Shown here: positions 1 through 64,000 of the stretch, piece after piece
Position numbering within the stretch: the stretch's first letter is position 1
How the letters are laid out: each line of letters starts with the position of its first letter
Assembly: GCA_017792465.1 (NCBI GenBank)
Contig: CP051234.1
Location: forward strand, 3,256,501-3,320,500
Reading direction: 5' to 3'
DNA: 64,000 nucleotides
Origin: Filomicrobium sp.
GTDB lineage: Bacteria; Pseudomonadota; Alphaproteobacteria; Rhizobiales; Hyphomicrobiaceae
Position numbers and translations under genes: made by a program
The notes under the pieces: model-generated
Seen by the model: the letters and a program-made list of their open reading frames with translations, nothing else
Told to the model about the DNA's origin: nothing
The model's database searches: none

Positions 1-962
1 CGAGCCGCAATCGCTCGAACGGCTCTCTCAGCGCCGGCGCGGTCGGTTTCCGGCAGGATGATAACGAATTCCTCTCCGCCCCACCGGACGATCAGGTCTT
101 GCTTTCTAAGGCACTCGCGCAGTGAGCGAACGACCTTCTTTAAGACGTCGTCGCCGACATTGTGGCCCCACGTGTCGTTGACGGATTTGAAGTGATCGAG
201 ATCAAGAAACAGCGCGCTCAATGGGCGATTGTTTCTTTTGGCCATCGCGAACGAGGCATTGAGAATTTCACCGCCAGCGCGCCTGTTTAGAGCCCCAGTC
301 AAAGCGTCATGGGCCGAACGGTCGATCAGTTTCAGTAGGAAATGTAACTGGCTCATCGCTGATGCGCAGCCAATCGTCAGCATCAAGGAAAGACGAAGGA
401 GTGTCGCTGTTACGGAGAAATGTGCCTCGTGTTCCGCCCACAAGCTCGCGGAAACTGTCATCGTTCCCAAAATCGGAAGTGCGAGCCCGATACATTCCAA
501 AGCGGTTAGCGGAAAGAAGCTCAGCCCGGCTGCGATGAGGAAAGGAGCATAAAGATAGGTGCTGGTTGTGAAGTGCGAGTGCGCAGCGTCAAACCACCAA
601 AGCGCAATGTTGGACGCGAGGCAGAACATGATGGCAATGCCGATAAGACTTCCAACCGCAGCGTATGCGTTGGCATGCGTCACATCGAAATGACGACGCG
701 CCAGGACAGCAAACCCAAGGGCAGTTGCGAGCCGGATCGGGACGAGGAAGGTCGATAGAGGCCAAGCGACGGTCAGTGCATCGACGATAATCCACGTCAC
801 AGTCAGCACGTAAAACAGGAAGCTAACAGCTTGCGCGCGCCGAATGATGAGCGCGTAGCGTTCATGAGAGGCTTCTGGCGGATGAGCCGATGCATCCAAC
901 AGAAGATGACCGTCGTCACTCCTGAAGGACCTATCCAGAATTGCGGATAGTATCGCACGCAT
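1..962 (-). CDS. Membrane-anchored GGDEF diguanylate cyclase (3' end cut by window edge)
   Basis: Reading the minus strand from an ATG at 962 gives about 320 residues without a stop, running off the left edge. Residues 45-205 contain several hydrophobic segments that look like a membrane sensor region. A GGDEF domain follows from about residue 215, with the DHFK-type metal/substrate segment (LFLDLDHFKSVND) and the signature GGEEF at residues 295-299. Family knowledge: such proteins condense two GTP to cyclic di-GMP at the inner membrane. The intact GGEEF suggests an active enzyme. The end of the domain and anything after it, such as an EAL domain, lie outside the window, and the membrane part matches no sensor family I can name. 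Confidence 0.9.
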   Translation of the reverse strand, partial: MRAILSAILDRSFRSDDGHLLLDASAHPPEASHERYALIIRRAQAVSFLFYVLTVTWIIVDALTVAWPLSTFLVPIRLATALGFAVLARRHFDVTHANAYAAVGSLIGIAIMFCLASNIALWWFDAAHSHFTTSTYLYAPFLIAAGLSFFPLTALECIGLALPILGTMTVSASLWAEHEAHFSVTATLLRLSLMLTIGCASAMSQLHFLLKLIDRSAHDALTGALNRRAGGEILNASFAMAKRNNRPLSALFLDLDHFKSVNDTWGHNVGDDVLKKVVRSLRECLRKQDLIVRWGGEEFVIILPETDRAGAERAVRAIAA

Positions 963-1143
963 CTCGTAACCTCGTAGCTATTTTTACGACCAATTAAGGT
1001 GAACAGTGAGGTTAGTCGGCTGCGGTGAAATGGTTCTTAAGTGTTCACACGTCAGATCATTGAATTAAGCGGGATAGTAAATTTCGGCTTACCGCGTGTT
1101 TCGAAAATTCACATTGCGCGTTGTTATTGTTCAGGCCAGCACA

Positions 1144-1728
1144 TTAGCCAGCTGATGTGACGGCTGGGACGAGGCTTGGCGGCAGCGGCAATGTCAAAGC
1201 CGCTTCGCGTCCTTTTGCAGACATTTTGCGCGCGGTCTTCTGGACGATCTGAAACAGTTCGTCTTCGGTGCGGGTGGCTGCAAAGGGTCCGAAATACCAG
1301 CGCATGAAGACGAGGCAGGCGATATCTTCGAGCGTCTGGGCGTCGGTGTCCTTCTTGATGGCTTTCTTCGATAAGAGCAGGGCGACGCGCTCGCGCTCGG
1401 CCTCGTCGTAGCCGGCCTGCTGCATCAACGCGCTGGTGCGCTCGCCATGGAAGACCGCGGCGTCTCGGCGCCATTGCAAATATCCGGGCTTTCCCTTGGG
1501 GTAATCGGTGCGCTTGCGTTTCCAGCGTTCGATGTGTTGCGCGCGTACGGCAATTTGCAAAAGTTCTGGCGCGTCGGGTGCGAATTCGCTCAAGACTTCG
1601 GACATGCGCTGGCCATACAACAGTGCAGCGGGCGCTGTCGTATCCCCGAATGTTTCGATAGTTGGATCGGCGCTATTGGCTGCGTCGATCTTGTCGAGGA
1701 CCGTCTGGAGGCGGGCGTTGTCGGTCAT
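1144..1728 (-). CDS. DUF4202 family protein
   Basis: A 194-residue soluble protein that I recognise as DUF4202-like by its overall pattern. It has an N-terminal stretch with few strong motifs, then a central block containing HIERWKRKRTDYP and KPGYLQWRRDAAVFH, then an acidic helical region and a short hydrophobic tail. The conserved His, Arg and Trp residues in the central block suggest a binding or catalytic site, but the biochemical role of the family is not known to me. There is no signal peptide or membrane segment. It stands alone, between the diguanylate cyclase and a 340-base non-coding stretch. A GAGGAG sequence lies about 13 bases before the ATG, a long but possible spacing. Confidence 0.75.
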   Translation of the reverse strand: MTDNARLQTVLDKIDAANSADPTIETFGDTTAPAALLYGQRMSEVLSEFAPDAPELLQIAVRAQHIERWKRKRTDYPKGKPGYLQWRRDAAVFHGERTSALMQQAGYDEAERERVALLLSKKAIKKDTDAQTLEDIACLVFMRWYFGPFAATRTEDELFQIVQKTARKMSAKGREAALTLPLPPSLVPAVTSAG

Positions 1729-2067
1729 TGGGAAAAAAACTCCTCGGCTGCGCTGTCGACGGAACGCAAGGGACTTGGGGTCCCTAGAGAGCCTGTAGTG
1801 ACAAGCGGTGTGCTCTATATTGCTCGCGCGCGTGGCGTTGCTGGATCCATCGATCCATCATCATACGCCTCTCTTCGTCTCACTTAGCAAATGTTAAATC
1901 GGCAGGCAGGTTGTTTGTCTAATCAGGCCTTGATCGCGCTGCCGGTCTGCGAGACGGGCGGAACCTCGTATTCCCCGCATTCAGCAAGCTGGCAGGTCAT
2001 GTGCGGCGCTTTGTTTCCAATGCCTGGGATGACCTAGCGCGAGCGTAAAATTCTTGTATAAGATTGG
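1729..2067. other. Intergenic stretch with a possible gene remnant
   Basis: About 340 bases between the divergent DUF4202 and ferredoxin genes. On the minus strand, 1923-2033 is open and reads like a protein tail (a Cys-Gln-Leu-Ala-Glu-Cys-Gly motif, then EYEVPPVSQTG). It has only one ATG, at 2000, giving 25 codons, and no ribosome binding site, so it may be the 3' remnant of a lost gene or chance. The ferredoxin promoter should lie at about 2040-2065, where the DNA is AT-rich. Nothing else is recognised. Confidence 0.3.
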
Positions 2068-2076
2068 GTGGAGGGC

Positions 2077-2352
2077 ATGTCGTCATCGCATGATGCCGGT
2101 TTCGAGGTTTGGCTTGTCTGGTCGGACAAACGTATCGCGGTTCCTGCAGACATGTCCTGCCTCGATGCGCTTATGGCTGCGGGTTTGCCGATTGAGCCAG
2201 GATGCAGGACGGGCGGGTGTGGTGAGTGCGCGACCGAATACGTTGAAGGCGATGTCGTTCACAAGGATTCTTGTTTGAATGAGGCTGAGCGGCGAAACAC
2301 ATTCTGTCCATGTGTTTCACGGGCTATCGGGACGCTGGTCTTGCCGTTCTAG
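2077..2352 (+). CDS. Small 2Fe-2S ferredoxin-like protein
   Basis: A 91-residue protein made of a single plant-type ferredoxin domain. Cluster ligands are visible as Cys43, Cys48 and Cys51 (GCRTGGCGEC) with the fourth near Cys77 or Cys79 just before SRA, the arrangement seen at the C-terminus of phthalate dioxygenase or vanillate demethylase reductases. No FMN/NAD domain is attached, so it is a free-standing electron carrier whose partner is not visible here. The ATG at 2077 is chosen. A GTG at 2068 in the same frame is possible, and the GGAGGG at 2069-2074 is very close to the ATG, so the start is uncertain. Confidence 0.75.
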   Translation: MSSSHDAGFEVWLVWSDKRIAVPADMSCLDALMAAGLPIEPGCRTGGCGECATEYVEGDVVHKDSCLNEAERRNTFCPCVSRAIGTLVLPF

Positions 2353-2488
2353 GCCGGTTTATCTTGAATGCGATCGAAGGCCGTCGTTTGAATACGCTGG
2401 ACGGCAGGTGCAGATGGCAGTCAGCCGTTTGCCTGCTGGCTCCGGTGCAATTGTATTGAACCCTATTTCAAAAAGGCAGGGATGAGAC

Positions 2489-3427
2489 TTGGTTGACGTT
2501 CTATCGATCATCGCACCGGTATTCGGTCTCATCGCGCTGGGGTTCTTGTTTGGTCGGCTGGGCTGGCTTTCGACAACCGCCGAGAAGGGCGTTTCCGAGT
2601 TCGCCTTCACGCTTGCTGTTCCTGCTCTGCTCTTCAAGACGATTGTCACGATGGAGCTTGGCAATGTCTCTATTGCCGGCGTGTGGCTCAGTTTCTACGG
2701 AGCGATTTCGACGGCCTACATCTTGTCGGTCGTGGGGACTGCGTTCCTTTTGAAACGCCCGCAGAAAGACGGGGCGTCGATCGCGATGTCGGCGGTGTTC
2801 GGCAACGCGGTCATGCTGGGCATTCCCATTTCCCTGCAGACATACGGCAATGCGGCTGCTGCGCCGTTGGCTCTGATCCTGTCGGTGCATGCGCCATCGC
2901 TTTGGCTGGCGACGACTTTGCACGCGCAACTCGCCGATCAGTCGTCGGGTTTCAACGCTTCTAAGGTGGCGTTCAGGCTATTCGATGATTTGAGTCACAA
3001 CCCAATTGTTATCGGTATCGTAGCGGGTGGACTGTGGCGGCTGTTCGGGTTCACCATGCCGGATGTCGGCCTCAAAATCCTTGGGCTCCTCGCGCAGGCC
3101 GGCGTTCCAGCAGCGCTTGTTGCGCTCGGGCTTTCGCTCGTACGCTTCCAGATCAAGGGTCAGGTGCCGACGCTCACCATGATCGTGTGCCTGAAGCTCT
3201 TGGTGATGCCGCTTGTCGCTTTCACGCTTGGGTATTTCGTGTTCGATCTCGACCCCGTTTCGCTCGGGGTCGTATCAATCGTTGCGGCAGCGCCGACGGG
3301 TGCCAACGCCTATCTTTTTGCAACCAAGAACGGCCGGGCGATCAACTCCGCATCCGGGGCCGTCGCGCTGGGCACGGTGCTGTCATCGATTACGATCGCA
3401 ATCCTGCTATCGGTGATCAAACCTTGA
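2489..3427 (+). CDS. AEC (auxin efflux carrier) family transporter
   Basis: A 312-residue integral membrane protein with about ten hydrophobic helices, the usual size and layout of the AEC family. These carriers export or exchange small organic anions; the substrate cannot be told from the sequence. The first helix region (LSIIAPVFGLIALGFLFGRLG) and the late AAPTGANAYLFATKNG segment are typical family landmarks. The best start is a TTG at 2489, because an ATG at 2482 in another frame stops at once, and a purine-rich AGGCAGGGA sits just upstream. The gene is monocistronic as far as can be seen and is followed by a short hairpin. Confidence 0.88.
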   Translation: MVDVLSIIAPVFGLIALGFLFGRLGWLSTTAEKGVSEFAFTLAVPALLFKTIVTMELGNVSIAGVWLSFYGAISTAYILSVVGTAFLLKRPQKDGASIAMSAVFGNAVMLGIPISLQTYGNAAAAPLALILSVHAPSLWLATTLHAQLADQSSGFNASKVAFRLFDDLSHNPIVIGIVAGGLWRLFGFTMPDVGLKILGLLAQAGVPAALVALGLSLVRFQIKGQVPTLTMIVCLKLLVMPLVAFTLGYFVFDLDPVSLGVVSIVAAAPTGANAYLFATKNGRAINSASGAVALGTVLSSITIAILLSVIKP

Positions 3428-3454
3428 GATAGCTCAGCGCGTTGACTTGCCTCT

Positions 3455-3473
3455 GCTTCCGGCATGAGGAAGC
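3455..3473 (+). terminator. Short hairpin after the AEC transporter
   Basis: GCTTCC and GGAAGC form a six-base stem around a seven-base loop, 28 bases after the transporter stop, between convergent genes. There is no T run on either strand, so it would be a weak or Rho-assisted end at best. Confidence 0.3.
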
Positions 3474-3512
3474 GGTGGGATTTCTAGCTCAGTGGCAGCG
3501 CCGGTGGAATTT

Positions 3513-4100
3513 CTAACCGTGCAAAACGCGGGCAGCTCTGGCGAGATTTTCAATGAGCTCCTTGAACCGCTTCTGGGCGTCTTCGTCTTTCAAGCTGCCA
3601 TCTTCTTTGAATGCCTCTGCGGCACGTGGCACGGCGAACTGTTCGGGCAGGACAAGCGCGCCCAGGCCCAGTTCCAACACGTGACGGACGGTGTAAAGTC
3701 CGCGTAGTCCGCCCATTCCGCCAGGCGCTGCCGAAGCGAGCGCGAAGACGCGCGTGCGATAGACTTGGTTCATGCCTTCATCGTCATCGCGGACCCGGCT
3801 GACCCAATCGAGGGTGTTTTTCAGGAGCGGTGAAATCGTGGCATTATACTCGGGGCTTGAGATCAAGATGCCTGTGTGCAGTTCGAAAAGCGCCTTGAGC
3901 TTGCGGGCGTTCTCGGGCGGGCCTTTTTCAGCTTCAAGGTCGCCGTCATAAATCGGCATCGGATAATCGCCGAGGTCGGCAAACGTGCTCGGGATGCCGT
4001 TTGCTTCGGCGATGCGTGCACCGAGCCGGGCGACTTTCTTGTTGAAGGAGCCGGTGCGTGCCGAACCGGCAAAAAACAGCAAGCGAGGGGCTTCGCTCAT
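3513..4100 (-). CDS. NADPH-dependent FMN reductase family protein
   Basis: A 195-residue flavodoxin-like protein. The FMN phosphate-binding loop is visible near the N-terminus (FFAGSARTGSFNKK) and the isoalloxazine-binding motif SPEYN follows in the middle (LISSPEYNATISPLLKNTLDW). This matches the NADPH:FMN / chromate / quinone reductase group (ChrR, YieF, azoreductase-like). Such enzymes reduce flavin, quinones or metal oxyanions in the cytoplasm using NAD(P)H. The length fits the family and both key motifs are intact. It is convergent with the AEC transporter and lies next to a cytochrome c gene on the same strand. The physiological substrate is unknown. Confidence 0.88.
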   Translation of the reverse strand: MSEAPRLLFFAGSARTGSFNKKVARLGARIAEANGIPSTFADLGDYPMPIYDGDLEAEKGPPENARKLKALFELHTGILISSPEYNATISPLLKNTLDWVSRVRDDDEGMNQVYRTRVFALASAAPGGMGGLRGLYTVRHVLELGLGALVLPEQFAVPRAAEAFKEDGSLKDEDAQKRFKELIENLARAARVLHG

Positions 4101-4178
4101 TTTCGTTTATTCTCCTGATCTTGAGGCTGCACTTCAGGCTGGCCGCCTCCGGTCGGATGACCGAGGTGGGCTGCCATC

Positions 4179-4649
4179 CTATTTGGTCGCGCTGGAATTG
4201 CCTGGCAAGGTCTTGAGATAGGCAATAACGGCTTGTCTTTGCTGCAAGTTGACGATCCCGACATGACGCATGCGAATATCGGGCGTGTCAAACGTCGTTT
4301 GCGCCAACCAGTTGTCCAACGTCGAGGGTGTCCAGGGAGTTCCGATACCTTTCAAGTTCGACGAGAACGTGAAGCCGTCGATTGTGCCCGGCTTGCGGCC
4401 AAACAGATGGTTGAGCGGTGCGGCGAAACGATCGTCGCCTGGTTCGAGCCCGTGGCAATTTCCGCAGCGCTGATAGACGAGCATCTTGCCAAAATCGAGG
4501 ATGGCCTTTGGTTCTTCTTGGAACGTCTGATTGGCGGGTTCAGCAGCTTGCGCTGGCGCAAAAGCAGATGGAAGGGCGATGATTGAAACCATCAGCCAGA
4601 GGGCGGCAAGTCTTTTGATGTGTCTCGTGATCGCGCAATTGTTTGGCAT
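4179..4649 (-). CDS. Periplasmic monohaem cytochrome c
   Basis: A 156-residue protein with an N-terminal signal peptide (a hydrophobic stretch ending in PAQAAEPA) and one haem attachment motif, CGNCH. The haem site is followed by a GRKPGTIDGF segment and a distal Met in RMRHVG, typical of class I cytochromes c of the c550/c2 type. It would be exported by Sec and carry electrons in the periplasm. I chose the ATG at 4649 rather than the longer frame to 4799, because a good GGGGAGGAA site precedes 4649 and the extra residues do not look like a signal peptide. It is clearly related to the next cytochrome gene (4921-5334): both share the PG-I-GF and MRHV blocks. Confidence 0.88.
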   Translation of the reverse strand: MPNNCAITRHIKRLAALWLMVSIIALPSAFAPAQAAEPANQTFQEEPKAILDFGKMLVYQRCGNCHGLEPGDDRFAAPLNHLFGRKPGTIDGFTFSSNLKGIGTPWTPSTLDNWLAQTTFDTPDIRMRHVGIVNLQQRQAVIAYLKTLPGNSSATK

Positions 4650-4786
4650 TTGATCCAGTTTCCTCCCCTCAGCATCGAAAGCGTTCTTTTTGGCTACTAC
4701 GGAGGGGGCAGCGCGATGGATCAAATCAAATTTTATAAAGGGGGCTTTGAGAAAACGCCATTGCGTGGGGTCGGCGGGAAACAAAT

Positions 4787-4826
4787 CAAAAAAAGGCACC
4801 TGCCTCCATTAGAGATAAGTGCCTTT
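4787..4826 (-). terminator. Rho-independent terminator after the second cytochrome c gene
   Basis: On the minus strand AAAGGCAC (4826-4819) pairs with GTGCCTTT (4799-4792) and is followed directly by more T residues. It lies about 95 bases after the stop of the cytochrome at 4921-5334 and upstream of the 4179-4649 gene, so the two cytochrome genes are probably separate transcripts. Confidence 0.75.
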
Positions 4827-4920
4827 GATTTTAGAACGAGCTGTTGAATTTCACCCCGCCTGGCCGGCAGCCCTGTCGATTATGAGGCCTGCCGTTTATT
4901 TTCTATGCTGGCGTCGCAAG

Positions 4921-5334
4921 TTATTTCTTCGACAGCGAATTGATGTAAGCGAGCAGGAAATCCTGTTCGGCTTTGTCATGAATCGAGACGTGGCGCATGC
5001 GCGTGCCGGGAAGGAAGTCCTGGTTGTCGGCCATCCAGGCGCGCAGCGTGTCGAGGTTCCATGTGATGCCGGACTTCTTCATCGCGTCCGAATAGTCGAA
5101 GCCTTCGAGCGATCCTGCTTTGCGGCCGACAACACCCAGAAGGCTCGGGCCGTAGGCTTTGCGCTCAGGATCGTCAGCATGGCAGCTCTCGCAGCGTTGC
5201 TCGAACATGATCTTGCCGGCGGCTTTCATAGCCATCTTGCCGGCTTCGGTCATCTCGGCGTTGGCGACACCTGAGTGGATGGTGACCGCAGCGCAAAGCG
5301 TGGCCAGTGAAATGAGTTTTTTGGTCAGCTGCAT
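4921..5334 (-). CDS. Periplasmic monohaem cytochrome c, FNR-controlled
   Basis: A 137-residue cytochrome c with a clear signal peptide (MQLTKKLISL start, cleavage near VANAEM) and a haem motif CESCH. After the haem site come YGPSLLGVVGRKAG, an EGFDYSDAM block, and a distal methionine in TRMRHV, all standard for class I cytochromes c. It should shuttle electrons in the periplasm, for example to a cbb3 oxidase like the one encoded at 45-48 kb. A perfect FNR/FixK box 76 bases upstream of the ATG implies induction at low oxygen, which fits that role. It is a paralogue of the 4179-4649 gene, which lacks such a box. Confidence 0.9.
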   Translation of the reverse strand: MQLTKKLISLATLCAAVTIHSGVANAEMTEAGKMAMKAAGKIMFEQRCESCHADDPERKAYGPSLLGVVGRKAGSLEGFDYSDAMKKSGITWNLDTLRAWMADNQDFLPGTRMRHVSIHDKAEQDFLLAYINSLSKK

Positions 5335-5409
5335 TATTGCATTCTCCGTTTCGCTATGACTCCCAAGATCATGGCGAAGTGCACACTAGTAACAGCTGAT
5401 GAGCCTACT

Positions 5410-5423
5410 TTGATTGCGATCAA
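5410..5423 (-). promoter_or_regulatory. FNR/FixK box before cytochrome c gene
   Basis: TTGATTGCGATCAA is a perfect TTGAT-N4-ATCAA palindrome 76 bases upstream of the cytochrome c start at 5334. The spacing suits an activator site of a class II FNR-dependent promoter. An FnrL-type regulator is encoded at 49335-50087. Confidence 0.85.
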
Positions 5424-5542
5424 GTCGTCGCGCACAGATCGGGTTTCCGACCGAAAGTACAACTTTCATCGGGTTTTATGGGGTTATTTCTTTGATCGAA
5501 AGTCGGAAGAATTTTTTGAAGCGTTCGCTGTTCTGATAAGGA

Positions 5543-6706
5543 TCAGCTTCCTTTGCCTTCGAAAATGCCTTTTACGCGATCAAAAAAGCTTTGGCTTTCA
5601 GGACTCGTTTTGTCGCCTGAAAGTTTCTGGAATTCTTCCAGCAGTTCGCGCTGGCGCTTCGTCAGGTTGGTCGGCGTTTCGACTTCCACCTGGATGTACA
5701 TATCGCCCGTCAGCTTGGACCGCAGGACCGGCATGCCTTTGCCTTTGAGGCGGAACTGCTTGCCGCTCTGGGTGGCTTCGGGAATCTTCACGCGCGACAT
5801 GGTGCCGTCGACGGTCGGCACTTCGATGTTGCCACCAAGCGCTGCCGTTGTCATCGAGATCGGCACGCGGCAGAAGATGTCGGAGCCATCGCGCTGGAAG
5901 AGCGGATGCGGCTCGATCGAAAGGAAGATGTAAAGGTCGCCGGTCGGTCCGCCACGCAAACCGGCCTCGCCTTCGCCGGAGAGGCGGATGCGTGTGCCGT
6001 CTTCGACGCCGGCTGGGATGTTGACCGAAAGCGTTCGCTCTTTGGTGATGCGCCCGGCGCCGTGGCAGTCTTCGCACGGATCCTGAATCACCTCGCCGCG
6101 GCCTTGGCAGTTCGGGCATGGACGCTCGATGGTAAAGAAGCCCTGGCTTGCGCGGATTTTGCCTTGGCCCGAGCATGCCGGACAGGTTGTCGGGCTGGTG
6201 CCCGCCTTGGCGCCCGTACCCTTACAGGTGTCGCACGTTACGCTGGTCGGAACGCGGATCTGTGCGGTCTTGCCCTTATAAGCTTCATCGAGCGTGATGG
6301 TCATGTTGTAGCGCAGGTCGGCGCCACGCTCGTGCGCCCCGCGCCGGCCGCCTGGGCCACCGCGGCGGCCGCCCATGAATTCTCCGAACAGGTCGTCGAA
6401 GATGTCGGACATGGAGGATGCGAAGTCAGGACCGAAGCCGCCGGGTCCGCCTGGGCCGCGCCCGCCGGTGCCGTCGAAGGCGGCGTGGCCGAACTGGTCG
6501 TAGGCCGCGCGTTTTTGCGGGTCGCGCAGGGCTTCGTAGGCTTCGTTGACTTCCTTGAATTTCTTTTCGGCGTCTTCATCGCCAGGGTTGGCGTCGGGAT
6601 GGTACTTCTTGGCCAGTTTGCGAAAAGCGGATTTCATATCCTTTTCGCTTGCGCCGCGTTCAACGCCTAGAACCTCGTAGTAGTCGCGTTTGGCCATCGT
6701 CGTCAT
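5543..6706 (-). CDS. dnaJ: Chaperone DnaJ (Hsp40)
   Basis: A full-length 387-residue class I DnaJ. The J domain occupies residues 5-70 with the HPD tripeptide ([11 protein letters not shown]) that stimulates DnaK ATPase. A Gly/Phe-rich linker follows (about 75-130), then the zinc-binding domain with four CxxCxGxG-type repeats ([32 protein letters not shown]), then the substrate-binding C-terminal domains. It works in the cytoplasm with DnaK and GrpE in protein folding. It lies 260 bases downstream of dnaK on the same strand, the normal alphaproteobacterial order. The ATG at 6706 has GGAAAG just upstream; an internal ATG at 6697 (MAKRDYYE) is equally close to the usual N-terminus. Confidence 0.98.
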
Positions 6707-6919
6707 TGCTTTCCTTGCAGCGAATGTCGCGCATCGGCCGGACTTAGGATGACCTTACCCCAACTTGGAAAATCGGGCCACGCGCGGTCTAATCGGAGCT
6801 CCCGCTGGTAGAACTCTCGTAAAAAAGCCTTCACCGATCTCGGGTTCGATCGTGGGATCGATGTCGGGGTGGCCGATTTCGACCGAGCCGGCTGGGGCTT
6901 TGATCTATATAAGCGGACT

Positions 6920-6948
6920 TTGGGGCCTGGTTGAAGTCCAGGCCCCAA
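6920..6948 (-). terminator. Strong hairpin between dnaK and dnaJ
   Basis: TTGGGGCCTGG and CCAGGCCCCAA form a perfect 11-base stem with a seven-base loop, 21 bases after the dnaK stop. No T run follows on the minus strand. It could partly terminate or stabilise the dnaK transcript and so lower dnaJ output relative to dnaK. Confidence 0.6.
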
Positions 6949-6969
6949 TTCGTGGAGATATTAAAGCGG

Positions 6970-8892
<1,923 letters not shown>

Positions 8893-9086
8893 TCTTCATA
8901 GTTCCTTTCGATTGCGGCAGACCGTCTAGGCCCTGTAAGCTAGGCGCCTCGGTAAACCTCGTCGCCCGTCGCGGTGGTTGCGCCAGCAACGGGCGCCCAG
9001 GGACGGTCCCCTATCTTCTTTCCATCTTTCTCAACCTCGCCGGGGCGAACCGCCAGCGGGTTTTGAAGTAACGGATCAATGATGGG

Positions 9087-9116
9087 TTATATAAGCGGCC
9101 TCTTTGCCCGTGCAAC
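9087..9116 (-). promoter_or_regulatory. Candidate dnaK promoter (sigma-32-like)
   Basis: On the minus strand, GTTGCAC (-35 like) and CTTATATAA (-10 like) are separated by about 15 bases, which fits the relaxed alphaproteobacterial RpoH pattern. It lies 195-224 bases upstream of the dnaK ATG, so the leader would be long. Its position speaks against the longest possible start (9104) for the divergent alkB frame. Confidence 0.45.
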
Positions 9117-9253
9117 TGCGTAAACCGGGGGATTTTGTTGAAGAAGCGGCCGAACACGCCCAAGACAAACGTGGCGAATTGTCCAAAGCTTGGTTTTGCA
9201 CAGCCGCGAACACCCGCGTCGCCCATGTTGCAGGCTGGAGCTTGAGCCAATCT

Positions 9254-9865
9254 ATGGTTGATGGATGTCAGCATTTGGTGGGTTTCCTTGATCGTCATGG
9301 TCAAGAAGAGCTGTTGTCGGAGCTTCGCGACATCATCGAGAAGGCGCCGTTCTTTCGCCCCACAATGCCGCGCTCGGGACGTCCGTTCTCGGTTGAGATG
9401 ACCAACTGCGGAGACCTGGGCTGGGTTTCGGACAAAGCTGGCGGCTATCGTTACCAGCGCAACCATCCAGTCACGGGTCTTGCATGGCCGAAAATGCCTA
9501 ACGACCTTTTAAGAATCTGGCGCGAGGTCGCAAATTGGCCGGGCGAGCCGGAGGCCTGCCTCATCAACTTTTATTCCAGCAGCGCAAAAATGGGCAGTCA
9601 CGTCGACAGTGACGAAGCTGAGCCGGCTGCGCCGGTCGTATCTATTTCATTGGGCGACGAAGCCGTTTTTCATGTTGGCGGGCTGAAGCGCGGCGGTGCG
9701 AAGACCCGGTTCAGGCTCAAATCCGGCGATGTTTTCGTTCTGGGCGGGGCTTCACGGCTTGCCTATCACGGCATTGATCGGGTCATTGCGGGGTCTTCGG
9801 ACCTTCTGGTCGGGGGTGGCCGACTTAATCTTACGATGCGGCGGGTTACGCCTCTCGAATACTGA
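9254..9865 (+). CDS. alkB: AlkB-type 2-oxoglutarate/Fe(II)-dependent DNA demethylase
   Basis: From the ATG at 9254 this is a 203-residue AlkB homologue. The iron ligands are His116, Asp118 (GSHVDSDE) and His172 (LAYHGIDR), and the 2-oxoglutarate-binding Arg is in LNLTMRR near the C-terminus. The MTNCGDLGWV segment matches the nucleotide-recognition lid region of the family. The enzyme oxidatively removes methyl groups from 1-methyladenine and 3-methylcytosine in DNA or RNA. The frame extends upstream to a TTG at 9104, but alignment to the E. coli N-terminus favours a start near 9254. No strong ribosome binding site is seen for either. Confidence 0.9.
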   Translation: MVDGCQHLVGFLDRHGQEELLSELRDIIEKAPFFRPTMPRSGRPFSVEMTNCGDLGWVSDKAGGYRYQRNHPVTGLAWPKMPNDLLRIWREVANWPGEPEACLINFYSSSAKMGSHVDSDEAEPAAPVVSISLGDEAVFHVGGLKRGGAKTRFRLKSGDVFVLGGASRLAYHGIDRVIAGSSDLLVGGGRLNLTMRRVTPLEY

Positions 9866-9891
9866 TTCATTATTTGTTCTTTTTGTAATGA

Positions 9892-9908
9892 GCCGCGCAT
9901 TGCGCGGC
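9892..9908. terminator. GC-rich hairpin between alkB and the SEC-C remnant
   Basis: GCCGCGC and GCGCGGC form a seven-base stem with a three-base loop between convergent genes. Only weak T-rich sequence follows on either strand, so it may act as a bidirectional transcript end. Confidence 0.4.
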
Positions 9909-9928
9909 CCATTTGCTATTCGCGTTCT

Positions 9929-10209
9929 CTAAAAGTAGTGGGCGCGCATCGCGCCGTCATGGCGACCTGATTTCATGCAGCAGCGCTTGAAATCTACGCC
10001 GTGACCCGCACGGGCAAGGGTCGTTGCGGCCGAGTTTTTCCATTAGTTCGACGTCGCCGTGAACGAACCGCTCACCGCGTTTGACGGTGGTTTCCGAAGG
10101 ATAGGATTTGCGGCGCTTGCTCGTGACCTCAAAAGCTTGCAGAGCGGTCGGCGAATGCTTCGAGTTCTCTGAGGTCGAGCCGGATCCTGCGTCTTTGATT
10201 GCGTTTCAT
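9929..10209 (-). pseudogene. SEC-C motif small protein gene disrupted by two frameshifts
   Basis: A strong ribosome binding site (GGAGGTGCGCC) precedes an ATG at 10209. That frame encodes [20 protein letters not shown] and then hits TGA after 26 codons. The next frame continues with [19 protein letters not shown], then [21 protein letters not shown], an evident SEC-C zinc-binding motif. The motif completes in the third frame as [19 protein letters not shown] and a TAG at 9931-9929. Both shifts go the same way, one extra base each, near 10131-10147 and near 9990-9996. Joined, the product would be about 92 residues. SEC-C motifs bind zinc and often occur at SecA C-termini. This is either a decayed gene, sequence error, or less likely programmed frameshifting at TTT-TGA. 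Confidence 0.65.
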
Positions 10210-10334
10210 GGCGCACCTCCTTTGTCAGTGGGCGCGATGGCAATATTGGACGAATTTGACCGCGGCAAGGTTGCGTCGTGTGGGGCATAGCGGCTGGCGC
10301 CCGAGGTGGTCGACAGCCGCTTTGTCCCTCGGCC

Positions 10335-11195
10335 TTAAGCCTGATCGGTCCCGTTCTTTGGTGCTTCACTGCCGGTGGTGCCGTCCGGTTCTGCACCGGT
10401 TTCGGCGGCGTCAGCAGCTTCACTTGAGGGGCCTGGCTGGTCGTCGCTTGAGTTGTTGGTCTCCGATGACGGAGCCTTGGCCGGCTTGGGGCCGCCTTTG
10501 GCGACGACGACCATGGCCGGGCGCAGGACGCGGTCGGCGATGATGTAGCCGGCTTGATAGACCTGCAGAACCGTTCCTGCCGGGACGGATTTGTCGTCCT
10601 GCTCCATGACCGCCTGGTGCTTATGAGGGTCGAACAGCTCATCCTTTGGCGAGATGCGTTTGACGCCATGGCGATCCAGCACGTTCAAGAACTCGCGTTC
10701 GGTCATCGAGACGCCGTCGATCAGCGACTTGAGAATTGGGTTGTCGACGATTGCGTCCGCAGGGACTGCTGAAATCGCTCGCTCGAAATTGTCGGCCACC
10801 TCAACCGTATCGCGGGCGAACTTGCCGATGGCGTATTTGCCGGCTTCTTCGGTTTCCTTCTCGCGGCGGCGATGCAGGTTCTGGATTTCGGCCTGATAGC
10901 GATGAATCTCTTTTTGCGCGCTGGCGAGCCTGTTCGCGAGGTCGGCCTGCTGCTCTTCCATTTCCTTGAGGCGTTCTTTGAGGACCTCAACCGGATCGAG
11001 AGACAGATCGCCGAAGTCGTCAGGATCAATCATGCCGGGCTCATCGCCCAGATCCATTCCGAGTGGGTCTGATCCTAGCGAACTATCGCCAAGCGGTTCG
11101 GATTGGGCGGCTTCGGCGGCTTTTGATGCCGGATTATCTTCGTTCGACAGGGGCGTGTTGTCGTTTTGACCGTGTTTCTTGGTCTCGTCGGTCAT
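10335..11195 (-). CDS. grpE: Nucleotide exchange factor GrpE
   Basis: A 286-residue GrpE, longer than most because of extensions at both ends. The N-terminal 75 residues are acidic and disordered-looking, followed by a long coiled coil (LKERLKEMEEQQADLANRLA), the four-helix region, and the C-terminal beta domain with the DPHKHQAVMEQ and AGYIIADRVLRPAMVVVAK signatures. It promotes ADP release from DnaK. The ATG at 11195 has a GGAG site six bases upstream and is preferred over the longer frame to 11261. The Ser/Thr/Pro-rich C-terminal tail of about 50 residues is not part of the core fold. It sits downstream of hrcA on the same strand. Confidence 0.96.
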   Translation of the reverse strand: MTDETKKHGQNDNTPLSNEDNPASKAAEAAQSEPLGDSSLGSDPLGMDLGDEPGMIDPDDFGDLSLDPVEVLKERLKEMEEQQADLANRLASAQKEIHRYQAEIQNLHRRREKETEEAGKYAIGKFARDTVEVADNFERAISAVPADAIVDNPILKSLIDGVSMTEREFLNVLDRHGVKRISPKDELFDPHKHQAVMEQDDKSVPAGTVLQVYQAGYIIADRVLRPAMVVVAKGGPKPAKAPSSETNNSSDDQPGPSSEAADAAETGAEPDGTTGSEAPKNGTDQA

Positions 11196-11319
11196 CGTAT
11201 CTCCGATTCCCTTGCTTTCGTGTTGGCCGTCTGCATGGCAGCGCGGCGAAAATTGCCGCACGCCGCGTCAAGGCAGATGCTGGATGTTCCCCCTCGATAT
11301 CAGGCTAAGGTTGGCGAAT

Positions 11320-12399
11320 TCAAGTCAGCAGCTTGCTTACCAGCTTGGCGGTGTAGTCAACCATTGGGATTATTCGAGCATAATTGAGCCGCGTGGGGCC
11401 GATAATTCCGATCACACCGACGATTTTGCGCTGATCGTCGCGGAAAGGGGCGACGATCATCGAGGAGCCTGACAATGAAAAGAGTTTGTTTTCCGATCCG
11501 ATAAAGATTTTTACGCCTTCTGCGGCCTCTGCGATGCCGAGAACCTGCATCAGGTCGCGCTTTTTCTCCAGATCGTCGAACAGCTGGCGGATGCGTTCGA
11601 GGTCTTCTTGCGCAGAGACCTCTTTCAAAAGGTTGGAGCGGCCTCTGACGATGAGGCTTTTGGAATCATCGAGCGTTCCGGACCATTCGGCGAGGCCGGC
11701 ATTGATCATGCGTTCGGTCAGTTCGTCGAGTTCGGCCTTGGTTTTATCGCGCTCGGCATTGAGCTTGGCGATAGCTTCGGAAATCGTCAGGCCTTGGATT
11801 TGCGCGTTAAGATAGTTGCTGGCGCGCGGCAGGGAGCTGGCCGGCAATCCTTCGGGAAGTTCGAGGATGCGATTTTCGACGGCGCCCGATTCGCCAACCA
11901 AGATGACGAGCGCCTTGCGCGGATCAAGCGGAACGAATTCAACGTGCTTGAGGCGGTCGACCTGTTTGTCGGCCAATACAACGCCAGCGCAATGCGAAAG
12001 GCCGGAGATCATGTCGCCGGCTTCATTCAAAAGCGCGTCGAATGAGCTGGGGTTATGGCCCGTGATCTGCATTTCGATGGAGCGGCGCTCGTCGTCGGAC
12101 AAATCACCCAATTCGAGCAGGCCATCGACAAACAACCGCAAGCCTGACTGGGTTGGAAGTCTGCCCGCCGAGGTATGCGGCGCGGCGATCAGTCCCAGAT
12201 GCTCCAGATCCGACATGACGTTGCGGATCGAGGCCGGCGATAGGTTCATTGGCAGGCTGCGCGAGAGGTTGCGCGAGCCGACCGGTTCGCCCGTCTGCAG
12301 GTAGGATTCGACGATCTGGCGGAGAATGGCGCGCGAACGCTCGTTCAACTCGTCGATTTTAAAGAGTCGATCGCTGCTTTCGAGCCTTGGATCGGTCAT
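11320..12399 (-). CDS. hrcA: Heat-inducible transcriptional repressor HrcA
   Basis: A 359-residue HrcA. An N-terminal winged helix (residues 15-85) carries the conserved [20 protein letters not shown] and [16 protein letters not shown] segments, followed by the GAF-like and dimerisation regions ([26 protein letters not shown]). It represses chaperone genes by binding CIRCE elements. I see no CIRCE element (TTAGCACTC-N9-GAGTGCTAA) in this window, so its target, usually groESL, is elsewhere. It is divergent from rph, a common alphaproteobacterial arrangement, and 125 bases upstream of grpE. Confidence 0.97.
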
Positions 12400-12715
12400 C
12401 GCTGTCGTTTGCCAGAGTTGTTGTCATGCCGAGTTACGCTCGCCGGTCATCTGGCGGCGGGCATGTCTAATATATGAAGGTTTTGCCGCGCTGCAAAAGG
12501 GACAATGGGCAATCAAGGTGTTTAATATGAACGTTGTTGGGGCTGACAAGTTCACCGATTTCGCGGTTCGCAGGCATCATTTTTACTGTTGAACGCGCTG
12601 GCTCGCTCTTCTAGGGTCGCGCCACTTCCACCATCGACGTCTTCTCAACTGGTCGAGCCGGGCTGTTTTTTGATCCAGCAGCGGGTTTTGGCCCTTCACC
12701 AGAGCACTAGAATTT
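12400..12715. other. Divergent hrcA/rph intergenic region
   Basis: This 316-base region should hold the promoters of hrcA (minus) and rph (plus). A candidate hrcA promoter is described separately. On the plus strand no clear -35/-10 pair or ribosome binding site for rph stands out. No gene or repeat is seen. Confidence 0.5.
12469..12496 (-). promoter_or_regulatory. Candidate hrcA promoter
   Basis: On the minus strand TTGCAG (12496-12491) and TATATT (12474-12469) are separated by 16 bases, 70-97 bases upstream of the hrcA ATG. This is a good match to a housekeeping sigma-70-type promoter. Confidence 0.5.
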
Positions 12716-13429
12716 ATGCGCCCATCCAATCGCCAAGCCGATGAACTTCGCCGCGTTTCAATCGAACGGGCGGTCTCCCTTCACGCCGAAGGGTCGTGTC
12801 TGATCAAGTTCGGTAACACGCATGTCTTGTGCACGGCGACGCTGGAAGAGCGGGTTCCGCCTTGGCTCAAAGGTCAGGGCCGCGGTTGGGTAACGGCGGA
12901 ATATTCCATGCTGCCGCGCGCAACGCTGGAGCGGACACGGCGCGAAGTGACGCGCGGTTCGCCCTCGGGCCGGACGCATGAAATTCAGCGTCTGATCGGG
13001 CGCGCGTTGCGGGCGGTTGTCGATCTGGAGAAGCTCGGCGAGCGTCAGATCACGATCGACTGCGATGTGATCCAGGCCGATGGCGGGACGCGGACGGCTT
13101 CGATTACGGGAGCCTGGGTGGCGCTGAGCGATTGCATCGGCTGGATGAAAGTCCGCGATATGGTGAAGGACGGCGTTCTCACCGATCAGGTCGCAGCGAT
13201 TTCGTGCGGTCTTTATAAAGGAACGCCGGTTCTCGATCTCGATTATGCCGAAGATTCGAACGCCGATGCGGATGCGAACTTCGTCATGACCGGAAATGGC
13301 GGCATCGTCGAAATTCAAGGGACTGCGGAAACTTCGCCGTTCAGCCACGAGAATTTTGAGGCGCTGATGGGTCTTGCCCAGAAGGGGATCGGTGAACTTC
13401 TGCAGCTGCAAAAGCTGACGATCAGCTAA
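12716..13429 (+). CDS. rph: Ribonuclease PH
   Basis: A 237-residue RNase PH of standard length. It carries family blocks such as [20 protein letters not shown], the substrate-binding RxxxR region ([20 protein letters not shown]), the metal/phosphate motif [20 protein letters not shown] and [14 protein letters not shown]. The enzyme uses phosphate to trim the 3' ends of tRNA precursors in the cytoplasm. It is divergent from hrcA and starts a run of plus-strand genes (VOC protein, rdgB, hemW). The start codon has no clear Shine-Dalgarno sequence, but it matches the usual N-terminus [12 protein letters not shown]. Confidence 0.97.
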
Positions 13430-13562
13430 ATTGCGTGAAGGGCTGGTGCGGGAGGCCTTTTGGCGCACCGGCGCTGCCCCGTGTCTTTTGGGGCGTTTCA
13501 TTGAAGCCATGGCCATTCGCGGGCTATCGTACGGCTATTAACTTGCCTTCGCGAGGTGAAGC

Positions 13563-13982
13563 GTGCCCGACCTCAAGCCAGAAGGCGTTCTCGAGACGAT
13601 CCTCTATGCGGATGATCTTGAGGCAGCCGAAGATTTTTACGAGGGCGTCCTCGGTTTGGAGCTCGTGTCGAAGTCGCCCGGCCGACAGGTCTTCTTCAGG
13701 TGCGGCAATCAAATGCTGCTGATATTCAACCCGGCAGTAACGTCGGTTCCGCCAGACGAAGACGCGCGATTGCCGGTGCCGCCGCATGGAGCGCGCGGGC
13801 CGGGGCACGTGTGTTTTCGCGCCTCGGCAGATGAAATCGTCCGGTGGAAAGACCATCTGCAGCACCGAGGCGTCGCGATTGAGGCTGATTTTGATTGGCC
13901 GCAGGGCGGGCGTTCGATTTACTTCCGCGATCCGGCGGGCAACTGTCTGGAATTCGCCGAGCCGAGAATCTGGGGTCTTTGA
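13563..13982 (+). CDS. VOC (glyoxalase/bleomycin-resistance fold) family protein
   Basis: A 139-residue single VOC domain, with [20 protein letters not shown] at the start and the paired HVCFRA and [19 protein letters not shown] motifs that supply metal ligands (His and Glu). Members are dioxygenases, glyoxalases or resistance proteins; the substrate is not evident. The frame opens GTG-CCC-GAC at 13563. Its stop overlaps the rdgB start (TGATG), so the two are translationally coupled. This pairing may hint at a role in removing modified metabolites, but that is inference. Confidence 0.85.
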
Positions 13983-14875
13983 TGACATACACGTTGCGCG
14001 CTGGGATGCGTCTGGTCGTCGCCAGCCACAACCAGGGAAAAGTTTGGGAAATCAAACAGCTGATCGCGCCGTTCGGGCTCGATGCGGTTTCGGCCGGCGA
14101 TCTCGATCTGCCCGAGCCTGAAGAAACCGAGACGACGTTTGCCGGCAATGCGCGCTTGAAAGCTGTCGCTGCGGCGACGGCCTCCGGATTGCCGGCGCTG
14201 GCCGATGATTCCGGGCTGGAAGTCGCAGTTCTGGATGGCGCGCCGGGCATCTATTCGGCGCGCTGGGCGGGACCGAGCAAGGACTTCTCGCTGGCGATGG
14301 AGAAGGTCGCCGAAGAAGTCGACAAGCGTGGCGGCTGGGACGGGGAAGGCCCGCGGGCCAACTTCATTTGCACGTTGTGTCTAGCTTGGCCCGATGGGCA
14401 ATCGGAGATTTTCGAAGGTCGTGTCGACGGTGTTCTGGTGCGGCCGGTCAGAGGCGGGAACGGTTTTGGCTACGATCCAATGTTCCAGCCAGATGGCCAT
14501 GTCCAGACGTTCGGAGAGATGGAGCCTGAGCAGAAACATGCGATGTCGCATCGCTCGCGCGCTTTCGAAGCCTTCAAGGATGCCAAGCTCAAAGACTTGC
14601 CGATTTTAGAGGGTGCGAATTTGAAATCGGGTGCCGGGGCTTATGAGGGTTTATCGGCTGCGGCTGCAAACCTCTCCACCCAGGCGGAGCTTGTCACCTT
14701 CATCGCCAATCTCAGAGCCGATCTTGAGAGCAATTCCGGCGAATGGAAAAATGCTGATCTTGCAGCCTATCTGGAAGGGCTGCAGGCTTGGGTCGCCGAT
14801 AGCAGCAATCTTGATGACGAGCCACGCTGGCGGTTGTTGGCAAAGGCGCTGCTTGCGGGCAGCCGCCATCGATGA
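13982..14875 (+). CDS. rdgB: RdgB/HAM1 non-canonical purine NTP pyrophosphatase with C-terminal DUF7660-like extension
   Basis: A 297-residue protein, about 90 residues longer than normal RdgB. Residues 8-205 form the house-cleaning pyrophosphatase, with the nucleotide-binding loop [15 protein letters not shown], the [10 protein letters not shown] block and the C-terminal [10 protein letters not shown] motif. It hydrolyses ITP, dITP and XTP to monophosphates. After a linker (about 210-230) comes an extra helical domain containing [36 protein letters not shown] and a Trp-rich end. This resembles the small DUF7660 domain usually found as a separate protein. The start ATG overlaps the upstream VOC stop. 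I see no frameshift, so this is a real fusion in this sequence. Confidence 0.93.
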
Positions 14876-14930
14876 GAGCGGCGCACTTTCGGTTCGTGCT
14901 CCGACATTATGAATAAGGAATAGGTTCTGC

Positions 14931-16172
14931 GTGCAAGACCGTGCTGGATTTGGCGTTTACGTGCATTGGCCGTTTTGCGCGCAGAAGTGCCCGTATTGCG
15001 ATTTCAACAGCCATGTCCGTTTTGGCGGGAACGATGGCCGCAGCGGCTGGGATGAGCAGCGGTTCTTGAACGCATATAGGAGCGAGCTACGCTATCTGCG
15101 CGACCGGACGGGCCCGAGGGTTACGAAGTCGGTGTTCTTTGGCGGCGGAACGCCCTCGCTGATGCAGCCGGAGACGGTTGCTGCGATCTTGGAAGAAATC
15201 GGAGAGCTTTGGCCGATCGAAGCCGGTGCCGAAGTGACGCTTGAAGCCAATCCCGGTTCGGTAGAGGCGGGCCGTTTCAAGGGATATCGCGAGTCGGGCG
15301 TCAATCGCGTGTCGATTGGCGTGCAATCGTTGCGGGACGATCAGCTCAAGGCGCTGGGCCGCATTCATAGTGTGGCGGAGGCGCGGCGCGCGCTTGAGAT
15401 CGCCTGCTCGACGTTCGAGCGGACGTCGTTCGATCTGATCTATGCGCGCAGCGGGCAAACGTTGGAGAGCTGGAAGGCTGAGTTGGCCGAAGCTTTGCAA
15501 TTCGGTCCGACACATCTGTCGCTTTATCAATTGACGATCGAGCCGGGGACGGTTTTCGAAAAGCTCTTTCGTGCGGGCAAGCTCACGGTGCCGGATGGCG
15601 ATCTGGCTGCCGAGTTCTACAGCCTCACCGAAGATATGACCGCCGCGGCCGGGCTGCCGGCCTATGAAGTTTCCAACTACGCGAAGCCAGAACAGGAAAG
15701 CCGCCATAACCTGACTTATTGGCGCTACGGGGAGTATGTCGGGGTCGGTCCGGGCGCGCATGGGCGAATTCTGGAAGGTGGTGTTTCGGGAGGTTCTGCG
15801 GCCGGCCAGCGGTTCGGCACCGAAACCGAAAAGCTTCCTGAGACCTGGGCCGGCTTGGTCGAGACCCAGGGCCATGGATTGACAGTCTATGAGGGGATCG
15901 GGCGCAGTGAAGCAGCCGATGAGATCCTACTTATGGGATTGCGTCTGCGCGAAGGTCTCGATCTATCGCGGCTTGCGGAGATCGGTGGTGTTCGCCCCGG
16001 GGCGGCAGCGATTGACCGGCTGGCGCAACAAGGTGTCATCGAAGTCTTCGAGGATGGCCGACGGCTCAAAGCGATTGGCGACGGTCGGCTGCTGATCGAT
16101 GAGCTGGTGCTGCAACTTTCATCGAGCTTTGAGCCTGCGGTCTCTGGTCACGCGTCTGCGCCATGTTCTTAA
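14931..16172 (+). CDS. hemW: HemW, radical SAM haem chaperone (coproporphyrinogen oxidase-like)
   Basis: A 413-residue radical SAM protein starting at a GTG. The CxxxCxxC cluster motif is Cys17, Cys21 and Cys24 (FCAQKCPYCDF), followed by FFGGGTPSLM and the GVQSLRDDQLKALGR block. The C-terminal HemN-type domain includes NLTYWRYGEYVGVGPGAHG. The second Cys of the HemN-type CxxxCxxCxC is replaced: here Cys24 is followed by Asp-Phe, as in HemW. HemW inserts haem into proteins such as respiratory enzymes rather than oxidising coproporphyrinogen. It lies 55 bases after rdgB in the same direction, the standard rdgB-hemW order of alphaproteobacteria. Confidence 0.95.
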   Translation: MQDRAGFGVYVHWPFCAQKCPYCDFNSHVRFGGNDGRSGWDEQRFLNAYRSELRYLRDRTGPRVTKSVFFGGGTPSLMQPETVAAILEEIGELWPIEAGAEVTLEANPGSVEAGRFKGYRESGVNRVSIGVQSLRDDQLKALGRIHSVAEARRALEIACSTFERTSFDLIYARSGQTLESWKAELAEALQFGPTHLSLYQLTIEPGTVFEKLFRAGKLTVPDGDLAAEFYSLTEDMTAAAGLPAYEVSNYAKPEQESRHNLTYWRYGEYVGVGPGAHGRILEGGVSGGSAAGQRFGTETEKLPETWAGLVETQGHGLTVYEGIGRSEAADEILLMGLRLREGLDLSRLAEIGGVRPGAAAIDRLAQQGVIEVFEDGRRLKAIGDGRLLIDELVLQLSSSFEPAVSGHASAPCS

Positions 16173-16223
16173 CGGGCCTTGGGTTATAGACAGTCTTATC
16201 GTCATCAACTAATTCCCGGTGCC

Positions 16224-16805
16224 ATGATAAAACGCCTTTATGACTGGACGATGCAGGCCGCGAGCCACAAGCATGCCGTCCCAACGCTCTTTGGCGTTTC
16301 CTTCGTCGAGAGTTCATTCTTTCCCATTCCGCCGGACGTGATGCTGATCCCGATGGTTTTGGCGGAGCGCGCGAAGGCTTGGTATTTTGCGGTCGTTGCG
16401 ACGGTCGGTTCGGTTCTGGGCGGAATTTTCGGCTACCTGATCGGATATTTCCTGTTCGACACCGTCGGCCAGCCGATGCTCGATTTTTACGGCTACTCGG
16501 AAAAGTTCCAGCAGTTCGCCTCGCAATATAACGAGTATGGCGCCTGGATCGTTTTCGTGTTCGGGGTGACGCCGTTTCCCTACAAGGTCATCACGATCGC
16601 GAGCGGGGCCACTCAGCTCAATGTGATTTCATTCATGCTGGCCAGCGTGATATCGCGCGGACTGCGCTTTTTCGTTGTTGCGGCGCTGCTTTACTGGTTC
16701 GGACCGCCGATCAAGGACTTCATCGAGAAGCGGTTGGGGTTGGTGTTTACGGTTTTCGTGATCTGTTTGATCGGCGGGTTTGTCGCGATCAAGTTCTTGA
16801 TGTAA
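16224..16805 (+). CDS. YqaA/DedA (SNARE-associated) family membrane protein
   Basis: A 193-residue membrane protein with about five hydrophobic segments and the family signature at residues 21-60 (VSFVESSFFPIPPDVMLIPMV) followed by GSVLGGIFGYLIGYF and FGVTPFPYKVITIASG. The Glu and the two Pro-rich loops are those conserved in DedA-type proteins, which act as lipid or undecaprenyl-phosphate flippases and support envelope integrity. The ATG at 16224 is preferred over the longer frame from 16179 because the family N-terminus begins MIKRLYDW. It lies 50 bases after hemW and just before dsbB. Confidence 0.9.
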   Translation: MIKRLYDWTMQAASHKHAVPTLFGVSFVESSFFPIPPDVMLIPMVLAERAKAWYFAVVATVGSVLGGIFGYLIGYFLFDTVGQPMLDFYGYSEKFQQFASQYNEYGAWIVFVFGVTPFPYKVITIASGATQLNVISFMLASVISRGLRFFVVAALLYWFGPPIKDFIEKRLGLVFTVFVICLIGGFVAIKFLM

Positions 16806-16845
16806 TTGCGTAAAGTCGACGTGCGTTGAAGTTGGGGAGACGGTG

Positions 16846-17367
16846 ATGAGGTCGCAGACGGGCATGGCGTTGAAATCGCAGGCTTATGAGTTGGGCGGTT
16901 GGATGCTGTTTCTGACGGCGGCGGTCATCCTGGCGGCGCTGGCGTTCGAATATATCGGCGGCTACCGGCCCTGCCATCTCTGCCTGCAACAGCGCTATGC
17001 CTATTATGCCGGTGTGCCGCTTCTTTTCGGAGCGCTCGTCTTATTGAGCGCGGAAAAACAGAAGCTGGCGGCGATCGTCTTCTTCTCGGTTTCGTTGCTA
17101 TTTTTGTTCAACGCGGGTCTCGGCGTTTATCAGGCCGGCTCGCAATACGGCTATTGGCCGGGCCCGCAGGCCTGCTCGGGTGCGCAAGAGATCACGACTT
17201 CGGCCGATGGGTTGCTTGGCAAGCTCGCCGAGACGGAAGTCGTGCGATGCGACCAGGCGGAATTCTGGTTTCTGGGACTCTCATTCGCCGGCTGGAACGC
17301 AATAATTTCTTTTGTAATTTTTATTGGTTCGCTGAAGGCGGCGTTCGCCGCCGTCGATCGCCGCTGA
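16846..17367 (+). CDS. dsbB: Disulfide bond formation protein B
   Basis: A 173-residue protein with four transmembrane helices. The first redox pair is Cys43-His-Leu-Cys46 (RPCHLCLQQR), the quinone-interacting Arg50 follows, and the second periplasmic pair is Cys110 and Cys135. DsbB reoxidises the periplasmic thiol oxidase DsbA and passes electrons to quinone. The short loop and early CxxC match the shorter alphaproteobacterial DsbB type. An ATG at 16846 has GGGGAGA five bases upstream. No dsbA is present in the window. Confidence 0.93.
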   Translation: MRSQTGMALKSQAYELGGWMLFLTAAVILAALAFEYIGGYRPCHLCLQQRYAYYAGVPLLFGALVLLSAEKQKLAAIVFFSVSLLFLFNAGLGVYQAGSQYGYWPGPQACSGAQEITTSADGLLGKLAETEVVRCDQAEFWFLGLSFAGWNAIISFVIFIGSLKAAFAAVDRR

Positions 17368-17800
17368 TCAATTTCGTCTCAAAATCATTGGCTTGAACCC
17401 TTGCCCTAAGATGCCGTCGATGGCGCTTTTGGGGCCGCTGTTGCTTGTTCATCCGCTGTCAATCTAAAGGTCATCCACAGGCCAGTTTGGCGTCTTGATG
17501 TTGCCCAAATGGAACGGTTAATTGTTTCTTAACGAAGGGGCGCACCTCGAAGCTGAAATCGGCAAAGAGGTAACTGTGGATAAGCCCCGAAGGGCCGCAA
17601 CGATTCGTCTGTGTTTGAGTTGGCCCTTTGTGAGTACCGCGACCGGCGTATTGGTCGCAGCCTGGGACCCCGCCCAGGTCAGAGTACGAGTTCTTCGCCG
17701 CGTTGTTCTTAATGGCGATCCCGAGTTGTTCAGTTGTTGCGTTGGTTTCCGGCGTTGTTTCGAGTGAGTGGCGTTTAGCGTTTACCCCGTGAGTTTTCTT

Positions 17801-18082
17801 ATGAGTCGTACCCGAGTTGTCAGCGTTGTGCCGAGTAGCGAGTTGGTTCTGCGTGAGTTTGTAAGCGTTCCAGTTGAGTCGTTCGGTTCGGCGAGCGAGT
17901 TTCTCGCCTACCGTTTGCGTAAGAGCGAAGCTTTTGCTTCGGGGGCTTCTCCCAAGGACACACTCCCCGCCGTGTTCGAGGGTCTGAGGCATTCAGCCAG
18001 GCGGTTGAAAACAAGACGTATCGGCCGCCAGCTAAATGCCTCTCGGAAGGTTCCTGAGCTTCGTTTGAATGCACTTTGTTGA
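17801..18082 (+). CDS. Hypothetical protein, doubtful
   Basis: A 93-codon frame from ATG that begins MSRTRVVSVVPSSELVLREF and ends in a basic segment (RHSARRLKTRRIGRQLNASRK). The only start signal is GTGAG, 8-12 bases upstream. No family is recognised. Its first half is built from the GAGTT-like words of this stretch, so the composition alone could have produced it. It could be a small basic DNA- or RNA-binding protein, or not be translated at all. Confidence 0.25.
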   Translation: MSRTRVVSVVPSSELVLREFVSVPVESFGSASEFLAYRLRKSEAFASGASPKDTLPAVFEGLRHSARRLKTRRIGRQLNASRKVPELRLNALC

Positions 18083-18218
18083 GTTGGTTCCGTGTTGGTC
18101 GGTGCATTCGTTCGAGTTGTTGTCGCGTTGGTGAAGCGTCGTTCCGTGTTTGTGATGCGTTGAAGAGCGTTTGCGTACGTTGTTTCTGGGTCCCCGCCTT
18201 AGAAACAGGAATTTAGCC

Positions 18219-18293
18219 ATGACCGGTAACGGTCTGATGCGGAATCTGAGTTGCCGGTCGTGGCTTTGGTTTTTTTACGACGCGTCGTTCTAG
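18219..18293 (+). CDS. Tiny ORF (24 residues), first of a tandem pair
   Basis: ATG at 18219 with AGGA eight bases upstream encodes MTGNGLMRNLSCRSWLWFFY then four more residues and a TAG. The end is aromatic and hydrophobic. It stops seven bases before the GGAGG that serves the next tiny ORF, so it could be a leader peptide. No homologue known to me. Confidence 0.2.
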   Translation: MTGNGLMRNLSCRSWLWFFYDASF

Positions 18294-18307
18294 TTGGAGG
18301 TTCAGTC

Positions 18308-18400
18308 GTGAATAGTGATGAGTCGAGTTGGCGTCCGTTGAGTGACGTCGTTTTGGATTTGGTCAGCGGCGTATCGGTTGCAGCTGACGTCCAGAAGTAA
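18308..18400 (+). CDS. Tiny ORF (30 residues) with strong ribosome binding site
   Basis: A GTG at 18308 is preceded by GGAGG at 18296-18300 with ideal seven-base spacing. The frame encodes MNSDESSWRPLSDVVLDLVS and a further ten residues (GVSVAADVQK) before TAA. The sequence could form an amphipathic helix. The start signal is better than for any other frame in this stretch. The function is unknown; it may be a small regulatory or membrane-associated protein. Confidence 0.35.
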   Translation: MNSDESSWRPLSDVVLDLVSGVSVAADVQK

Positions 18401-18665
18401 GTTTCCGAGTTTTGGTTTGTGATGCGTTTGTTTGCGTTAAGTGCGGAATAGAGTTTGCCCCCGGCAGAAATGCGAATTCAGGTTTGAGATGTGCGGATCA
18501 ACGAAATTTTCCCATCTCGTATAGTTGGCAGGTGCGTCGAGCGCTTGAGCGTATGCCTCGAAGAAGTGCTGTGTTGTCCTGGTTGCGCGTAACAGCACAT
18601 CAGCGTTCCTCGCATCTGCCTCCCCCCGCGTTTCGAGGGCATGGCTAGTAAATGGAGCAATGCAA

Positions 18666-18890
18666 ATGCAGATGAGCCCAGAGTATGTCGACCAAATGCA
18701 GTGGCACCAGTCCTTGGGATTTGCCCGCCAGGCTTGTGCCCGGGTTTTCAGAGACGGTGGAACGCCAGCAGATGCGCTTCGCGCGTTCGGTTTCGCGAGC
18801 AAGGCTGATCAGGTCGGCAACGATTGGAGCAAGGCGGTCGAGCTGATTGCCGAATGCATGTGCGCATCGCCCGACAAGAAAGCCGCCTGA
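18666..18890 (+). CDS. Small hypothetical protein
   Basis: A 74-residue acidic helical protein (MQMSPEYVDQMQWHQSLGFA start; WSKAVELIAECM near the end). An ATG at 18666 has GGAG at ideal spacing; ATGs at 18660 and 18672 are alternatives. The composition and codon use look like a genuine gene, unlike the DNA immediately upstream. No domain or membrane segment is recognised. It is followed about 130 bases later by a Rho-independent terminator. Confidence 0.6.
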   Translation: MQMSPEYVDQMQWHQSLGFARQACARVFRDGGTPADALRAFGFASKADQVGNDWSKAVELIAECMCASPDKKAA

Positions 18891-19020
18891 AGCACTCGTT
18901 CCCCGCGGGAGCCCGTCGCGATTTCGCCAGGTGCCCTCAAACGAGTCCCCTCGTTTTCTGGCGAAGCCATTTTTCGACGGTCTCCCGCTTGGCTACTTTG
19001 AATTGATTTTGCCAACAAAG

Positions 19021-19044
19021 AAGGGCGCCAACTGGCGCCCTTTT
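19021..19044 (+). terminator. Rho-independent terminator, probably bidirectional
   Basis: AAGGGCGCC and GGCGCCCTT form a nine-base stem with a four-base loop, followed by TTTTG on the plus strand. It lies between the convergent small ORF at 18666 and the HNH gene ending at 19070. Confidence 0.8.
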
Positions 19045-19069
19045 GTTATGCCTGCACGGTTGCCGTTTC

Positions 19070-19630
19070 CTACGGCTCCAGCTCGGTGTCCCAATAGAGG
19101 TAGTCGAGCCAGCTTTCGTGCAGGTAGTTCGGTGGGAACAATCGCCCGTTGCGGTGCAATTCAAACACCGTCGGACGATATGGCACCTGCTTTGGCAACA
19201 TACCGGCCACTTCCGGCATGTCCCCACCTTTCGCGAGGTTACAGGGTGCGCAAGCGGCTACGACATTGTCCCAGCGTGTCAGTCCCCCGCGCGAACGCGG
19301 GATCACGTGGTCGAACGTCAGGTCTTCCCCTGAGCCGCAGTACTGGCAGGAAAACCGGTCGCGCAAGAATACGTTGAAGCGCGTGAAGGCCGGAAAGAGG
19401 GCGGGCTTCACATAGCTCTTCAACGAGACAACGCTCGGCAGTCTCATTTGAAAGTTCGGGCTGGAAACGTGGCGATCGTACTCGGAGACGATGTTCACAC
19501 GATCAAGGAACACAGCCTTCACCGCTTCCTGCCAGCTCCAGAGCGATAGCGGATAATAGCTCAGAGGCCGGAAGTCGGCATTGAGAACCAGGGCCGGAGA
19601 GTTGTCCAGCATTGCAGCAGAACGATTCAC
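19070..19630 (-). CDS. HNH endonuclease domain protein
   Basis: A 186-residue protein. The HNH domain lies at residues 90-135 with two zinc-binding Cys pairs (Cys95/Cys98 in CQYCG and Cys127/Cys130 in CAPCN), the catalytic Asp107-His108 and an Asn in the WDNVVAAC segment. The N-terminal half (VLNADFRPLSYYPLSLWSW) is typical of the stand-alone HNH proteins widely conserved in alphaproteobacteria. It starts at a GTG with AGGAGG eight bases upstream. Proteins of this type are usually chromosomal, not in a restriction cassette, and their role is not settled. No methylase or phage gene is nearby. Confidence 0.92.
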   Translation of the reverse strand: MNRSAAMLDNSPALVLNADFRPLSYYPLSLWSWQEAVKAVFLDRVNIVSEYDRHVSSPNFQMRLPSVVSLKSYVKPALFPAFTRFNVFLRDRFSCQYCGSGEDLTFDHVIPRSRGGLTRWDNVVAACAPCNLAKGGDMPEVAGMLPKQVPYRPTVFELHRNGRLFPPNYLHESWLDYLYWDTELEP

Positions 19631-19893
19631 GTTCGTGCCTCCTGTTGGGTTCTTTTCACAGAATCGGTCCGCGCCACCAGACCGACGCCGGGATACTAAA
19701 CGTGCATGTCAGCTCTGTGAAGCTCCTCTGTGAGAAGATCCAAAGGGTTGATTTTGAGCAGTTTTGGCGGGTTTTGGCCGCTTCAACGGCTGCTTCACGG
19801 AGCTGGGTTCGGCAAATCAGATGGCGCTGGGGCCTATGAAATACAAGGCTTTGCGCGGATAAATCGGCTGACTTTCCTCGTGCGGTGGGCCAC

Positions 19894-20553
19894 TCAGCGT
19901 TGGATCACCGGCTTTCTGGCATAGTAGGCCCATAGTAGCCGTGCGGCCACGCCTCGCCACGGACTCCAACGCTCCGCGAGTTCTGAAAGCTCCAAAGCCG
20001 AGGGGCGTGATTCGAAATCGAATGCGATGCGGGCGGCTTCCTGGAGTGCGAGATCGGCAGGCGCAAAGGCGTCGGGCATACCGATGCAGAACAGGCAATA
20101 GATGTCGGCCGACCAGGGGCCGATCCCCGATATCGCGGTCAATTGTGCGTGGACTTCTTCTGGCTGTGCTGTTTGCAGGGAGGCGAAGTCGATGTTTCCG
20201 GCGATCGCGGCTTCGGCAACGTTGCGAAGCGTTTTGACTTTTGGTCGGGAGAGGCCAAGCTGGCGCAGGGCCTCATCGGATTGGGCTGCCAGTGTTTCGG
20301 GTTCGAGCGGCGCGATCCCATGCGCGACCTTATTCCAAATGGCATCTGCGCTGGCGATCGAGAGCTGTTGACCGACGACGATACGGGCCAATCCAGGGAA
20401 ACCTCCTTCGCGGCGACGTAGCGGCGGGTCGCCGATCAGGTCGTGGACGTCCTTCATGCGCGGACAAAGTTTGCGCAAACGCCGGCAACCGCGTTTGATA
20501 TCGTCGGGCGTTTCGATAATGGATCTGATCGGTTTTTTGCGGGCGGATGGCAT
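19894..20553 (-). CDS. DNA-3-methyladenine glycosylase II family (AlkA-type) protein
   Basis: A 219-residue HhH-GPD superfamily glycosylase. The helix-hairpin-helix is at residues 139-150 (TAISGIGPWSAD) and the catalytic aspartate is Asp167 in FAPADLALQEAA. GLARIVVGQQLSIASA matches the N-terminal helix of the core. It excises alkylated purines to start base excision repair. It lacks the N-terminal beta domain of E. coli AlkA and is the short form common in alphaproteobacteria. The alkB homologue at 9.3 kb is the only other alkylation-repair gene in the window and is not linked to it. Confidence 0.92.
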   Translation of the reverse strand: MPSARKKPIRSIIETPDDIKRGCRRLRKLCPRMKDVHDLIGDPPLRRREGGFPGLARIVVGQQLSIASADAIWNKVAHGIAPLEPETLAAQSDEALRQLGLSRPKVKTLRNVAEAAIAGNIDFASLQTAQPEEVHAQLTAISGIGPWSADIYCLFCIGMPDAFAPADLALQEAARIAFDFESRPSALELSELAERWSPWRGVAARLLWAYYARKPVIQR

Positions 20554-20690
20554 GGGTCTCGATCTTTGCCGGCGGGTCGTTGCGGTTGGCCGTTTTTGGC
20601 CAGGTGGCGCATGACTGGCGGGGCGTGTGCTTCCGGCAGTCTAGTCTGGCTGGTTCATGAAAGGGAGTATGGTTGCGTGGAGCGCCATCA

Positions 20691-21566
20691 ATGAGTGGGC
20701 CGGTCCTGCGCTTTGCGCCAAGTCCGAACGGCTACCTGCATCTCGGGCACGCGGCTTCGGCGCTGCAAAATCAGCGTGTCGCCAAAGAGCTCGGCGGCAA
20801 GATGCTTTTGCGTATCGAAGATATCGATGTCGGGCGAACGCGTGAAGAGTTCGTCGATGTCATCAAGCAGGATCTCGAATGGATCGGCTTTGAGTGGGAT
20901 GGAGAGGTGCGCCGCCAGTCGGAGCACTTCGCGGACTATCAGCGGGCGGCCGAAGAGCTGGTTGGTCAGGGCCTGCTTTATCCGTGCTTTGCGACGCGGG
21001 CTGAGATTGAGGCGGCTGCGCGGGAGACTGGAGCAGCGCGCGATCCGGATGGGGGTTGGATTTATCCTGGGATCTGGCGTGGGAAATCCGAGGCGGAGGT
21101 CAAGGCGCGGCGCGAGAGCGGCGAGCCGTTCGCCATGCGTCTCGATATGGAGAAGGCGTTGCTGGCGGCTACAGGCTTAGGCGGCAACCAGGGTCTCAGC
21201 TATTTCGAAAAGGGAGAAGGCCGAGGCGGCGCGCGCCTCGCGGTTGATCCAGCCCTTTGGGGCGATGTCATTGTGCAAAGAAAAGACGTGCCGACGAGCT
21301 ACCATCTGTCCGTTGTCGTCGATGATGCGCTGCAAGGCGTGACCCATGTGGTGCGCGGGCTCGATTTGCAGGCGGCAACGGCGATCCATCGTCTCTTGCA
21401 GGAGCTGCTTGGGTTGCCTGAACCGCAATATTTCCATCACGAACTCATCCGCGATGCTGAGGGGCGGAAGCTCTCCAAGAGCGATGCCTCGACGAGCCTG
21501 CATAGCCTTCGTCAGGCCGGGTGGTCGCGGAGGGATGTTCTGGAGAAAATCGGCCTGGCTGACTGA
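20691..21566 (+). CDS. gluQ: Glutamyl-Q tRNA(Asp) synthetase
   Basis: A 291-residue truncated GluRS-like enzyme. The HIGH-type motif is seen in FAPSPNGYLHLGHA and the KMSKS-type motif in GRKLSKSDAS. The anticodon-binding domain of true GluRS is absent, which identifies it as GluQ-RS. GluQ-RS attaches glutamate to queuosine-34 of tRNA(Asp). The zinc motif is incomplete: only one Cys remains in LYPCFATRAEI where many relatives have two. The ATG at 20691 is used, since upstream residues from 20673 do not belong to the fold. It is monocistronic by spacing. Confidence 0.93.
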   Translation: MSGPVLRFAPSPNGYLHLGHAASALQNQRVAKELGGKMLLRIEDIDVGRTREEFVDVIKQDLEWIGFEWDGEVRRQSEHFADYQRAAEELVGQGLLYPCFATRAEIEAAARETGAARDPDGGWIYPGIWRGKSEAEVKARRESGEPFAMRLDMEKALLAATGLGGNQGLSYFEKGEGRGGARLAVDPALWGDVIVQRKDVPTSYHLSVVVDDALQGVTHVVRGLDLQAATAIHRLLQELLGLPEPQYFHHELIRDAEGRKLSKSDASTSLHSLRQAGWSRRDVLEKIGLAD

Positions 21567-21653
21567 GATCGTTTGATGGCGGTTGCGGGGCGGGCGGTTT
21601 GAATTCTGCAGCAGAGTTTTTCTGCGGCAAGCGGTGGACTTGGTCTGCCCAAG

Positions 21654-22358
21654 ATGGTTAATTGTCGCAGTGATGGCGCGCCTTGCCGTCGTTTCTTTCT
21701 CGATCCCGGAGACTGTTTGGTGGTCGCCCTAGTTGGCCGACCGGCGTGGGCCGTGTTGGCAATCGTATTGTTTGCGTTTGGCCTCGTCAGCTTCAGCATC
21801 GGCCTTCATGCGGAAGCCGCTCATGCTGACGAAGCTTTTGCCATGAAATTGGTTGAGGCCGCGCGCGAGCAGCGGACCGTTCCGGTCATCTACGATCCCA
21901 GCTATCGCAAGCTCGAATACCCGATGGGCGATGTCCCGTGGTTCGTCGGCGTGTGTACCGATGTCGTGGTTCGCGCCTACCGCAAGCTCGGTATCGATCT
22001 GCAACCACTGGTGCATCGTTCAGGCCTAGGGTCCGGGGATCGTAATATCGATCATCGGCGGGTTGTGGTGTTAAAGAAATACTTCGCGCGGTATGGGCGC
22101 AGTTTGAAAGTCAGCAGCGATCCTAAGGATTACGACCCCGGTGATCTGGTGACTTATTATCTTCCTGACGGAACATTTTCGAAAACTCATATCGCCATCG
22201 TTTCCGACAAGGAGACGTTGGAAGGCGTGCCGTTCGTTATCCATAACCGCGGCTACGGTGTGCGTGAAGAAGATTGGCTGTTCGGAAGTGAAATTACCGG
22301 CCATTACCGCTTTGCGCGTGAACCTAATATTGAAGGGTGGACGTCTGAAGAAAAGTAA
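21654..22358 (+). CDS. DUF1287 domain protein, exported
   Basis: A 234-residue protein with a hydrophobic segment at about residues 30-52 and then a DUF1287 domain (family of E. coli YijF). The domain begins after ADEAF and contains YDPSYRKLEYPMGDVPWFVG, the Cys in GVCTDVVVRAYRKLG, the His in KTHIAIVSD and a later IHNRGYG. The Cys-His arrangement resembles the NlpC/P60 cysteine peptidase-like fold, so a cell-wall function is possible. The start is unsure: a GTG at 21720 would place the hydrophobic segment close to the N-terminus as a signal peptide. Confidence 0.82.
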   Translation: MVNCRSDGAPCRRFFLDPGDCLVVALVGRPAWAVLAIVLFAFGLVSFSIGLHAEAAHADEAFAMKLVEAAREQRTVPVIYDPSYRKLEYPMGDVPWFVGVCTDVVVRAYRKLGIDLQPLVHRSGLGSGDRNIDHRRVVVLKKYFARYGRSLKVSSDPKDYDPGDLVTYYLPDGTFSKTHIAIVSDKETLEGVPFVIHNRGYGVREEDWLFGSEITGHYRFAREPNIEGWTSEEK

Positions 22359-22730
22359 ATTTGCCAATGGATATAGCGGAATCTCATTTTTGTATCGCGG
22401 CCGGGCTTTGAATTAATACTGGACGCCGTTTACCCTGGCTTGCGTTTTTTGTCCCTTCATTGTCCCAAAATGGAGCGTTTGAATTTACTGTGCAACTTCA
22501 TGCTGTTGGCTAAGCAAGCTTATTTCCAGGATTGGCGGGCTTTTGGGAATAAGGATTTCGTTATTCGCGAGTTAAATTTTCGCTAATAACTTTGTGTAAA
22601 ATAGGATAGTATTAGTTGCGTTGCGGCCGATTCGCTTTTGTGACTTCTCTTTTATCGCGTTCGGGAGGTTTATTGTCGACGGTCTGGCTGAGGCTTCAGG
22701 GTTTCTCTGAATTTCTTAATTGGGTGGCTG
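22359..22730. other. AT-rich intergenic region
   Basis: 372 bases with lower GC than the surroundings and no open frame that resembles a gene. It should contain the promoter of the 22731 gene; no clear promoter or repeat was identified. Confidence 0.5.
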
Positions 22731-23591
22731 GTGCAATTCGATCTTTTTTCGCTAATCGGTGCTGAAGGGCTCGTCGTTTTCTCGGTGATTGCGATGTTCA
22801 GCTTTGTGCTGCTTCGACTCTTTTCACCATACTCAGCGCTTTCGGCAGGGTCTTTGGACATTGCCGGGCCTATTGGCCGACCAGTTCTTGCACCAAAAAG
22901 AAAAATTGGCGCGCCATTGCGTCGTCCGGTCGGATTCCGCATCCCGAAAGTGCCTAAAATTGAAATCCGCCGTCTGGGTGTCGCTGAAGCTGCTGAGTGC
23001 GGCAAGGCGGCGTTGGGGATCGTTGGCAAAGGCGCTGGCTACGCTGGAAAAGCCGGCCGTTCGGTCCGGGTTCTTGTTGGCTCGGCAATGGCGGCTGGCA
23101 AGAGTGCTGCGCGGGCGCGATCACTGCCGTCTCTGGCTTCCGCAGGCGCGCATTCGACCCGCCGCGTTGAATTTGCCGATGCAACCTCAAAGTCTTCGAA
23201 CTTCGCCTCGGATCTTCGCCTCGATGCCAATACGCAATGGCAACGCGTGACAGGTGTTGTCACGGATGGGATCGAACGGGCTGAGCGGATCGAAGATCTG
23301 CATGACGCGGCCGCAAGCCAGCTCGATGCGGTCGATTATGCCTACGAGCGCATGCTGAAAGAGCTGCAGGAGGTTCTGCCGGGCGTTTCGCAGGCTCAAG
23401 TCGTTTGCCGGAGCAACCGTGAGGAAGCTTACGCTGAGATCAGCGCAGAGACCGAGCATGTCGTTATGAGCGAGGTCGAGCCGGACGTGATCGTGAAGCA
23501 GAAGCGGCCTTATCTGCCGAGCCGGTCGACGCATATCTTTGCTGCGCATTCGCCGCTGTCGCGCGCCGCAGCAGGGGCCGTTGCTGCCTGA
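22731..23591 (+). CDS. Hypothetical protein with one N-terminal transmembrane helix
   Basis: A 286-residue protein starting at a GTG. Residues 10-32 (LIGAEGLVVFSVIAMFSFVL) form a single membrane helix; the rest is basic, Ala-rich and probably cytoplasmic, with many Lys/Arg-Pro motifs (RIPKVPKIEIRR). A helical region around residues 185-225 could form a short coiled coil. I recognise no domain. The gene is flanked by a long AT-rich leader and a bidirectional terminator, so it is its own transcription unit. Confidence 0.65.
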   Translation: MQFDLFSLIGAEGLVVFSVIAMFSFVLLRLFSPYSALSAGSLDIAGPIGRPVLAPKRKIGAPLRRPVGFRIPKVPKIEIRRLGVAEAAECGKAALGIVGKGAGYAGKAGRSVRVLVGSAMAAGKSAARARSLPSLASAGAHSTRRVEFADATSKSSNFASDLRLDANTQWQRVTGVVTDGIERAERIEDLHDAAASQLDAVDYAYERMLKELQEVLPGVSQAQVVCRSNREEAYAEISAETEHVVMSEVEPDVIVKQKRPYLPSRSTHIFAAHSPLSRAAAGAVAA

Positions 23592-23655
23592 AAGGCCAGT
23601 CGTCCATTGGGCATTGGCGCGAGGCGGCCCTCACTCAATGGACCGAAAATAAGTT

Positions 23656-23684
23656 AAGGCGCGAAGGGCGATCCTCCGCGCCTT
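23656..23684. terminator. Bidirectional hairpin terminator
   Basis: AAGGCGCG and CGCGCCTT form an eight-base stem between the convergent genes ending at 23591 and 23718. T-rich sequence follows on the minus strand (TTAACTTATTTT). Confidence 0.6.
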
Positions 23685-23717
23685 TGTCGTTTCCGGCGAT
23701 CCAGTGCTTTTTCCCGG

Positions 23718-24164
23718 TTACTTCACGGTGATGGAAATGACATCGCTCTCAACCGGCGGATTGTGCGGAATGTGGTTCTGATCGCCCAGAATAAGCTGCA
23801 AGGTGTGCTTGCCGGGTTCCAACTCGATTGTGGTTTCGGTCTGGCCGCCGCCGAAGTGCTTGTGGTGCTCATCTGACGGAATTGGCGCGCTGTAATCTTC
23901 GAGCTTTTGATCGATAATCAGGTGGTGGTGGCCGGTTTTGGCTTTTTCAATGCCTGCTGGCGCAACTCCCATGCCCGACAATCCGAAGCGGACGGTCACC
24001 GGGCTGGAGACTTCAGCGCCATCGATGGGAGCGATAAAATAGACTTTCGCGCCTTCCGGTGAGGGCGTTTGGGCGAGAGCCGCTCCGGCAAACAAAGCGC
24101 TTGTCACGGCGCCAAGCAGCAATTTGCGATGCAAGGGCTTGCGATAGATTGGGCTGCGGTGCAT
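23718..24164 (-). CDS. DUF4399 family exported protein
   Basis: A 148-residue protein with a cleavable signal peptide (about residues 1-31, ending GAALAQ) and a DUF4399 domain with VYFIAPIDGAEVSSPVTVRF, GHHHLIID, DEHHKHFGGGQTET and LILGDQNHIPH. The His-rich clusters suggest metal binding in the periplasm, but this is inference. The family is often found near respiratory or metal genes, although none is adjacent here. A GGAGG lies eight bases before the ATG. Confidence 0.85.
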   Translation of the reverse strand: MHRSPIYRKPLHRKLLLGAVTSALFAGAALAQTPSPEGAKVYFIAPIDGAEVSSPVTVRFGLSGMGVAPAGIEKAKTGHHHLIIDQKLEDYSAPIPSDEHHKHFGGGQTETTIELEPGKHTLQLILGDQNHIPHNPPVESDVISITVK

Positions 24165-24270
24165 TAGGCGATCCTCCTTGGGGGTTATTTTCTTATAGTG
24201 TTGATGCGGAAATTGGCGTCAGCAAGTAAAAGCGGATGTCTGAATTGGGCGATGCGATCACAATAGTGAG

Positions 24271-25026
24271 ATGACAGGTTTGCAGAGACAGCGCCTTGAC
24301 CAAGTCCTTGTCGTGCGGCAACTGGTGCAGTCGCGCTCGCGTGCGCGGGATCTTATCGCGCGAGGGGCGGTTGTGGTTGCCGGTGAAGTTGCCGCCAAGG
24401 CCGGTCAGCTCGTCGCCGGCGATGTGGAAATACAGGTCGAAGAGGAAGCCAACGCCTACGTTGCTCGAAGCGGCGCAAAGCTGGTTGCGGCTCTGCGCGC
24501 TTTCAATTTTGAATGTGCCGGTGTGACAGCGCTCGATGTCGGCGCGTCGACTGGCGGGTTCACGCAGGTTCTTCTAGAGAATGGAGCGGCGCGGGTCTAT
24601 GCCGTTGATGTTGGGCATGGTCAGCTTGATGGCGAACTTGCAGGCGACGCCAGGGTCGTTTCACTCGAAGGCGTCGACGCGCGCGGATTGACCCGTGAGC
24701 AGGTGCCAGAAAAGGTCGGCGCCATCGTCATCGACGTCAGCTTCATCTCCCTTGCTAACATCCTGCCGCATGTCGTCACTTTTGCGGGGCCGAATTGTTG
24801 GCTGGTGGCTCTGGTTAAGCCACAGTTCGAACTTGGACGCGAGGCGCTTGGAAAGGGCGGGATCGTTCGCGACAGTGCAGGTGGGCTGGAAGCTGTTACG
24901 AAGGTTCGGAGCGTGCTCTTGGAACTCGGCTGGGAGATAGAAGGTGATCTGCCTTCGCCGCTGCCTGGCAAGAAGGGCAATGTCGAGTATCTGATCGGCG
25001 GACGGTTTCCTGGTTCGGGTCGATAG
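24271..25026 (+). CDS. TlyA family rRNA 2'-O-methyltransferase (hemolysin A-like)
   Basis: A 251-residue protein with an N-terminal S4 RNA-binding domain (RLDQVLVVRQLVQSRSRARD, residues 5-65) and an FtsJ/RrmJ-type methyltransferase domain. The SAM-binding loop is ALDVGASTGGFTQVLLENGA; the K-D-K-E tetrad region includes VIDVSFISL and ALVKPQFE. TlyA enzymes methylate ribose in 16S and 23S rRNA and are often misnamed hemolysins. The usual neighbour dxs is absent here. It is 37 bases upstream of another RNA methyltransferase gene, so the two are likely an rRNA-modification operon. Confidence 0.9.
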   Translation: MTGLQRQRLDQVLVVRQLVQSRSRARDLIARGAVVVAGEVAAKAGQLVAGDVEIQVEEEANAYVARSGAKLVAALRAFNFECAGVTALDVGASTGGFTQVLLENGAARVYAVDVGHGQLDGELAGDARVVSLEGVDARGLTREQVPEKVGAIVIDVSFISLANILPHVVTFAGPNCWLVALVKPQFELGREALGKGGIVRDSAGGLEAVTKVRSVLLELGWEIEGDLPSPLPGKKGNVEYLIGGRFPGSGR

Positions 25027-25063
25027 AGTTCGGGCTGTTGCGAGCCAATTAGTCTTTATCCAT

Positions 25064-26305
25064 GTGGAGTTTGATGAATTGCGGGTGACGATCGGCAGGC
25101 TGGGTGCGCAGGGTGATGGCATTGCATCGCATGACGGGAAAGATGTGTTCGTCCCGTATGCGCTGCCGGGCGAAGAGGTTGAGATTGCTCTCGACGGTCA
25201 GCGGGCAAAACTCGAGAGCGTCATCGCGCCTTCCCCTAACCGGGGCGAGCCGGTCTGCAAGCATTTCGGTTTATGCGGGGGGTGTTCGGTTCAGCACCTT
25301 GCGCCCGACGGCTACCGCACTTGGAAACGCGATCTGATAACGGCGCCATTCGCGTCGCGTGGGATTTCGATTGAGCTTCAGCCGACGATTGAGGTGGGGC
25401 TTGGCGGTCGCCGCCGTGTGGTTCTGACGGCTCGCCGGGACGGGCGTGAAATTCGGCTCGGGTTCTTGCAGGCGGCCAGTCATGTGCTGGTCGATGTCGA
25501 GGAATGTCCGGTTGCTGCCGACCAGATTGTCCAGGTTCTGCCTGGCATCCGGCGATTGCTGGGGCCGATGGTGACGAGCCGCGACGATGTCCGGGTGACG
25601 ATTTTGGCCGCAGAGAACGGTCTTGATGTCGATGTCTCCGGCGGGCAGACGGATTTGTCTCCACGGGTGCGCGGAGAGCTTTCCAAACAATCCGCAGAGC
25701 TTGGGCTTGTTCGGTTGTCGCTGGAGGGCGATCCGCTATTTCTGGCTGGTGAGCCGGTCGTTCGCTGTGGGCCTGCGGAGATCGTTCCGCCGCCAGGCGT
25801 TTTTCTGCAAGCCTCAGCGGAAGCCGAGTCGGCGATGGCGGCGCTTGCGGTCGGGGCGTTCGGCAAGCGGGCGAAGCAGGCGGCAGACTTATTCTGCGGC
25901 GTGGGTGCGTTCACCTTTGCTCTGGCCGGGCGGGCTAAGGTGCTGGCGATGGACAACGACGTGCGCGCCGTCGCGGCGCTCGAAGATGCCAAGCGGCGGA
26001 CGCAGGGTGTGAAGGGCATTGAAGCGCGCGTGCGGGACCTCTTTCAGGAGCCGCTATCGCGCAAGGAGCTCGAGCCGTTTGATCTGGTGGTGTTCGATCC
26101 GCCGCGTAGTGGAGCAAAAGCGCAGGCGGAGATGATCGCGAAATCGAAGGTGCCCGTGGTTGTCGCGGTTTCCTGCAATCCTGCAACGGCGGCGCGTGAT
26201 CTGCGCATTTTGATGGATGGCGGGTATCGATTGGAAAGCGCGACGCCGATCGACCAGTTTCTCTATTCGCCGCATGTTGAGGTGGTCTGCGTTCTGCGGC
26301 GCTAG
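25064..26305 (+). CDS. TrmA/RumA-family RNA (uracil-5-)-methyltransferase
   Basis: A 413-residue class I methyltransferase. A TRAM-like N-terminal domain (1-55) precedes a 4Fe-4S binding set, Cys65, Cys71 and Cys74 (CKHFGLCGGC) plus a fourth Cys in VDVEECPVA. The SAM motif is in AADLFCGVGAFTFALAGRA and the catalytic Cys in VAVSCNPATAARDL near residue 370. Enzymes of this group make 5-methyluridine in 23S rRNA (RlmC/RlmD) or tRNA; which site is used here cannot be told. It starts at a GTG and follows the TlyA-type gene closely. Confidence 0.92.
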   Translation: MEFDELRVTIGRLGAQGDGIASHDGKDVFVPYALPGEEVEIALDGQRAKLESVIAPSPNRGEPVCKHFGLCGGCSVQHLAPDGYRTWKRDLITAPFASRGISIELQPTIEVGLGGRRRVVLTARRDGREIRLGFLQAASHVLVDVEECPVAADQIVQVLPGIRRLLGPMVTSRDDVRVTILAAENGLDVDVSGGQTDLSPRVRGELSKQSAELGLVRLSLEGDPLFLAGEPVVRCGPAEIVPPPGVFLQASAEAESAMAALAVGAFGKRAKQAADLFCGVGAFTFALAGRAKVLAMDNDVRAVAALEDAKRRTQGVKGIEARVRDLFQEPLSRKELEPFDLVVFDPPRSGAKAQAEMIAKSKVPVVVAVSCNPATAARDLRILMDGGYRLESATPIDQFLYSPHVEVVCVLRR

Positions 26306-26437
26306 TCGCGCGTAGGGCGGTGTGGAGAGACTTCTGGAAAGAGGTCGGAGCCAGAGATGGCCTGGGCGGCGGCTGTCGTCGTGGCTGGTTGGGCTAGTTT
26401 GGAAAACTCAGCGATACGCCGACTTTGGCGGTGGGCG

Positions 26438-27169
26438 TCAGGCAGCTTGGCACTGCTCGAACGGCTGACCCGAGACCAAGTGCTGAACGAAGGCCGGCAC
26501 GATTTCCGTTGCCCGGCCGTGGTGACATTCGCAAAAATGACTGGCGCCGCAGGACGGTTCGAGATTGAGTTCGACGGTGTGGGCGCCGACGTGTTTGGCG
26601 GCGGCGACAAAGCCGGCTGCCGGGTAGACGTTGCCGCTCGTGCCGATTGAAACGAATAGATCGCACTTGGAAAGTGCATCGGCAATGCGGTTCATCTCAA
26701 AAGGCATTTCGCCGAACCAGACGACGTGCGGACGCAAGCCACCGGTCAATTCGCATTCCGGGCAGGTCAGGTCGTCGGAGAGATCTTTTGTCCAGGGAAG
26801 TACGGCGTCGCAGTTGGTGCAAACCATGGTTTGCATATCGCCGTGCATGTGAATGAGATTTGATGAGCCGGCCTGTTCGTGAAGGTTGTCGACGTTTTGC
26901 GTGACGATCAGAACTTCGCCGGGATAGCTCTTTTCGAGCTGAGCCAGGGCGCGGTGGGCTTCATTAGGATGGGCTTGGGTGGCTGACTTGCGGCGGGCGT
27001 TGTAAAATTCGTAGACGAGGTGGGGATTGCGTTGGAAGCCTTCGGGTGTTGCGACGTCTCGGTAGTCGTACTGTTTCCAAATCCCATCCGTATCCCGGAA
27101 GGTGGCTAAACCGGATTCGGCAGATAGGCCGGCACCGGAGAGGATCACAATACGCTGATATTTCGACAT
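26438..27169 (-). CDS. cobB: NAD-dependent protein deacylase, sirtuin (CobB type)
   Basis: A 243-residue sirtuin. The NAD-binding motif is GAGLSAESGLATFRD (12-26), followed by QNVDNLHEQAG (91-101) and the catalytic His109 in HMHG. A zinc tetrad is Cys117, Cys120, Cys136 and Cys139. The Tyr56-x2-Arg59 pair (EFYNARR) marks class III sirtuins able to remove succinyl and malonyl as well as acetyl groups. It may reverse acetylation by a Pat-type acetyltransferase such as the one at 57.6 kb; that link is inference. It is a single gene, convergent with the methyltransferase gene to its left. Confidence 0.95.
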   Translation of the reverse strand: MSKYQRIVILSGAGLSAESGLATFRDTDGIWKQYDYRDVATPEGFQRNPHLVYEFYNARRKSATQAHPNEAHRALAQLEKSYPGEVLIVTQNVDNLHEQAGSSNLIHMHGDMQTMVCTNCDAVLPWTKDLSDDLTCPECELTGGLRPHVVWFGEMPFEMNRIADALSKCDLFVSIGTSGNVYPAAGFVAAAKHVGAHTVELNLEPSCGASHFCECHHGRATEIVPAFVQHLVSGQPFEQCQAA

Positions 27170-27584
27170 CGCGAACGTTGGTCCCTACTTGCATCACTGG
27201 CTGTACTTAGCAATTGCACAAAACCGTCATCAAAAAAAGATGATGGTCAGAAAATCATTTGGAAAATTTTTCCAAATTGCGCTGGGTGCATGTGTGGAAT
27301 CGAATGGCTTTGACCCATGAAGCCAATTCCATTGCTGATCTTTTGTTATTATCTTCAATAGTTTAGCTCTTTATTCTAAGCCCTTGTCTTAATCTTGGGC
27401 GCCGGTTCGATGGCGCTGCCGTCAAGTTAATATTGATTTGTGAAACACTTCTCGCGTGGCGCTATAATGTGCGCCTCGGTTTCGGCTTGGTTGGTTGAAC
27501 TGAGCACGCGCGATACATCGGCGTATCGCAATCGCTTCCAAGTTCTTGGTCCCGTATCCGGTTGGTATTGGATGGGGTGGTCTT
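27170..27584. other. AT-rich divergent intergenic region
   Basis: 415 bases between the divergent sirtuin and methyltransferase genes, noticeably AT-rich from 27200 to 27390. An imperfect palindrome around 27225-27246 (CCGTCATC, seven A, GATGATGG) could be an operator. No gene is recognised; the open frames here do not look coding. Confidence 0.4.
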
Positions 27585-28640
27585 ATGTCAGAGCGTCTTG
27601 ATAGCGCCGTGCAGCTGGCTGGCAGCCTGGCCCGCATGTCCTGGTACAGCGGCCTTAACTGGATCATGCAGCGACGGGCTCGCAATCTTGCTTCGCCGCC
27701 TGCGTTCAAGCCGACACTGCCGGTCCCCAACCGAAACGAACTGCTGGCAGATCTGAGGTCGCTCCTGCGATCGGATGCCGAGGCGGTCCGTGAAGGTGTG
27801 ATGCCGGCCGGGCACGAAGAAGCTTTTCGACCGTTGGAACACTTGCGGCGTATCCGAGGCATGTTTGCCGATCTGCCTTCGGCAACGGAGCGGCGCGTCG
27901 ATCGGGATGCGTCGTCGGTCAAGGAATTCGCAAACGGGGATTTCGACGAACTGCCGGAGTATTTCAAGCAGGATTTCCATTTCCAGACCGGCGGGTATTT
28001 GTCGGAGGACTCCGCCAAGCTTTACGACATACAAGTCGAAACGCTTTTTCACGGATCGGCGGCTGCGATGCGACGCAGAGCGATGGTGCCGCTTGCTCGG
28101 TTCATGCAAGGACGGGATCAGCGCGCGGTGTCGCTACTGGATGTTGCGTGCGGGACGGGCCGGCTTTTGAAGGACATCCGGCGTATCTATCCGGCGATGC
28201 GGCTGACCGGTCTCGATCTCAGTTCCTCTTATCTGGAAGAAGCGCAGGGCTATTTCGGCAATCTTCGCCGCGCTCGGTGGCTTGCGGGAAATGCTGAAGA
28301 TATTCCGGTTGGGGGTGCCAGCCAGGATGTTGTTGTCAGCGTCTTTTTGTTCCACGAGCTGCCGCCGGAGGTTCGGCACACTGTGGCCCGAGAAGTTAAT
28401 AGAGTGTTAAAGCCCGGCGGCCTTTTTATTTTCATCGACAGTTTGCAGATGGGCGACCGGCCGGGGTGGGATGGTCTTCTTGAAGCCTTCCCGGTGCGGT
28501 TTCACGAACCCTATTACCGGGGCTATTCGATTGACGACTTGGAAGCCCTTTTTGTAGACGCCGGGCTGCGCGTCGAAGCCGAAGAGATCGCATTTCTTTC
28601 CAAGATGATGGTCTGCCGCAAGGACGCAATTGCGGGCTGA
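27585..28640 (+). CDS. Class I SAM-dependent methyltransferase
   Basis: A 351-residue protein. The C-terminal half (about residues 180-300) is a Rossmann methyltransferase with VSLLDVACGTGRLLKDIRRI (motif I), LTGLDLSSSYLEEA, the acidic AGNAEDIPV, SVFLFHELPPEVR and LKPGGLFIFIDSLQMGD. The N-terminal 150 residues are helical and unlike common methyltransferases, with a FKQDFHFQTGGYLSEDSAKL segment bridging the two. The substrate may be a lipid, quinone or pigment intermediate by similarity to UbiE-like enzymes, but this is not established. The ATG at 27585 follows GGGGTGG at good spacing. Confidence 0.85.
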   Translation: MSERLDSAVQLAGSLARMSWYSGLNWIMQRRARNLASPPAFKPTLPVPNRNELLADLRSLLRSDAEAVREGVMPAGHEEAFRPLEHLRRIRGMFADLPSATERRVDRDASSVKEFANGDFDELPEYFKQDFHFQTGGYLSEDSAKLYDIQVETLFHGSAAAMRRRAMVPLARFMQGRDQRAVSLLDVACGTGRLLKDIRRIYPAMRLTGLDLSSSYLEEAQGYFGNLRRARWLAGNAEDIPVGGASQDVVVSVFLFHELPPEVRHTVAREVNRVLKPGGLFIFIDSLQMGDRPGWDGLLEAFPVRFHEPYYRGYSIDDLEALFVDAGLRVEAEEIAFLSKMMVCRKDAIAG

Positions 28641-28952
28641 GCGCGCGACGGTCACCTATTCGATGCCCGTTTGGGCATTTTCGGGAAGGTTACTTTGTCC
28701 TTAGCAGTATCTTTACGCTGCCCAACTACCGTTAGTGTGGGAGCAGAAGTTGCGCGTTCGTCGTCGCAGCGTTTGCGACCGCGCGACTTCGGCAACATGG
28801 GCACGTGAGGCTTAAGGCGCAGTACGCTTTCGCAATGTGAAGTCTGGGCTCGTGTTCGGGTCACATCTGCGCAATCAAAGGTTTTGCTGCCCGGGAGAGT
28901 TGCGCCAATCCACACGGCGCAGGGCGCAGTAGAGTTCGGGCGCTTAACATCC
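28641..28952. other. Intergenic region before the pentapeptide-repeat gene
   Basis: 312 bases; probably the promoter region of the three-gene unit starting at 28953. No tRNA, repeat or credible gene is seen; the minus-strand frame here looks like a shadow. Confidence 0.4.
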
Positions 28953-29837
28953 ATGACCAAGTTCAATCCCCAGCGCAATTCGACCGTCGTGGCGGAGCTG
29001 AAGCTATTGAACCCCTGGGTCGAGAACACCGATTACGGTGACGATATCGTCCAGTTGGCACGGGCGCTTTTGGGTGACATCGGCCCCATCTCAGAAAAAG
29101 CTCACTTCGAACAGCGGCTGGCGACGATGGGTCGGTTTGCTGCCGGACGTAAGACCTGGAATGCCTGGTCGCAGGATATGATGGAAGTGCGCAGCCTGGC
29201 TGATACGGACCCGGCGCTCAGTGCCGTTTGCGATGCCTTGGCGATCGCCAATTTCTCAGGGGCACGCTTTACCGAGAATATCGATTTCGCAGCGTTGATC
29301 TTTCCGGGCCGTTCGGATTTCAGCGGTAGCGAATTTGAAGCGGATTGCTGGCTGCAGGGCGCAACTTTTTACGGACCGGCCGTTTTCCGGCAGACGTCCT
29401 ATCTCGGCGAAACGAACTTCGAGCGTTCGACATTCAACGCGAGTGCTGATTTTTCCAACGCGGTGTTTGCGCGTCTGGGTCAGTTCCGCGAACTCCAGAT
29501 CCTCGGTCAGGCGTTGTTCGAATATACGGATTTTGCAAACGGCGCCTGGTATTCGGGCAGCACGTTTGCCGAAGTCTCGTTCCTTGATGCTCGCTTCGGC
29601 GATGCCGCTTCATTTACTGATTGTCAGTTTGCCGGCAGCGCAACTTTTGAGCGGGCCATGTTCCTGGCTTCGTGTGGTTTTGAGGGCGCGGCTTTCAAAC
29701 AGGCTGCCAATTTCCGAGATGTGAACGTTGCGGGAGCTGCCTGGTTTTATGGTGCTGAGTTTGCGCAGCCGGCGGACTTTCAGGGCATGACCACGGCAGG
29801 CCGTGGCGATTTTCAGGACTTAATGGTGCCGGTCTGA
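28953..29837 (+). CDS. Pentapeptide-repeat protein
   Basis: A 294-residue protein. Residues 1-95 are non-repetitive and helical. From about residue 95 to the end it is made of pentapeptide repeats of the A-x-F type (IANFSGARFTENIDFAALIF, then SDFSGSEFEADCW, TNFERSTFNASADFSNAVF and so on), expected to fold into a right-handed quadrilateral beta helix. Such proteins include DNA mimics (Qnr/MfpA) and scaffolds; nothing indicates which. The frame from 28884 is longer, but the ATG at 28953 starts a normal N-terminus. It is 49 bases upstream of the DisA_N-like gene and probably cotranscribed. Confidence 0.85.
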   Translation: MTKFNPQRNSTVVAELKLLNPWVENTDYGDDIVQLARALLGDIGPISEKAHFEQRLATMGRFAAGRKTWNAWSQDMMEVRSLADTDPALSAVCDALAIANFSGARFTENIDFAALIFPGRSDFSGSEFEADCWLQGATFYGPAVFRQTSYLGETNFERSTFNASADFSNAVFARLGQFRELQILGQALFEYTDFANGAWYSGSTFAEVSFLDARFGDAASFTDCQFAGSATFERAMFLASCGFEGAAFKQAANFRDVNVAGAAWFYGAEFAQPADFQGMTTAGRGDFQDLMVPV

Positions 29838-29886
29838 TAAGGCGGCGCCAAATGACGATGCGAACGAATAGCGAGGCTTATCCGTT

Positions 29887-31359
29887 TTGTTGAAAGAACC
29901 CGACATACAGCCGCAGGTGACCCAGCAGGCGCTGTCGGCTGGCAAGCGTATCTCCGTCTCTCTTGAATCGTTCGAGCAGGTTCGCAGCCTGCTGGAGAAA
30001 TTCAACGAAGATTGTGAAATCACCTTCGTCGTGGCTTTGCATGACCAGAGCGGCATCCACATCGCCTCCAGCGCCGATACTCGTCCGGCTTACGTCAACG
30101 CAGCATCGCGCCACATATCCGCTGGCGCCAAGAGCGTTGAGTTTGTTTCTTGCGAAGACGAACGCGAGCCTGCCTTCGAAGAGGCAACGCGCAGTTACTT
30201 CGACCGACTTGAGTGCGCCGCGAATGGCGGTGAGTTTGTGTTCAAATCGGTCCGCACGGAGTTCGATTATCGTACAGTTGGCTTTCTGGTGACCTCCGCG
30301 AACGGCCAGTCCGGGCAGGAGGCTACGGAAGGCAATTCGCGGGCGTTTGAGATCAAGCGGTTGTTTGATGCGCTGATCTATGTGTCGCTGCAGTACTGCT
30401 TGTCGCCCAGGCAGTCGGATACGTTTTTTGGTCTTGCGCCTGACCTTCTGTCGCGCGCTGCCGCCCAGCTTTTCTTGCAGAAGCTATCGCAGGAAGCGAC
30501 GGGGCGGATGAACTACGGTCTCTACGAGTTGTGCTGCGACCTGGCAGCGGCCCAGTACGAAGGGCGCTCGGGGGCAGGCTACATCGTTCTTGCCAAGCGC
30601 GGCGATCCTAAAATCAAGCCGAGCATCGAGTTTCGGCGGCCGATCCATCTGTCGCACAAGACGGGCGCGCGCAAGCTTATCGAAATGGCTTCCAAGCAGT
30701 TCGCGTTGCTGTTTGACGGCGATTACTTCTACGGCTTTTGCGATTTCGACCAGACGAAGGATTGCACGCACGTCTTGTTCAAAGGCCGCGGGATCTGGAC
30801 GATGCAGCGCGGCGAGCAACTGCTGGCGATGATCAACTACGGTACGCCTGTCGAAGCCGAACGCATTTTGACAAAGCAGCTGTTTCAGGCGCACGTCAAG
30901 CAGGTCTTGCCGATGGTCGATGCGGAGGGGCTTGAGACGCTCTGGAACATCGCGATCATTGCGGCGCGGCAGCCGGTCGGGACCAACATCCTGTTCACGC
31001 CTGCAGCGCCGAAAGAAGCACAACGTCTATCCTCGCAGTGCATTCCGATCCGCCCGGTCGCGTTGACAGCGGACGTAACGACCCAGCTCACGGCCATCGA
31101 CGGGACGCTGATTGCGGACGTCAACGGCAACGTTCATGCGGTCGGGGCCATCATGGACGGCGGCTCGACGGTGAGCGGCACCTGGCAGCGGGGCGGGCGA
31201 TATAACTCTGCGGCCAACTACGTGACGAGTTCGCCGCATCCGGCGATGATCTTCATCGTCTCGCAGGACGGCTACGTGGATATCGTGCCGCCGATGAATC
31301 CGAAGGGCGATAAATGGTCCATGAAGCGGTACCTAAAGTTGAACTCCACTGCCATCTGA
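29887..31359 (+). CDS. Protein with divergent DisA_N (diadenylate cyclase-like) domain and unknown sensor region
   Basis: A 490-residue protein, apparently soluble, that I do not recognise as a named gene. The C-terminal 130 residues resemble the DisA_N nucleotide cyclase fold: IAARQPVGTNILFTP, then an Asp405-Gly406 loop (TAIDGTLIADVNGNVHAVGA), a GRYNSA block at Arg438 and the IVSQDGYVDIVP end. In known c-di-AMP synthases these positions are DGA and RHR; here they read DGT and RYN. That suggests either a different nucleotide product or lost activity. Residues 1-330 would be a sensor region of unknown type. It starts at a TTG (GAGG ten bases upstream) and overlaps the next gene by 46 bases. 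Confidence 0.72.
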   Translation: MLKEPDIQPQVTQQALSAGKRISVSLESFEQVRSLLEKFNEDCEITFVVALHDQSGIHIASSADTRPAYVNAASRHISAGAKSVEFVSCEDEREPAFEEATRSYFDRLECAANGGEFVFKSVRTEFDYRTVGFLVTSANGQSGQEATEGNSRAFEIKRLFDALIYVSLQYCLSPRQSDTFFGLAPDLLSRAAAQLFLQKLSQEATGRMNYGLYELCCDLAAAQYEGRSGAGYIVLAKRGDPKIKPSIEFRRPIHLSHKTGARKLIEMASKQFALLFDGDYFYGFCDFDQTKDCTHVLFKGRGIWTMQRGEQLLAMINYGTPVEAERILTKQLFQAHVKQVLPMVDAEGLETLWNIAIIAARQPVGTNILFTPAAPKEAQRLSSQCIPIRPVALTADVTTQLTAIDGTLIADVNGNVHAVGAIMDGGSTVSGTWQRGGRYNSAANYVTSSPHPAMIFIVSQDGYVDIVPPMNPKGDKWSMKRYLKLNSTAI

Positions 31360-32321
31360 TCGGGGTCCTCACTCCGGCCTTGTTGCGGGATCTGCGTGCG
31401 GATGGGCATCCGATCCTGGTCGAGCCTGAGGCTGCTGCGCCCGTTCAATTCGGCGAGGGTCCGGATGGCTTCGGGCGGTGGCTGACGCGCGTCGAGCCCT
31501 ATAAGTCGGCCGGTTGGCGGACCTACCTTCCCATTCTTGGCTGGTATATCGACAAGCTTGTCGAGCAGAATGTCGTCTATGCCGAGATGATGATTTCGCC
31601 CTTGATGTTTTCGCGCGATTTCGGAGCACTGGCGCAAGAGTTTGAAGAATTCCGCACTTGGGTTCGAGAACGGGAAGCCGGACGCATCCAGATCGAGTTT
31701 CTGTTTCTGGTTCCGCGCAGCCTGCCTGACGAATTGATCGAGAAGGATACGCAGCGCTGCGTGTTCTTGGCCAAGGACAACGGGATTTCGGGCATTTCGA
31801 TTGCGGGATTGGAATCGCATATGCCGGCCTCGCGATTTTCGCGCATGTGCCGTGAACTCAAAGATCATGGGCTCGGTATTGAAATCCATGCCGGTGAGCT
31901 TGGCGGTCCGGAAGAGGTTTGTGAAGCTCTTGACGTTGGGTTTGCCGATCGTATTGGACACGGGATCAGAGCCTTTGAGGATGAAGATCTCGTGGCGCGG
32001 CTTTGCGATGAACAGGTCCACCTGGAATTTTGTCCGACGAGCAATTTGAAAATGGGAGCTGCAAAATCAATCGCGGAGCACCCAATCGGGCGGGCGCGCG
32101 ATCTGGGGATGAATTTTTCAATCAATACCGATGATCCGGGCGCATTCGGCTGCAGCATGACGAGCGAGTTCGAGCTCATTCATAGGTACTTTAGTTTTTC
32201 GAAAGAGGATTTCAGCAAGGTCGCGCAGAATTCGCTGGCATCAAGGTTCGCAAAAGAGCTGCGATGTAAGGTTGCGGCGAATCTGGAGCGTGCGCAATCA
32301 GAGGTCGTAGCGCTCGCTTAA
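31314..32321 (+). CDS. Adenosine deaminase family amidohydrolase
   Basis: A 335-residue TIM-barrel amidohydrolase with all metal and catalytic residues of the adenosine/adenine deaminase family: His12 and His14 in KVELHCHLIG, the His-Ala-Gly-Glu motif in EIHAGELGG, the RIGHGI histidine, CPTSNL, and the paired Asp of NTDDPG. It would deaminate adenosine, adenine or a related nucleoside or nucleotide in the cytoplasm. The ATG at 31314 lies inside the end of the previous gene, giving a 46-base overlap and likely translational coupling. In this context it might process the product of the cyclase-like protein; this is inference. Confidence 0.88.
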   Translation: MVHEAVPKVELHCHLIGVLTPALLRDLRADGHPILVEPEAAAPVQFGEGPDGFGRWLTRVEPYKSAGWRTYLPILGWYIDKLVEQNVVYAEMMISPLMFSRDFGALAQEFEEFRTWVREREAGRIQIEFLFLVPRSLPDELIEKDTQRCVFLAKDNGISGISIAGLESHMPASRFSRMCRELKDHGLGIEIHAGELGGPEEVCEALDVGFADRIGHGIRAFEDEDLVARLCDEQVHLEFCPTSNLKMGAAKSIAEHPIGRARDLGMNFSINTDDPGAFGCSMTSEFELIHRYFSFSKEDFSKVAQNSLASRFAKELRCKVAANLERAQSEVVALA

Positions 32322-32572
32322 CCTACTGCAGCAAAACATCATGTTTCTGCGCACCAGTCGTACCGGAATAACTGTTTTCAATCGAAATTCGGTAGATGAC
32401 TCGCGCCTGTGAATTGCAATGTCGCCGGGGCATGGTTACGCCCAGTTTGGCCTAAAGGCTGACGCTCAAAGCGATTCGCTGGCGGACCTGCGTCAGGCAG
32501 TCTGAGGTCACTTTTATTCAGTAAGAGTTTGGAGTTCGAACGCGGAGCCGGAATGGCGAGCAGGAAGATGCG

Positions 32573-34303
32573 ATGAGCAATGTTTTTTTATCTGGTCTCG
32601 ATAGCGGTTATCATCTGACCAGCACTACGATCACATTCGCTTTTAGCGACGCCTACTTCGCATGGAACACTTACGAAGAGGCGCAGTTCCGTGCGGCCCT
32701 GGAGCAATGGTCGAACGTTGCGAATGTCACTTTCGTTGAGACCGCGAACCAAGCTCAAGCGGATTTTCGGCTGTTCAACGTCGACGACAGCATCATCGGT
32801 TCGGGCGTCCTTGCAGACTTCGAATATCCTTATGGCGGTCAGCAATTTGGCCGCTTCAACTACGAAGGGCTTGGCTGGGACTACGACAATACGACCGGGG
32901 GCCTCGAACAAGGCGGCTACGGGTATTCGACCATCCTGCATGAGGTCGGCCACGGCCTCGGGTTGGCACATCCGCATGACGCGAGCGGTTCCTCGACGAT
33001 TTTTCCCGGTGTCAGCAGCCCGTGGGACACCGGCAACTACGGCTATAACCAGGGCCTCTATACGGTCATGGGCTATAACGATGGCCGGGTGGTCGATGGG
33101 CTCAGCCCCTACACGATCGAGAACTATGGCTGGTCCGGCGGGCCGATGGCCTTCGACATCTTTGCCATCCAGCGCATCTATGGCGCCAACACCAGCTATA
33201 ACACTGGCGATGACACCTACTCATTGCCGGAAGTGAACGACACCGGCACGTTCTATCAGGCGATTTGGGATGCAGGCGGATTCGACACCATTGCTTATGG
33301 TGGATCTGCCGCGACAAACATCGATTTGAGAACGGCGACCTTGCGCTATGGCGATCCGCATGCGGGTGGCTATCTTTCGACCGCGGCAGGGATCTACGGC
33401 GGCTTTACGATTGCGGCCGGCGTCAGGATCGAAGCTGCCAGTGGCGGCTCGGGCAACGATCGCATTATCGGTAACAACGCACGCAACGTCATCGATGGGA
33501 ATGACGGGGATGACCTGATCAAGGGGCTGAACGGTCACGATCTCTTGCGGGGTGGGGCCGGCGCTGACGTTATCATCGGCGGCTACGGTAGCGACACTAT
33601 TGAGGGCGGTGATAACGATGACCGTCTTTATGGCCAGATCGGCAATGATTGGATCGAGACCGGTGACGGTGCCAACCTCGCAGACGGCGGCGACGGCAAC
33701 GACCGCGTTATCGGTGGCATTGATGCCGACAAAATCTATGGCGGCGCTGGTCGCGACGCTCTGCTTGGCGGCGACGGCAACGACATGATTTGGGGCGGTG
33801 ACGACAACGATGTCCTGGTTGGTGGCAGCGGAAATGATCGCCTGATCGGCCAGCGCGGTGTGAACCGTATGTATGGTGAGGACGGCGACGATGTTCTTGT
33901 CGGCGGCAATGAGCGAGATCGTTTGATCGGCGGCAATGATAACGACCGCCTTGTTGGCCGAGGTGGCGATGACGTTCTTATCGGCGGCGACGGCAATGAT
34001 ACCCTGATCGGCGGGCCGGGCCGCGATTTCTATTACGGTGGAGCTGGCGACGACAGTTATGTGTTCTCGAATGGGGACCGCGATATGGCCGTCATTCAGG
34101 ATGGCTGGGGTGACGATCGTATCGTCAGGTTTGCAGATGGCGAAGACATCTTGAATCTGCGCCAAGTGAGCGGACTGACGAGTTTCAATCAGCTGACAAT
34201 TACGGCCGACGGCAATGACACGCTTGTCACCTTCGGCGCGGACAGCATCCGGTTGGTGAATGTCGATCCGTCACTCATTACCGACGACGATATCCTGATT
34301 TAG
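32573..34303 (+). CDS. Serralysin-like RTX metalloprotease
   Basis: A 576-residue secreted-type protein. The N-terminal M10 domain has the zinc motif HEVGHGLGLAH (His123, Glu124, His127, His133) and the Met-turn at Met166 (YTVMGYN). A peptidase C-terminal domain follows, and from about residue 295 to 500 there are many calcium-binding RTX nonapeptides of the GGxGxD type. There is no N-terminal signal peptide, as expected for type I secretion, where the signal is C-terminal. Serralysins degrade extracellular proteins. No ABC transporter/MFP pair for type I secretion is adjacent, so it must be exported by a system elsewhere. Confidence 0.92.
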   Translation: MSNVFLSGLDSGYHLTSTTITFAFSDAYFAWNTYEEAQFRAALEQWSNVANVTFVETANQAQADFRLFNVDDSIIGSGVLADFEYPYGGQQFGRFNYEGLGWDYDNTTGGLEQGGYGYSTILHEVGHGLGLAHPHDASGSSTIFPGVSSPWDTGNYGYNQGLYTVMGYNDGRVVDGLSPYTIENYGWSGGPMAFDIFAIQRIYGANTSYNTGDDTYSLPEVNDTGTFYQAIWDAGGFDTIAYGGSAATNIDLRTATLRYGDPHAGGYLSTAAGIYGGFTIAAGVRIEAASGGSGNDRIIGNNARNVIDGNDGDDLIKGLNGHDLLRGGAGADVIIGGYGSDTIEGGDNDDRLYGQIGNDWIETGDGANLADGGDGNDRVIGGIDADKIYGGAGRDALLGGDGNDMIWGGDDNDVLVGGSGNDRLIGQRGVNRMYGEDGDDVLVGGNERDRLIGGNDNDRLVGRGGDDVLIGGDGNDTLIGGPGRDFYYGGAGDDSYVFSNGDRDMAVIQDGWGDDRIVRFADGEDILNLRQVSGLTSFNQLTITADGNDTLVTFGADSIRLVNVDPSLITDDDILI

Positions 34304-34375
34304 TTTCGGCCGGACATTGTGTCTGAGCTTGGTTGTTGCTTGCGCCACTGAGGGTGCGGGCAAATGGCTCTTGCT

Positions 34376-35512
34376 CTAGTCGAGCTCTTCCATGTCTTCA
34401 TCAATGTCCACAATTCGGCGCGGCGGTGGCGATCGCCGTGGCGGCTGACCGTCGAGCACGGTTTCGTGGACGAAGCGGATCTGGTCGAGGTCCTGGATGA
34501 TCGCCTGGGAATTCGACAGCACGTTGCGGATGAAGACGAACAAGAAGCGGATCAGCAAGAAGCCGATCAACAGATAGATCAAGTGTTCGGTCGTCGTTTC
34601 CATCGATGACAGGAAGATAATGGCGGCGGCCAGCACCAGGCCGGCAACCGCGGAGAATGCGAGGTCGGGTGCGAACTGGCCTTTCAGCATGGCTTGCCGT
34701 TTTTGAGAGGCTTCGGCGGTCAGCTTCAGGTAGTCGCCGCGCAGCGATGCCAGTTGCTCGACGGTGATGGGCGGCTTTTTATTGTTCTTCTTGGGCGCCA
34801 TCATCTTGAAGACGTCGACGCGGTCTCGGTCGAGGTTCTTGATTGCCTCATTGGCGGCGTTGGCGCGGCGTCCTGCCAATAGATAGAAGAGCTGCAACGG
34901 GATCAGCGCTGCCAACGCGAAGACGATCAGCATCGGCATGATCAGCCCCAGCAACAGCAGGATGCCGGTACACAAGACGGCGTAGGAAATGGCTTCAGAC
35001 AGGTTGACGCTGCTGCGCGCGTAAGCGGTGATACTACGCATTGCATTGATGCGGACGGCGTCATTGGCAATCATGCCAGCGAACTGGGGCTGGCCGAAAA
35101 AGCTTTCCAGGAGTTGGTATTCGCATCGCGCGCGCAGGCTGTTCTTGATCAGCTTCAGGCCATAACCGGCGAGACCAGCACAGATGTAAAGGACGAGGAT
35201 CGCGGCGCCGCCGATCAAAGCGACGCTTTCGTGGGTCAGGCTTTGTCCGGAAAACCCGAGGGCGTCGGCAATTTGCTGGGCCTGGGTCCAATGAAACAGG
35301 ACGACAGCGGCGATCTTGATCGTTCCGGCGAGCGCGGCGAGGTTCATGCCTCTAGCAACGATGCCGAGCAATACGGCGGTTGAGAATGTGCCGGTGAGAT
35401 TTTTTGAAACGTAGCGGACGAGCCGTGTAAAGACGCCGCCGACGCGCTTGACGGATTTGACGCGGAGGGCTGCGAAGTGGTCCCACAGGCGGGTCGCAGA
35501 TGAGTTGCCCAT
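34376..35512 (-). CDS. Six-TM membrane protein resembling an ABC transporter transmembrane domain, no ATPase
   Basis: A 378-residue protein with about six hydrophobic helices in pairs (near 40-65, 95-120, 165-195, 195-215, 265-290, 290-315) and cytoplasmic charged loops. The loop SLRARCEYQLLESFFGQPQF is like the coupling-helix region of an exporter-type ABC transmembrane domain. No Walker A or LSGGQ motif is present, and the C-terminus ends in a Pro/Arg then acidic tail (PPRRSPPPRR, DIDEDMEELD). The gene stands alone, convergent with the RTX protease gene. The resemblance is loose; no function is assigned. Confidence 0.7.
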   Translation of the reverse strand: MGNSSATRLWDHFAALRVKSVKRVGGVFTRLVRYVSKNLTGTFSTAVLLGIVARGMNLAALAGTIKIAAVVLFHWTQAQQIADALGFSGQSLTHESVALIGGAAILVLYICAGLAGYGLKLIKNSLRARCEYQLLESFFGQPQFAGMIANDAVRINAMRSITAYARSSVNLSEAISYAVLCTGILLLLGLIMPMLIVFALAALIPLQLFYLLAGRRANAANEAIKNLDRDRVDVFKMMAPKKNNKKPPITVEQLASLRGDYLKLTAEASQKRQAMLKGQFAPDLAFSAVAGLVLAAAIIFLSSMETTTEHLIYLLIGFLLIRFLFVFIRNVLSNSQAIIQDLDQIRFVHETVLDGQPPRRSPPPRRIVDIDEDMEELD

Positions 35513-35545
35513 CGTGGGAGGCTCCCTGAGGATCCAGATTATCGC

Positions 35546-35579
35546 AAGCGCTGCTGACCTTGAGGGGGCAGCAGCGCTT
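35546..35579 (-). terminator. Hairpin after cysNC
   Basis: AAGCGCTGCTG and CAGCAGCGCTT form a perfect 11-base stem with a 12-base loop, 85 bases after the cysNC stop. No T run follows, so it may be a Rho-dependent end or stabilise the 3' end of the cys transcript. Confidence 0.5.
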
Positions 35580-35663
35580 TGCTGTTGGGGTGTTATCGGC
35601 GTCTACTTTGTTGAGCGGCCATATTTAAGGCAAGTGCTATAAAAGCAGTATGGTCAACGCCTG

Positions 35664-37589
35664 CTAGAGTTGATCGATGATGCCGATCGATGTGAGGTAT
35701 TCGATCAACTCGTCAACCAGAGCTTCCGGCGATTTCGATCCGCCATGCAAGGTCAGTTCGGCATTTTCGGGCGGCTCGTAGGGTGAGGAGATGCCGGTGA
35801 AGTTCTTGATCTGGCCGGCGCGTGCCTTGGCGTAGAGGCCTTTGGGGTCCCGGGTTTCGCAGATCTCAATCGGCGTGTCGACGTAGAGCTCCATGAACTC
35901 GTCGTTGTCGAAGCGTTCACGGGCGAAGCGGCGTTCGGCGCGGAACGGCGAAATGAAGGATACGACCGTGATGAGGCCGGCATCGACCATCAGTCGGGCG
36001 ACCTCGGTCACGCGGCGGATGTTCTCAACGCGGTCGGCATCGGTGAAGCCGAGGTCGCGGTTGAGGCCGTGGCGGACGTTATCGCCGTCGAGCAGGTAAG
36101 TGTGGCGGCCCTGCGAATAGAGCCGCTTTTCAAGCAGGTTGGCGACGGTCGATTTGCCCGATCCCGACAAGCCGGTGAACCACAGGCAGCAGGCCTTCTG
36201 GTGCTTGATCGAGGCGCGGGCCGATTTCTGAATGTCGACGGCCTGCCAATGGACGTTATGCGCGCGGCGAAGCGAGAAGCGGATCATGCCGGCGCCGACG
36301 GTCTCGTTGGTCAACCGGTCGATGAGGATGAAGCCGCCGCCTTCGCGGCTGTCTTCGTAGCGGTCGAAGACGATGGGCTTGCTGACCGTCAGATTGCACA
36401 AGCCGATATCATTGAGTTCCATCTGGCGGCTTGCGACGTGCTCAAGCGTTTCGACGTTGAGTTTGTGCTTCAATTCGCTGATCTGGCAGACGGTCGATTG
36501 CTGGCCGATGCGCAGGAGATAGGGGCGGCCCTTGAGCAAGGGGCGTTCGCTCATCCAGACGATGTCGGCGGCGAACTGGTCGGCGACTTCGGCGCGGTCG
36601 TTGGGCGTGCAGATGACGTCGCCGCGGGAGATGTCAATCTCGTCGGCCAAGGTCAGCATGACGGCATCGCCGGCGCTGGCTTCAGGCATGTCGCCGTCGG
36701 CTGTGACGATGCGGTCGAGCGTACTGGTGCGGGCGCTTGGCAGGGCGACGACTTTGTCGCCAGGCTTCACCGTCCCGGAGATCACCGTACCTGCGTACCC
36801 GCGGAAGTCGAGGTCCGGGCGGCAGACCCACTGCACCGGCATGCGCAACGGGCCGGCAGCCGCAGCGGTGCTGACGTCGACGGTTTCGAGCTTTTCCAGA
36901 AGCGTCGGGCCGTTGTACCAGGCGGTCTTTTCACTCTTTGAGGAGATGTTGTCGCCGGTTAAGGCCGACATCGGGATCGCGGTGATGTGCGGGATGCCAA
37001 GTTCACCGGCGAAGGCCAGATAATCCTTTTCGATCTCGGCAAAGCGCATTGCGTCGAAGTCGACGAGGTCCATCTTGTTGACGGCGACGATGACGTGCTT
37101 GATGCCGAGGAGATGGGCGATGCAACTGTGGCGGCGCGTCTGCGTGACGACGCCCTTGCGTGCGTCAACGAGAATGATGGCGAGGTCACAGCGCGATGCG
37201 CCGGTTGCCATGTTGCGGGTGTACTGTTCGTGGCCTGGAGTGTCGGCAACGATGAACTTGCGGTTCGGCGTTGAGAAATAGCGATAGGCGACATCGATGG
37301 TGATGCCCTGCTCGCGTTCGGCCTGCAGGCCGTCGACCAACAGCGCCAGATCGAGTTCGCCGCCGGTGGTCCCGAAGTTGCGGCTTTCGGCGGTCAAGCT
37401 GGCGAGCGTGTCCTCGTGGATCAACTGGCAGTCGAACAGCAGGCGGCCGATCAGGGTCGATTTGCCGTCATCGACGCTGCCGCACGTCAAAAAGCGCAGG
37501 ATCGGCATTTCGCCGTCCGTTCCCAATGCTCCAGCCGGTGCGGGGCTCGATCCCGAAGCTGCGCCCGTTTGCGCTGCGACTTCGTTCAT
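35664..37589 (-). CDS. cysNC: Bifunctional sulfate adenylyltransferase subunit 1 / adenylylsulfate kinase
   Basis: A 641-residue fusion. Residues 28-440 form the EF-Tu-like GTPase CysN, with the P-loop GSVDDGKSTLIGRLL, DTPGHEQYTRN and NKMDLVD motifs. From about residue 455 the APS kinase CysC follows, with its own P-loop (FTGLSGSGKSTVANLLE) and LDGDNVRHGLNRDLGF. CysN with CysD makes adenosine phosphosulfate from sulfate and ATP; CysC phosphorylates it to PAPS for assimilation or sulfation. The start ATG overlaps the cysD stop (TGATG), which signals coupling. The fused form is typical of many rhizobia and relatives. Confidence 0.97.
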   Translation of the reverse strand: MNEVAAQTGAASGSSPAPAGALGTDGEMPILRFLTCGSVDDGKSTLIGRLLFDCQLIHEDTLASLTAESRNFGTTGGELDLALLVDGLQAEREQGITIDVAYRYFSTPNRKFIVADTPGHEQYTRNMATGASRCDLAIILVDARKGVVTQTRRHSCIAHLLGIKHVIVAVNKMDLVDFDAMRFAEIEKDYLAFAGELGIPHITAIPMSALTGDNISSKSEKTAWYNGPTLLEKLETVDVSTAAAAGPLRMPVQWVCRPDLDFRGYAGTVISGTVKPGDKVVALPSARTSTLDRIVTADGDMPEASAGDAVMLTLADEIDISRGDVICTPNDRAEVADQFAADIVWMSERPLLKGRPYLLRIGQQSTVCQISELKHKLNVETLEHVASRQMELNDIGLCNLTVSKPIVFDRYEDSREGGGFILIDRLTNETVGAGMIRFSLRRAHNVHWQAVDIQKSARASIKHQKACCLWFTGLSGSGKSTVANLLEKRLYSQGRHTYLLDGDNVRHGLNRDLGFTDADRVENIRRVTEVARLMVDAGLITVVSFISPFRAERRFARERFDNDEFMELYVDTPIEICETRDPKGLYAKARAGQIKNFTGISSPYEPPENAELTLHGGSKSPEALVDELIEYLTSIGIIDQL

Positions 37590-38491
37590 CAGAAATACCC
37601 CTCTTCTTTTTTCTTCTCCATCGAGCCGGATTGATCGCGGTCGATCATTCGGCCTTGCCGTTCGGAGGTGCGGGCGGCTTTGATTTCGTTGACGATGTCG
37701 GCGATGTTGTCGGCGGGGGACTCAATGGCGCCCGTCAGCGGATAGCAGCCGAGCGTGCGGAAGCGGACGCGGCGCATTTGCGGAGCCTCGCCTTCCTGCA
37801 GCGGCACGCGATCATCGTCGACCATCATGATCATGCCATCGCGTTCGATAACCGGGCGCTCGGCAGAGAAGTAGAGCGGGACGATGGGGATCTCTTCGGC
37901 CTGGATGTATTCCCAGACATCAAGCTCGGTCCAGTTCGATAGCGGGAAGACGCGCATGGTCTCGCCGGGTGATAGTCTGCCGTTATAGGTCTGCCAAAGC
38001 TCCGGGCGCTGCTTTTTGGGGTCCCAACGGTGATCGGCGGTGCGGTGGGAGAAAACACGTTCCTTGGCGCGCGACTTTTCTTCATCGCGGCGAGCGCCAC
38101 CGATGGCGGCATCGAACTTGAACTTCTCCAGGGCCTGCCGAAGACCTTGGGTCTTCATGACGTCGGTATGCAGGGCGCTGCCGTGGGTGAACGGGCCGAT
38201 GCCCTCATCGACGCCTTCCTGATTGATATGCACGATGAGGTCGAGGCCGTGCTTTCTGGCGATCTCGTCGCGGAAGGAGATCATTTCCTTGAACTTCCAC
38301 GTCGTGTCGACGTGCATCAAGGGATAGGGCGGTTTGGCGGGATAAAAGGCCTTCAAGGCGAGGTGCAGAAGGACAGAAGAGTCCTTGCCGATCGAATACA
38401 TCAAGACCGGACGTTCGAACTGTCCGGCCACTTCGCGAAGGATATGGATGCTTTCAGCCTCCAAGTCCTTCAAATGCCTGCTCTTGTGCAC
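37589..38491 (-). CDS. cysD: Sulfate adenylyltransferase subunit 2
   Basis: A 300-residue protein of the PP-loop ATP pyrophosphatase family. The PP motif is [13 protein letters not shown], preceded by [34 protein letters not shown] and the [12 protein letters not shown] segment are CysD hallmarks. It catalyses the adenylation of sulfate, driven by GTP hydrolysis in CysN. The gene overlaps cysNC at its stop. No cysH, cysG or sulfate transporter genes are nearby, so the rest of the assimilation pathway is elsewhere. Confidence 0.97.
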
Positions 38492-39143
38492 AGATCCTCG
38501 CTTGGTTGCGGTTCGCTCTGTTTGCGATTGATTCTCGTTTGGCGTCTATCTACAGGCATGACCAAGTGCTGCCAAGTTGTCGATGTGGCACGCAGGGCGA
38601 ACCGGTGTGGATGTCTTTGCAGAAATTGAGAGATTCCAGTGCATTATCATTAGCTGGGCGGGGTTCGGGAGGTTGCTAATTTTCTTCGTGATTCTGTCGA
38701 AAAATTCGAATGACTTCTAATTGGGCGTGATTTCTTGCCAAGTCTTGTTCATTCGGCAGCGACAATTTCCTTTGTGTGGTGAGCTGCGATAGCGCCGTTA
38801 GCGGACGTCATTTGGCTAATTCGCCGCAGGACCATGAAAAAACTGTTCCAGCTGGTCCAGCCGGCTAGATCTGCGGGATCGCTATCGATCTTGTCGCTGG
38901 ATTTCCCTGAGCACTTGAGGTGATTCGCGGGGCAGGCAAAGGTTCAGCTGCTGCCCAAATGCAGTTCTTTCTGCCGCGACTGACGAACAGCAGAAACATC
39001 GGCGCAAAGGCCCCATTTCATATGCTATCCAACGTATTTAAGGCCGATTGACGTTCCGCAAGGCGTCGAATACTGAACTATACTAACCCCTGGCCTCGTC
39101 CGGTCGTTCTGGGCGGAACACCTCTAACAAGTGGATGAGATGC
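38492..39143. other. Long intergenic region upstream of cysD and the DUF2189 gene
   Basis: A 650-base divergent region, AT-rich around 38640-38800. It must contain the cysDNC promoter and the promoter of the 39144 gene. I see no open frame with coding character, no tRNA and no recognised riboswitch. A regulatory RNA or CysB/CysR-type operators are possible but not identifiable by eye. Confidence 0.5.
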
Positions 39144-39947
39144 ATGGTCGCCACAACCCAGGTTGGAAAAGACGCCTCACCAGAAGATTTCGTGATTGAT
39201 TCGGTCACCTTCGATGCGCCGTGGAATTGGCTCGCGGCTGGATGGAGAGATCTGACGGAAACACCGACGCTGAGCCTCGGATACGGGGCGGTTTTTGCAG
39301 CGATTTCAATACTGTTCGTTTATGGCCTGTTGCATGCGGGCTGGCAGTCGCTGACGATTGCTTTGTCAGGCGGCTTCTTGATCCTGGGGCCGTTGTTTGC
39401 GCTCGGGCTCTATGAGATTTCCCGCCGAAGGGCGGCGGGGGAGGAACTTAGCTTCGATAAGATCGCCTGGGTGCATCCGCGCTCGCCGTTGCAGCTGGCT
39501 TATATGGGGCTCGTGCTGCTGTTCATTTTCTCGGTTTGGCTGCGTGTCGCTTTTCTTTTGTTCGCGGTCTTTTTCGGCGATTTCGATCTGCCGGCAGCCG
39601 ATCAGTTCATTCCTGAGCTGCTGTTTACGCAGCATGGTCTGGGGCTGCTGATCGTGGGAACTGCCGTTGGCGCAGTTCTCGCATTTTTCGCCTATAGCGT
39701 TTCGGCGGTTTCAATCCCCTTGCTCATGGAGCACCGCGTCGACTTTTTGACGGCGATGACCATCAGCGTGCGCTCCGTGATGAAGAACCTCAATGCAATG
39801 CTTCTGTGGGCGGCGTTGATTGCTGCGATCATGGCATGCGGGATCGCGACGATGTTCCTGGGGCTTGTCGTGGCCTTCCCGTTGGTAGGGCACGCCACGT
39901 GGCACGCCTATCGCGAACTCGTGCACCACGTTAGCGACGACACTTAA
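39144..39947 (+). CDS. DUF2189 family membrane protein
   Basis: A 267-residue protein with six or more transmembrane helices and the DUF2189 start (WNWLAAGWRDLTETPTLSLGYG, then GPLFALGLYEISRRRAAGE). The family is common in proteobacteria close to cytochrome oxidase genes, and here it lies just beyond ccoS on the opposite strand. Its function is unknown. The ATG at 39144 (MVATTQVG) is preferred over 39135 because GGA lies at suitable spacing. It ends with a strong Rho-independent terminator. Confidence 0.85.
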   Translation: MVATTQVGKDASPEDFVIDSVTFDAPWNWLAAGWRDLTETPTLSLGYGAVFAAISILFVYGLLHAGWQSLTIALSGGFLILGPLFALGLYEISRRRAAGEELSFDKIAWVHPRSPLQLAYMGLVLLFIFSVWLRVAFLLFAVFFGDFDLPAADQFIPELLFTQHGLGLLIVGTAVGAVLAFFAYSVSAVSIPLLMEHRVDFLTAMTISVRSVMKNLNAMLLWAALIAAIMACGIATMFLGLVVAFPLVGHATWHAYRELVHHVSDDT

Positions 39948-39977
39948 CATCGCCTGGCGCGCGGATATGCAATTTGG

Positions 39978-40013
39978 ACGGCCTGCGGCGGACGCTTCAG
40001 GCCGTTATTTTTT
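39978..40013 (+). terminator. Rho-independent terminator after the DUF2189 gene
   Basis: ACGGCCTG and CAGGCCGT form an eight-base stem with a 12-base loop followed by TATTTTTTG, 31 bases after the stop codon. Confidence 0.85.
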
Positions 40014-40102
40014 GCGGTAGCGTTGGTTGGGAAGGTCGGCGGCGCCTGGATTGTATCCGGGCAGGGACTAGCGCGGTTATTGCTGTCCGCTGCGGAGAAG
40101 CA

Positions 40103-40282
40103 TCAGGGCTTCTTTTGAGGTGTCGTTTTTTCGGTGGGTGGCTCTTCGTCGTCATCAAGGATGCGGTAGGCCGCGCCCTCCAGATCCTCGAACTGCCCGC
40201 TGCGCAAAGCCCACAAGAATGCGGCAAGTCCCAGAAGCCCCAGGAACAAGGCGGCGGGTATCAACCAGCTCAGCGAAACCAT
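40103..40282 (-). CDS. ccoS: cbb3-type cytochrome oxidase assembly protein CcoS
   Basis: A 59-residue protein too short for usual ORF cut-offs: MVSLSWLIPAALFLGLLGLA, then AFLWALRSGQFEDLEGAAYR, then ILDDDEEPPTEKTTPQKKP. The single N-terminal membrane helix followed by W-x3-SGQFEDLEGxAxRIL-D is the CcoS signature. CcoS is needed for cofactor insertion (haem and copper) into the CcoN subunit of cbb3 oxidase. It lies 135 bases downstream of ccoI, completing the ccoGHIS operon. Confidence 0.92.
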   Translation of the reverse strand: MVSLSWLIPAALFLGLLGLAAFLWALRSGQFEDLEGAAYRILDDDEEPPTEKTTPQKKP

Positions 40283-40417
40283 TCTCGATCCTCAATTGGC
40301 ACGGGGCATGCCCACCGTGAGCACCTGAGATTTATGCAAGGCCAGCGATAATTTCCAGCCTTTTGGCAATAAGACTTGCCGTGCTACAGGCATGTCGGCC
40401 TTTTCGCAGCATCCAGC

Positions 40418-42640
40418 TCAAAGTGAAAGCTTCGCGGTCGTCAGGCGCATGGCGTTGGACGTGACGATGATCGATGAGGCCGACATGGCGATGGCGGCGA
40501 TCAGCGGCGTTACGAAGCCGGCCATTGCCAGCGGAATGCAGATGGCGTTGTAGGCGGCGGCGACGCCGAAGTTCTGCAACGACATGCGGCGCGAGCGGCG
40601 TGCGACTGAAATCGTTTCGGTGACCGGGGCAAGGTAGGGACCTTGGATAATGCCGTCTGACGCAATCTGGCTGACTTCCGCGCCCGAAGATGGGGACAGC
40701 GACGCGTGCGCGGTTGCGAGCGCCGGGGCGTCATTGAGGCCGTCGCCGACCATCAGGACACGATGTCCTTGAGCTTCGAGCTTCTTGAGCTGATCGATCT
40801 TCTCGTTGGGACGCTGTTCGGCGTGCCAATCGTCAATGCCAGCCGCTTTAGCGGCGGCTTCGACGGCGGCGCGGCGGTCGCCCGACAACAGGATAACGTT
40901 CAAACCGGCGCTCTTGATTGCGGCGATGGTTTGGGCAGCGTCATCGCGCAAGGCATCTGTGAAATGGAACGCGACCGGCGTGCTTTCAGCGTCGGCGGGC
41001 CGATACCACATCGAAGCTTCGTTGACGTTTGCGTGGTCCTGGGTTGCCGCCACCGAGCACCAGGACGGTGAACCCAGCCGAGCTTCGCTGCCGTTTCCAT
41101 CTTTGCAGGAGAGACCGGCGCCCGGAGTTTCCTCGACATTCTCGGCCGGCGTGACGGCAAGGCCGCGGTCTTTGGCGGCGCGTACGACGGCCTGCGCATA
41201 GGGGTGGCGGCTATGGGCTGCGAGGCTGGCGGCTTCAAGCAAGGTGGCGTCGGAGATTTCGTTGCCGTTGGTGAGGTTGGGCTCACCGCGGGTGAGGGTT
41301 CCGGTCTTGTCAAACACCACTGTGTCGATCTCGGACAGGCGTTCCAGGCCATCGGAGGAAGTCATGATGACGCCGCGGCCGAACAGCCGGCTGGTCGCGG
41401 CGACCTGAACTGCGGGAACGGCGAGCGCCAGCGCGCAAGGACAGGTGATGATTAGGACCGAGATGGCGGTCGTCAGCGCGGTTTCCCATCCAGCGCCAAG
41501 AACGAGCCAGCCGAGGAAAGTCGCGAGGCCAAGCGCGTGCACGACAGGCGCATAAAGTGCCGCGGCTTTGTCGGCGAGGCGGACGTAGCTGCCCTTGTTC
41601 TGTTCGGCCGTCTCCATCAGCCGGGCGATTTCGGATAGCAGCGTGTCGTTATCGGCGGCTGTTGCCTCGACCTCAATCGGTGACGTGAGTGCAACTGTGC
41701 CTGCGTAGACGGTGTCGCCTATGTGAGCGGTGCGAGGCACCGTTTCGCCGGTGATCAATTGCTCGTCGACGTCGGTCGTGCCGGTGACGATGCGGCCGTC
41801 AACGGCGATGCGTTCGCCGGTTGCAACGAGGACGCGCATGCCTGGCATCAAAGCGCGGGCGGGCAGGCGCTCGCTTGTGCCGTCGTCATTCAGAACGGTT
41901 GCCCAACCCGATTTCATGCCGAGCAGGTTTTGCGCTGCGCCCTTGGCGCGGCTGCGCAGGCTCTGATCGAGGTAACGGCCGATCAGAAGGAAGAAAACGA
42001 GTGAGACGCTGGCGTCGAAATAGACCTGTTCGGTTCCGCGGATTGTCTGGACGAGGCTCATGCCGGTGGCGAGCAGCAGCGCCAGAGAGATCGGCACGTC
42101 CATGTTGAGCCGCCAGGCCTTCAAAGCGGTTATTGCGGAGCGGAAGAACGGCTGGCCGGAATAGGCGATCGTCGGCAGCGCGATCAAAGCCGAAAGCCAG
42201 TGAAACAGCGAGCGCACTTCGGGGCTCATGTCCGAGCCGGCCCAGACGGAAACCGACATCAGCATGATGTTGGCGGCGGCAAAGCCAGCGATCGCAAGGC
42301 GGCGGAGAAGGTCGCGGTCGGCGCGCTTTTGGGCGTCGTTATCGGTGTAGGCCAGATCGGCGGCACGATAGCCGGCGTCGGCCAGTGTCTTGATGATCGT
42401 TTCGGTGCCGGTGGCTTTGGGATCAAACTGAACGGTGACCCGTTTCGCCGAAAGGTTGGCGCGGACGGTCGAGATGCCTTGGGCTTCTTCCAGCACGCGC
42501 TCGATTTTGCGCATGCAGCCACCGCAGTTCATGTTTTCGATGGCGAGAATTGCGCGCTGCGGACCAGCATCGGCTTTGCCCGCAGCGTTCGTGTTTTGTG
42601 GTCCGGTTTGCTCGGGCGCGTAATCTACTGCGAGAGCCAT
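40418..42640 (-). CDS. ccoI: Copper-exporting P1B-type ATPase CcoI (FixI)
   Basis: A 740-residue heavy-metal ATPase. The N-terminal metal-binding domain has Cys39 and Cys42 (MNCGGCMRKIE). Eight membrane helices surround the core, with the CPC metal gate (ITCPCALALAVP), the phosphorylation site DKTGTLTRGE, the TGE loop (ITGETVP) and the hinge MVGDGLNDAPALA. CcoI moves copper across the inner membrane for the CcoN haem-copper centre. It overlaps ccoH by 16 bases. The context, between ccoH and ccoS, sets it apart from general copper-export ATPases. Confidence 0.96.
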   Translation of the reverse strand: MALAVDYAPEQTGPQNTNAAGKADAGPQRAILAIENMNCGGCMRKIERVLEEAQGISTVRANLSAKRVTVQFDPKATGTETIIKTLADAGYRAADLAYTDNDAQKRADRDLLRRLAIAGFAAANIMLMSVSVWAGSDMSPEVRSLFHWLSALIALPTIAYSGQPFFRSAITALKAWRLNMDVPISLALLLATGMSLVQTIRGTEQVYFDASVSLVFFLLIGRYLDQSLRSRAKGAAQNLLGMKSGWATVLNDDGTSERLPARALMPGMRVLVATGERIAVDGRIVTGTTDVDEQLITGETVPRTAHIGDTVYAGTVALTSPIEVEATAADNDTLLSEIARLMETAEQNKGSYVRLADKAAALYAPVVHALGLATFLGWLVLGAGWETALTTAISVLIITCPCALALAVPAVQVAATSRLFGRGVIMTSSDGLERLSEIDTVVFDKTGTLTRGEPNLTNGNEISDATLLEAASLAAHSRHPYAQAVVRAAKDRGLAVTPAENVEETPGAGLSCKDGNGSEARLGSPSWCSVAATQDHANVNEASMWYRPADAESTPVAFHFTDALRDDAAQTIAAIKSAGLNVILLSGDRRAAVEAAAKAAGIDDWHAEQRPNEKIDQLKKLEAQGHRVLMVGDGLNDAPALATAHASLSPSSGAEVSQIASDGIIQGPYLAPVTETISVARRSRRMSLQNFGVAAAYNAICIPLAMAGFVTPLIAAIAMSASSIIVTSNAMRLTTAKLSL

Positions 42641-43137
42641 AAGCGTTCCTTTATTCGGAAGCGAGGCGTGTTATCGGGGGAGACCGCCTCGAAGACGTCT
42701 GCGGAAACGATCCAGCTGCCGGGGTCCAGGTTGACGTTCTCGACAACGTAGATTCCGTCACCGTTGTCCGTGAAGGTGACGGCCTGATCGTATTTATCGG
42801 TCGTTGGACGGCCGACTTTGCCTGAGATTTTCTTGCCACGCACGGGCGTGCCATCCTCGGTCGTCAAAGCGATTTCGAGCTTGGTGCCTTTGGCGGTGAG
42901 TTTGCTTTGCCAGCCGAGGCGGTCATAGCGGCGGCCCTCTTCCAGGGTTTGGTTATAGGCAATGCCCTTGCGGTAGGCGTCCTTGGTGTCGATGCCGGAG
43001 AAGGTATCGAGCGCGTAGTACAAGAAGACGCCGTTGACCGCGAACATCACGCCGAAGAACACGAGCAGGGTGACCAAGACGTGCCAACCCTTCAAAGTCC
43101 AGGTGGAGTCTTTCGGATTTGTCATGGTGTCCATCAT
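42625..43137 (-). CDS. ccoH: cbb3 oxidase assembly protein CcoH (FixH)
   Basis: A 170-residue FixH protein with one N-terminal transmembrane helix (GWHVLVTLLVFFGVMFAVNG) and a periplasmic beta-rich domain (EEGRRYDRLGWQSKLTAKG, DKYDQAVTFTDNGDGIYVV). CcoH interacts with the cbb3 complex and supports its maturation. The frame extends to a TTG at 43143 inside the ccoG stop, but the ATG at 43137 is the likelier start; 43125 is also possible. It overlaps ccoI at its 3' end. Confidence 0.93.
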   Translation of the reverse strand: MMDTMTNPKDSTWTLKGWHVLVTLLVFFGVMFAVNGVFLYYALDTFSGIDTKDAYRKGIAYNQTLEEGRRYDRLGWQSKLTAKGTKLEIALTTEDGTPVRGKKISGKVGRPTTDKYDQAVTFTDNGDGIYVVENVNLDPGSWIVSADVFEAVSPDNTPRFRIKERLWLSQ

Positions 43138-43139
43138 GC

Positions 43140-44693
43140 TCAATTTTCTGGGCTCCGGAAGTTGGTGCGACGGCGTGTCTGCGAGTTGTCTCCGAGATCC
43201 GTTGCGACGAACGTCAGGTCGGTTGCCTCCGATTTCAGCTTGGCAACATCGGCTTTGGAGAGCGACAGGTAGACACGCAATGCGCGCAGGTTGTCGGGTA
43301 CGACTTTGATCGTCGGATCGTTTTCCTTGAAGCCGACAACGTCGATTTTCGGCGCGGAAATGTCGGCCGGCAAGCCTTCGACAGAGAACTTGAAGCTGCG
43401 GGTGTCGTGCCGCTTGTTCAGGATCTTGACGGTATAGCCGTTGCGGATGCCGCCGTCAGACAGGCGGACGAAGACGGGGTTGCGATCGCGCAGGACGTTG
43501 AGCTGCAACTCGGAACGGTTCATCCAGCCATAGGTCATGACGGCAAGGACAGCGACGAGGAGCGCTGAATAAAGAATGGTGCGCGCGCGGATGTACTGGA
43601 CTGGCGCGCTCCCGCCGGTCTCTGCGGCTTTGAGGTTATGGAAGGTGTCGTAGGCGATCAGATTGCGCGGACGACCCAGCTTATCCATGATCTCGTTGCA
43701 GGCATCGATACACAGCGCGCACTGGATGCATTCGAGCTGGGCGCCATCGCGGATGTCGATCCCCATTGGACAGACGACGACGCATTGTTTGCAATCGACG
43801 CAGTCGCCACGGCCCTCCCAGGACTCGTTCTTCTTGTGCGGGCCGCGTGGCTCGCCGCGGTAGCCGCGGTAGCTGACGAGCATCGAGTGGTCGTCGAACA
43901 TGGCACCCTGGATGCGCGGCCAGGGGCACATATAGATGCAGACCTGTTCGCGGGCGAGGCCGCCGAGGAGGTAGGTCGAGGCTGTGAAGACGCCGAGAAA
44001 CACATAGGCGATATAAGGCGCGGTGCCGGTGAACAACTCCTGGGCCAGTGTTGGGGCGTCGCGGAAATAGAAGATGAGCGCGCCGCCTGTAAGCAGTGAA
44101 ATCAGCAGCCAGATCGCGTGGGTGGCGCTGATTTTCCAGATCTTGTCAAAGGTCCATGGTGCTTTTTGCAGACGCAGGCGGGCGTTGCGGTCGCCCTGGA
44201 TAAAGCGCTCGACGGCGATGAACAAATCCGTCCAGACGGTTTGCGGGCAGGAATATCCGCACCAGACGCGGCCGGCCAGCGCCGTTACAAGGAACATCAA
44301 AAGCGCGCCGAGCACGAGAAGGCCGGTGATGTAGTAGAATTCCTGCGCCCAGATTTCGAGCGGGCCGAAGAACAGCCGCTGGTTGGCGAAATCGATGAGG
44401 AACATCTGATCTGGCAGGGCCGGGCCGCGATCCCAGCGAACCCAGGGCATGAGATAGTAGAAGCCCAAGGTGAGGCCCATGACGAGCCATTTCAGATTGC
44501 GGAACAGCCCGCGGGCGCGCTTGGGGTGAATCGCAATGCGTTCAGCATAGAGCGTGCGTTCGTCCTTTGCGTTGACGGCTTTGACATCATGACGCTCGAT
44601 GCCGGGCGCAGCTTCGGTCTTTGCAGCTGGCGCAGTTGCGCCGCCTTCGGCTTCGGGCTTCGGTTTGATGTACGTTTCAGGTGTCGTCGCCAT
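43140..44693 (-). CDS. ccoG: cbb3 oxidase accessory protein CcoG (FixG, RdxA)
   Basis: A 517-residue membrane protein with about five helices and two cytoplasmic 4Fe-4S motifs (CVDCKQCVVVCPMGI and CIQCALCIDACNE) followed by a C-terminal Ig-like periplasmic domain (KILNKRHDTRSFKFSVEGLP). WCGYSCPQTVWTDLFIAVER is a family landmark. CcoG is thought to reduce Cu(II) during cbb3 assembly. It is first in ccoGHIS. A GTG at 44699 gives two more residues; the ATG at 44693 is used. Confidence 0.95.
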   Translation of the reverse strand: MATTPETYIKPKPEAEGGATAPAAKTEAAPGIERHDVKAVNAKDERTLYAERIAIHPKRARGLFRNLKWLVMGLTLGFYYLMPWVRWDRGPALPDQMFLIDFANQRLFFGPLEIWAQEFYYITGLLVLGALLMFLVTALAGRVWCGYSCPQTVWTDLFIAVERFIQGDRNARLRLQKAPWTFDKIWKISATHAIWLLISLLTGGALIFYFRDAPTLAQELFTGTAPYIAYVFLGVFTASTYLLGGLAREQVCIYMCPWPRIQGAMFDDHSMLVSYRGYRGEPRGPHKKNESWEGRGDCVDCKQCVVVCPMGIDIRDGAQLECIQCALCIDACNEIMDKLGRPRNLIAYDTFHNLKAAETGGSAPVQYIRARTILYSALLVAVLAVMTYGWMNRSELQLNVLRDRNPVFVRLSDGGIRNGYTVKILNKRHDTRSFKFSVEGLPADISAPKIDVVGFKENDPTIKVVPDNLRALRVYLSLSKADVAKLKSEATDLTFVATDLGDNSQTRRRTNFRSPEN

Positions 44694-44789
44694 GCTCACT
44701 TCATTCCTTGATGGCGGTGCCGTCTTGCTTGCGTGCCGTGGCTGAAGTCGCCAGCCATTTTATGATTTTTTGGTTTTTGAGTGCCTGGC

Positions 44790-44815
44790 GGGGAGCCTGT
44801 CGTTGCAGGCTCCCC
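44790..44815 (-). terminator. Hairpin between ccoP and ccoG
   Basis: GGGGAGCCTG and CAGGCTCCCC form a perfect ten-base stem with a six-base loop, 64 bases after the ccoP stop. A-rich sequence follows on the minus strand, so it is not a classical terminator; it could stabilise ccoNOQP mRNA and separate its expression from ccoGHIS. Confidence 0.5.
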
Positions 44816-44878
44816 ACTTGCTCGTCGCTTGTCTGAACAGCTGTCTCAGGCTGAATTCAGCCATCCAAGTCGACAGCG

Positions 44879-45751
44879 TTATTGGCCGCCGCCCAGTGAG
44901 TGGACGTAAACAGCGAGTTCTTTGATTGTTGCTTCGCTGAGACGGGTATTCCAAGCGGGCATAACGCCGCCGCGGCCGGTGTTGATCGACGTTACCACGT
45001 CTTGCTTTGTGCCACCATAAAGCCAGATGGAGTCGGTCAGGTTGGGAGCGCCTAGCTCCGGATTGCCTTTTCCATCTTCGCCATGGCAAGCCGCGCAGTT
45101 TTCTGCGAAGACTTCCTTGCCACGCTCGGCTGCTGCCGCATCGCTGCCGGAGCCGCTCAACGAGAGAACGTATTCGGCAGCGTCGTTGATCTGGGCTTTT
45201 TCAAGGAGTTCTTCCTTGCCGAACTTGGGCATGTCGCTTTGACGGGAATCTTCGTCGGCGTTGCGAATGCCGTGGGTGATGGTCTGTTTGATGGCGGCCA
45301 AGTCACCGCCCCAGATCCAATCGTCGTCGTTCAAGTTCGGGTAGCCCTTGAAGCCCTGGGCGCCACGACCGTGGCAAGGCGCACAGTTTTCCTTGAAGGC
45401 AGCGTTGCCACCTGCGATCGCGAAGCTGAGGAGTTCCGGGTTGTCTGGAATGCTGCTCAGCTCTGCTTTTTGGATCGCATCGACAAACTTGGCCTGGGCG
45501 GCCTTGCCGGCGGCGACCTGCTCTGCCACGACGGCGCGCTGGCTGTAACCCAGCATGCCCTTCGTGTAGTCGGAGGCCAGCGGCCAGGCCGGATACAAGA
45601 TCCAGTAGCCGATCGACCAGATGATCGATACGTACATCACCCAGAGCCACCACTTAGGTAGTGGCTTGTTGAGTTCTTCCAGGTCGTCGTCCCAAACGTG
45701 GCCGGTGGTTTCGACGCCTGTTACCTCGTCAACTCTCTTATTGTCAGCCAT
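44879..45751 (-). CDS. ccoP: cbb3-type cytochrome c oxidase subunit III (dihaem)
   Basis: A 290-residue subunit with an N-terminal domain (YITQ-like WDDDLEELNKPLPKWWLWVM) and one membrane helix, followed by two cytochrome c domains with haem motifs NCAPCHG and NCAACHG. It accepts electrons from soluble cytochromes and passes them to CcoO. The start overlaps the ccoQ stop as TGATG. All haem and membrane features are intact and the length is standard. Confidence 0.96.
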   Translation of the reverse strand: MADNKRVDEVTGVETTGHVWDDDLEELNKPLPKWWLWVMYVSIIWSIGYWILYPAWPLASDYTKGMLGYSQRAVVAEQVAAGKAAQAKFVDAIQKAELSSIPDNPELLSFAIAGGNAAFKENCAPCHGRGAQGFKGYPNLNDDDWIWGGDLAAIKQTITHGIRNADEDSRQSDMPKFGKEELLEKAQINDAAEYVLSLSGSGSDAAAAERGKEVFAENCAACHGEDGKGNPELGAPNLTDSIWLYGGTKQDVVTSINTGRGGVMPAWNTRLSEATIKELAVYVHSLGGGQ

Positions 45752-45942
45752 CAGTTCCGGCCTCCGGTGTCTCGCGTCAAAGTTGGATCATGATCATCGC
45801 TGTCGAGTGGCATCCGAGCGGCGTGCTCGAACTTCTGGCGATTGCCAGGCCACAGGGCGTAGATGACTACGCCGATGAACAAGACGAAGAACAGAACCAG
45901 CGACAGGCTTTGCGTGAATGCTGCGACGGTATGGTAGGTCAT
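45751..45942 (-). CDS. ccoQ: cbb3-type cytochrome oxidase subunit IV
   Basis: A 63-residue single-pass membrane protein (LSLVLFFVLFIGVVIYALWP) with the family C-terminal pattern NRQKFEHAARMPLDSDD. CcoQ stabilises the complex. It lies 12 bases after ccoO and overlaps ccoP. Confidence 0.93.
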   Translation of the reverse strand: MTYHTVAAFTQSLSLVLFFVLFIGVVIYALWPGNRQKFEHAARMPLDSDDHDPTLTRDTGGRN

Positions 45943-45953
45943 GATTGCACCTC

Positions 45954-46685
45954 CTAGCGCAGGTTCGGTCCGGCCGCGTCGAACTTGGTGAAGTCGACGA
46001 GGGTGCCGAGGACCTGCAGATAGGCGACCATCGCGTCGAGTTCGGTGACCTCATCGGCCTTGCCGTCAAAGTTGGCGACAATAGCTTTGGGGTAACGTTC
46101 CTTGACAGCGTCCGCACCATCGGCGTCGGGGTTGCTCTGAGCTGCGATGTCGGCGGCAGCATTGGTGATCATGTCTTCACTGTAGGGCACGCCGATTGCA
46201 GCCTGCGTCTTCAGTTTCTCCCCGATATTGGCGACGTCGAGCTTGCGCTGGGCGAGCCACGGGTATGCTGGCATGATCGATTCCGGCACGACGGACCGTG
46301 GGTTCGTCATGTGGGCTTTGTGCCAGTCGTTGGAGTACTTGCCGCCGACACGGGCCAAGTCAGGGCCTGTGCGCTTCGATCCCCACTGGAAGGGGTGGTC
46401 ATACATGCTTTCAGCGGCAAGGCTGTAGTGACCGTAGCGTTCGACTTCGTCACGCAGCGACCGGATCATCTGCGAGTGGCACACATAGCACCCCTCGCGG
46501 ATGTAGATGTCGCGTCCAGCCAATTCCAAAGGCGAGTAGGGACGCATGCCCTCCACCTTTTCGATCGTAGACTTCAGATAGAAGAGCGGAACGATCTCGA
46601 CGATGCCCCCGATGGCCACGACAATGAGGATGCCGATGGAAAGGAGCCAGGTGTTGCGTTCGAAAACACCATGTTTACTGAGCAT
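45954..46685 (-). CDS. ccoO: cbb3-type cytochrome c oxidase subunit II (monohaem)
   Basis: A 243-residue membrane-anchored cytochrome c. One N-terminal helix ([20 protein letters not shown]) is followed by the haem site [11 protein letters not shown] and the distal Met region. It passes electrons from CcoP to the catalytic CcoN. It starts 14 bases after the ccoN stop. Confidence 0.97.
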
Positions 46686-46699
46686 AGGTGCATTCTCCC

Positions 46700-48361
46700 T
46701 TATTCGGCTGGAGCAAGCGTTGCGCGGATTTCAGGAGCCGCTGCGACACGAGGCTGATCCTCGAGGTCGATCGACTCATCGCCACGCGCTGTACGCCAGA
46801 GGTTGTAGGCCATCATCAAGGCGCCGATGACGAAGAGTGCGCCACCGCCTGCACGGATGATGTATGGAATGTGCATGGCATCGACGGTCTCGACGAACGA
46901 GTACTTGAGGAAGCCAAGCTCGTCGTAAGCACGCCACATCAGACCCTGCAGGATTCCGGAGACCCACATTGCGGTGATGTAGAGAAGGATGCCGACTGTC
47001 GAGATCCAGAAGTGCCATTCAACCAGGTGGATCGAGTACAGGCCTTTGCGTTTCCATAGCCATGGGAAGAGGCAGTACAGAGCACCAAACGAGATCATGC
47101 CGACCCAGCCCAATGCGCCGGAGTGCACGTGGCCGATCGTCCAGTCAGTATAGTGGCTGAGCGAGTTGACGGCTTTCACCGACATCAGCGGCCCTTCGAA
47201 GGTCGACATGCCGTAGAAGGCGACCGAGACGACCATCATGCGGATGACAGGGTCGGTTCTCAGCTTGTCCCAAGCCCCCGACAGAGTCATCAGGCCGTTG
47301 ATCATGCCACCCCAGGACGGCATCCACAGCATGATCGAGAAGGTCATGCCGAGTGTCTGAGCCCAGTCAGGCAGAGCGGTGTAGTGCAAGTGGTGCGGAC
47401 CCGCCCAGATGTAGAGGAAGATCAGCGACCAGAAGTGCACGATCGACAAACGGTAGGAATAGACCGGACGTTCGGCGCGCTTTGGAATGAAGTAGTACAT
47501 CATGCCAAGGAAGCCGGCGGTCAGGAAGAAGCCCACAGCGTTGTGGCCGTACCACCATTGGGTCATCGCATCCTGGACACCTGAGAAGAGGATGTAGCTC
47601 TTCGGCTCGGTCAAGGAGACGGGCAGCGTCAGGTTGTTGACGATGTGCAGCATTGCAATCGTCAAAATAAACGCCAGATAGAACCAGTTCGCGACGTAGA
47701 TGTGTGGTTCTTTGCGCTTCAGCAGCGTGCCGCCGAAAACGATCAGATAGTAGACCCAGACAATTGTCAGGAAGAGGTCGGCATACCATTCAGGTTCAGC
47801 ATATTCCTTGCTCTGCGTGATCCCGAGGACGTAGCCGGTTCCGGCGATGACGATGAAGATGTTGTATCCGAAGACAACGAACCAGGGCGACCAGCGGCCG
47901 AATAGGCGCGCTTTCGTGGTGCGCTGTACAACATAGAGAGACGTGGCCAACAAGGCGTTGCCGCCAAAGGCGAAGATCACGGCCGAGGTGTGCAGTGGAC
48001 GCAGGCGACCAAAGCTCGTCCAAGGCAGGTCGAGGTTCAAAGCAGGGAATGCCATTTGCCAGGCGATGATATCGCCGACAAGGAAGCCTGCGATGCCCCA
48101 GAAGACTGCGGCGATGGCAGCGAATTTAATGGGACCGTCGTGGTAGTAAGGGCGTTCCCCGCCTTTCGACGACAGGGAATTGAGAACCACGATCGCACCG
48201 ATGACGGCGCCAACGCCTAGCACGGCACCGTGGAATTTCATCGCTGCGTCAGTTGAGTAGATCGTTACATAGAAACCGAGAATTGCCGCTATTGCAGCTC
48301 CGAGTACGGCAAGCGCATCGGAGAACGCGGACATTTCCTCGCTGGTTGTGGTTGCAGCCAT
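46700..48361 (-). CDS. ccoN: cbb3-type cytochrome c oxidase subunit I (catalytic)
   Basis: A 553-residue haem-copper oxidase subunit with about 12 transmembrane helices. Metal-binding histidines are visible in [15 protein letters not shown] (low-spin haem), [16 protein letters not shown] (CuB), [15 protein letters not shown] (CuB pair) and [18 protein letters not shown] (haem b3 and b). The cross-linking Tyr is in the later YNAV-like position as for C-type oxidases. It reduces oxygen with high affinity and pumps protons in the inner membrane. An FNR box lies 114 bases upstream, so the operon is switched on at low oxygen. Confidence 0.98.
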
Positions 48362-48474
48362 CAGCTTTCTCCAATCAGAGGGAGGACTTGTCGGAATAAG
48401 GGCAAGCTCATGAAAGGTATAATTTCGCCCCCTATCCCCGCACCCTTACTTCTCGCGCAGGGCATATTCCGGCA

Positions 48475-48488
48475 TTGATCAGGATCAA
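48475..48488. promoter_or_regulatory. FNR/FixK box in the ccoN-hemerythrin intergenic region
   Basis: TTGATCAGGATCAA, a perfect TTGAT-N4-ATCAA palindrome, 114 bases upstream of ccoN (minus) and 141 bases upstream of the hemerythrin-domain gene (plus). It can serve either or both. FnrL is encoded less than 1 kb away. Confidence 0.9.
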
Positions 48489-48628
48489 TGAGCGATTGTT
48501 TCGCCGCTTCTACTTTTATCGGAAGATGGTCGGCCGCCAAGCTGTCCATCTGTTGCAAATTTTGACGAGAGTCGCATTTGCAGCGTTGATTCAGGGGACA
48601 ACGCCAACCGACTGGAGCACTAGAAACG

Positions 48629-49267
48629 ATGCCGTCACAGCCATCGCACCTGCATCTTGTCGGAGTTGGGAGGTCTGATCGCCTGCAAGAGTTGCACGAC
48701 GACCCCATCGCCTTTTTCGAAGTCGAGCATGTGTGGAAATTGGCCCTGTGCGATGCACTTGAGCTGATCGCGGACGGATTGCCGCATAGTACGAATGAAG
48801 CACTCTGTCGGATGGCAGTCTCAGTTCTGACGACGGCGTTGCCGCGGCACGCGTCTCTTGAGGAGCAACTCCTCTTCCCGATGTTGCGACGTTCTTCTTC
48901 GATCGGTTCAGATTGCGAGCGTGTGCTGGTTGAGCTCGAACAGGAACATGCCAGCGACGAACCGTTTGCGCATGAAATCGCTGAAGCTCTTGAAGAACTC
49001 GGTCAGGGCGCGCGGCCGCGCAACTCGGAAATGCTCGGCTATATGCTGCGCGGCTTCTTCGTCCCGCTGAGGCGGCATGTCGAATGGGAAGACGTGACTA
49101 TTCTACCTTTGGCGCGCCGGGTGTTGTCACGGGAAGACAAGGCGCAACTTGCAGCGAGCCTGGTCGAGGCCCGCCAGCAGACTGACACCATATTTAATTC
49201 GATCAGCGCTGCCGTGGCAGAGGCCCGGCGTCGAGCTGCCGACGAAGCCTCGCGCGGAACCCATTGA
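48629..49267 (+). CDS. Hemerythrin (HHE) cation-binding domain protein
   Basis: A 212-residue helical protein with a hemerythrin-type metal site: the conserved His in FFEVEHVWKL, HASLEEQLLFP, ELEQEHASDE and RRHVEWEDVTILPLA. Hemerythrin domains bind a di-iron centre and sense or store oxygen or nitric oxide. Its position between the cbb3 operon and fnrL suggests a part in oxygen sensing or iron-centre repair. The final 40 residues form an Ala/Arg-rich helix. It is divergent from ccoN and may share the FNR box. Confidence 0.88.
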   Translation: MPSQPSHLHLVGVGRSDRLQELHDDPIAFFEVEHVWKLALCDALELIADGLPHSTNEALCRMAVSVLTTALPRHASLEEQLLFPMLRRSSSIGSDCERVLVELEQEHASDEPFAHEIAEALEELGQGARPRNSEMLGYMLRGFFVPLRRHVEWEDVTILPLARRVLSREDKAQLAASLVEARQQTDTIFNSISAAVAEARRRAADEASRGTH

Positions 49268-49285
49268 AATTGCATGGGCAATTTC
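49266..49285. terminator. Hairpin between hemerythrin-domain gene and fnrL
   Basis: GAAATTGC and GCAATTTC form a perfect eight-base stem with a four-base loop overlapping the hemerythrin stop codon, between convergent genes. No T run follows; probably a weak bidirectional end. Confidence 0.35.
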
Positions 49286-49334
49286 CAATGCCCGTCAGCG
49301 ACTGAATTTGTTGGCTGGAGCCAATACAGAAGGG

Positions 49335-50087
49335 TCAGGCGACCGCTTCGTCGTTGCCTTGGGCTTTTGATTCCAACAGACGCAGGTCGGGGACGACGAC
49401 TTCGCGACCGCTGACCAGTTGGATCGTGCCCTGACGTTTCAAATGGGACAATTGACGGCTGACTGTCTCGATGGTCAGGCCGAGAAAATCCGCGATGTCG
49501 GCACGCGTTAGTGGCAACTCGAAGCGGGCGGCGTGCGCATTGGCTTCCGGATCGTGGGCGCAACCGACGAGCGGCTGGCGTTTGGCGATCAGGTGCAAGA
49601 AGCTCGCAACCTTTTCCTGCGCGCTTTTACGGCCCAAGACAAACATCCATTCGCGTGCGGAATCGAGTTCGTTCAAGGTGTTCTCGAACAGCCGGTGTTC
49701 GAGACCTGGGTGCTGGCGCAAGAGAACTTCGAAGGCGGCCTGCGGAAATGTGCAGGCTTCGACGTCCGTTGCGGCTTGCGCAAAATAGGGGTTGGACTTC
49801 GAAAAAGCGCGACCCAGGAAGTCTGATGCGAAGACTAGTCCGACGATCTGCTGGCGGCCGTCGGCCGAGGTTTTTTCAAGCTTGACGACGCCGGACATGA
49901 TGTTGGCGAAAAACGTCGTGGGTTCTTCGTCAGCCAGGATGATGTCTCCGGCCTTGAACTTGCGGATACGTCCAATGCGATTGAGGTCGGTCAGTTCAGC
50001 GTCGGTGAGCGCGCCACATACAGCGCGGTGGCGTACGGTGCACGTGTCGCAGGTAACTCGCCCAAGGTGAATTGGGTCTTGGGACAT
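49335..50087 (-). CDS. fnrL: Crp/Fnr family oxygen-responsive regulator FnrL
   Basis: A 250-residue FNR protein. The N-terminal Cys13, Cys16 and Cys24 with Cys112 (VEACTF) supply the four ligands of the oxygen-labile 4Fe-4S cluster. The cyclic-nucleotide-like barrel covers residues 30-135, and the helix-turn-helix is at about 195-225 with ETVSR, the recognition helix that reads TTGAT half-sites. Without oxygen it dimerises and activates or represses genes with TTGAT-N4-ATCAA boxes. Four exact boxes lie in this window, before a cytochrome c gene, ccoN, a P-type ATPase gene and hsp20. Confidence 0.96.
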   Translation of the reverse strand: MSQDPIHLGRVTCDTCTVRHRAVCGALTDAELTDLNRIGRIRKFKAGDIILADEEPTTFFANIMSGVVKLEKTSADGRQQIVGLVFASDFLGRAFSKSNPYFAQAATDVEACTFPQAAFEVLLRQHPGLEHRLFENTLNELDSAREWMFVLGRKSAQEKVASFLHLIAKRQPLVGCAHDPEANAHAARFELPLTRADIADFLGLTIETVSRQLSHLKRQGTIQLVSGREVVVPDLRLLESKAQGNDEAVA

Positions 50088-50317
50088 TCCCAGCGCCTCC
50101 GAAGTCGAATTATGAGTCTGATGCTAATCGGTTGTCTATATGTCGACAAGGTCCGGGGAAAGCATCAGAACACGAATTTTTCTTGCAAAACTGTCCGGCG
50201 CAATCGGTTTTTCTGATTTATGTCAGCCAATAAGCTGCAGTTAATACTTTTTGAGGCCTGCAATTCGCTCCTCAGGATTTGGGCGACCTCTGATCAACAC
50301 ATGCTTTATTGTTTGTA

Positions 50318-52234
50318 TTAACGCTCGAAAATGTAAATTCCGGGTGCGTCGCAGAGGGGAGCCGGTAGGGCATTTTTGGCATGCTTTGTCGTTTCCGGGC
50401 TTTCGGCCGACCGCTCGCGGCCGCCGGACGCAGCGCGCAGCCATTGGCTCCAGGCTTCCCACCAGGATCCCGAATGGCGCGGAGCGGTTGCGGCCCAGAC
50501 GTCGGATTCGAGGAAGTTGTCGTCAGCGCGGCGGATGGCAATCTGATAGCTGCGATGGGGGTGGCCAGGTTCGGACACGATCCCACCGTTGTGACCGCCT
50601 TTGGTCAGGACGAAGGTGACCGGCGTATCGGCAAGCAAGTGAATTCTGTAGACCGAGTGCCAGGGGGAGACGTGATCGCGGTCCGTGGCGACCACGAACA
50701 TCGGTGCCCGGATGTCTCCGATCGATACCGCATGGCCTTCGACCTTGAAGCGGCCCTCGGCCAGATCGTTATTGAGAAACAGGCTGCGCAGATATTCCGA
50801 ATGCATACGATAGGGCATGCGGGTCGCGTCGGCGTTCCAGGACATCAGGTCGTTACTGCTTTCGCGCCGGCCGATCAGGTACTCGCGGATGATGCGGGAC
50901 CAGACCAGGTCGTTGGAGCGCAAGAGTTGGAAGGCGCCGGCCATCTGGCTGGAGTCGAGGAAGCCCTGTTCCCACATCATGTCTTCCAAGAAGGCGATCT
51001 GGCTGTCGTCGATGAATAGGCCCAGCTCGCCTGGCGATGTGAAGTCTGTTTGAGCTGCCAAAAGCGTGACCGACTTCAAGCGGTGGTCGCCGTCTCTGGC
51101 CATAGCTGCGGCCGTGACCGACAAGAGGGTTCCACCCAGGCAGTATCCCGCCGCATGAATTTCTTTCTCTCCGGTGACCTTTTCGATGACGTCGAGGGCC
51201 TTCATCGGTCCCAGTTTGCGGTAGTCGTCGAAGCCGAAGTCGCGGTGCGCCGGGCCTGGATTGCGCCAGGAGATCATGAAGACGTCATGGCCTTCTTCGA
51301 GCAGGTAGCGCACCATGGAGTTATGGGGCGACAGGTCGAGGATGTAGTACTTCATGATCCACGCCGGGACGATGAGGAGCGGAACCGCATTCACCTTCGG
51401 TTTGGTCGGCGTGTAGTGGATCAGCTCCATCAGGTCGTTGCGGTAGATGACCTTGCCGGGTGTCGTTGCAACATCGCGTCCGACGACGTGGCTCAGTTCG
51501 CGCGGGCCGCTATGGCCGGACAGATTGTCGGCCAGATCGTTCATGTAGTTCATGGCGCCGCGGACGAGGTTCAGTCCGACTTGCTGGCGGGTTTCTTCTT
51601 GGAGCTCGGGATTGGTCAGAAGGAAGTTCGACGGTGACATCGTGTCGAGCATCTGACGGGTCATGAACTCTATGGCGCGTGCATGACGGGGTTCGACGCC
51701 GCGGACGCCACAGGTCGCGTTATGCCACCACTGCTGCTGCAAGAGGAACGACTGGTAGATGATGTTGAACGGCCAGGTGTTCCATTTGTCGGAGTTGAAG
51801 CGCTTGTCCTGCGGCAGCGGGTCAATGCACGGATGCCCGTTGCCCGGCACGAGGGCCTCGCTGAGGATATAGCGATTGAGGCGGGCAAGTTTTCGGAAGA
51901 GCTTCTGCTGCAGTTCGAATTGCTTACCCGGTGATAGCCACAGGTGGACGGACCAGTCGAGATAGGCTGTTGCCAATGCGGCGGGTGAAATTCCCCCGGT
52001 GTAGCGGGCAAGGCCGGCATGGTAGGAGCGGTCCAAGACTTCAGCGGCGGCGGTGGCCGAATAGGAGTCCCGGATGAGGCTTTCTTCGCCATCGGGCTGA
52101 TATGTCGTTGTCGGGACGGGTAGCGTTGTCTCTATCGGCTCATAGCTCAGGCCGCTGATGTCGACGGGCTGGTCGGCTTGCGGAAGCGACAGCTTCTTTT
52201 TGCTGGACTGAGCATCTTTCTTTTTCTTGGGCAT
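50318..52234 (-). CDS. phaC: Class I poly(3-hydroxyalkanoate) synthase
   Basis: A 638-residue PHA polymerase. The N-terminal region is basic and Pro-rich, followed by the PhaC_N domain. The alpha/beta hydrolase core has the lipase-like box with catalytic Cys365 (AAGYCLGGTLLS), an Asp in ATDRDHVSPW and a His in KGGHNGGIV. It polymerises 3-hydroxyacyl-CoA into polyester granules. It lies 97 bases downstream of the P-type ATPase gene and may share its FNR-controlled promoter. A phasin gene lies 3.7 kb upstream on the same strand. The C-terminal 60 residues (SWWEAWSQWLRAASG and beyond) are variable. Confidence 0.95.
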   Translation of the reverse strand: MPKKKKDAQSSKKKLSLPQADQPVDISGLSYEPIETTLPVPTTTYQPDGEESLIRDSYSATAAAEVLDRSYHAGLARYTGGISPAALATAYLDWSVHLWLSPGKQFELQQKLFRKLARLNRYILSEALVPGNGHPCIDPLPQDKRFNSDKWNTWPFNIIYQSFLLQQQWWHNATCGVRGVEPRHARAIEFMTRQMLDTMSPSNFLLTNPELQEETRQQVGLNLVRGAMNYMNDLADNLSGHSGPRELSHVVGRDVATTPGKVIYRNDLMELIHYTPTKPKVNAVPLLIVPAWIMKYYILDLSPHNSMVRYLLEEGHDVFMISWRNPGPAHRDFGFDDYRKLGPMKALDVIEKVTGEKEIHAAGYCLGGTLLSVTAAAMARDGDHRLKSVTLLAAQTDFTSPGELGLFIDDSQIAFLEDMMWEQGFLDSSQMAGAFQLLRSNDLVWSRIIREYLIGRRESSNDLMSWNADATRMPYRMHSEYLRSLFLNNDLAEGRFKVEGHAVSIGDIRAPMFVVATDRDHVSPWHSVYRIHLLADTPVTFVLTKGGHNGGIVSEPGHPHRSYQIAIRRADDNFLESDVWAATAPRHSGSWWEAWSQWLRAASGGRERSAESPETTKHAKNALPAPLCDAPGIYIFER

Positions 52235-52331
52235 AGAGGCCTTCGCGAGGTTGCCGTGAGAACTGATGGACGCGGGCTGATGGGATCACGATCGATAGCA
52301 AGCGTTTGTGACGTGGCTTGTCTTGGCGCGT

Positions 52332-55103
52332 TTATAACGCTCTTTTCGCTGGCGGTGCTGTGTCTTCGTCGGCCCGGTCCTCAAAAATGGCAGACAGCAG
52401 GACTGGAATGACCGCCAGCGACAGGATCACTATCCAAGCTGCAAATGAAGGAGCGTGAAGCTCCAGAACGGCAGCCACCGGCGGGACATAGACGGCGAAC
52501 AAGAGCAAGCCGATGCAGATTGCCAACGCACCCCAGACCCAGGGGTTTCTTGTGACGTCGTTGCGTAGCAATCCGGACTCGGGGCTGCGCATGTTGAAGA
52601 CGTGCAGAAGCTGGGCGATGGCAATCGTCAAGAATGAGATAGTGGTCGCTTGGACAGGGTCAAGACCGAGGTAGCGTTCGGCGATTGCGAGGGCGATCAG
52701 TGTCGTCGCAGTGATCGTCAGTCCGTGGCGCAGGACGAACTTCCATTGCGCGGCGCCAAGAAGCGGTTCTGAGGGCGGTCGCGGCGCGCGCTGAAGGATA
52801 TTCTTCTCACCTTTTCCGGTGGCCAGGGCGAAAGCCGGAAACACGTCGGTGACAAGGTTGAGGAACAGGATCTGCAAGGGCAGGAGCGCCATCGGAAGAC
52901 CGAAGATGATGGACAGCGAGACGACCAGCACTTCGCTCAGGTTGCACGACAACAGGTAAACGACGAAGCGTCGGATATTGTCGAAGATGACGCGGCCTTG
53001 GCCGATCGCCATGACGATGGTCGGGAAGGAATCGTCAAGCAACACCATGTCGGAAGCCTGGCGGGCAACGTCGGTTCCGCGAAGGCCCATGGCGATGCCG
53101 ATGTCGGCCTGTCGCAGGGCTGGCGCATCGTTGACCCCGTCTCCGGTCATGGCGACGATTTCGCCTTTTGATTGCAGATGTTCGACAAGGCGCAGCTTAT
53201 GTTCCGGCGTCACGCGGGCGTAGACTGTCTGCTTGTGGATGTCACTTCTGGGAGCACCCGCTTCGGCAGACAGAATTTGTTCGAGCTCACTTCCTTCCAA
53301 CCCGCTTTCGTCTGGAGTGGCGATGCCAACTTGCCCGGCGATTGCGTTGGCGGTGGTCAGGTGGTCTCCGGTGACCATGACGACGCGGATGCCTGCGTCC
53401 TGGCAGGAGCGTACGGCAGCGGGTACGTCTCCGCGCGGTGGGTCGCGAAATCCGATGAGCCCGAGGAGGTTGAGGCCTGATGCTTCGGTGTCGGTCGCAT
53501 TCGGGTCTTCGCTTGAGGCCAATGCCAGGATGCGTAGGCCTGTTGCCGCCATCTGTTCGGTTTGCTCTTTCCACCGCTCGCGTAGTTCGTCGGTCATGGC
53601 GATGGTTTCGCCGTTGTCGGAATAGACCGCTTCGGCCAGATCGATAATACGCTCGGGAGCGCCTTTATAATCGCGGCGAACGGTTGTGCCATCGGTATGT
53701 GCGGTGGCCATGAGTTTTGCGCCGCTGTCGAAGGGCTGTTCGCTTGTTTGCGACCAGGTGCTCCTCAGTGCGTCGATATCTATGCCGTTATCGCTTGCGG
53801 CATGGAGCAGCGCGACTTCGATGGGGTCGCCGTTATCTTCGGTCGATTGACGCGGGGCGCTGGTGTGCGGCGACGGCTTGCCCAACGTTGCGTGATTGCA
53901 CAGAACGCCGCTTTCCAAGATGCGGCGCAAGGCTTCTGACTTGGCGGGGCCGGATAGCGGAAGAGTTTGTAAGCCGGATGTCAACGCGACTTCGGCGACG
54001 GCCATCTTGTTTTCGGTCAGCGTACCGGTCTTGTCGGTGACGATGACGGTGGTCGAGCCGAGCGTTTCGACGGCCGACATGCGTTCGACAAGGGCGTTGC
54101 GCTGGGCCATGCGCCACATGCCGCCGGCTAGCGCGATGGTGGCGACGATGGGCAAGCCTTCTGGAATGGAGGCAACCGCGAGGGCAATCCCAGCATGGAC
54201 CATCAAGAAGGCATCGCGGCCCGACAGAATGCCGATGGTTGCGATCAGGGCGCATAGGACGAGAGTGAGCCAAAGGAGCTGTCCGCCCAATGACTGCAAT
54301 TGACGTTCCAGCGGCGACGGCTGATCGGGCGTATCCATCATCAACTGCGTGATGTGGCCGAGTTCGGTCGCCATCCCGGTTGCAGTGACGACGCCGAGAC
54401 AGTCGCCGCGGGTCACGGACGTGCCTTTGAAGAGCATCGATGTGCGTTCAGCCAGCGGGCAGCGTTCGGGCGTTGCATCCGTCTGTTTTTCGACCGGTGC
54501 AGATTCGCCGGTGAGGGCTGCTTCGTTAGATTGGAGCGAGGCTGTCTTCAGGATGCGGATGTCGGCGGGGACGACATTTCCACCCGTCAGAGCGACGATG
54601 TCGCCGGGGACGAGTTCGCGGCTGTCGATCGCGCGTTGCCGGCCGCCTCGGATCACCTGACTGCGGGTACGGCCGAGCCGCCTTATCGCATCCATCGAAT
54701 GACGGGCCTTGTATTCGGTGACAAAGCCGATTGCTGCGTTGATCGCGATAACGGCCGTGATGGCGATCAGGTCGGAGGTTTCTCCGATGATGGCCGAAAC
54801 GGCTGCGGAGGCGATGAGGAGCCAGATGATCGGACTTACGAACTGGCGCAGAAGCAACGCCAACAGTCCGACCGGTTTCTTCGGTTCGATTTCGTTGAGG
54901 CCGAAGCGCGTTTGGCGGGCGGTGGCTTCGCTATCGGAAAGACCGTTTTCGGGAGAGGTTGATAACGTCTCGATGACCTTGTCGGCGGGCATCGCGTGAA
55001 AGGCCGACATCGTGGTCTTCACAGGCGACGGATTCTTTCGATCAGCGCTATCTGGGTTGTTTGGCTGGGAATTCTCGGCGTTCTGCCCCGCGTTGGTGCC
55101 CAT
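52332..55103 (-). CDS. P-type cation-transporting ATPase (SERCA/PMA/CtpF-like)
   Basis: A 923-residue P2-type ATPase from the ATG at 55103 (an in-frame start at 55259 would add 52 residues). It has the cation ATPase N-terminal domain (FHAMPADKVIETLSTSPENG), the TGES loop (ALTGESAPVEKQ), the PEGLP membrane motif (VASIPEGLPIVATIAL), the phosphorylation site DKTGTLTENKM, the nucleotide-binding domain and GDGVNDAPALRQADIG. About ten membrane helices are seen. The PEGLP form points to calcium, proton or sodium, not heavy metals. An FNR box inside a long palindrome precedes it, so it is likely induced without oxygen, like CtpF of mycobacteria. Confidence 0.93.
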   Translation of the reverse strand: MGTNAGQNAENSQPNNPDSADRKNPSPVKTTMSAFHAMPADKVIETLSTSPENGLSDSEATARQTRFGLNEIEPKKPVGLLALLLRQFVSPIIWLLIASAAVSAIIGETSDLIAITAVIAINAAIGFVTEYKARHSMDAIRRLGRTRSQVIRGGRQRAIDSRELVPGDIVALTGGNVVPADIRILKTASLQSNEAALTGESAPVEKQTDATPERCPLAERTSMLFKGTSVTRGDCLGVVTATGMATELGHITQLMMDTPDQPSPLERQLQSLGGQLLWLTLVLCALIATIGILSGRDAFLMVHAGIALAVASIPEGLPIVATIALAGGMWRMAQRNALVERMSAVETLGSTTVIVTDKTGTLTENKMAVAEVALTSGLQTLPLSGPAKSEALRRILESGVLCNHATLGKPSPHTSAPRQSTEDNGDPIEVALLHAASDNGIDIDALRSTWSQTSEQPFDSGAKLMATAHTDGTTVRRDYKGAPERIIDLAEAVYSDNGETIAMTDELRERWKEQTEQMAATGLRILALASSEDPNATDTEASGLNLLGLIGFRDPPRGDVPAAVRSCQDAGIRVVMVTGDHLTTANAIAGQVGIATPDESGLEGSELEQILSAEAGAPRSDIHKQTVYARVTPEHKLRLVEHLQSKGEIVAMTGDGVNDAPALRQADIGIAMGLRGTDVARQASDMVLLDDSFPTIVMAIGQGRVIFDNIRRFVVYLLSCNLSEVLVVSLSIIFGLPMALLPLQILFLNLVTDVFPAFALATGKGEKNILQRAPRPPSEPLLGAAQWKFVLRHGLTITATTLIALAIAERYLGLDPVQATTISFLTIAIAQLLHVFNMRSPESGLLRNDVTRNPWVWGALAICIGLLLFAVYVPPVAAVLELHAPSFAAWIVILSLAVIPVLLSAIFEDRADEDTAPPAKRAL

Positions 55104-55298
55104 AGAGTCTACTTTGCCAGTGCCTTCCAAGGAAACGCCACTCTCGAAATCCGCGCGTGTCAGGACGATAAGGCCGCAACATGTCGGCACGACGACGAAG
55201 TCATCGCAAGAGTCTTCGGACGTTCCCCGTCCAACCCTGCTATGCGGCTCGAAAAACATCAGGCATCCACGCTATGGCTGCATCAAACTGGACGCAGC

Positions 55299-55330
55299 CA
55301 GATTGATCTTCGTTGACAAAGATCAATCTG
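55299..55330. promoter_or_regulatory. FNR box nested in a 12-base inverted repeat before the P-type ATPase
   Basis: TTGACAAAGATCAA (55313-55326) is an FNR box. Around it CAGATTGATCTT (55299-55310) and AAGATCAATCTG (55319-55330) form a perfect 12-base inverted repeat with an eight-base spacer, so three TTGAT/TTGAC-type half-sites are present. It lies 54-67 bases upstream of the 55259 start or 210 upstream of the 55103 start of the ATPase. Confidence 0.85.
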
Positions 55331-55496
55331 CGTCATCCACGTCGCAGCCTAGCGTGCGCCAGGGTGCCGCACATTCTGCAAAAGTCGCAAATGCTCGCCA
55401 TAGTGAATGTTCTGAGCATTCTGGGTCAGCCCAGATTAACGGTGGCAATTGCCGGTCGCAGTAGCTTTAGAGCGTGGCAAACCGCAATCGCTCGGT

Positions 55497-55530
55497 CATT
55501 CTGAGCCCAAAACCAATGGGCCGCAGAATG
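55497..55530 (-). terminator. Hairpin after the phasin gene
   Basis: CATTCTG-A-GCCCA pairs with TGGGC-CG-CAGAATG with a small internal bulge, 34 bases after the phasin stop. There is no T run, but it sits where the hsp20-DUF2892-phasin unit should end. Confidence 0.45.
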
Positions 55531-55563
55531 GAAGGTCGTTGAATGCCGGCTTCGCGTGTCGCC

Positions 55564-55959
55564 TTAGGCGGCCTTGAGATCCGATCTGTCGCTGCCAGCG
55601 CCCGGTCTCGGGGTTGACCAGTCCAGCGTCGTCGGTCGATCGATTGATTGGAAGCTGTCGACATAGATCGCTTGCAGCTTCTGGGTTTGCTGCATGTAAT
55701 CTTTGGCCATCGTGTTCCAGAATTCGATTTGTTGTTGCATTACCTCTTGCGGGCTGTGGCACTGGACGATGCGCATCGGAAGCTGAATATCTTCGCGCAT
55801 TCTGTGGGTCAGGAATCTGGTTGTCTCTTCGTTGACCGTCATTATCGACTTCAACCAAGCCTGGTAGGTTTGGCTGGCCTGCTGCATTGCATCCGGCGTA
55901 AAGGCCGGAATACCGTACTGCATCGGCGAGATGCCAAGTCCGTTGTTTCTGTACGCCAT
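55564..55959 (-). CDS. Phasin family protein
   Basis: A 131-residue helical protein. The core (AMQQASQTYQAWLKSIMTVN then EETTRFLTHRMREDI, SPQEVMQQQIEFWNTMAKDY and MQQTQKLQAIYVD) is a phasin helical bundle of the kind coating PHA granules. The QxxEFWN pattern is typical. The ATG at 55959 has GGAGG six bases upstream and replaces the longer frame to 56121. It belongs with phaC (50.3 kb) and is the last gene of a likely hsp20-DUF2892-phasin transcript, which would place granule formation under low-oxygen control. Confidence 0.88.
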   Translation of the reverse strand: MAYRNNGLGISPMQYGIPAFTPDAMQQASQTYQAWLKSIMTVNEETTRFLTHRMREDIQLPMRIVQCHSPQEVMQQQIEFWNTMAKDYMQQTQKLQAIYVDSFQSIDRPTTLDWSTPRPGAGSDRSDLKAA

Positions 55960-56024
55960 TACTGTCCTCCAATCTATTTTGTTTAGTTTTTGGGTGTTCC
56001 TTCCATCGTCTCGCGCCTGATTAT

Positions 56025-56225
56025 TCAAACGCCGCGCGTGTTTGTGCCCAACATTGAGTACAACGGACAAATGCCGAGCAATCCGGTTGCCAGCGGAATA
56101 ATCCCGATCCAGCCGATCCATTCGAATCCGGTGCGATCACCCGAGGCTGCGAATCCCAATAATCCGATGCCGATAAGCGTGCGGATTGAACGATCGGTCA
56201 GCCCGACATTTGCATTCGGCAGCAT
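56025..56225 (-). CDS. DUF2892 (YgaP-like) small membrane protein
   Basis: A 66-residue protein with two hydrophobic helices (SIRTLIGIGLLGFAAS and WIGIIPLATGLLGICPLY) and the DUF2892 N-terminal NVGLTDRSIR and C-terminal CPLYSMLGTNT motifs. The function is unknown; the family occurs fused to rhodanese in YgaP and often in stress islands. GGAG precedes the ATG. It lies between hsp20 and the phasin gene with gaps of 65-77 bases. A paralogue is at 62051-62266. Confidence 0.9.
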   Translation of the reverse strand: MLPNANVGLTDRSIRTLIGIGLLGFAASGDRTGFEWIGWIGIIPLATGLLGICPLYSMLGTNTRGV

Positions 56226-56302
56226 GACTTTCTCCGCGCTTTTATACGAATTCTAAAATGCGCACCGCATTCCAGCAGTGCGCATCATCAACAGATTGCG
56301 CC

Positions 56303-56800
56303 TCAAGCCGAGGGCTTAATTTCAATGCGGCGTTTACCTGCGACCGCTTCGGCCGGCTTGGCGATGGCGATGCGCAAGACACCGTCCTTGAACGTTGCCT
56401 GCGGTTCGGCGTTGGCCGGATCGAAGGGAAGCTGCACCACGCGCCGGAACGTTCCGTAAGAGCGTTCAACGACGTGATAATCCTTCTTTTTATCTTCGAC
56501 TTCCGACTTCTTCTCACCCTTGATGGTGAGGGCATTTCCAGTCAGTGAAACCTCAATCGCGTCTTCGGGTATGCCCGGCAGCTCGGCTGAGATTTCGATT
56601 TGCTCGTCGGTTTCACTCACATCGATTTTTGGCGCGAGTGCGAATGCTCCCATCCCTTCCCGATTGGTCGGGAGGAGATCAGGAAAACCGCGGGCAAAAT
56701 TCTCAAACAGGCTATCGACTTCCTTCTGGAGTTGCGAATAGCCTTTATTCCGGTCGACGTCTGTGCGCCAAAACGGCGGAATAATTGAAGGTGCCTGCAT
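56303..56800 (-). CDS. Small heat shock protein Hsp20 (alpha-crystallin family)
   Basis: A 165-residue Hsp20. A variable N-terminus (PSIIPPFWRTDVDRNKGYSQ) precedes the alpha-crystallin domain, with PKIDVSETDEQIEISAELPG, ALTIKGEKKSEVEDKKKDYH, VERSYGTFRRVVQLPFD and FKDGVLRIAIAKP. It prevents aggregation of unfolded proteins without ATP. The ATG at 56800 has GGAGG six bases upstream, so the longer frame to 56908 is not used. An FNR box lies 99 bases upstream, which makes it oxygen-controlled and not only heat-controlled. It starts the transcript with DUF2892 and the phasin. Confidence 0.95.
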   Translation of the reverse strand: MQAPSIIPPFWRTDVDRNKGYSQLQKEVDSLFENFARGFPDLLPTNREGMGAFALAPKIDVSETDEQIEISAELPGIPEDAIEVSLTGNALTIKGEKKSEVEDKKKDYHVVERSYGTFRRVVQLPFDPANAEPQATFKDGVLRIAIAKPAEAVAGKRRIEIKPSA

Positions 56801-56898
56801 TACGAACCTCCGCAATTCTTGCGATCCCGGCGCCATAAATCGATTGGCGGCATCGTGTTTGAATTGAGGCTCTTTACGACGAAATGATGAGGCATGCA

Positions 56899-56912
56899 TT
56901 GACCACAATCAA
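56899..56912 (-). promoter_or_regulatory. FNR box before hsp20
   Basis: TTGACCACAATCAA matches the FNR consensus TTGAY-N4-ATCAA exactly, 99 bases upstream of the hsp20 ATG at 56800. Confidence 0.85.
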
Positions 56913-56922
56913 GCTTCATTTC

Positions 56923-57114
56923 TCACTTCGCAAAAATTTCGCGAAGCCTCTCAGAAACCTCTTTGTCCGTCGTATTGGTAAAATCCTTTGCGGCTTCGGC
57001 GGTTATTTTGTTTGGTGCCGGCTTGGAAATAAATTCGGGCAGATCACCGAACGTTTTGGGCAGTTTGACAACGCAGTCAAACTCTCTTGATTGGTGCACG
57101 CCTCGCGGATCCAA
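56923..57114 (-). CDS. Small ORF (63 residues), doubtful
   Basis: A frame starting from TTG at 57114 (MDPRGVHQSREFDCVVKLPK) and ending KEVSERLREIFAK just upstream of the hsp20 FNR box. The C-terminal half reads like a helical protein, but there is no ribosome binding site and the start codon is weak. No family is recognised. Confidence 0.25.
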   Translation of the reverse strand: MDPRGVHQSREFDCVVKLPKTFGDLPEFISKPAPNKITAEAAKDFTNTTDKEVSERLREIFAK

Positions 57115-57554
57115 TAAGGAGCGGATTTATCGAGGTTTCCCTCATGGTGAGCTGATGTTGTTGCAGGTATTTGTTGTTGGTCTTGCTGGGCCCACAAATT
57201 GCCTCGTGCCATCTCAAAGCGGGAGTTTGCGCAAAAAGTTCAGGCTTCGTTCGAGTTCAAACATTCAAAACGTTGAACAGCCGCAGCGTGAAGCTTGATC
57301 AGCTTGTTTTTCACATCGGTGTTCTTAGATAAACTGAGCTGATCGGCGTTGCGCATATCGGTTTTTTTGCACTTGGCACGTGCGCTTGAATTCGATTGAT
57401 GCGCGTCATCCCCTTTGACAACCATCCGTCATATCAGTGTGACTAGCTCAAAGCGTTGCTCATCATAACAAGCGCTGACAGATGGTTTCCTTGCTCGTTT
57501 TCGGAGTCTGGAACTGCCAGACGTTCACCAAAGTCAGATATCGAGGTCGATCTC
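57115..57554. other. Intergenic region before the acyl-CoA synthetase/acetyltransferase gene
   Basis: 440 bases, AT-rich, without a credible gene. It contains a near-consensus FNR site at 57396-57409 and must include the promoter of the 57555 gene. Confidence 0.45.
57396..57409 (+). promoter_or_regulatory. Near-consensus FNR site
   Basis: TTGATGCGCGTCAT keeps TTGAT and a GTCA half-site but ends in T instead of A. It lies 145 bases before the start at 57555. The same half-sites (TTGAT-N4-GTCAT) occur at 61942, which makes chance less likely. Confidence 0.4.
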
Positions 57555-60260
57555 ATGAGTGTTCGCAATCTTGAAGGGTTGCTCAATCCGAAATCTGTGG
57601 CGTTGATCGGGGCCAGCGCGACGCCGGGATCGATGGGGGCAACGGTCCTCAAGCGTTTGACGGATGCCGGGTTTCACGGGGAAATCCAACTCGTGAATCC
57701 GCGCCGGAGCGAGATTGATGGTCGGCCCTGTTTCGCGTCGGTTGCGGATCTGCCGAACCCGGTCGATCTGGGGGTCGTCGTGACGCCGCCGCAGACGGTT
57801 CCGCAGATCATCTCCGAGTTGGGAAAAGCCGGAGCGCGGGCAGCCGTTGTCATCACGGCCGGGATCAGCGGCGGCGAAGGCGGGCTCCGGCAACAGATGC
57901 TGGATGCTGCACGGCCCTATTGCCTGCGCGTTTTGGGGCCGAATTGTCTCGGGCTTCTGGTGCCGCGTGTGGGTCTTGATGCGAGCTTCTCGCATTTGCG
58001 GCCGCGTGACGGGGATATTGCGCTGCTGTCGCAATCGGGTGCGCTCGTGGTTGCGATGATCGACTGGGCGGAAGCGCGTCAGATTGGTTTTTCCGTCGTC
58101 GGTTCGATGGGTGATATGGCCGATGTCGATGTCGGCGACATGCTGGACTATCTGGCGAGCGATCCCCATACGCGGTCGATCCTGATGTATCTCGAGCAGG
58201 TGACGGACGCGCGCAAGTTCATGTCTGCGGCGCGGTCGGCGGCACGCAGCAAGCCGGTGATCGCGGTGAAGGCCGGGCGCTCGATGCAGGCGGCGCGCGC
58301 GGCGGCTTCGCATACCGGGGCGCTGGCGGGGCAGGATGCCGTTTATGATGCGGCACTTCGGCGGGCCGGCATTTTGCGGGTCGATGATCTGGAAGATCTG
58401 TTCGGGGCCGCGGCGGTCCTGGCGCGACACAAACCGATCCCCTCCGACCGATTGGCGATTTTGACGAACGGCGGCGGCGCCGGAGTTCTCGCAGCTGATG
58501 CGCTGGCGACGACAGGCACGCGTTTTGCCGAGCTCAGTGAAGCGACGATGGAACGGCTCAATGGAGCTTTGCCGGAGACGTGGTCACATGCCAACCCGAT
58601 CGACATTATCGGCGATGCCGGTCCCGACCGCTACGAGACGGCGTTGAGAGCCCTGCTCGAAGACCCGAACGCGGACGCCGTGCTTGTGATGAATTGTCCG
58701 ACGGCATTGGCCTCATCTGAGGATGTTGCCGAGCGTATCGTTGAGGTCCGCAAGGACACTTTGAGCAACCGGAAAACCGCCAAGCCGATTCTGGCAAACT
58801 GGCTTGGGGAAGCGACAGCGCGGGTGGGGAGCGAAACGCTTTCGCAAGCCGGCATCCCTGTTTACCGCACGCCCGCGCAAGCGGTGAAGGGCTTTGCCTA
58901 TCTGGCCGATCACGCCAAGGCGCAGCGCTCGTTGATGCGGACGCCGCCCGGCATTCCGGGTGATTTCGAGCCCGACCGTGAGGGCGTCGAATCGACTCTG
59001 AAGAAGGCAATCGACGATGGCCGCAAGTGGCTGAGCGAGCCGGAAGCCAAATCGGTTCTCAAGGCTTATGGCATCGAGACGGTTCCAACCGAGATCGCGC
59101 AGTCGCCTGAAGAAGCTTCGCAAATTGCCGAGAAGATGCTGCAACGCGCTGACGCGGTCGTTTTGAAAATCCTGTCGCCCGACATTACGCACAAGTCGGA
59201 TGTCGGCGGGGTGCGTCTCAACATTGCGAGTGCAGGAGAGGCGCGCTCGGCTGCCGAAGCGATGATCGAGCAGGCGCGCGCTTCCGTGCCTGATGCGCGC
59301 ATCGAGGGTGTTGTGGTTCAGCCGATGATTTACCGGCCGGATGCGCACGAGTTGATCTTAGGGATTGCAGACGATGCGGTATTCGGTCCGGTGATCTTGT
59401 TCGGCGCCGGAGGGACGTCGGTTGAGACGGTGCGCGACAAGGCGCTGGCGCTGCCGCCGCTCGATATGACGCTGGCGCAGGATTTGATCGACGAGACCAG
59501 GATTTCGCGGCTTCTCAACGGCTATCGTAATACGCCTGCAGCTGACCGCGAGCAGATTGCGCTGGCGCTCGTTCGGCTGGCGCAGTTAGCCGCCGACATG
59601 CCGCAGATCCGTGAACTCGACATCAACCCGTTGCTTGCCGATGAGAAAGGCATTGTTGCGCTTGATGCGCGCATTGGCGTCGTCGCTGGCGAAACGGTTC
59701 GGCCAGGGGGCAATCCGCGATTTGCATTGCGGCCTTTCCCTTCGGCGTGGGATCGGAAAATTGAAGTCAAAGGTCGGACACTTCGCGTGCGGCCGATCCG
59801 TCCGGAAGACGAAGTGCTCTATCCCGACTTTCTGGAAAAATTGACGCCGCAAGACATCCACTTCCGGTTCTTCGGTTATGGCATCAAGCCGACGCATGAG
59901 CAGATCGCGCGGTTTACGCAGATTGACTACGCCCGTGCGATGGCGTTCGTTGGTCTCGATGGTGAGACGGGGGAGTTGCTGGGTGTCTCGCGGCTGGCGG
60001 CTGACCCGGATTACACCGAAGCCGAGTTCGCGGTTGTTGTGCGCAGCGATCTCAAGGGACAGGGCATCGGTTGGGCGCTCATGAAGACGCTGATCGAATA
60101 TGCGACGGACGAGCCGGTCGGATCGCTTTATGGCGATGTCATGCGGTGGAACACCGGGATGCTCGACTTGTGCCGGGGGCTGGGATTTCAAGAGTCTCTC
60201 AACCCGGAAGACATAGAGTTGGTGCGCTTCCGGATGGATACCTCAGGAACTCCGGCTTAG
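57555..60260 (+). CDS. Bifunctional acetate-CoA ligase-like / GNAT protein acetyltransferase (Pat-type)
   Basis: A 901-residue protein. Residues 1-465 resemble the ADP-forming acyl-CoA synthetase alpha subunit (LLNPKSVALIGASATPGSMG CoA-binding domain; AARAAASHTGALAGQDAVYD). Residues 475-705 form the ATP-grasp beta subunit (LSEPEAKSVLKAYGIETVPT, DITHKSDVGGVRLNI). Residues 740-890 are a GNAT acetyltransferase with the acetyl-CoA loop VRSDLKGQGIGWALM. This matches Pat/PatZ lysine acetyltransferases that inactivate acyl-CoA synthetases. The catalytic His of the phosphorylated loop should be checked before assuming ligase activity. The ATG at 57555 has GAGG upstream. A sirtuin that could reverse it is at 26.4 kb. 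Confidence 0.93.
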   Translation: MSVRNLEGLLNPKSVALIGASATPGSMGATVLKRLTDAGFHGEIQLVNPRRSEIDGRPCFASVADLPNPVDLGVVVTPPQTVPQIISELGKAGARAAVVITAGISGGEGGLRQQMLDAARPYCLRVLGPNCLGLLVPRVGLDASFSHLRPRDGDIALLSQSGALVVAMIDWAEARQIGFSVVGSMGDMADVDVGDMLDYLASDPHTRSILMYLEQVTDARKFMSAARSAARSKPVIAVKAGRSMQAARAAASHTGALAGQDAVYDAALRRAGILRVDDLEDLFGAAAVLARHKPIPSDRLAILTNGGGAGVLAADALATTGTRFAELSEATMERLNGALPETWSHANPIDIIGDAGPDRYETALRALLEDPNADAVLVMNCPTALASSEDVAERIVEVRKDTLSNRKTAKPILANWLGEATARVGSETLSQAGIPVYRTPAQAVKGFAYLADHAKAQRSLMRTPPGIPGDFEPDREGVESTLKKAIDDGRKWLSEPEAKSVLKAYGIETVPTEIAQSPEEASQIAEKMLQRADAVVLKILSPDITHKSDVGGVRLNIASAGEARSAAEAMIEQARASVPDARIEGVVVQPMIYRPDAHELILGIADDAVFGPVILFGAGGTSVETVRDKALALPPLDMTLAQDLIDETRISRLLNGYRNTPAADREQIALALVRLAQLAADMPQIRELDINPLLADEKGIVALDARIGVVAGETVRPGGNPRFALRPFPSAWDRKIEVKGRTLRVRPIRPEDEVLYPDFLEKLTPQDIHFRFFGYGIKPTHEQIARFTQIDYARAMAFVGLDGETGELLGVSRLAADPDYTEAEFAVVVRSDLKGQGIGWALMKTLIEYATDEPVGSLYGDVMRWNTGMLDLCRGLGFQESLNPEDIELVRFRMDTSGTPA

Positions 60261-60262
60261 CC

Positions 60263-61861
60263 CTATTTGATCGCGAGAAGTCGGCGGGCTGCGGCGGCGA
60301 CTTCATCCGGGGTCCCGGAAGCGTCGAGTTTCGCCCAGGCAGGGTTGGCGGTTGCCGTTTGCCATTGCCGTTCGGCAATCTGAGGTGTGGCATCGGAGGC
60401 GTCGCCGGTCCGTTGTGCAATGCGCGTTTTTAGAATCTCCAAATCCGCCGACAGCCAGATCCCAGTGAAGTGTGCGCCGGTTGCGTTTGCCAGACGTTCT
60501 AGCTGGTTGGCTTCGGTTTCGCCGAGGAATGTCGCATCGACTATGACCGACGTTCCGGCATTGAGGGCGCGGCGGGTGTCTTTCAGCATCGTCGCGTAGA
60601 CCTTGCGGCTGACGTCGCCTTGATAGGCTTCCTTGGGGAGAGGCTCTTCAGGTGAGATGCCAAAGAGGCGTTTGCGGCAGACATCCGAGCGGATCGAGAG
60701 CGCGCCGATAAGGCCTGGGATGTCGGGTGCCAAGGATTTCGCTAGCGTCGATTTGCCGGTACCTGAAAGTCCACCAATGGCGAGGAGGCGAGGTGCAGGT
60801 TGGTTGGCGAGGCAAGACAGAGCGAATTCAAGACGATTGGTGGCTTCGCGCAATCCGGCTTCGCCGTCTTTGGCGGCGGCAACCATTGCCCTGACGGCAG
60901 AGCGCATTGATATGAACAGCCCTAACGCCTTCAAACCGGAGTAGTCGCGCGTGTGGCTCAGATAACGGCTGAGGAGCAGCGTCGCGTGTTGTCTGAAGCC
61001 GCGGTAGAGCAAATCCATGGCCGTGAATGCGATGTCGTAGAGGATGTCGATCGAGGCGATTTTTTCGCTGAACTCGATGGCGTCGAAGAGAACGGGGGCC
61101 TCATCGACGAGGCAGATGTTGGCCAGGTGCAGGTCGCCATGGCAGCGGCGCACATAGCCGTGGCGCCGGCGCGCGTCGATCTGAGGTGTGAGGCGCTGCA
61201 GTTCGGCAAGGGCAGCGTTTTTCCATTCCTGCAGAGGCTGCTTCAGGTTGGGGCCTTGTGGTGTCGCTTCTATTGTCTCGACGAGCTCTTCGATTGTTTG
61301 CTGGATTGCTTTGCTGCCGCCGAAGTCTTGAGCGCGAGGGACACGTATGTGCTGGCGGGCGATGGCGTCGGCGAGATCCTGGATGTGGCGCTCGGTTAAC
61401 CGGCTCTCGTCAGCGAGCGCGTCGAACATGTCGCTCGTCTTGAAGGTGCGCATCGCGACGACGTAATCGACCGGCTCGCCTTCTCCATCCAACTGCAGCC
61501 CGTTCGGTGTTCTGACGATGGGCACGACGGCTTTATAGATCTGCGGCGCGTTCTCGATGTTGGTGGCGAGTTCGCGCTCGCACAAGGCTTTGCGTTTTTC
61601 GGCTGAGCTGTAGTCGACGAAGCTGCGGGCGACGGCGCGCTTTAGTTTGTAGGTGTTAGGACCTGCGATAAACACATGGGAGATGTGAGTTGTGATGTGC
61701 TCGACCGATGATCCGCCGTGTGTTGCCGGGTCGGCCAGCAGGGCGACGACCTCCTTCTGCCGTTCCTCACCATCCGGGGCTGTGTGGTCGGCAGGGTTTT
61801 GCTTCAAGTCTTTTGCTCCTGGATGCGGGTCTGTGGGCGGCGGCGAGCTAACGGGCGCCAT
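60263..61861 (-). CDS. Bifunctional aminoglycoside phosphotransferase-like / P-loop kinase
   Basis: A 532-residue fusion. The N-terminal half (about 50-330) is a kinase-like phosphotransferase with the catalytic RRCHGDLHLANICLVDEAP and metal-binding LFDAIEFSEK segments. The C-terminal half (about 360-532) is a P-loop kinase of the gluconate/chloramphenicol type with Walker A IGGLSGTGKSTLAKSL and a conserved VIVDATFLGETEANQ. This two-domain layout is that of Rv2004c, a DosR-regulon protein of Mycobacterium tuberculosis. The substrate is unknown. It is convergent with the Pat-type gene, two bases apart, and divergent from the second DUF2892 gene. Confidence 0.88.
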   Translation of the reverse strand: MAPVSSPPPTDPHPGAKDLKQNPADHTAPDGEERQKEVVALLADPATHGGSSVEHITTHISHVFIAGPNTYKLKRAVARSFVDYSSAEKRKALCERELATNIENAPQIYKAVVPIVRTPNGLQLDGEGEPVDYVVAMRTFKTSDMFDALADESRLTERHIQDLADAIARQHIRVPRAQDFGGSKAIQQTIEELVETIEATPQGPNLKQPLQEWKNAALAELQRLTPQIDARRRHGYVRRCHGDLHLANICLVDEAPVLFDAIEFSEKIASIDILYDIAFTAMDLLYRGFRQHATLLLSRYLSHTRDYSGLKALGLFISMRSAVRAMVAAAKDGEAGLREATNRLEFALSCLANQPAPRLLAIGGLSGTGKSTLAKSLAPDIPGLIGALSIRSDVCRKRLFGISPEEPLPKEAYQGDVSRKVYATMLKDTRRALNAGTSVIVDATFLGETEANQLERLANATGAHFTGIWLSADLEILKTRIAQRTGDASDATPQIAERQWQTATANPAWAKLDASGTPDEVAAAARRLLAIK

Positions 61862-61941
61862 ATGTCTTGTGGGGCGGTCCGTTAGTCCGGCTCCATGCCT
61901 TCAATAAGCTACCTAGTAACGCATCTGTGAGCGCACAACTA

Positions 61942-61955
61942 TTGATCGATGTCAT
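61942..61955. promoter_or_regulatory. Near-consensus FNR site
   Basis: TTGATCGATGTCAT, the same half-site pair as at 57396, lies 95 bases before the DUF2892 gene (plus) and 80 bases before the phosphotransferase/kinase gene (minus). The spacing matches the exact boxes elsewhere in the window. Confidence 0.4.
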
Positions 61956-62050
61956 TCCGCTGTGCCCCTATCATGATGTATTCAATATTTCGCATGTCTA
62001 TGGCCCGGCTGGTTCAGGCCGAGGTCAATTCTGGGAAAAAGGATATAAAA

Positions 62051-62266
62051 ATGGCTGCAAATGTTGGCTCGATTGATCGCGTGCTCCGGCTCATCATCGG
62101 TGCGATCCTGATTGCGTTGCCGTTCGTCATGCCGAACCTGGAGATCTGGGGTAATCCGATCTTCTATTACGGCGCTCTCATCATCGGTGCTGTCAACATT
62201 CTGACGGCGCTCGTTCGCTTCTGTCCCGCTTATACGCTGATAGGCGTCAATACCTGCGGGCGCTAA
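62051..62266 (+). CDS. DUF2892 (YgaP-like) small membrane protein
   Basis: A 71-residue protein with two hydrophobic helices (LIIGAILIALPFVMP and YYGALIIGAVNILTALVRF) and the family end CPAYTLIGVNTCGR. AAGGATA lies just upstream of the ATG at 62051; the longer frame from 61949 is not a protein-like N-terminus. It is a paralogue of the 56025-56225 gene. The role is unknown; the near-consensus FNR site upstream suggests it belongs to the same low-oxygen group. Confidence 0.9.
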   Translation: MAANVGSIDRVLRLIIGAILIALPFVMPNLEIWGNPIFYYGALIIGAVNILTALVRFCPAYTLIGVNTCGR

Positions 62267-62488
62267 GGCGCGCGCTCTTCCGCCTCTCTCTCCTTTGCGT
62301 TCCCCTGACTGCCGGTTCGTTGCCCATAGGCTTCGGACCGGTTTTTTCATTGCCCAATAAACTCGAGGCGTTGTTGCTGGCGAGGGTTTCAGCGACGACA
62401 GGTTGTGCTAACGTGGCCGGCCCTTCTTGACTTCTGGCGTCTTGATATTGGCGTGCACGCTGCAGGGGCAAAGAGAACGTTTGGAGCA

Positions 62489-63025
62489 ATGGACGGTTTG
62501 ACAATCATTCCCGCAATCGACGCCGACGGGCGGCTCTACCGCGTGGAAAAAATGGAGGCGCATCGCCAGGATCTTCTGCATCTGGCGATTTCCGTTTTCG
62601 TTTTTTCGGCGGGCCGGCTGCTTATTCAGAAGCGGGCGGCGGGCAAGTATCACAGTGGCGGTCTGTGGGCCAATTCCTGTTGCACGCATCCCGATTGGGG
62701 AGAGGATCTGGAAGAGGCCGCCCATCGTCGCCTGCGAGAAGAGTTGTCGATGACGGTCCCTCATTTGGAGCATCGCAGTACCCTCGACTATAGGGCGCAG
62801 GTGGCTGACGATCTGTGGGAGCACGAGCGCGTCCACGTCTTCCGTTATGCCTGTGATCAAGAGATGGCGCTGCCGACTGCGGTGCCTGAGGAAGTGAGCG
62901 AGACGCGTTGGGTCGATGTTGGCGACCTGCGCTCGCAGGTGGATCGATATCCGCAGCAGTTCGCGCCGTGGTTTCGCATCTATGTGGCGCGGTGGGACGA
63001 GTTGGACCTTGGCTATGCGGCTTGA
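62489..63025 (+). CDS. idi: Isopentenyl-diphosphate delta-isomerase, type 1
   Basis: A 178-residue Nudix-fold isomerase. The active-site Cys is in LWANSCCTHPDWGE (Cys64/65), the Nudix-like EDLEEAAHRRLREELS follows, and the catalytic Glu is in WEHERVHVFRY. It interconverts IPP and DMAPP for isoprenoid synthesis (quinones, carotenoids, hopanoids). GGAG lies just before the ATG at 62489; the frame to 62405 is not used. Type I idi is not universal in bacteria that use the MEP pathway; it often accompanies carotenoid or bacteriochlorophyll genes. None are visible here. Confidence 0.93.
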   Translation: MDGLTIIPAIDADGRLYRVEKMEAHRQDLLHLAISVFVFSAGRLLIQKRAAGKYHSGGLWANSCCTHPDWGEDLEEAAHRRLREELSMTVPHLEHRSTLDYRAQVADDLWEHERVHVFRYACDQEMALPTAVPEEVSETRWVDVGDLRSQVDRYPQQFAPWFRIYVARWDELDLGYAA

Positions 63026-63085
63026 GGGCTCAAGCGCCGGCTTACGAGACTGGTGGCGTTTCGGCCAAACCAAATCCGCAAATTT

Positions 63086-64000
63086 CTAGCTTTCGGCTTG
63101 GAACCGGCTTTCGGCGTCGGCCATTTCTTCCTGCACGCGTTTGATGCTGTCGGTGCGCGGTTTCACGAGACCGGCAATCAGGACATAGAGCGCAGGCGTC
63201 AGCAGAAGTGTGAATATGCCGGCGAGACCCAGGCCGCCGAAGATCACCCAGCCAATCGAGGCGCGTGCTTCTGCTCCAGGACCCGAACCGTAGATCAAGG
63301 GCAGACCGGCAAGAACGGTCGAGAACATCGTCATGGCGATCGGGCGCAGGCGTACGACCGAGGCTTCGCGGGCAGCTGCATAAACCTCGCGGCCCTGGTC
63401 GCGAAGCTGGTCGGCGAATTCGACCATGAGAATGGAGTTCTTGGCCATGATGCCGATCAGCATCAAGATCCCGATCTGGCTGTAGATGTTGATCGACGTG
63501 CCGGTGAGGGCCAGGGCGAAGATCGCCGCGCAGATGCCGAAGGGCACGGTGAAGAGCACGATGACGGCGCTGGTGATGCTCTCGAACTGGGCGACCAGGA
63601 CGAGGAAGACGATCAGGAACGCGAGGCCGTAGGTCAGTGTCACGCCGTGCGAGGTTTCGTCCAGCTCGGCGGCTTCATCGAGAAACAGCAGGCCATAGCC
63701 AGGTTTCAGCTTTTCGAGGGCCAATTCACGGATGGCATCGACGGCTTCGCGCAGGGTTACGTCTTCGGCGGCGTCGGCGAAGATCTCGACGGCGCGGCGC
63801 TGACCGTGGCGGTCAAGCTCAGCGGGGACGGCTTTTTCTGAAAGGGTGACAAGCTGGGACAGCGAGACGAGGCTGCCGTCAGATGCCGACACATAGAGGT
63901 TCTGAAGGTCAGCGGGATCTTTGATGGCGCCGGTTGCGGCCTGGGCAATGATCGGAACGCGCTCGTCGTCGATGGTCAGTTCGGCAACCTCATCGTTGTC
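63086..64000 (-). CDS. RND multidrug efflux pump inner-membrane subunit (5' end cut by window edge)
   Basis: 305 residues read from the right edge to a stop at 63088-63086, corresponding to the C-terminal third of an AcrB/HAE-type transporter. Visible parts are the end of the periplasmic porter region (SLVSLSQLVTLSEKAVPAEL), then five to six membrane helices with the conserved GILMLIGIMAKNSILMVEFA, and the cytoplasmic-loop AREASVVRLRPIAMTMFSTV. Such pumps expel drugs or other compounds using the proton gradient with a periplasmic adaptor and an outer-membrane channel. The open frame continues beyond position 64000, so the GTG at 63892 is an internal Val, not the start. Confidence 0.93.
   Translation of the reverse strand, partial: DNDEVAELTIDDERVPIIAQAATGAIKDPADLQNLYVSASDGSLVSLSQLVTLSEKAVPAELDRHGQRRAVEIFADAAEDVTLREAVDAIRELALEKLKPGYGLLFLDEAAELDETSHGVTLTYGLAFLIVFLVLVAQFESITSAVIVLFTVPFGICAAIFALALTGTSINIYSQIGILMLIGIMAKNSILMVEFADQLRDQGREVYAAAREASVVRLRPIAMTMFSTVLAGLPLIYGSGPGAEARASIGWVIFGGLGLAGIFTLLLTPALYVLIAGLVKPRTDSIKRVQEEMADAESRFQAES

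Follow-up and report, generated by a model that had tools for sequence, protein, structure and literature searches.

Related Systems

DS-2 is an anti-phage system composed of a phospholipase, a CD-NTase, and a DAC, the last being the subunit DS2_3 (NCBIfam NF053872; DeWeirdt et al., PMC13092281). Mutating either of two predicted catalytic DAC residues is reported to abolish DS-2 defence (PMC13092281). ATP-deaminating immune enzymes of the ADA family include Cad1, a CARF-ADA protein of type III CRISPR (PMC11645235, PMC12669630), and RADAR, which consists of the RdrA ATPase and the RdrB ADA, an ADA-fold deaminase that makes ITP (PMC9994260). Here, we analyzed a 64,000-nucleotide stretch of Filomicrobium DNA (the window), which carries three plus-strand genes for a pentapeptide-repeat protein, a cyclase-like protein, and an ADA-family enzyme. 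To our knowledge, the DAC-type and ADA-type immune chemistries have so far been known only separately. The literature searched gave no description of a pentapeptide/DACNH-DAC/ADA trio, in agreement with the initial annotation, which had recognized no described pathway for these genes.

Gene Organization

The trio was confirmed by reading the open reading frames. The pentapeptide-repeat protein (294 aa; 28953..29837, + strand) starts at an ATG and contains five Pentapeptide_3 stretches; its frame is open further upstream, from a TTG at 28884. A gap of 49 nt (29838-29886) separates it from the DACNH-DAC protein (490 aa; 29887..31359, + strand), a relative of the DS-2 diadenylate cyclase subunit DS2_3, which starts at a TTG. 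The ADA-family enzyme (335 aa; 31314..32321, + strand) has intact HxH, HAGE, GHG, and DDP motifs, with Ile16 in place of a pocket Asp/Glu, and its gene overlaps that of the cyclase by 46 nt. These coordinates bear out the gene order, gap, and overlap proposed earlier. The Pfam E-values (Pentapeptide_3, 4.8e-26; DACNH, 4.5e-16; A_deaminase, 7.1e-53) indicate that the trio is more than a chance assembly of open frames.

The Middle Protein

By homology, the middle protein contains a DACNH domain and a divergent DAC domain, and is a distant relative of DS2_3. The DACNH domain, a probable sensor (residues 210-301; 30514..30789, + strand), exceeded the cut-off of PF21750 and is followed by a DAC with the DG[AT], RG.R[YFL]N, and S.D motifs that define the DACNH-DAC clade. 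The DAC domain, of the DisA_N type (residues about 350-473; 30934..31305, + strand), was delimited by the NF053872 match and by alignments, and has 90% mean identity in the genus. NF053872 matched residues 184-483 with 252.9 bits (E 5.3e-75); with a cut-off of 630 bits and a match confined to this part of the length, the protein is not a DS2_3 equivalog. It resembles DS-2 in its DACNH and DAC domains, with homology over residues 184-483, in RG.R[YF]N, and in DGT, which is found in the E. coli member. It differs from DS-2 in having no detected DACNG, a different N-terminus, and no C-terminal extension. The N-terminal region (residues 1-183; 29887..30435, + strand; 65% mean identity in the genus), a candidate sensor or partner-binding part, showed no similarity to DACNG, and comparisons of the eight genus members with Pfam and of their profile with solved structures gave nothing convincing.

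The DAC domain shares with DacA/CdaA/DisA (PF02457) the layout DG[A/T]...R.x...S.[DE], but has DGT, RYN, and SQD instead of DGA, RHR, and SEE. A search with PF02457 gave no match to the window protein at E ≤ 1 and no canonical DAC in the window's genome. The tblastn matches included annotated diadenylate cyclases (e.g., Dyadobacter, 2e-31; Gluconobacter, 4e-31), and five of the seven plasmid homologues reached the Pfam DAC cut-off. Among solved structures, neither the genus profile nor a DAC-domain profile found anything beyond chance matches. In profile-profile comparisons with canonical DACs, the genus DAC domain was not significant, and the wider family gave a weak match (E 0.0026, probability 11.6%) that was nevertheless in register; comparing the genus DAC with the ADA alignment as a control yielded E 0.15. 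The DisA_N-like C-terminal domain of the initial annotation can be kept as a divergent DAC linked by transitive homology, although not by a direct Pfam match.

The DGT and RYN Motifs

Direct reading placed DGT at residues 405-407 (31099..31107, + strand), in place of canonical DGA, and RYN, within RGGRYN, at residues 438-440 (31198..31206, + strand), in place of canonical GTRHR, both as first reported. The two motifs were present in 8/8 genus members, as were DGA and GTRHR in all 12 canonical rows read, out of 30 extracted loci. From DGT and RYN, it had been reasoned that the product is some other nucleotide, or that the protein binds a nucleotide without making any. This step is not supported, because the same motifs occur in relatives. 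Outside the genus, R[YFL]N replaced RHR in 13/13 relatives read (12 alignment rows and a fragment from genome G056), DGT was present in five of the same 13 sequences, and DGT and RYN occur together in an E. coli protein that scores above the DS2_3 cut-off. The set DG[A/T], RG.R[YFL]N, and S.D was invariant in 15/15 rows of the clade alignment. Since the motifs are ordinary for the clade, they provide no argument for a dead or altered cyclase, and with DS-2 requiring its predicted DAC catalytic residues, we dropped them as marks of lost activity.

We consider it quite improbable that catalysis has disappeared from the DAC domain, leaving nucleotide binding only. The missing last Arg of RHR, SQD in place of SEE, and the lack of a Pfam DAC match would all fit such a loss, but the RHR change is shared by the 13 relatives, including the DS-2 family whose defence depends on DAC residues, and eight DACNV-type or similar DACs likewise have no Arg at this position (GTRH[NTIA]). 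The third motif was SQD in the genus versus S[ED]D in the 12 outside-genus alignment rows, and SQD was also found in six of the eight weak-DAC proteins read.

The Gene Overlap and the ADA Pocket

The 46-nt overlap (31314..31359, + strand) is dual-coding and has the same length in 8/8 genus genomes carrying the cyclase. The cyclase TGA stop provides bases of ADA codons 15 and 16, its A being the first base of the Ile16 codon. A Shine-Dalgarno-like GAAGGG (31302..31307, + strand) was read directly inside the cyclase gene, 6 nt 5' of the ADA start codon, and a ribosome-binding-like site ahead of the ADA is conserved in the genus; inspection of the overlap by eye revealed no classical slippery heptamer for a cyclase-ADA frameshift fusion. 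Over the 14-15 overlap codons and 28 non-independent pairs, the mean synonymous difference fell from 0.62 (whole gene) to 0.12 in the cyclase frame, and from 0.72 (outside the overlap) to 0.03 in the ADA frame. Given this drop, both reading frames look to be under selection.

A profile match and the HxH / HAGE / H / DD catalytic residues place the ADA in the PF00962 family. It shares its sequence family and Zn/catalytic residues with adenine/adenosine deaminases (3ou8, 3rys; TIGR01430), but scores 191.6 bits on TIGR01430, below the cut-off of 216.55, and has Ile instead of Glu/Asp in the nucleoside pocket. Codon 16 (31359..31361, + strand) corresponds by motif to Asp19 of mouse ADA; with Ile here, the enzyme does not have the acidic residue of HxHx[DE]G that characterizes canonical adenosine/adenine deaminases. 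Ile16 was found in 8/8 genus ADAs, compared with Glu in all 36 distinct comparators covering the site (37 distinct in total, from 38 rows), and the overlap itself may account for it in part. According to PMC12669630, Asp19 of mouse ADA contacts the 5'- and 3'-hydroxyls, TaqCad1 has Gly at this position and deaminates ATP, and the TaqCad1 N549D/G264D variant, in which both canonical residues are restored, showed raised, not rescued, adenosine deamination. The failure of the double restoration indicates that the pocket residues are not the main determinant in TaqCad1. The window ADA keeps the other canonical residue (the Asp296 equivalent), and one pocket residue is thin evidence.

Like Cad1 (PMC11645235, PMC12669630), the window ADA would be a deaminase tied to an adenine-nucleotide signal, and, like TaqCad1, it has a non-acidic residue at the Asp19 position; it differs from TaqCad1 in keeping the Asp296 equivalent, which is Asn there. 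In contrast to Cad1, the signal would come from a DAC and not from Cas10, and a Pfam search of the window ADA detected neither CARF nor any other receptor domain, so activation by a signal would need some further site. Cad1 is a distant relative by sequence: among solved structures, 3ou8 matched with 136.2 bits, versus 62.6 bits for 9ebt (CRISPR-associated ring nuclease and adenosine deaminase), and the PADLOC CARF_ADA match (E 1.4e-29) was partial, covering profile positions 340-583 of 605. The two-gene coupling of an NTP-using protein to an ADA-fold deaminase recalls RADAR (PMC9994260), but the trio has no AAA+ ATPase gene, and the 335-aa ADA scores 21.5 bits on the NCBIfam RdrB model (cut-off 800).

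Distribution and Neighbourhood

All three genes were present in eight of the nine Filomicrobium genomes, including that of the window, with one pentapeptide copy cut by a contig end; cyclase and ADA were both missing from the ninth. The upstream flanks differ among these genomes, and the trio stays together in all eight having the cyclase, so its description as a conserved unit holds for the genus. The DACNH and DAC regions are 88-90% identical in the genus, with a median dN/dS of about 0.05. Neither cyclase nor ADA was found in 26 further genomes sampled from the family, some of which are incomplete. The cyclase was found in 1/24 sampled same-order genomes outside the family and in 3/297 genomes of the order (that of the window, that of another genus member, and G056), and DACNH in one of 385 sampled genomes of the class, the window's own, which supports the rarity of such proteins in Alphaproteobacteria. 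In G056, the DS2_3-like gene is split over two frames and adjoins a SMODS-like gene. The cyclase was absent from 50,697 phage records, and the genus profile detected no viral contigs, versus four with the wider profile. Several relatives sit in plasmid, phage, and CBASS settings.

Outside the genus, neither ADA nor pentapeptide genes were found next to DACNH-DAC at 13 loci (4-11 kb each, some ending at a contig end) or next to weak-DAC proteins at 12 loci. The linkage expected of homologues in the initial annotation therefore holds within the genus but at none of the loci examined beyond it, which goes halfway towards the refutation named there; seen in one genus only, it may represent one evolutionary event. 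ADA-family matches occurred in 44/190 sampled genomes of the class, and the trio ADA is the sole ADA-profile match in each trio-carrying genome. The neighbourhood of the trio is housekeeping-like, and PADLOC detected only three methyltransferases, weakly, among 10 flanking genes. These 10 genes contained no CD-NTase, and the locus is thus not a CBASS in the sense of a CD-NTase adjoining an effector; the window's genome had no SMODS CD-NTase match, and two of the nine genus genomes have one. A recent foreign origin was rejected on GC content, as the 1-kb windows over the trio (0.54-0.59) are not distinct from the neighbourhood. Promoter and terminator scans were at chance level, and no tRNA was detected in the window. 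Overall, the initial annotation was partly supported: its domain identity and, within the genus, its linkage were upheld, and its step from the motifs to a different or merely bound nucleotide was not.

Proposed Function and Alternatives

The unusual part of the locus is its company: unlike DS-2, it has no phospholipase or CD-NTase nearby, and pentapeptide and ADA genes take their place, together with the unmatched N-terminal 183 residues. We give an even chance to the locus being a DS-2-related nucleotide-signalling cassette, of the CBASS-linked kind, in which a putative nucleotide deaminase serves as the effector or a regulator. Homology shows the DAC domain of the middle protein to carry the conserved motif set of its clade. 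DACNH, together with the unique N-terminal region, would sense a cue, be it phage or another stress, and the product would be a cyclic dinucleotide that contains adenine, with c-di-AMP as the simplest choice. The ADA, probably translationally coupled to the cyclase, would then be an effector or regulator acting on a phosphorylated adenine nucleotide and not on free adenosine or adenine, since Ile stands where the acidic residue would contact the ribose hydroxyls and the catalytic residues are retained; Cad1, with Gly there in TaqCad1, and RADAR provide precedents. As a guess, the pentapeptide beta-helix protein could serve as a scaffold, or as an additional sensor or effector. An immune role may not extend to the whole clade, since the DS-2 paper gives CBASS association in only 15/30 DAC homologues (PMC13092281).

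The main competitor is a fixed chromosomal second-messenger system with an osmotic, ion, or nucleotide-pool role, built on a domesticated DS-2-type cyclase and not immune, a reading that we regard as a real possibility although short of probable. It is compatible with the cassette scheme up to and including the role of the ADA, and gains from the presence of the module among ordinary genes in most of the genus and from the strong conservation of DACNH/DAC, whereas several relatives occur in plasmid, phage, and CBASS contexts; on the other hand, the experimentally validated member of the clade is anti-phage (PMC13092281). That the three genes are functionally unrelated, with a normal deaminase of purine salvage and a pentapeptide protein adjoining or overlapping a cyclase by chance, appears very unlikely. 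Overlapping genes are common in bacteria and ADA-family matches are frequent enough in the class to allow it, but the ADA is present or absent together with the cyclase as the only one in its genome, the overlap is the same in every carrier, and none of the comparators has Ile16.

It is also unlikely, though worth weighing, that the pair edits its own signal, as the initial annotation proposed, with the ADA turning the adenine cyclic dinucleotide of the cyclase into an inosine-containing one, thereby ending the signal or creating a new one. The coupling of the genes through the overlap would suit this, as would an ADA made up of the catalytic domain only, without the receptor domain befitting a signal-activated effector. 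A cyclic dinucleotide has its 3'- and 5'-oxygens esterified, the two hydroxyls contacted by Asp19 (PMC12669630), and Ile removes both Asp19-type contacts; ATP as the substrate, however, would explain the substitution as well. Against this reading in particular, cyclic dinucleotides are not known to us as substrates of any ADA-fold enzyme. Its fuller form, a two-enzyme pathway in which the co-translated ADA deaminates the product of a DS-2-type cyclase to give an inosine-containing messenger or a built-in off-switch, and in which the shared stop/pocket codon records the welding of the two genes into a dual-coding unit, strikes us as rather improbable.

The pairing in the preferred cassette may represent a new mode of signalling or of nucleotide-pool poisoning. 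If the cassette reading is true, it would join the DAC-type cyclases known from DS-2/CBASS with nucleotide deaminases of the ADA type, as in Cad1 and RADAR, and would offer a natural CD-NTase-free setting for asking what the anti-phage DAC type makes. The Ile16 pocket provides a testable substrate prediction for the ADA.

Domain assignments and homology of the middle protein

The three plus-strand genes proposed in the initial annotation (28953..32321) were confirmed to the base. The first (28953-29837) encodes a pentapeptide-repeat protein (PF13576, E 4.8e-26), the second (29887-31359) a cyclase-like protein of 490 residues, and the third (31314-32321) an adenosine-deaminase-family protein (ADA) of 335 residues (PF00962, E 7.1e-53). 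In the middle protein, Pfam identified DACNH, a 'probable sensor domain', at residues 210-301 (E 4.5e-16). NCBIfam NF053872 (DS2_3, 'anti-phage protein'), the diadenylate cyclase (DAC) subunit of the anti-phage system DS-2, matched residues 184-483 (E 5.3e-75); the score of 252.9 bits lies below the 630-bit cut-off. Pfam DAC (DisA_N) gave no match at E <= 1. Nothing matched residues 1-183, where relatives carry DACNG; this stretch varies more than the rest of the cyclase (65% mean identity across the genus), as might be expected of a sensor.

Homologues were encoded by seven of 72,556 plasmid records, aligning within residues 177-472, and viral contigs yielded four more. All seven plasmid proteins contain DACNH, five reach the Pfam DAC cut-off, and five are annotated as diadenylate cyclases; 18 of 5,426 E. 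coli genomes carry a gene closely related to the one on the Citrobacter plasmid. Across a 15-row alignment of three of the eight genus members and 12 outsiders, D-G, R-G-x-R-x-N, and S-x-D are invariant. Against 12 canonical DACs, taken from 30 extracted loci, the wider family aligned in register, with DGA opposite DGA and the RYN-type motif opposite GTRHRAA; E was 0.0026 and the probability low, at 11.6%. The genus sequences alone gave no significant alignment with these 12. In CdaA the metal-binding acid is the last residue of SEE, and the invariant Asp of S-x-D falls opposite it. Judged by this homology, the middle protein is a predicted DAC, despite the absent direct Pfam DAC match.

On the viral contig L120, a DACNG-DACNH-DAC gene (4314-6122) lies in a phage head operon between portal and head-maturation-protease-like genes, the nucleotide cyclase apparently being cargo among structural genes. 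At another locus, L119, a DS2_3-like DAC (1-1722; 578.1 bits, below the 630 cut-off) adjoins a phage integrase (1800-2963, minus strand).

The DGT and RYN motifs

DGT (405-407) in place of DGA and RYN (438-440) in place of RHR had been read as signs of a protein that makes another nucleotide or only binds one, a reading that the comparison did not bear out. R[YFL]N occurs in all 12 outsiders of the alignment and RHR in none, while DGT occurs in four; a thirteenth outside sequence, a fragment from a genome of the order outside the genus (G056), has both DGT and RYN. Both are present in an E. coli protein (locus L123) that scores 818.8 bits against NF053872 and whose gene is flanked by genes annotated as anti-phage phospholipase and anti-phage nucleotidyltransferase. 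According to the DS-2 paper, changing either of two DAC residues predicted to be catalytic abolished defence, and a CBASS accompanied 15 of the 30 homologues of this DAC (PMC13092281). Both changes in the middle protein are thus traits of a functional clade. The final Arg is also lost beyond the DACNH-DAC clade, as GTRH[NTIA] was found in eight weak-DAC proteins from other genomes (DACNV in all six put to Pfam). Within the alignment only the genus has RGGR and SQD, all 12 outsiders showing S[ED]D in place of the latter; SQD recurs outside the genus in six of the eight weak-DAC proteins.

Several related loci have features of their own. Four (L127, L128, L129, and L133) encode proteins that combine response-regulator, PAS, DACNV, and DAC domains and have GTRH[TIA] motifs; they come from a taxonomic family in which three sampled genomes (G420, G428, and G474) have two weak DAC matches each. 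At L123 (2069-9738), a second CBASS (phospholipase, DncV, and an E2/UBC family gene) directly follows the E. coli DS-2-like locus. In G056, the DS2_3-like cyclase (L056, 550-2267) is split into two frames and adjoins a SMODS-like gene.

Distribution and linkage

The cyclase was found in eight of nine genus genomes (the window's included), none of 26 other family genomes, and one of 24 others of the order, some genomes being incomplete; a profile search of the order recovered it in 3 of 297 genomes. DACNH was detected in 1 of 385 genomes of the class and NF053872 in 2 of 398 of the phylum. Canonical DAC matches occurred in 82 of these 398, mostly from one family of another class, and the window's genome had none. 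Seven homologous loci in public records (Filomicrobium, four; Alphaproteobacteria, three) proved by matching identities to be the same seven genus mates, so that independent genus members number eight. Full-strength matches of the ADA profile fell in the same eight of nine genus genomes and in none of the 26 others of the family; eight of the 24 other genomes of the order had distant ADA-family matches.

The pentapeptide gene adjoins the cyclase in all eight members, one copy being truncated at the edge of its contig. G007 is the genus mate that lacks the trio; there, other genes follow the methyltransferase that stands before the trio in the window. In the genus mates G001 and, to its contig's limit, G005, the region upstream is different, and cysNC directly borders the trio. 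This co-occurrence with differing surroundings indicates that the trio is a unit, perhaps inherited from one event. The linkage envisaged for homologues was not found beyond the genus: neither ADA nor pentapeptide genes lay near 13 other DACNH-DAC loci or 12 weak-DAC loci.

Gene overlap and the deaminase pocket

In all eight members the first 46 nt of the ADA gene lie within the end of the cyclase gene, and GAAGGG (AAAGGG in one) stands 6 nt ahead of the ADA ATG. Mean synonymous difference falls from 0.62 in the cyclase gene to 0.12 in the overlap, and from 0.72 in ADA beyond the overlap to 0.03 within it (14-15 codons, 28 non-independent pairs). Constraint acts on both reading frames here.

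HxH, HAGE, GHG, and DDP are intact in all eight ADA proteins, and the residue after HxHx is Ile (Ile16) in each. Glu occupies this site in all 36 distinct comparators covering it, one further being cut before it; these 38 rows (37 distinct proteins) are best matches outside the genus and hence a biased sample. The corresponding Asp19 of mouse ADA binds the adenosine 5'- and 3'-hydroxyls, and the ATP deaminase TaqCad1 has Gly there (PMC12669630); we equated Ile16 with Asp19 from the motif and from alignments to 3ou8 and 3rys, both Glu at this position. RdrB of RADAR is reported to deaminate ATP and dATP but neither adenosine nor AMP to a significant extent (PMC9994260), and Cad1 to convert ATP to ITP (PMC11645235). 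Free adenosine is thus probably not a substrate of the trio's ADA. In TaqCad1, a double change to canonical residues raised adenosine deamination without rescuing it, so residues of this sort do not chiefly determine it in that enzyme (PMC12669630).

The TGA stop of the cyclase spans the boundary between ADA codons 15 and 16, with two bases in the former and one in the latter. Because codon 16 thus opens with the A of this stop, an acidic residue (Asp or Glu) there would require the cyclase to end in TAG, and the change to Ile16 may at first have been a side effect of the overlap. Ile was kept in all eight members, among several possible residues.

Proposed working and genomic neighbourhood

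From the observed homology and linkage, we infer a biological trigger, a product, a mode of activation, and a substrate for the trio. A DS-2-type cyclase, without CD-NTase and phospholipase, would use DACNH and its own N-terminal region to sense a cue, and would produce a putative adenine-containing cyclic dinucleotide. The overlapping ADA would either be activated by this signal to deaminate ATP, as in Cad1 and RADAR, or deaminate the signal itself. The trio is not a member of DS-2, the score lying below the cut-off and the DS-2 partners being absent, nor of CBASS, lacking a CD-NTase; it is likewise neither Cad1 nor RADAR. The most likely reading is that it works like a cross of the two kinds. 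No such trio was found among the best-matching papers on these domains and on diadenylate cyclases, although reviews of DAC architecture may mention it.

Among the seven plasmid homologues, three have CBASS-like genes next to them (a patatin phospholipase and a nucleotidyltransferase in two cases, a SMODS CD-NTase in one); in the incomplete plasmid gene tables, no CBASS-like gene is annotated near the other four. SMODS had matches in two of nine genus genomes and none in the window's genome. The trio is flanked by RNA methyltransferase-type genes, a sirtuin, another methyltransferase, an RTX metalloprotease, and cysNC. PADLOC, run on 10 flanking genes, gave only a methyltransferase similarity to one model, and its sole match in the trio was CARF_ADA, through the ADA domain. 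This neighbourhood is not a typical defence island. The catalytic part of the cyclase is slow to evolve (88-90% identity, median dN/dS about 0.05). The metalloprotease, serralysin-like and located just 3' of the trio (32573-34303), adjoins it in some genus genomes and is absent from the stretches of others.
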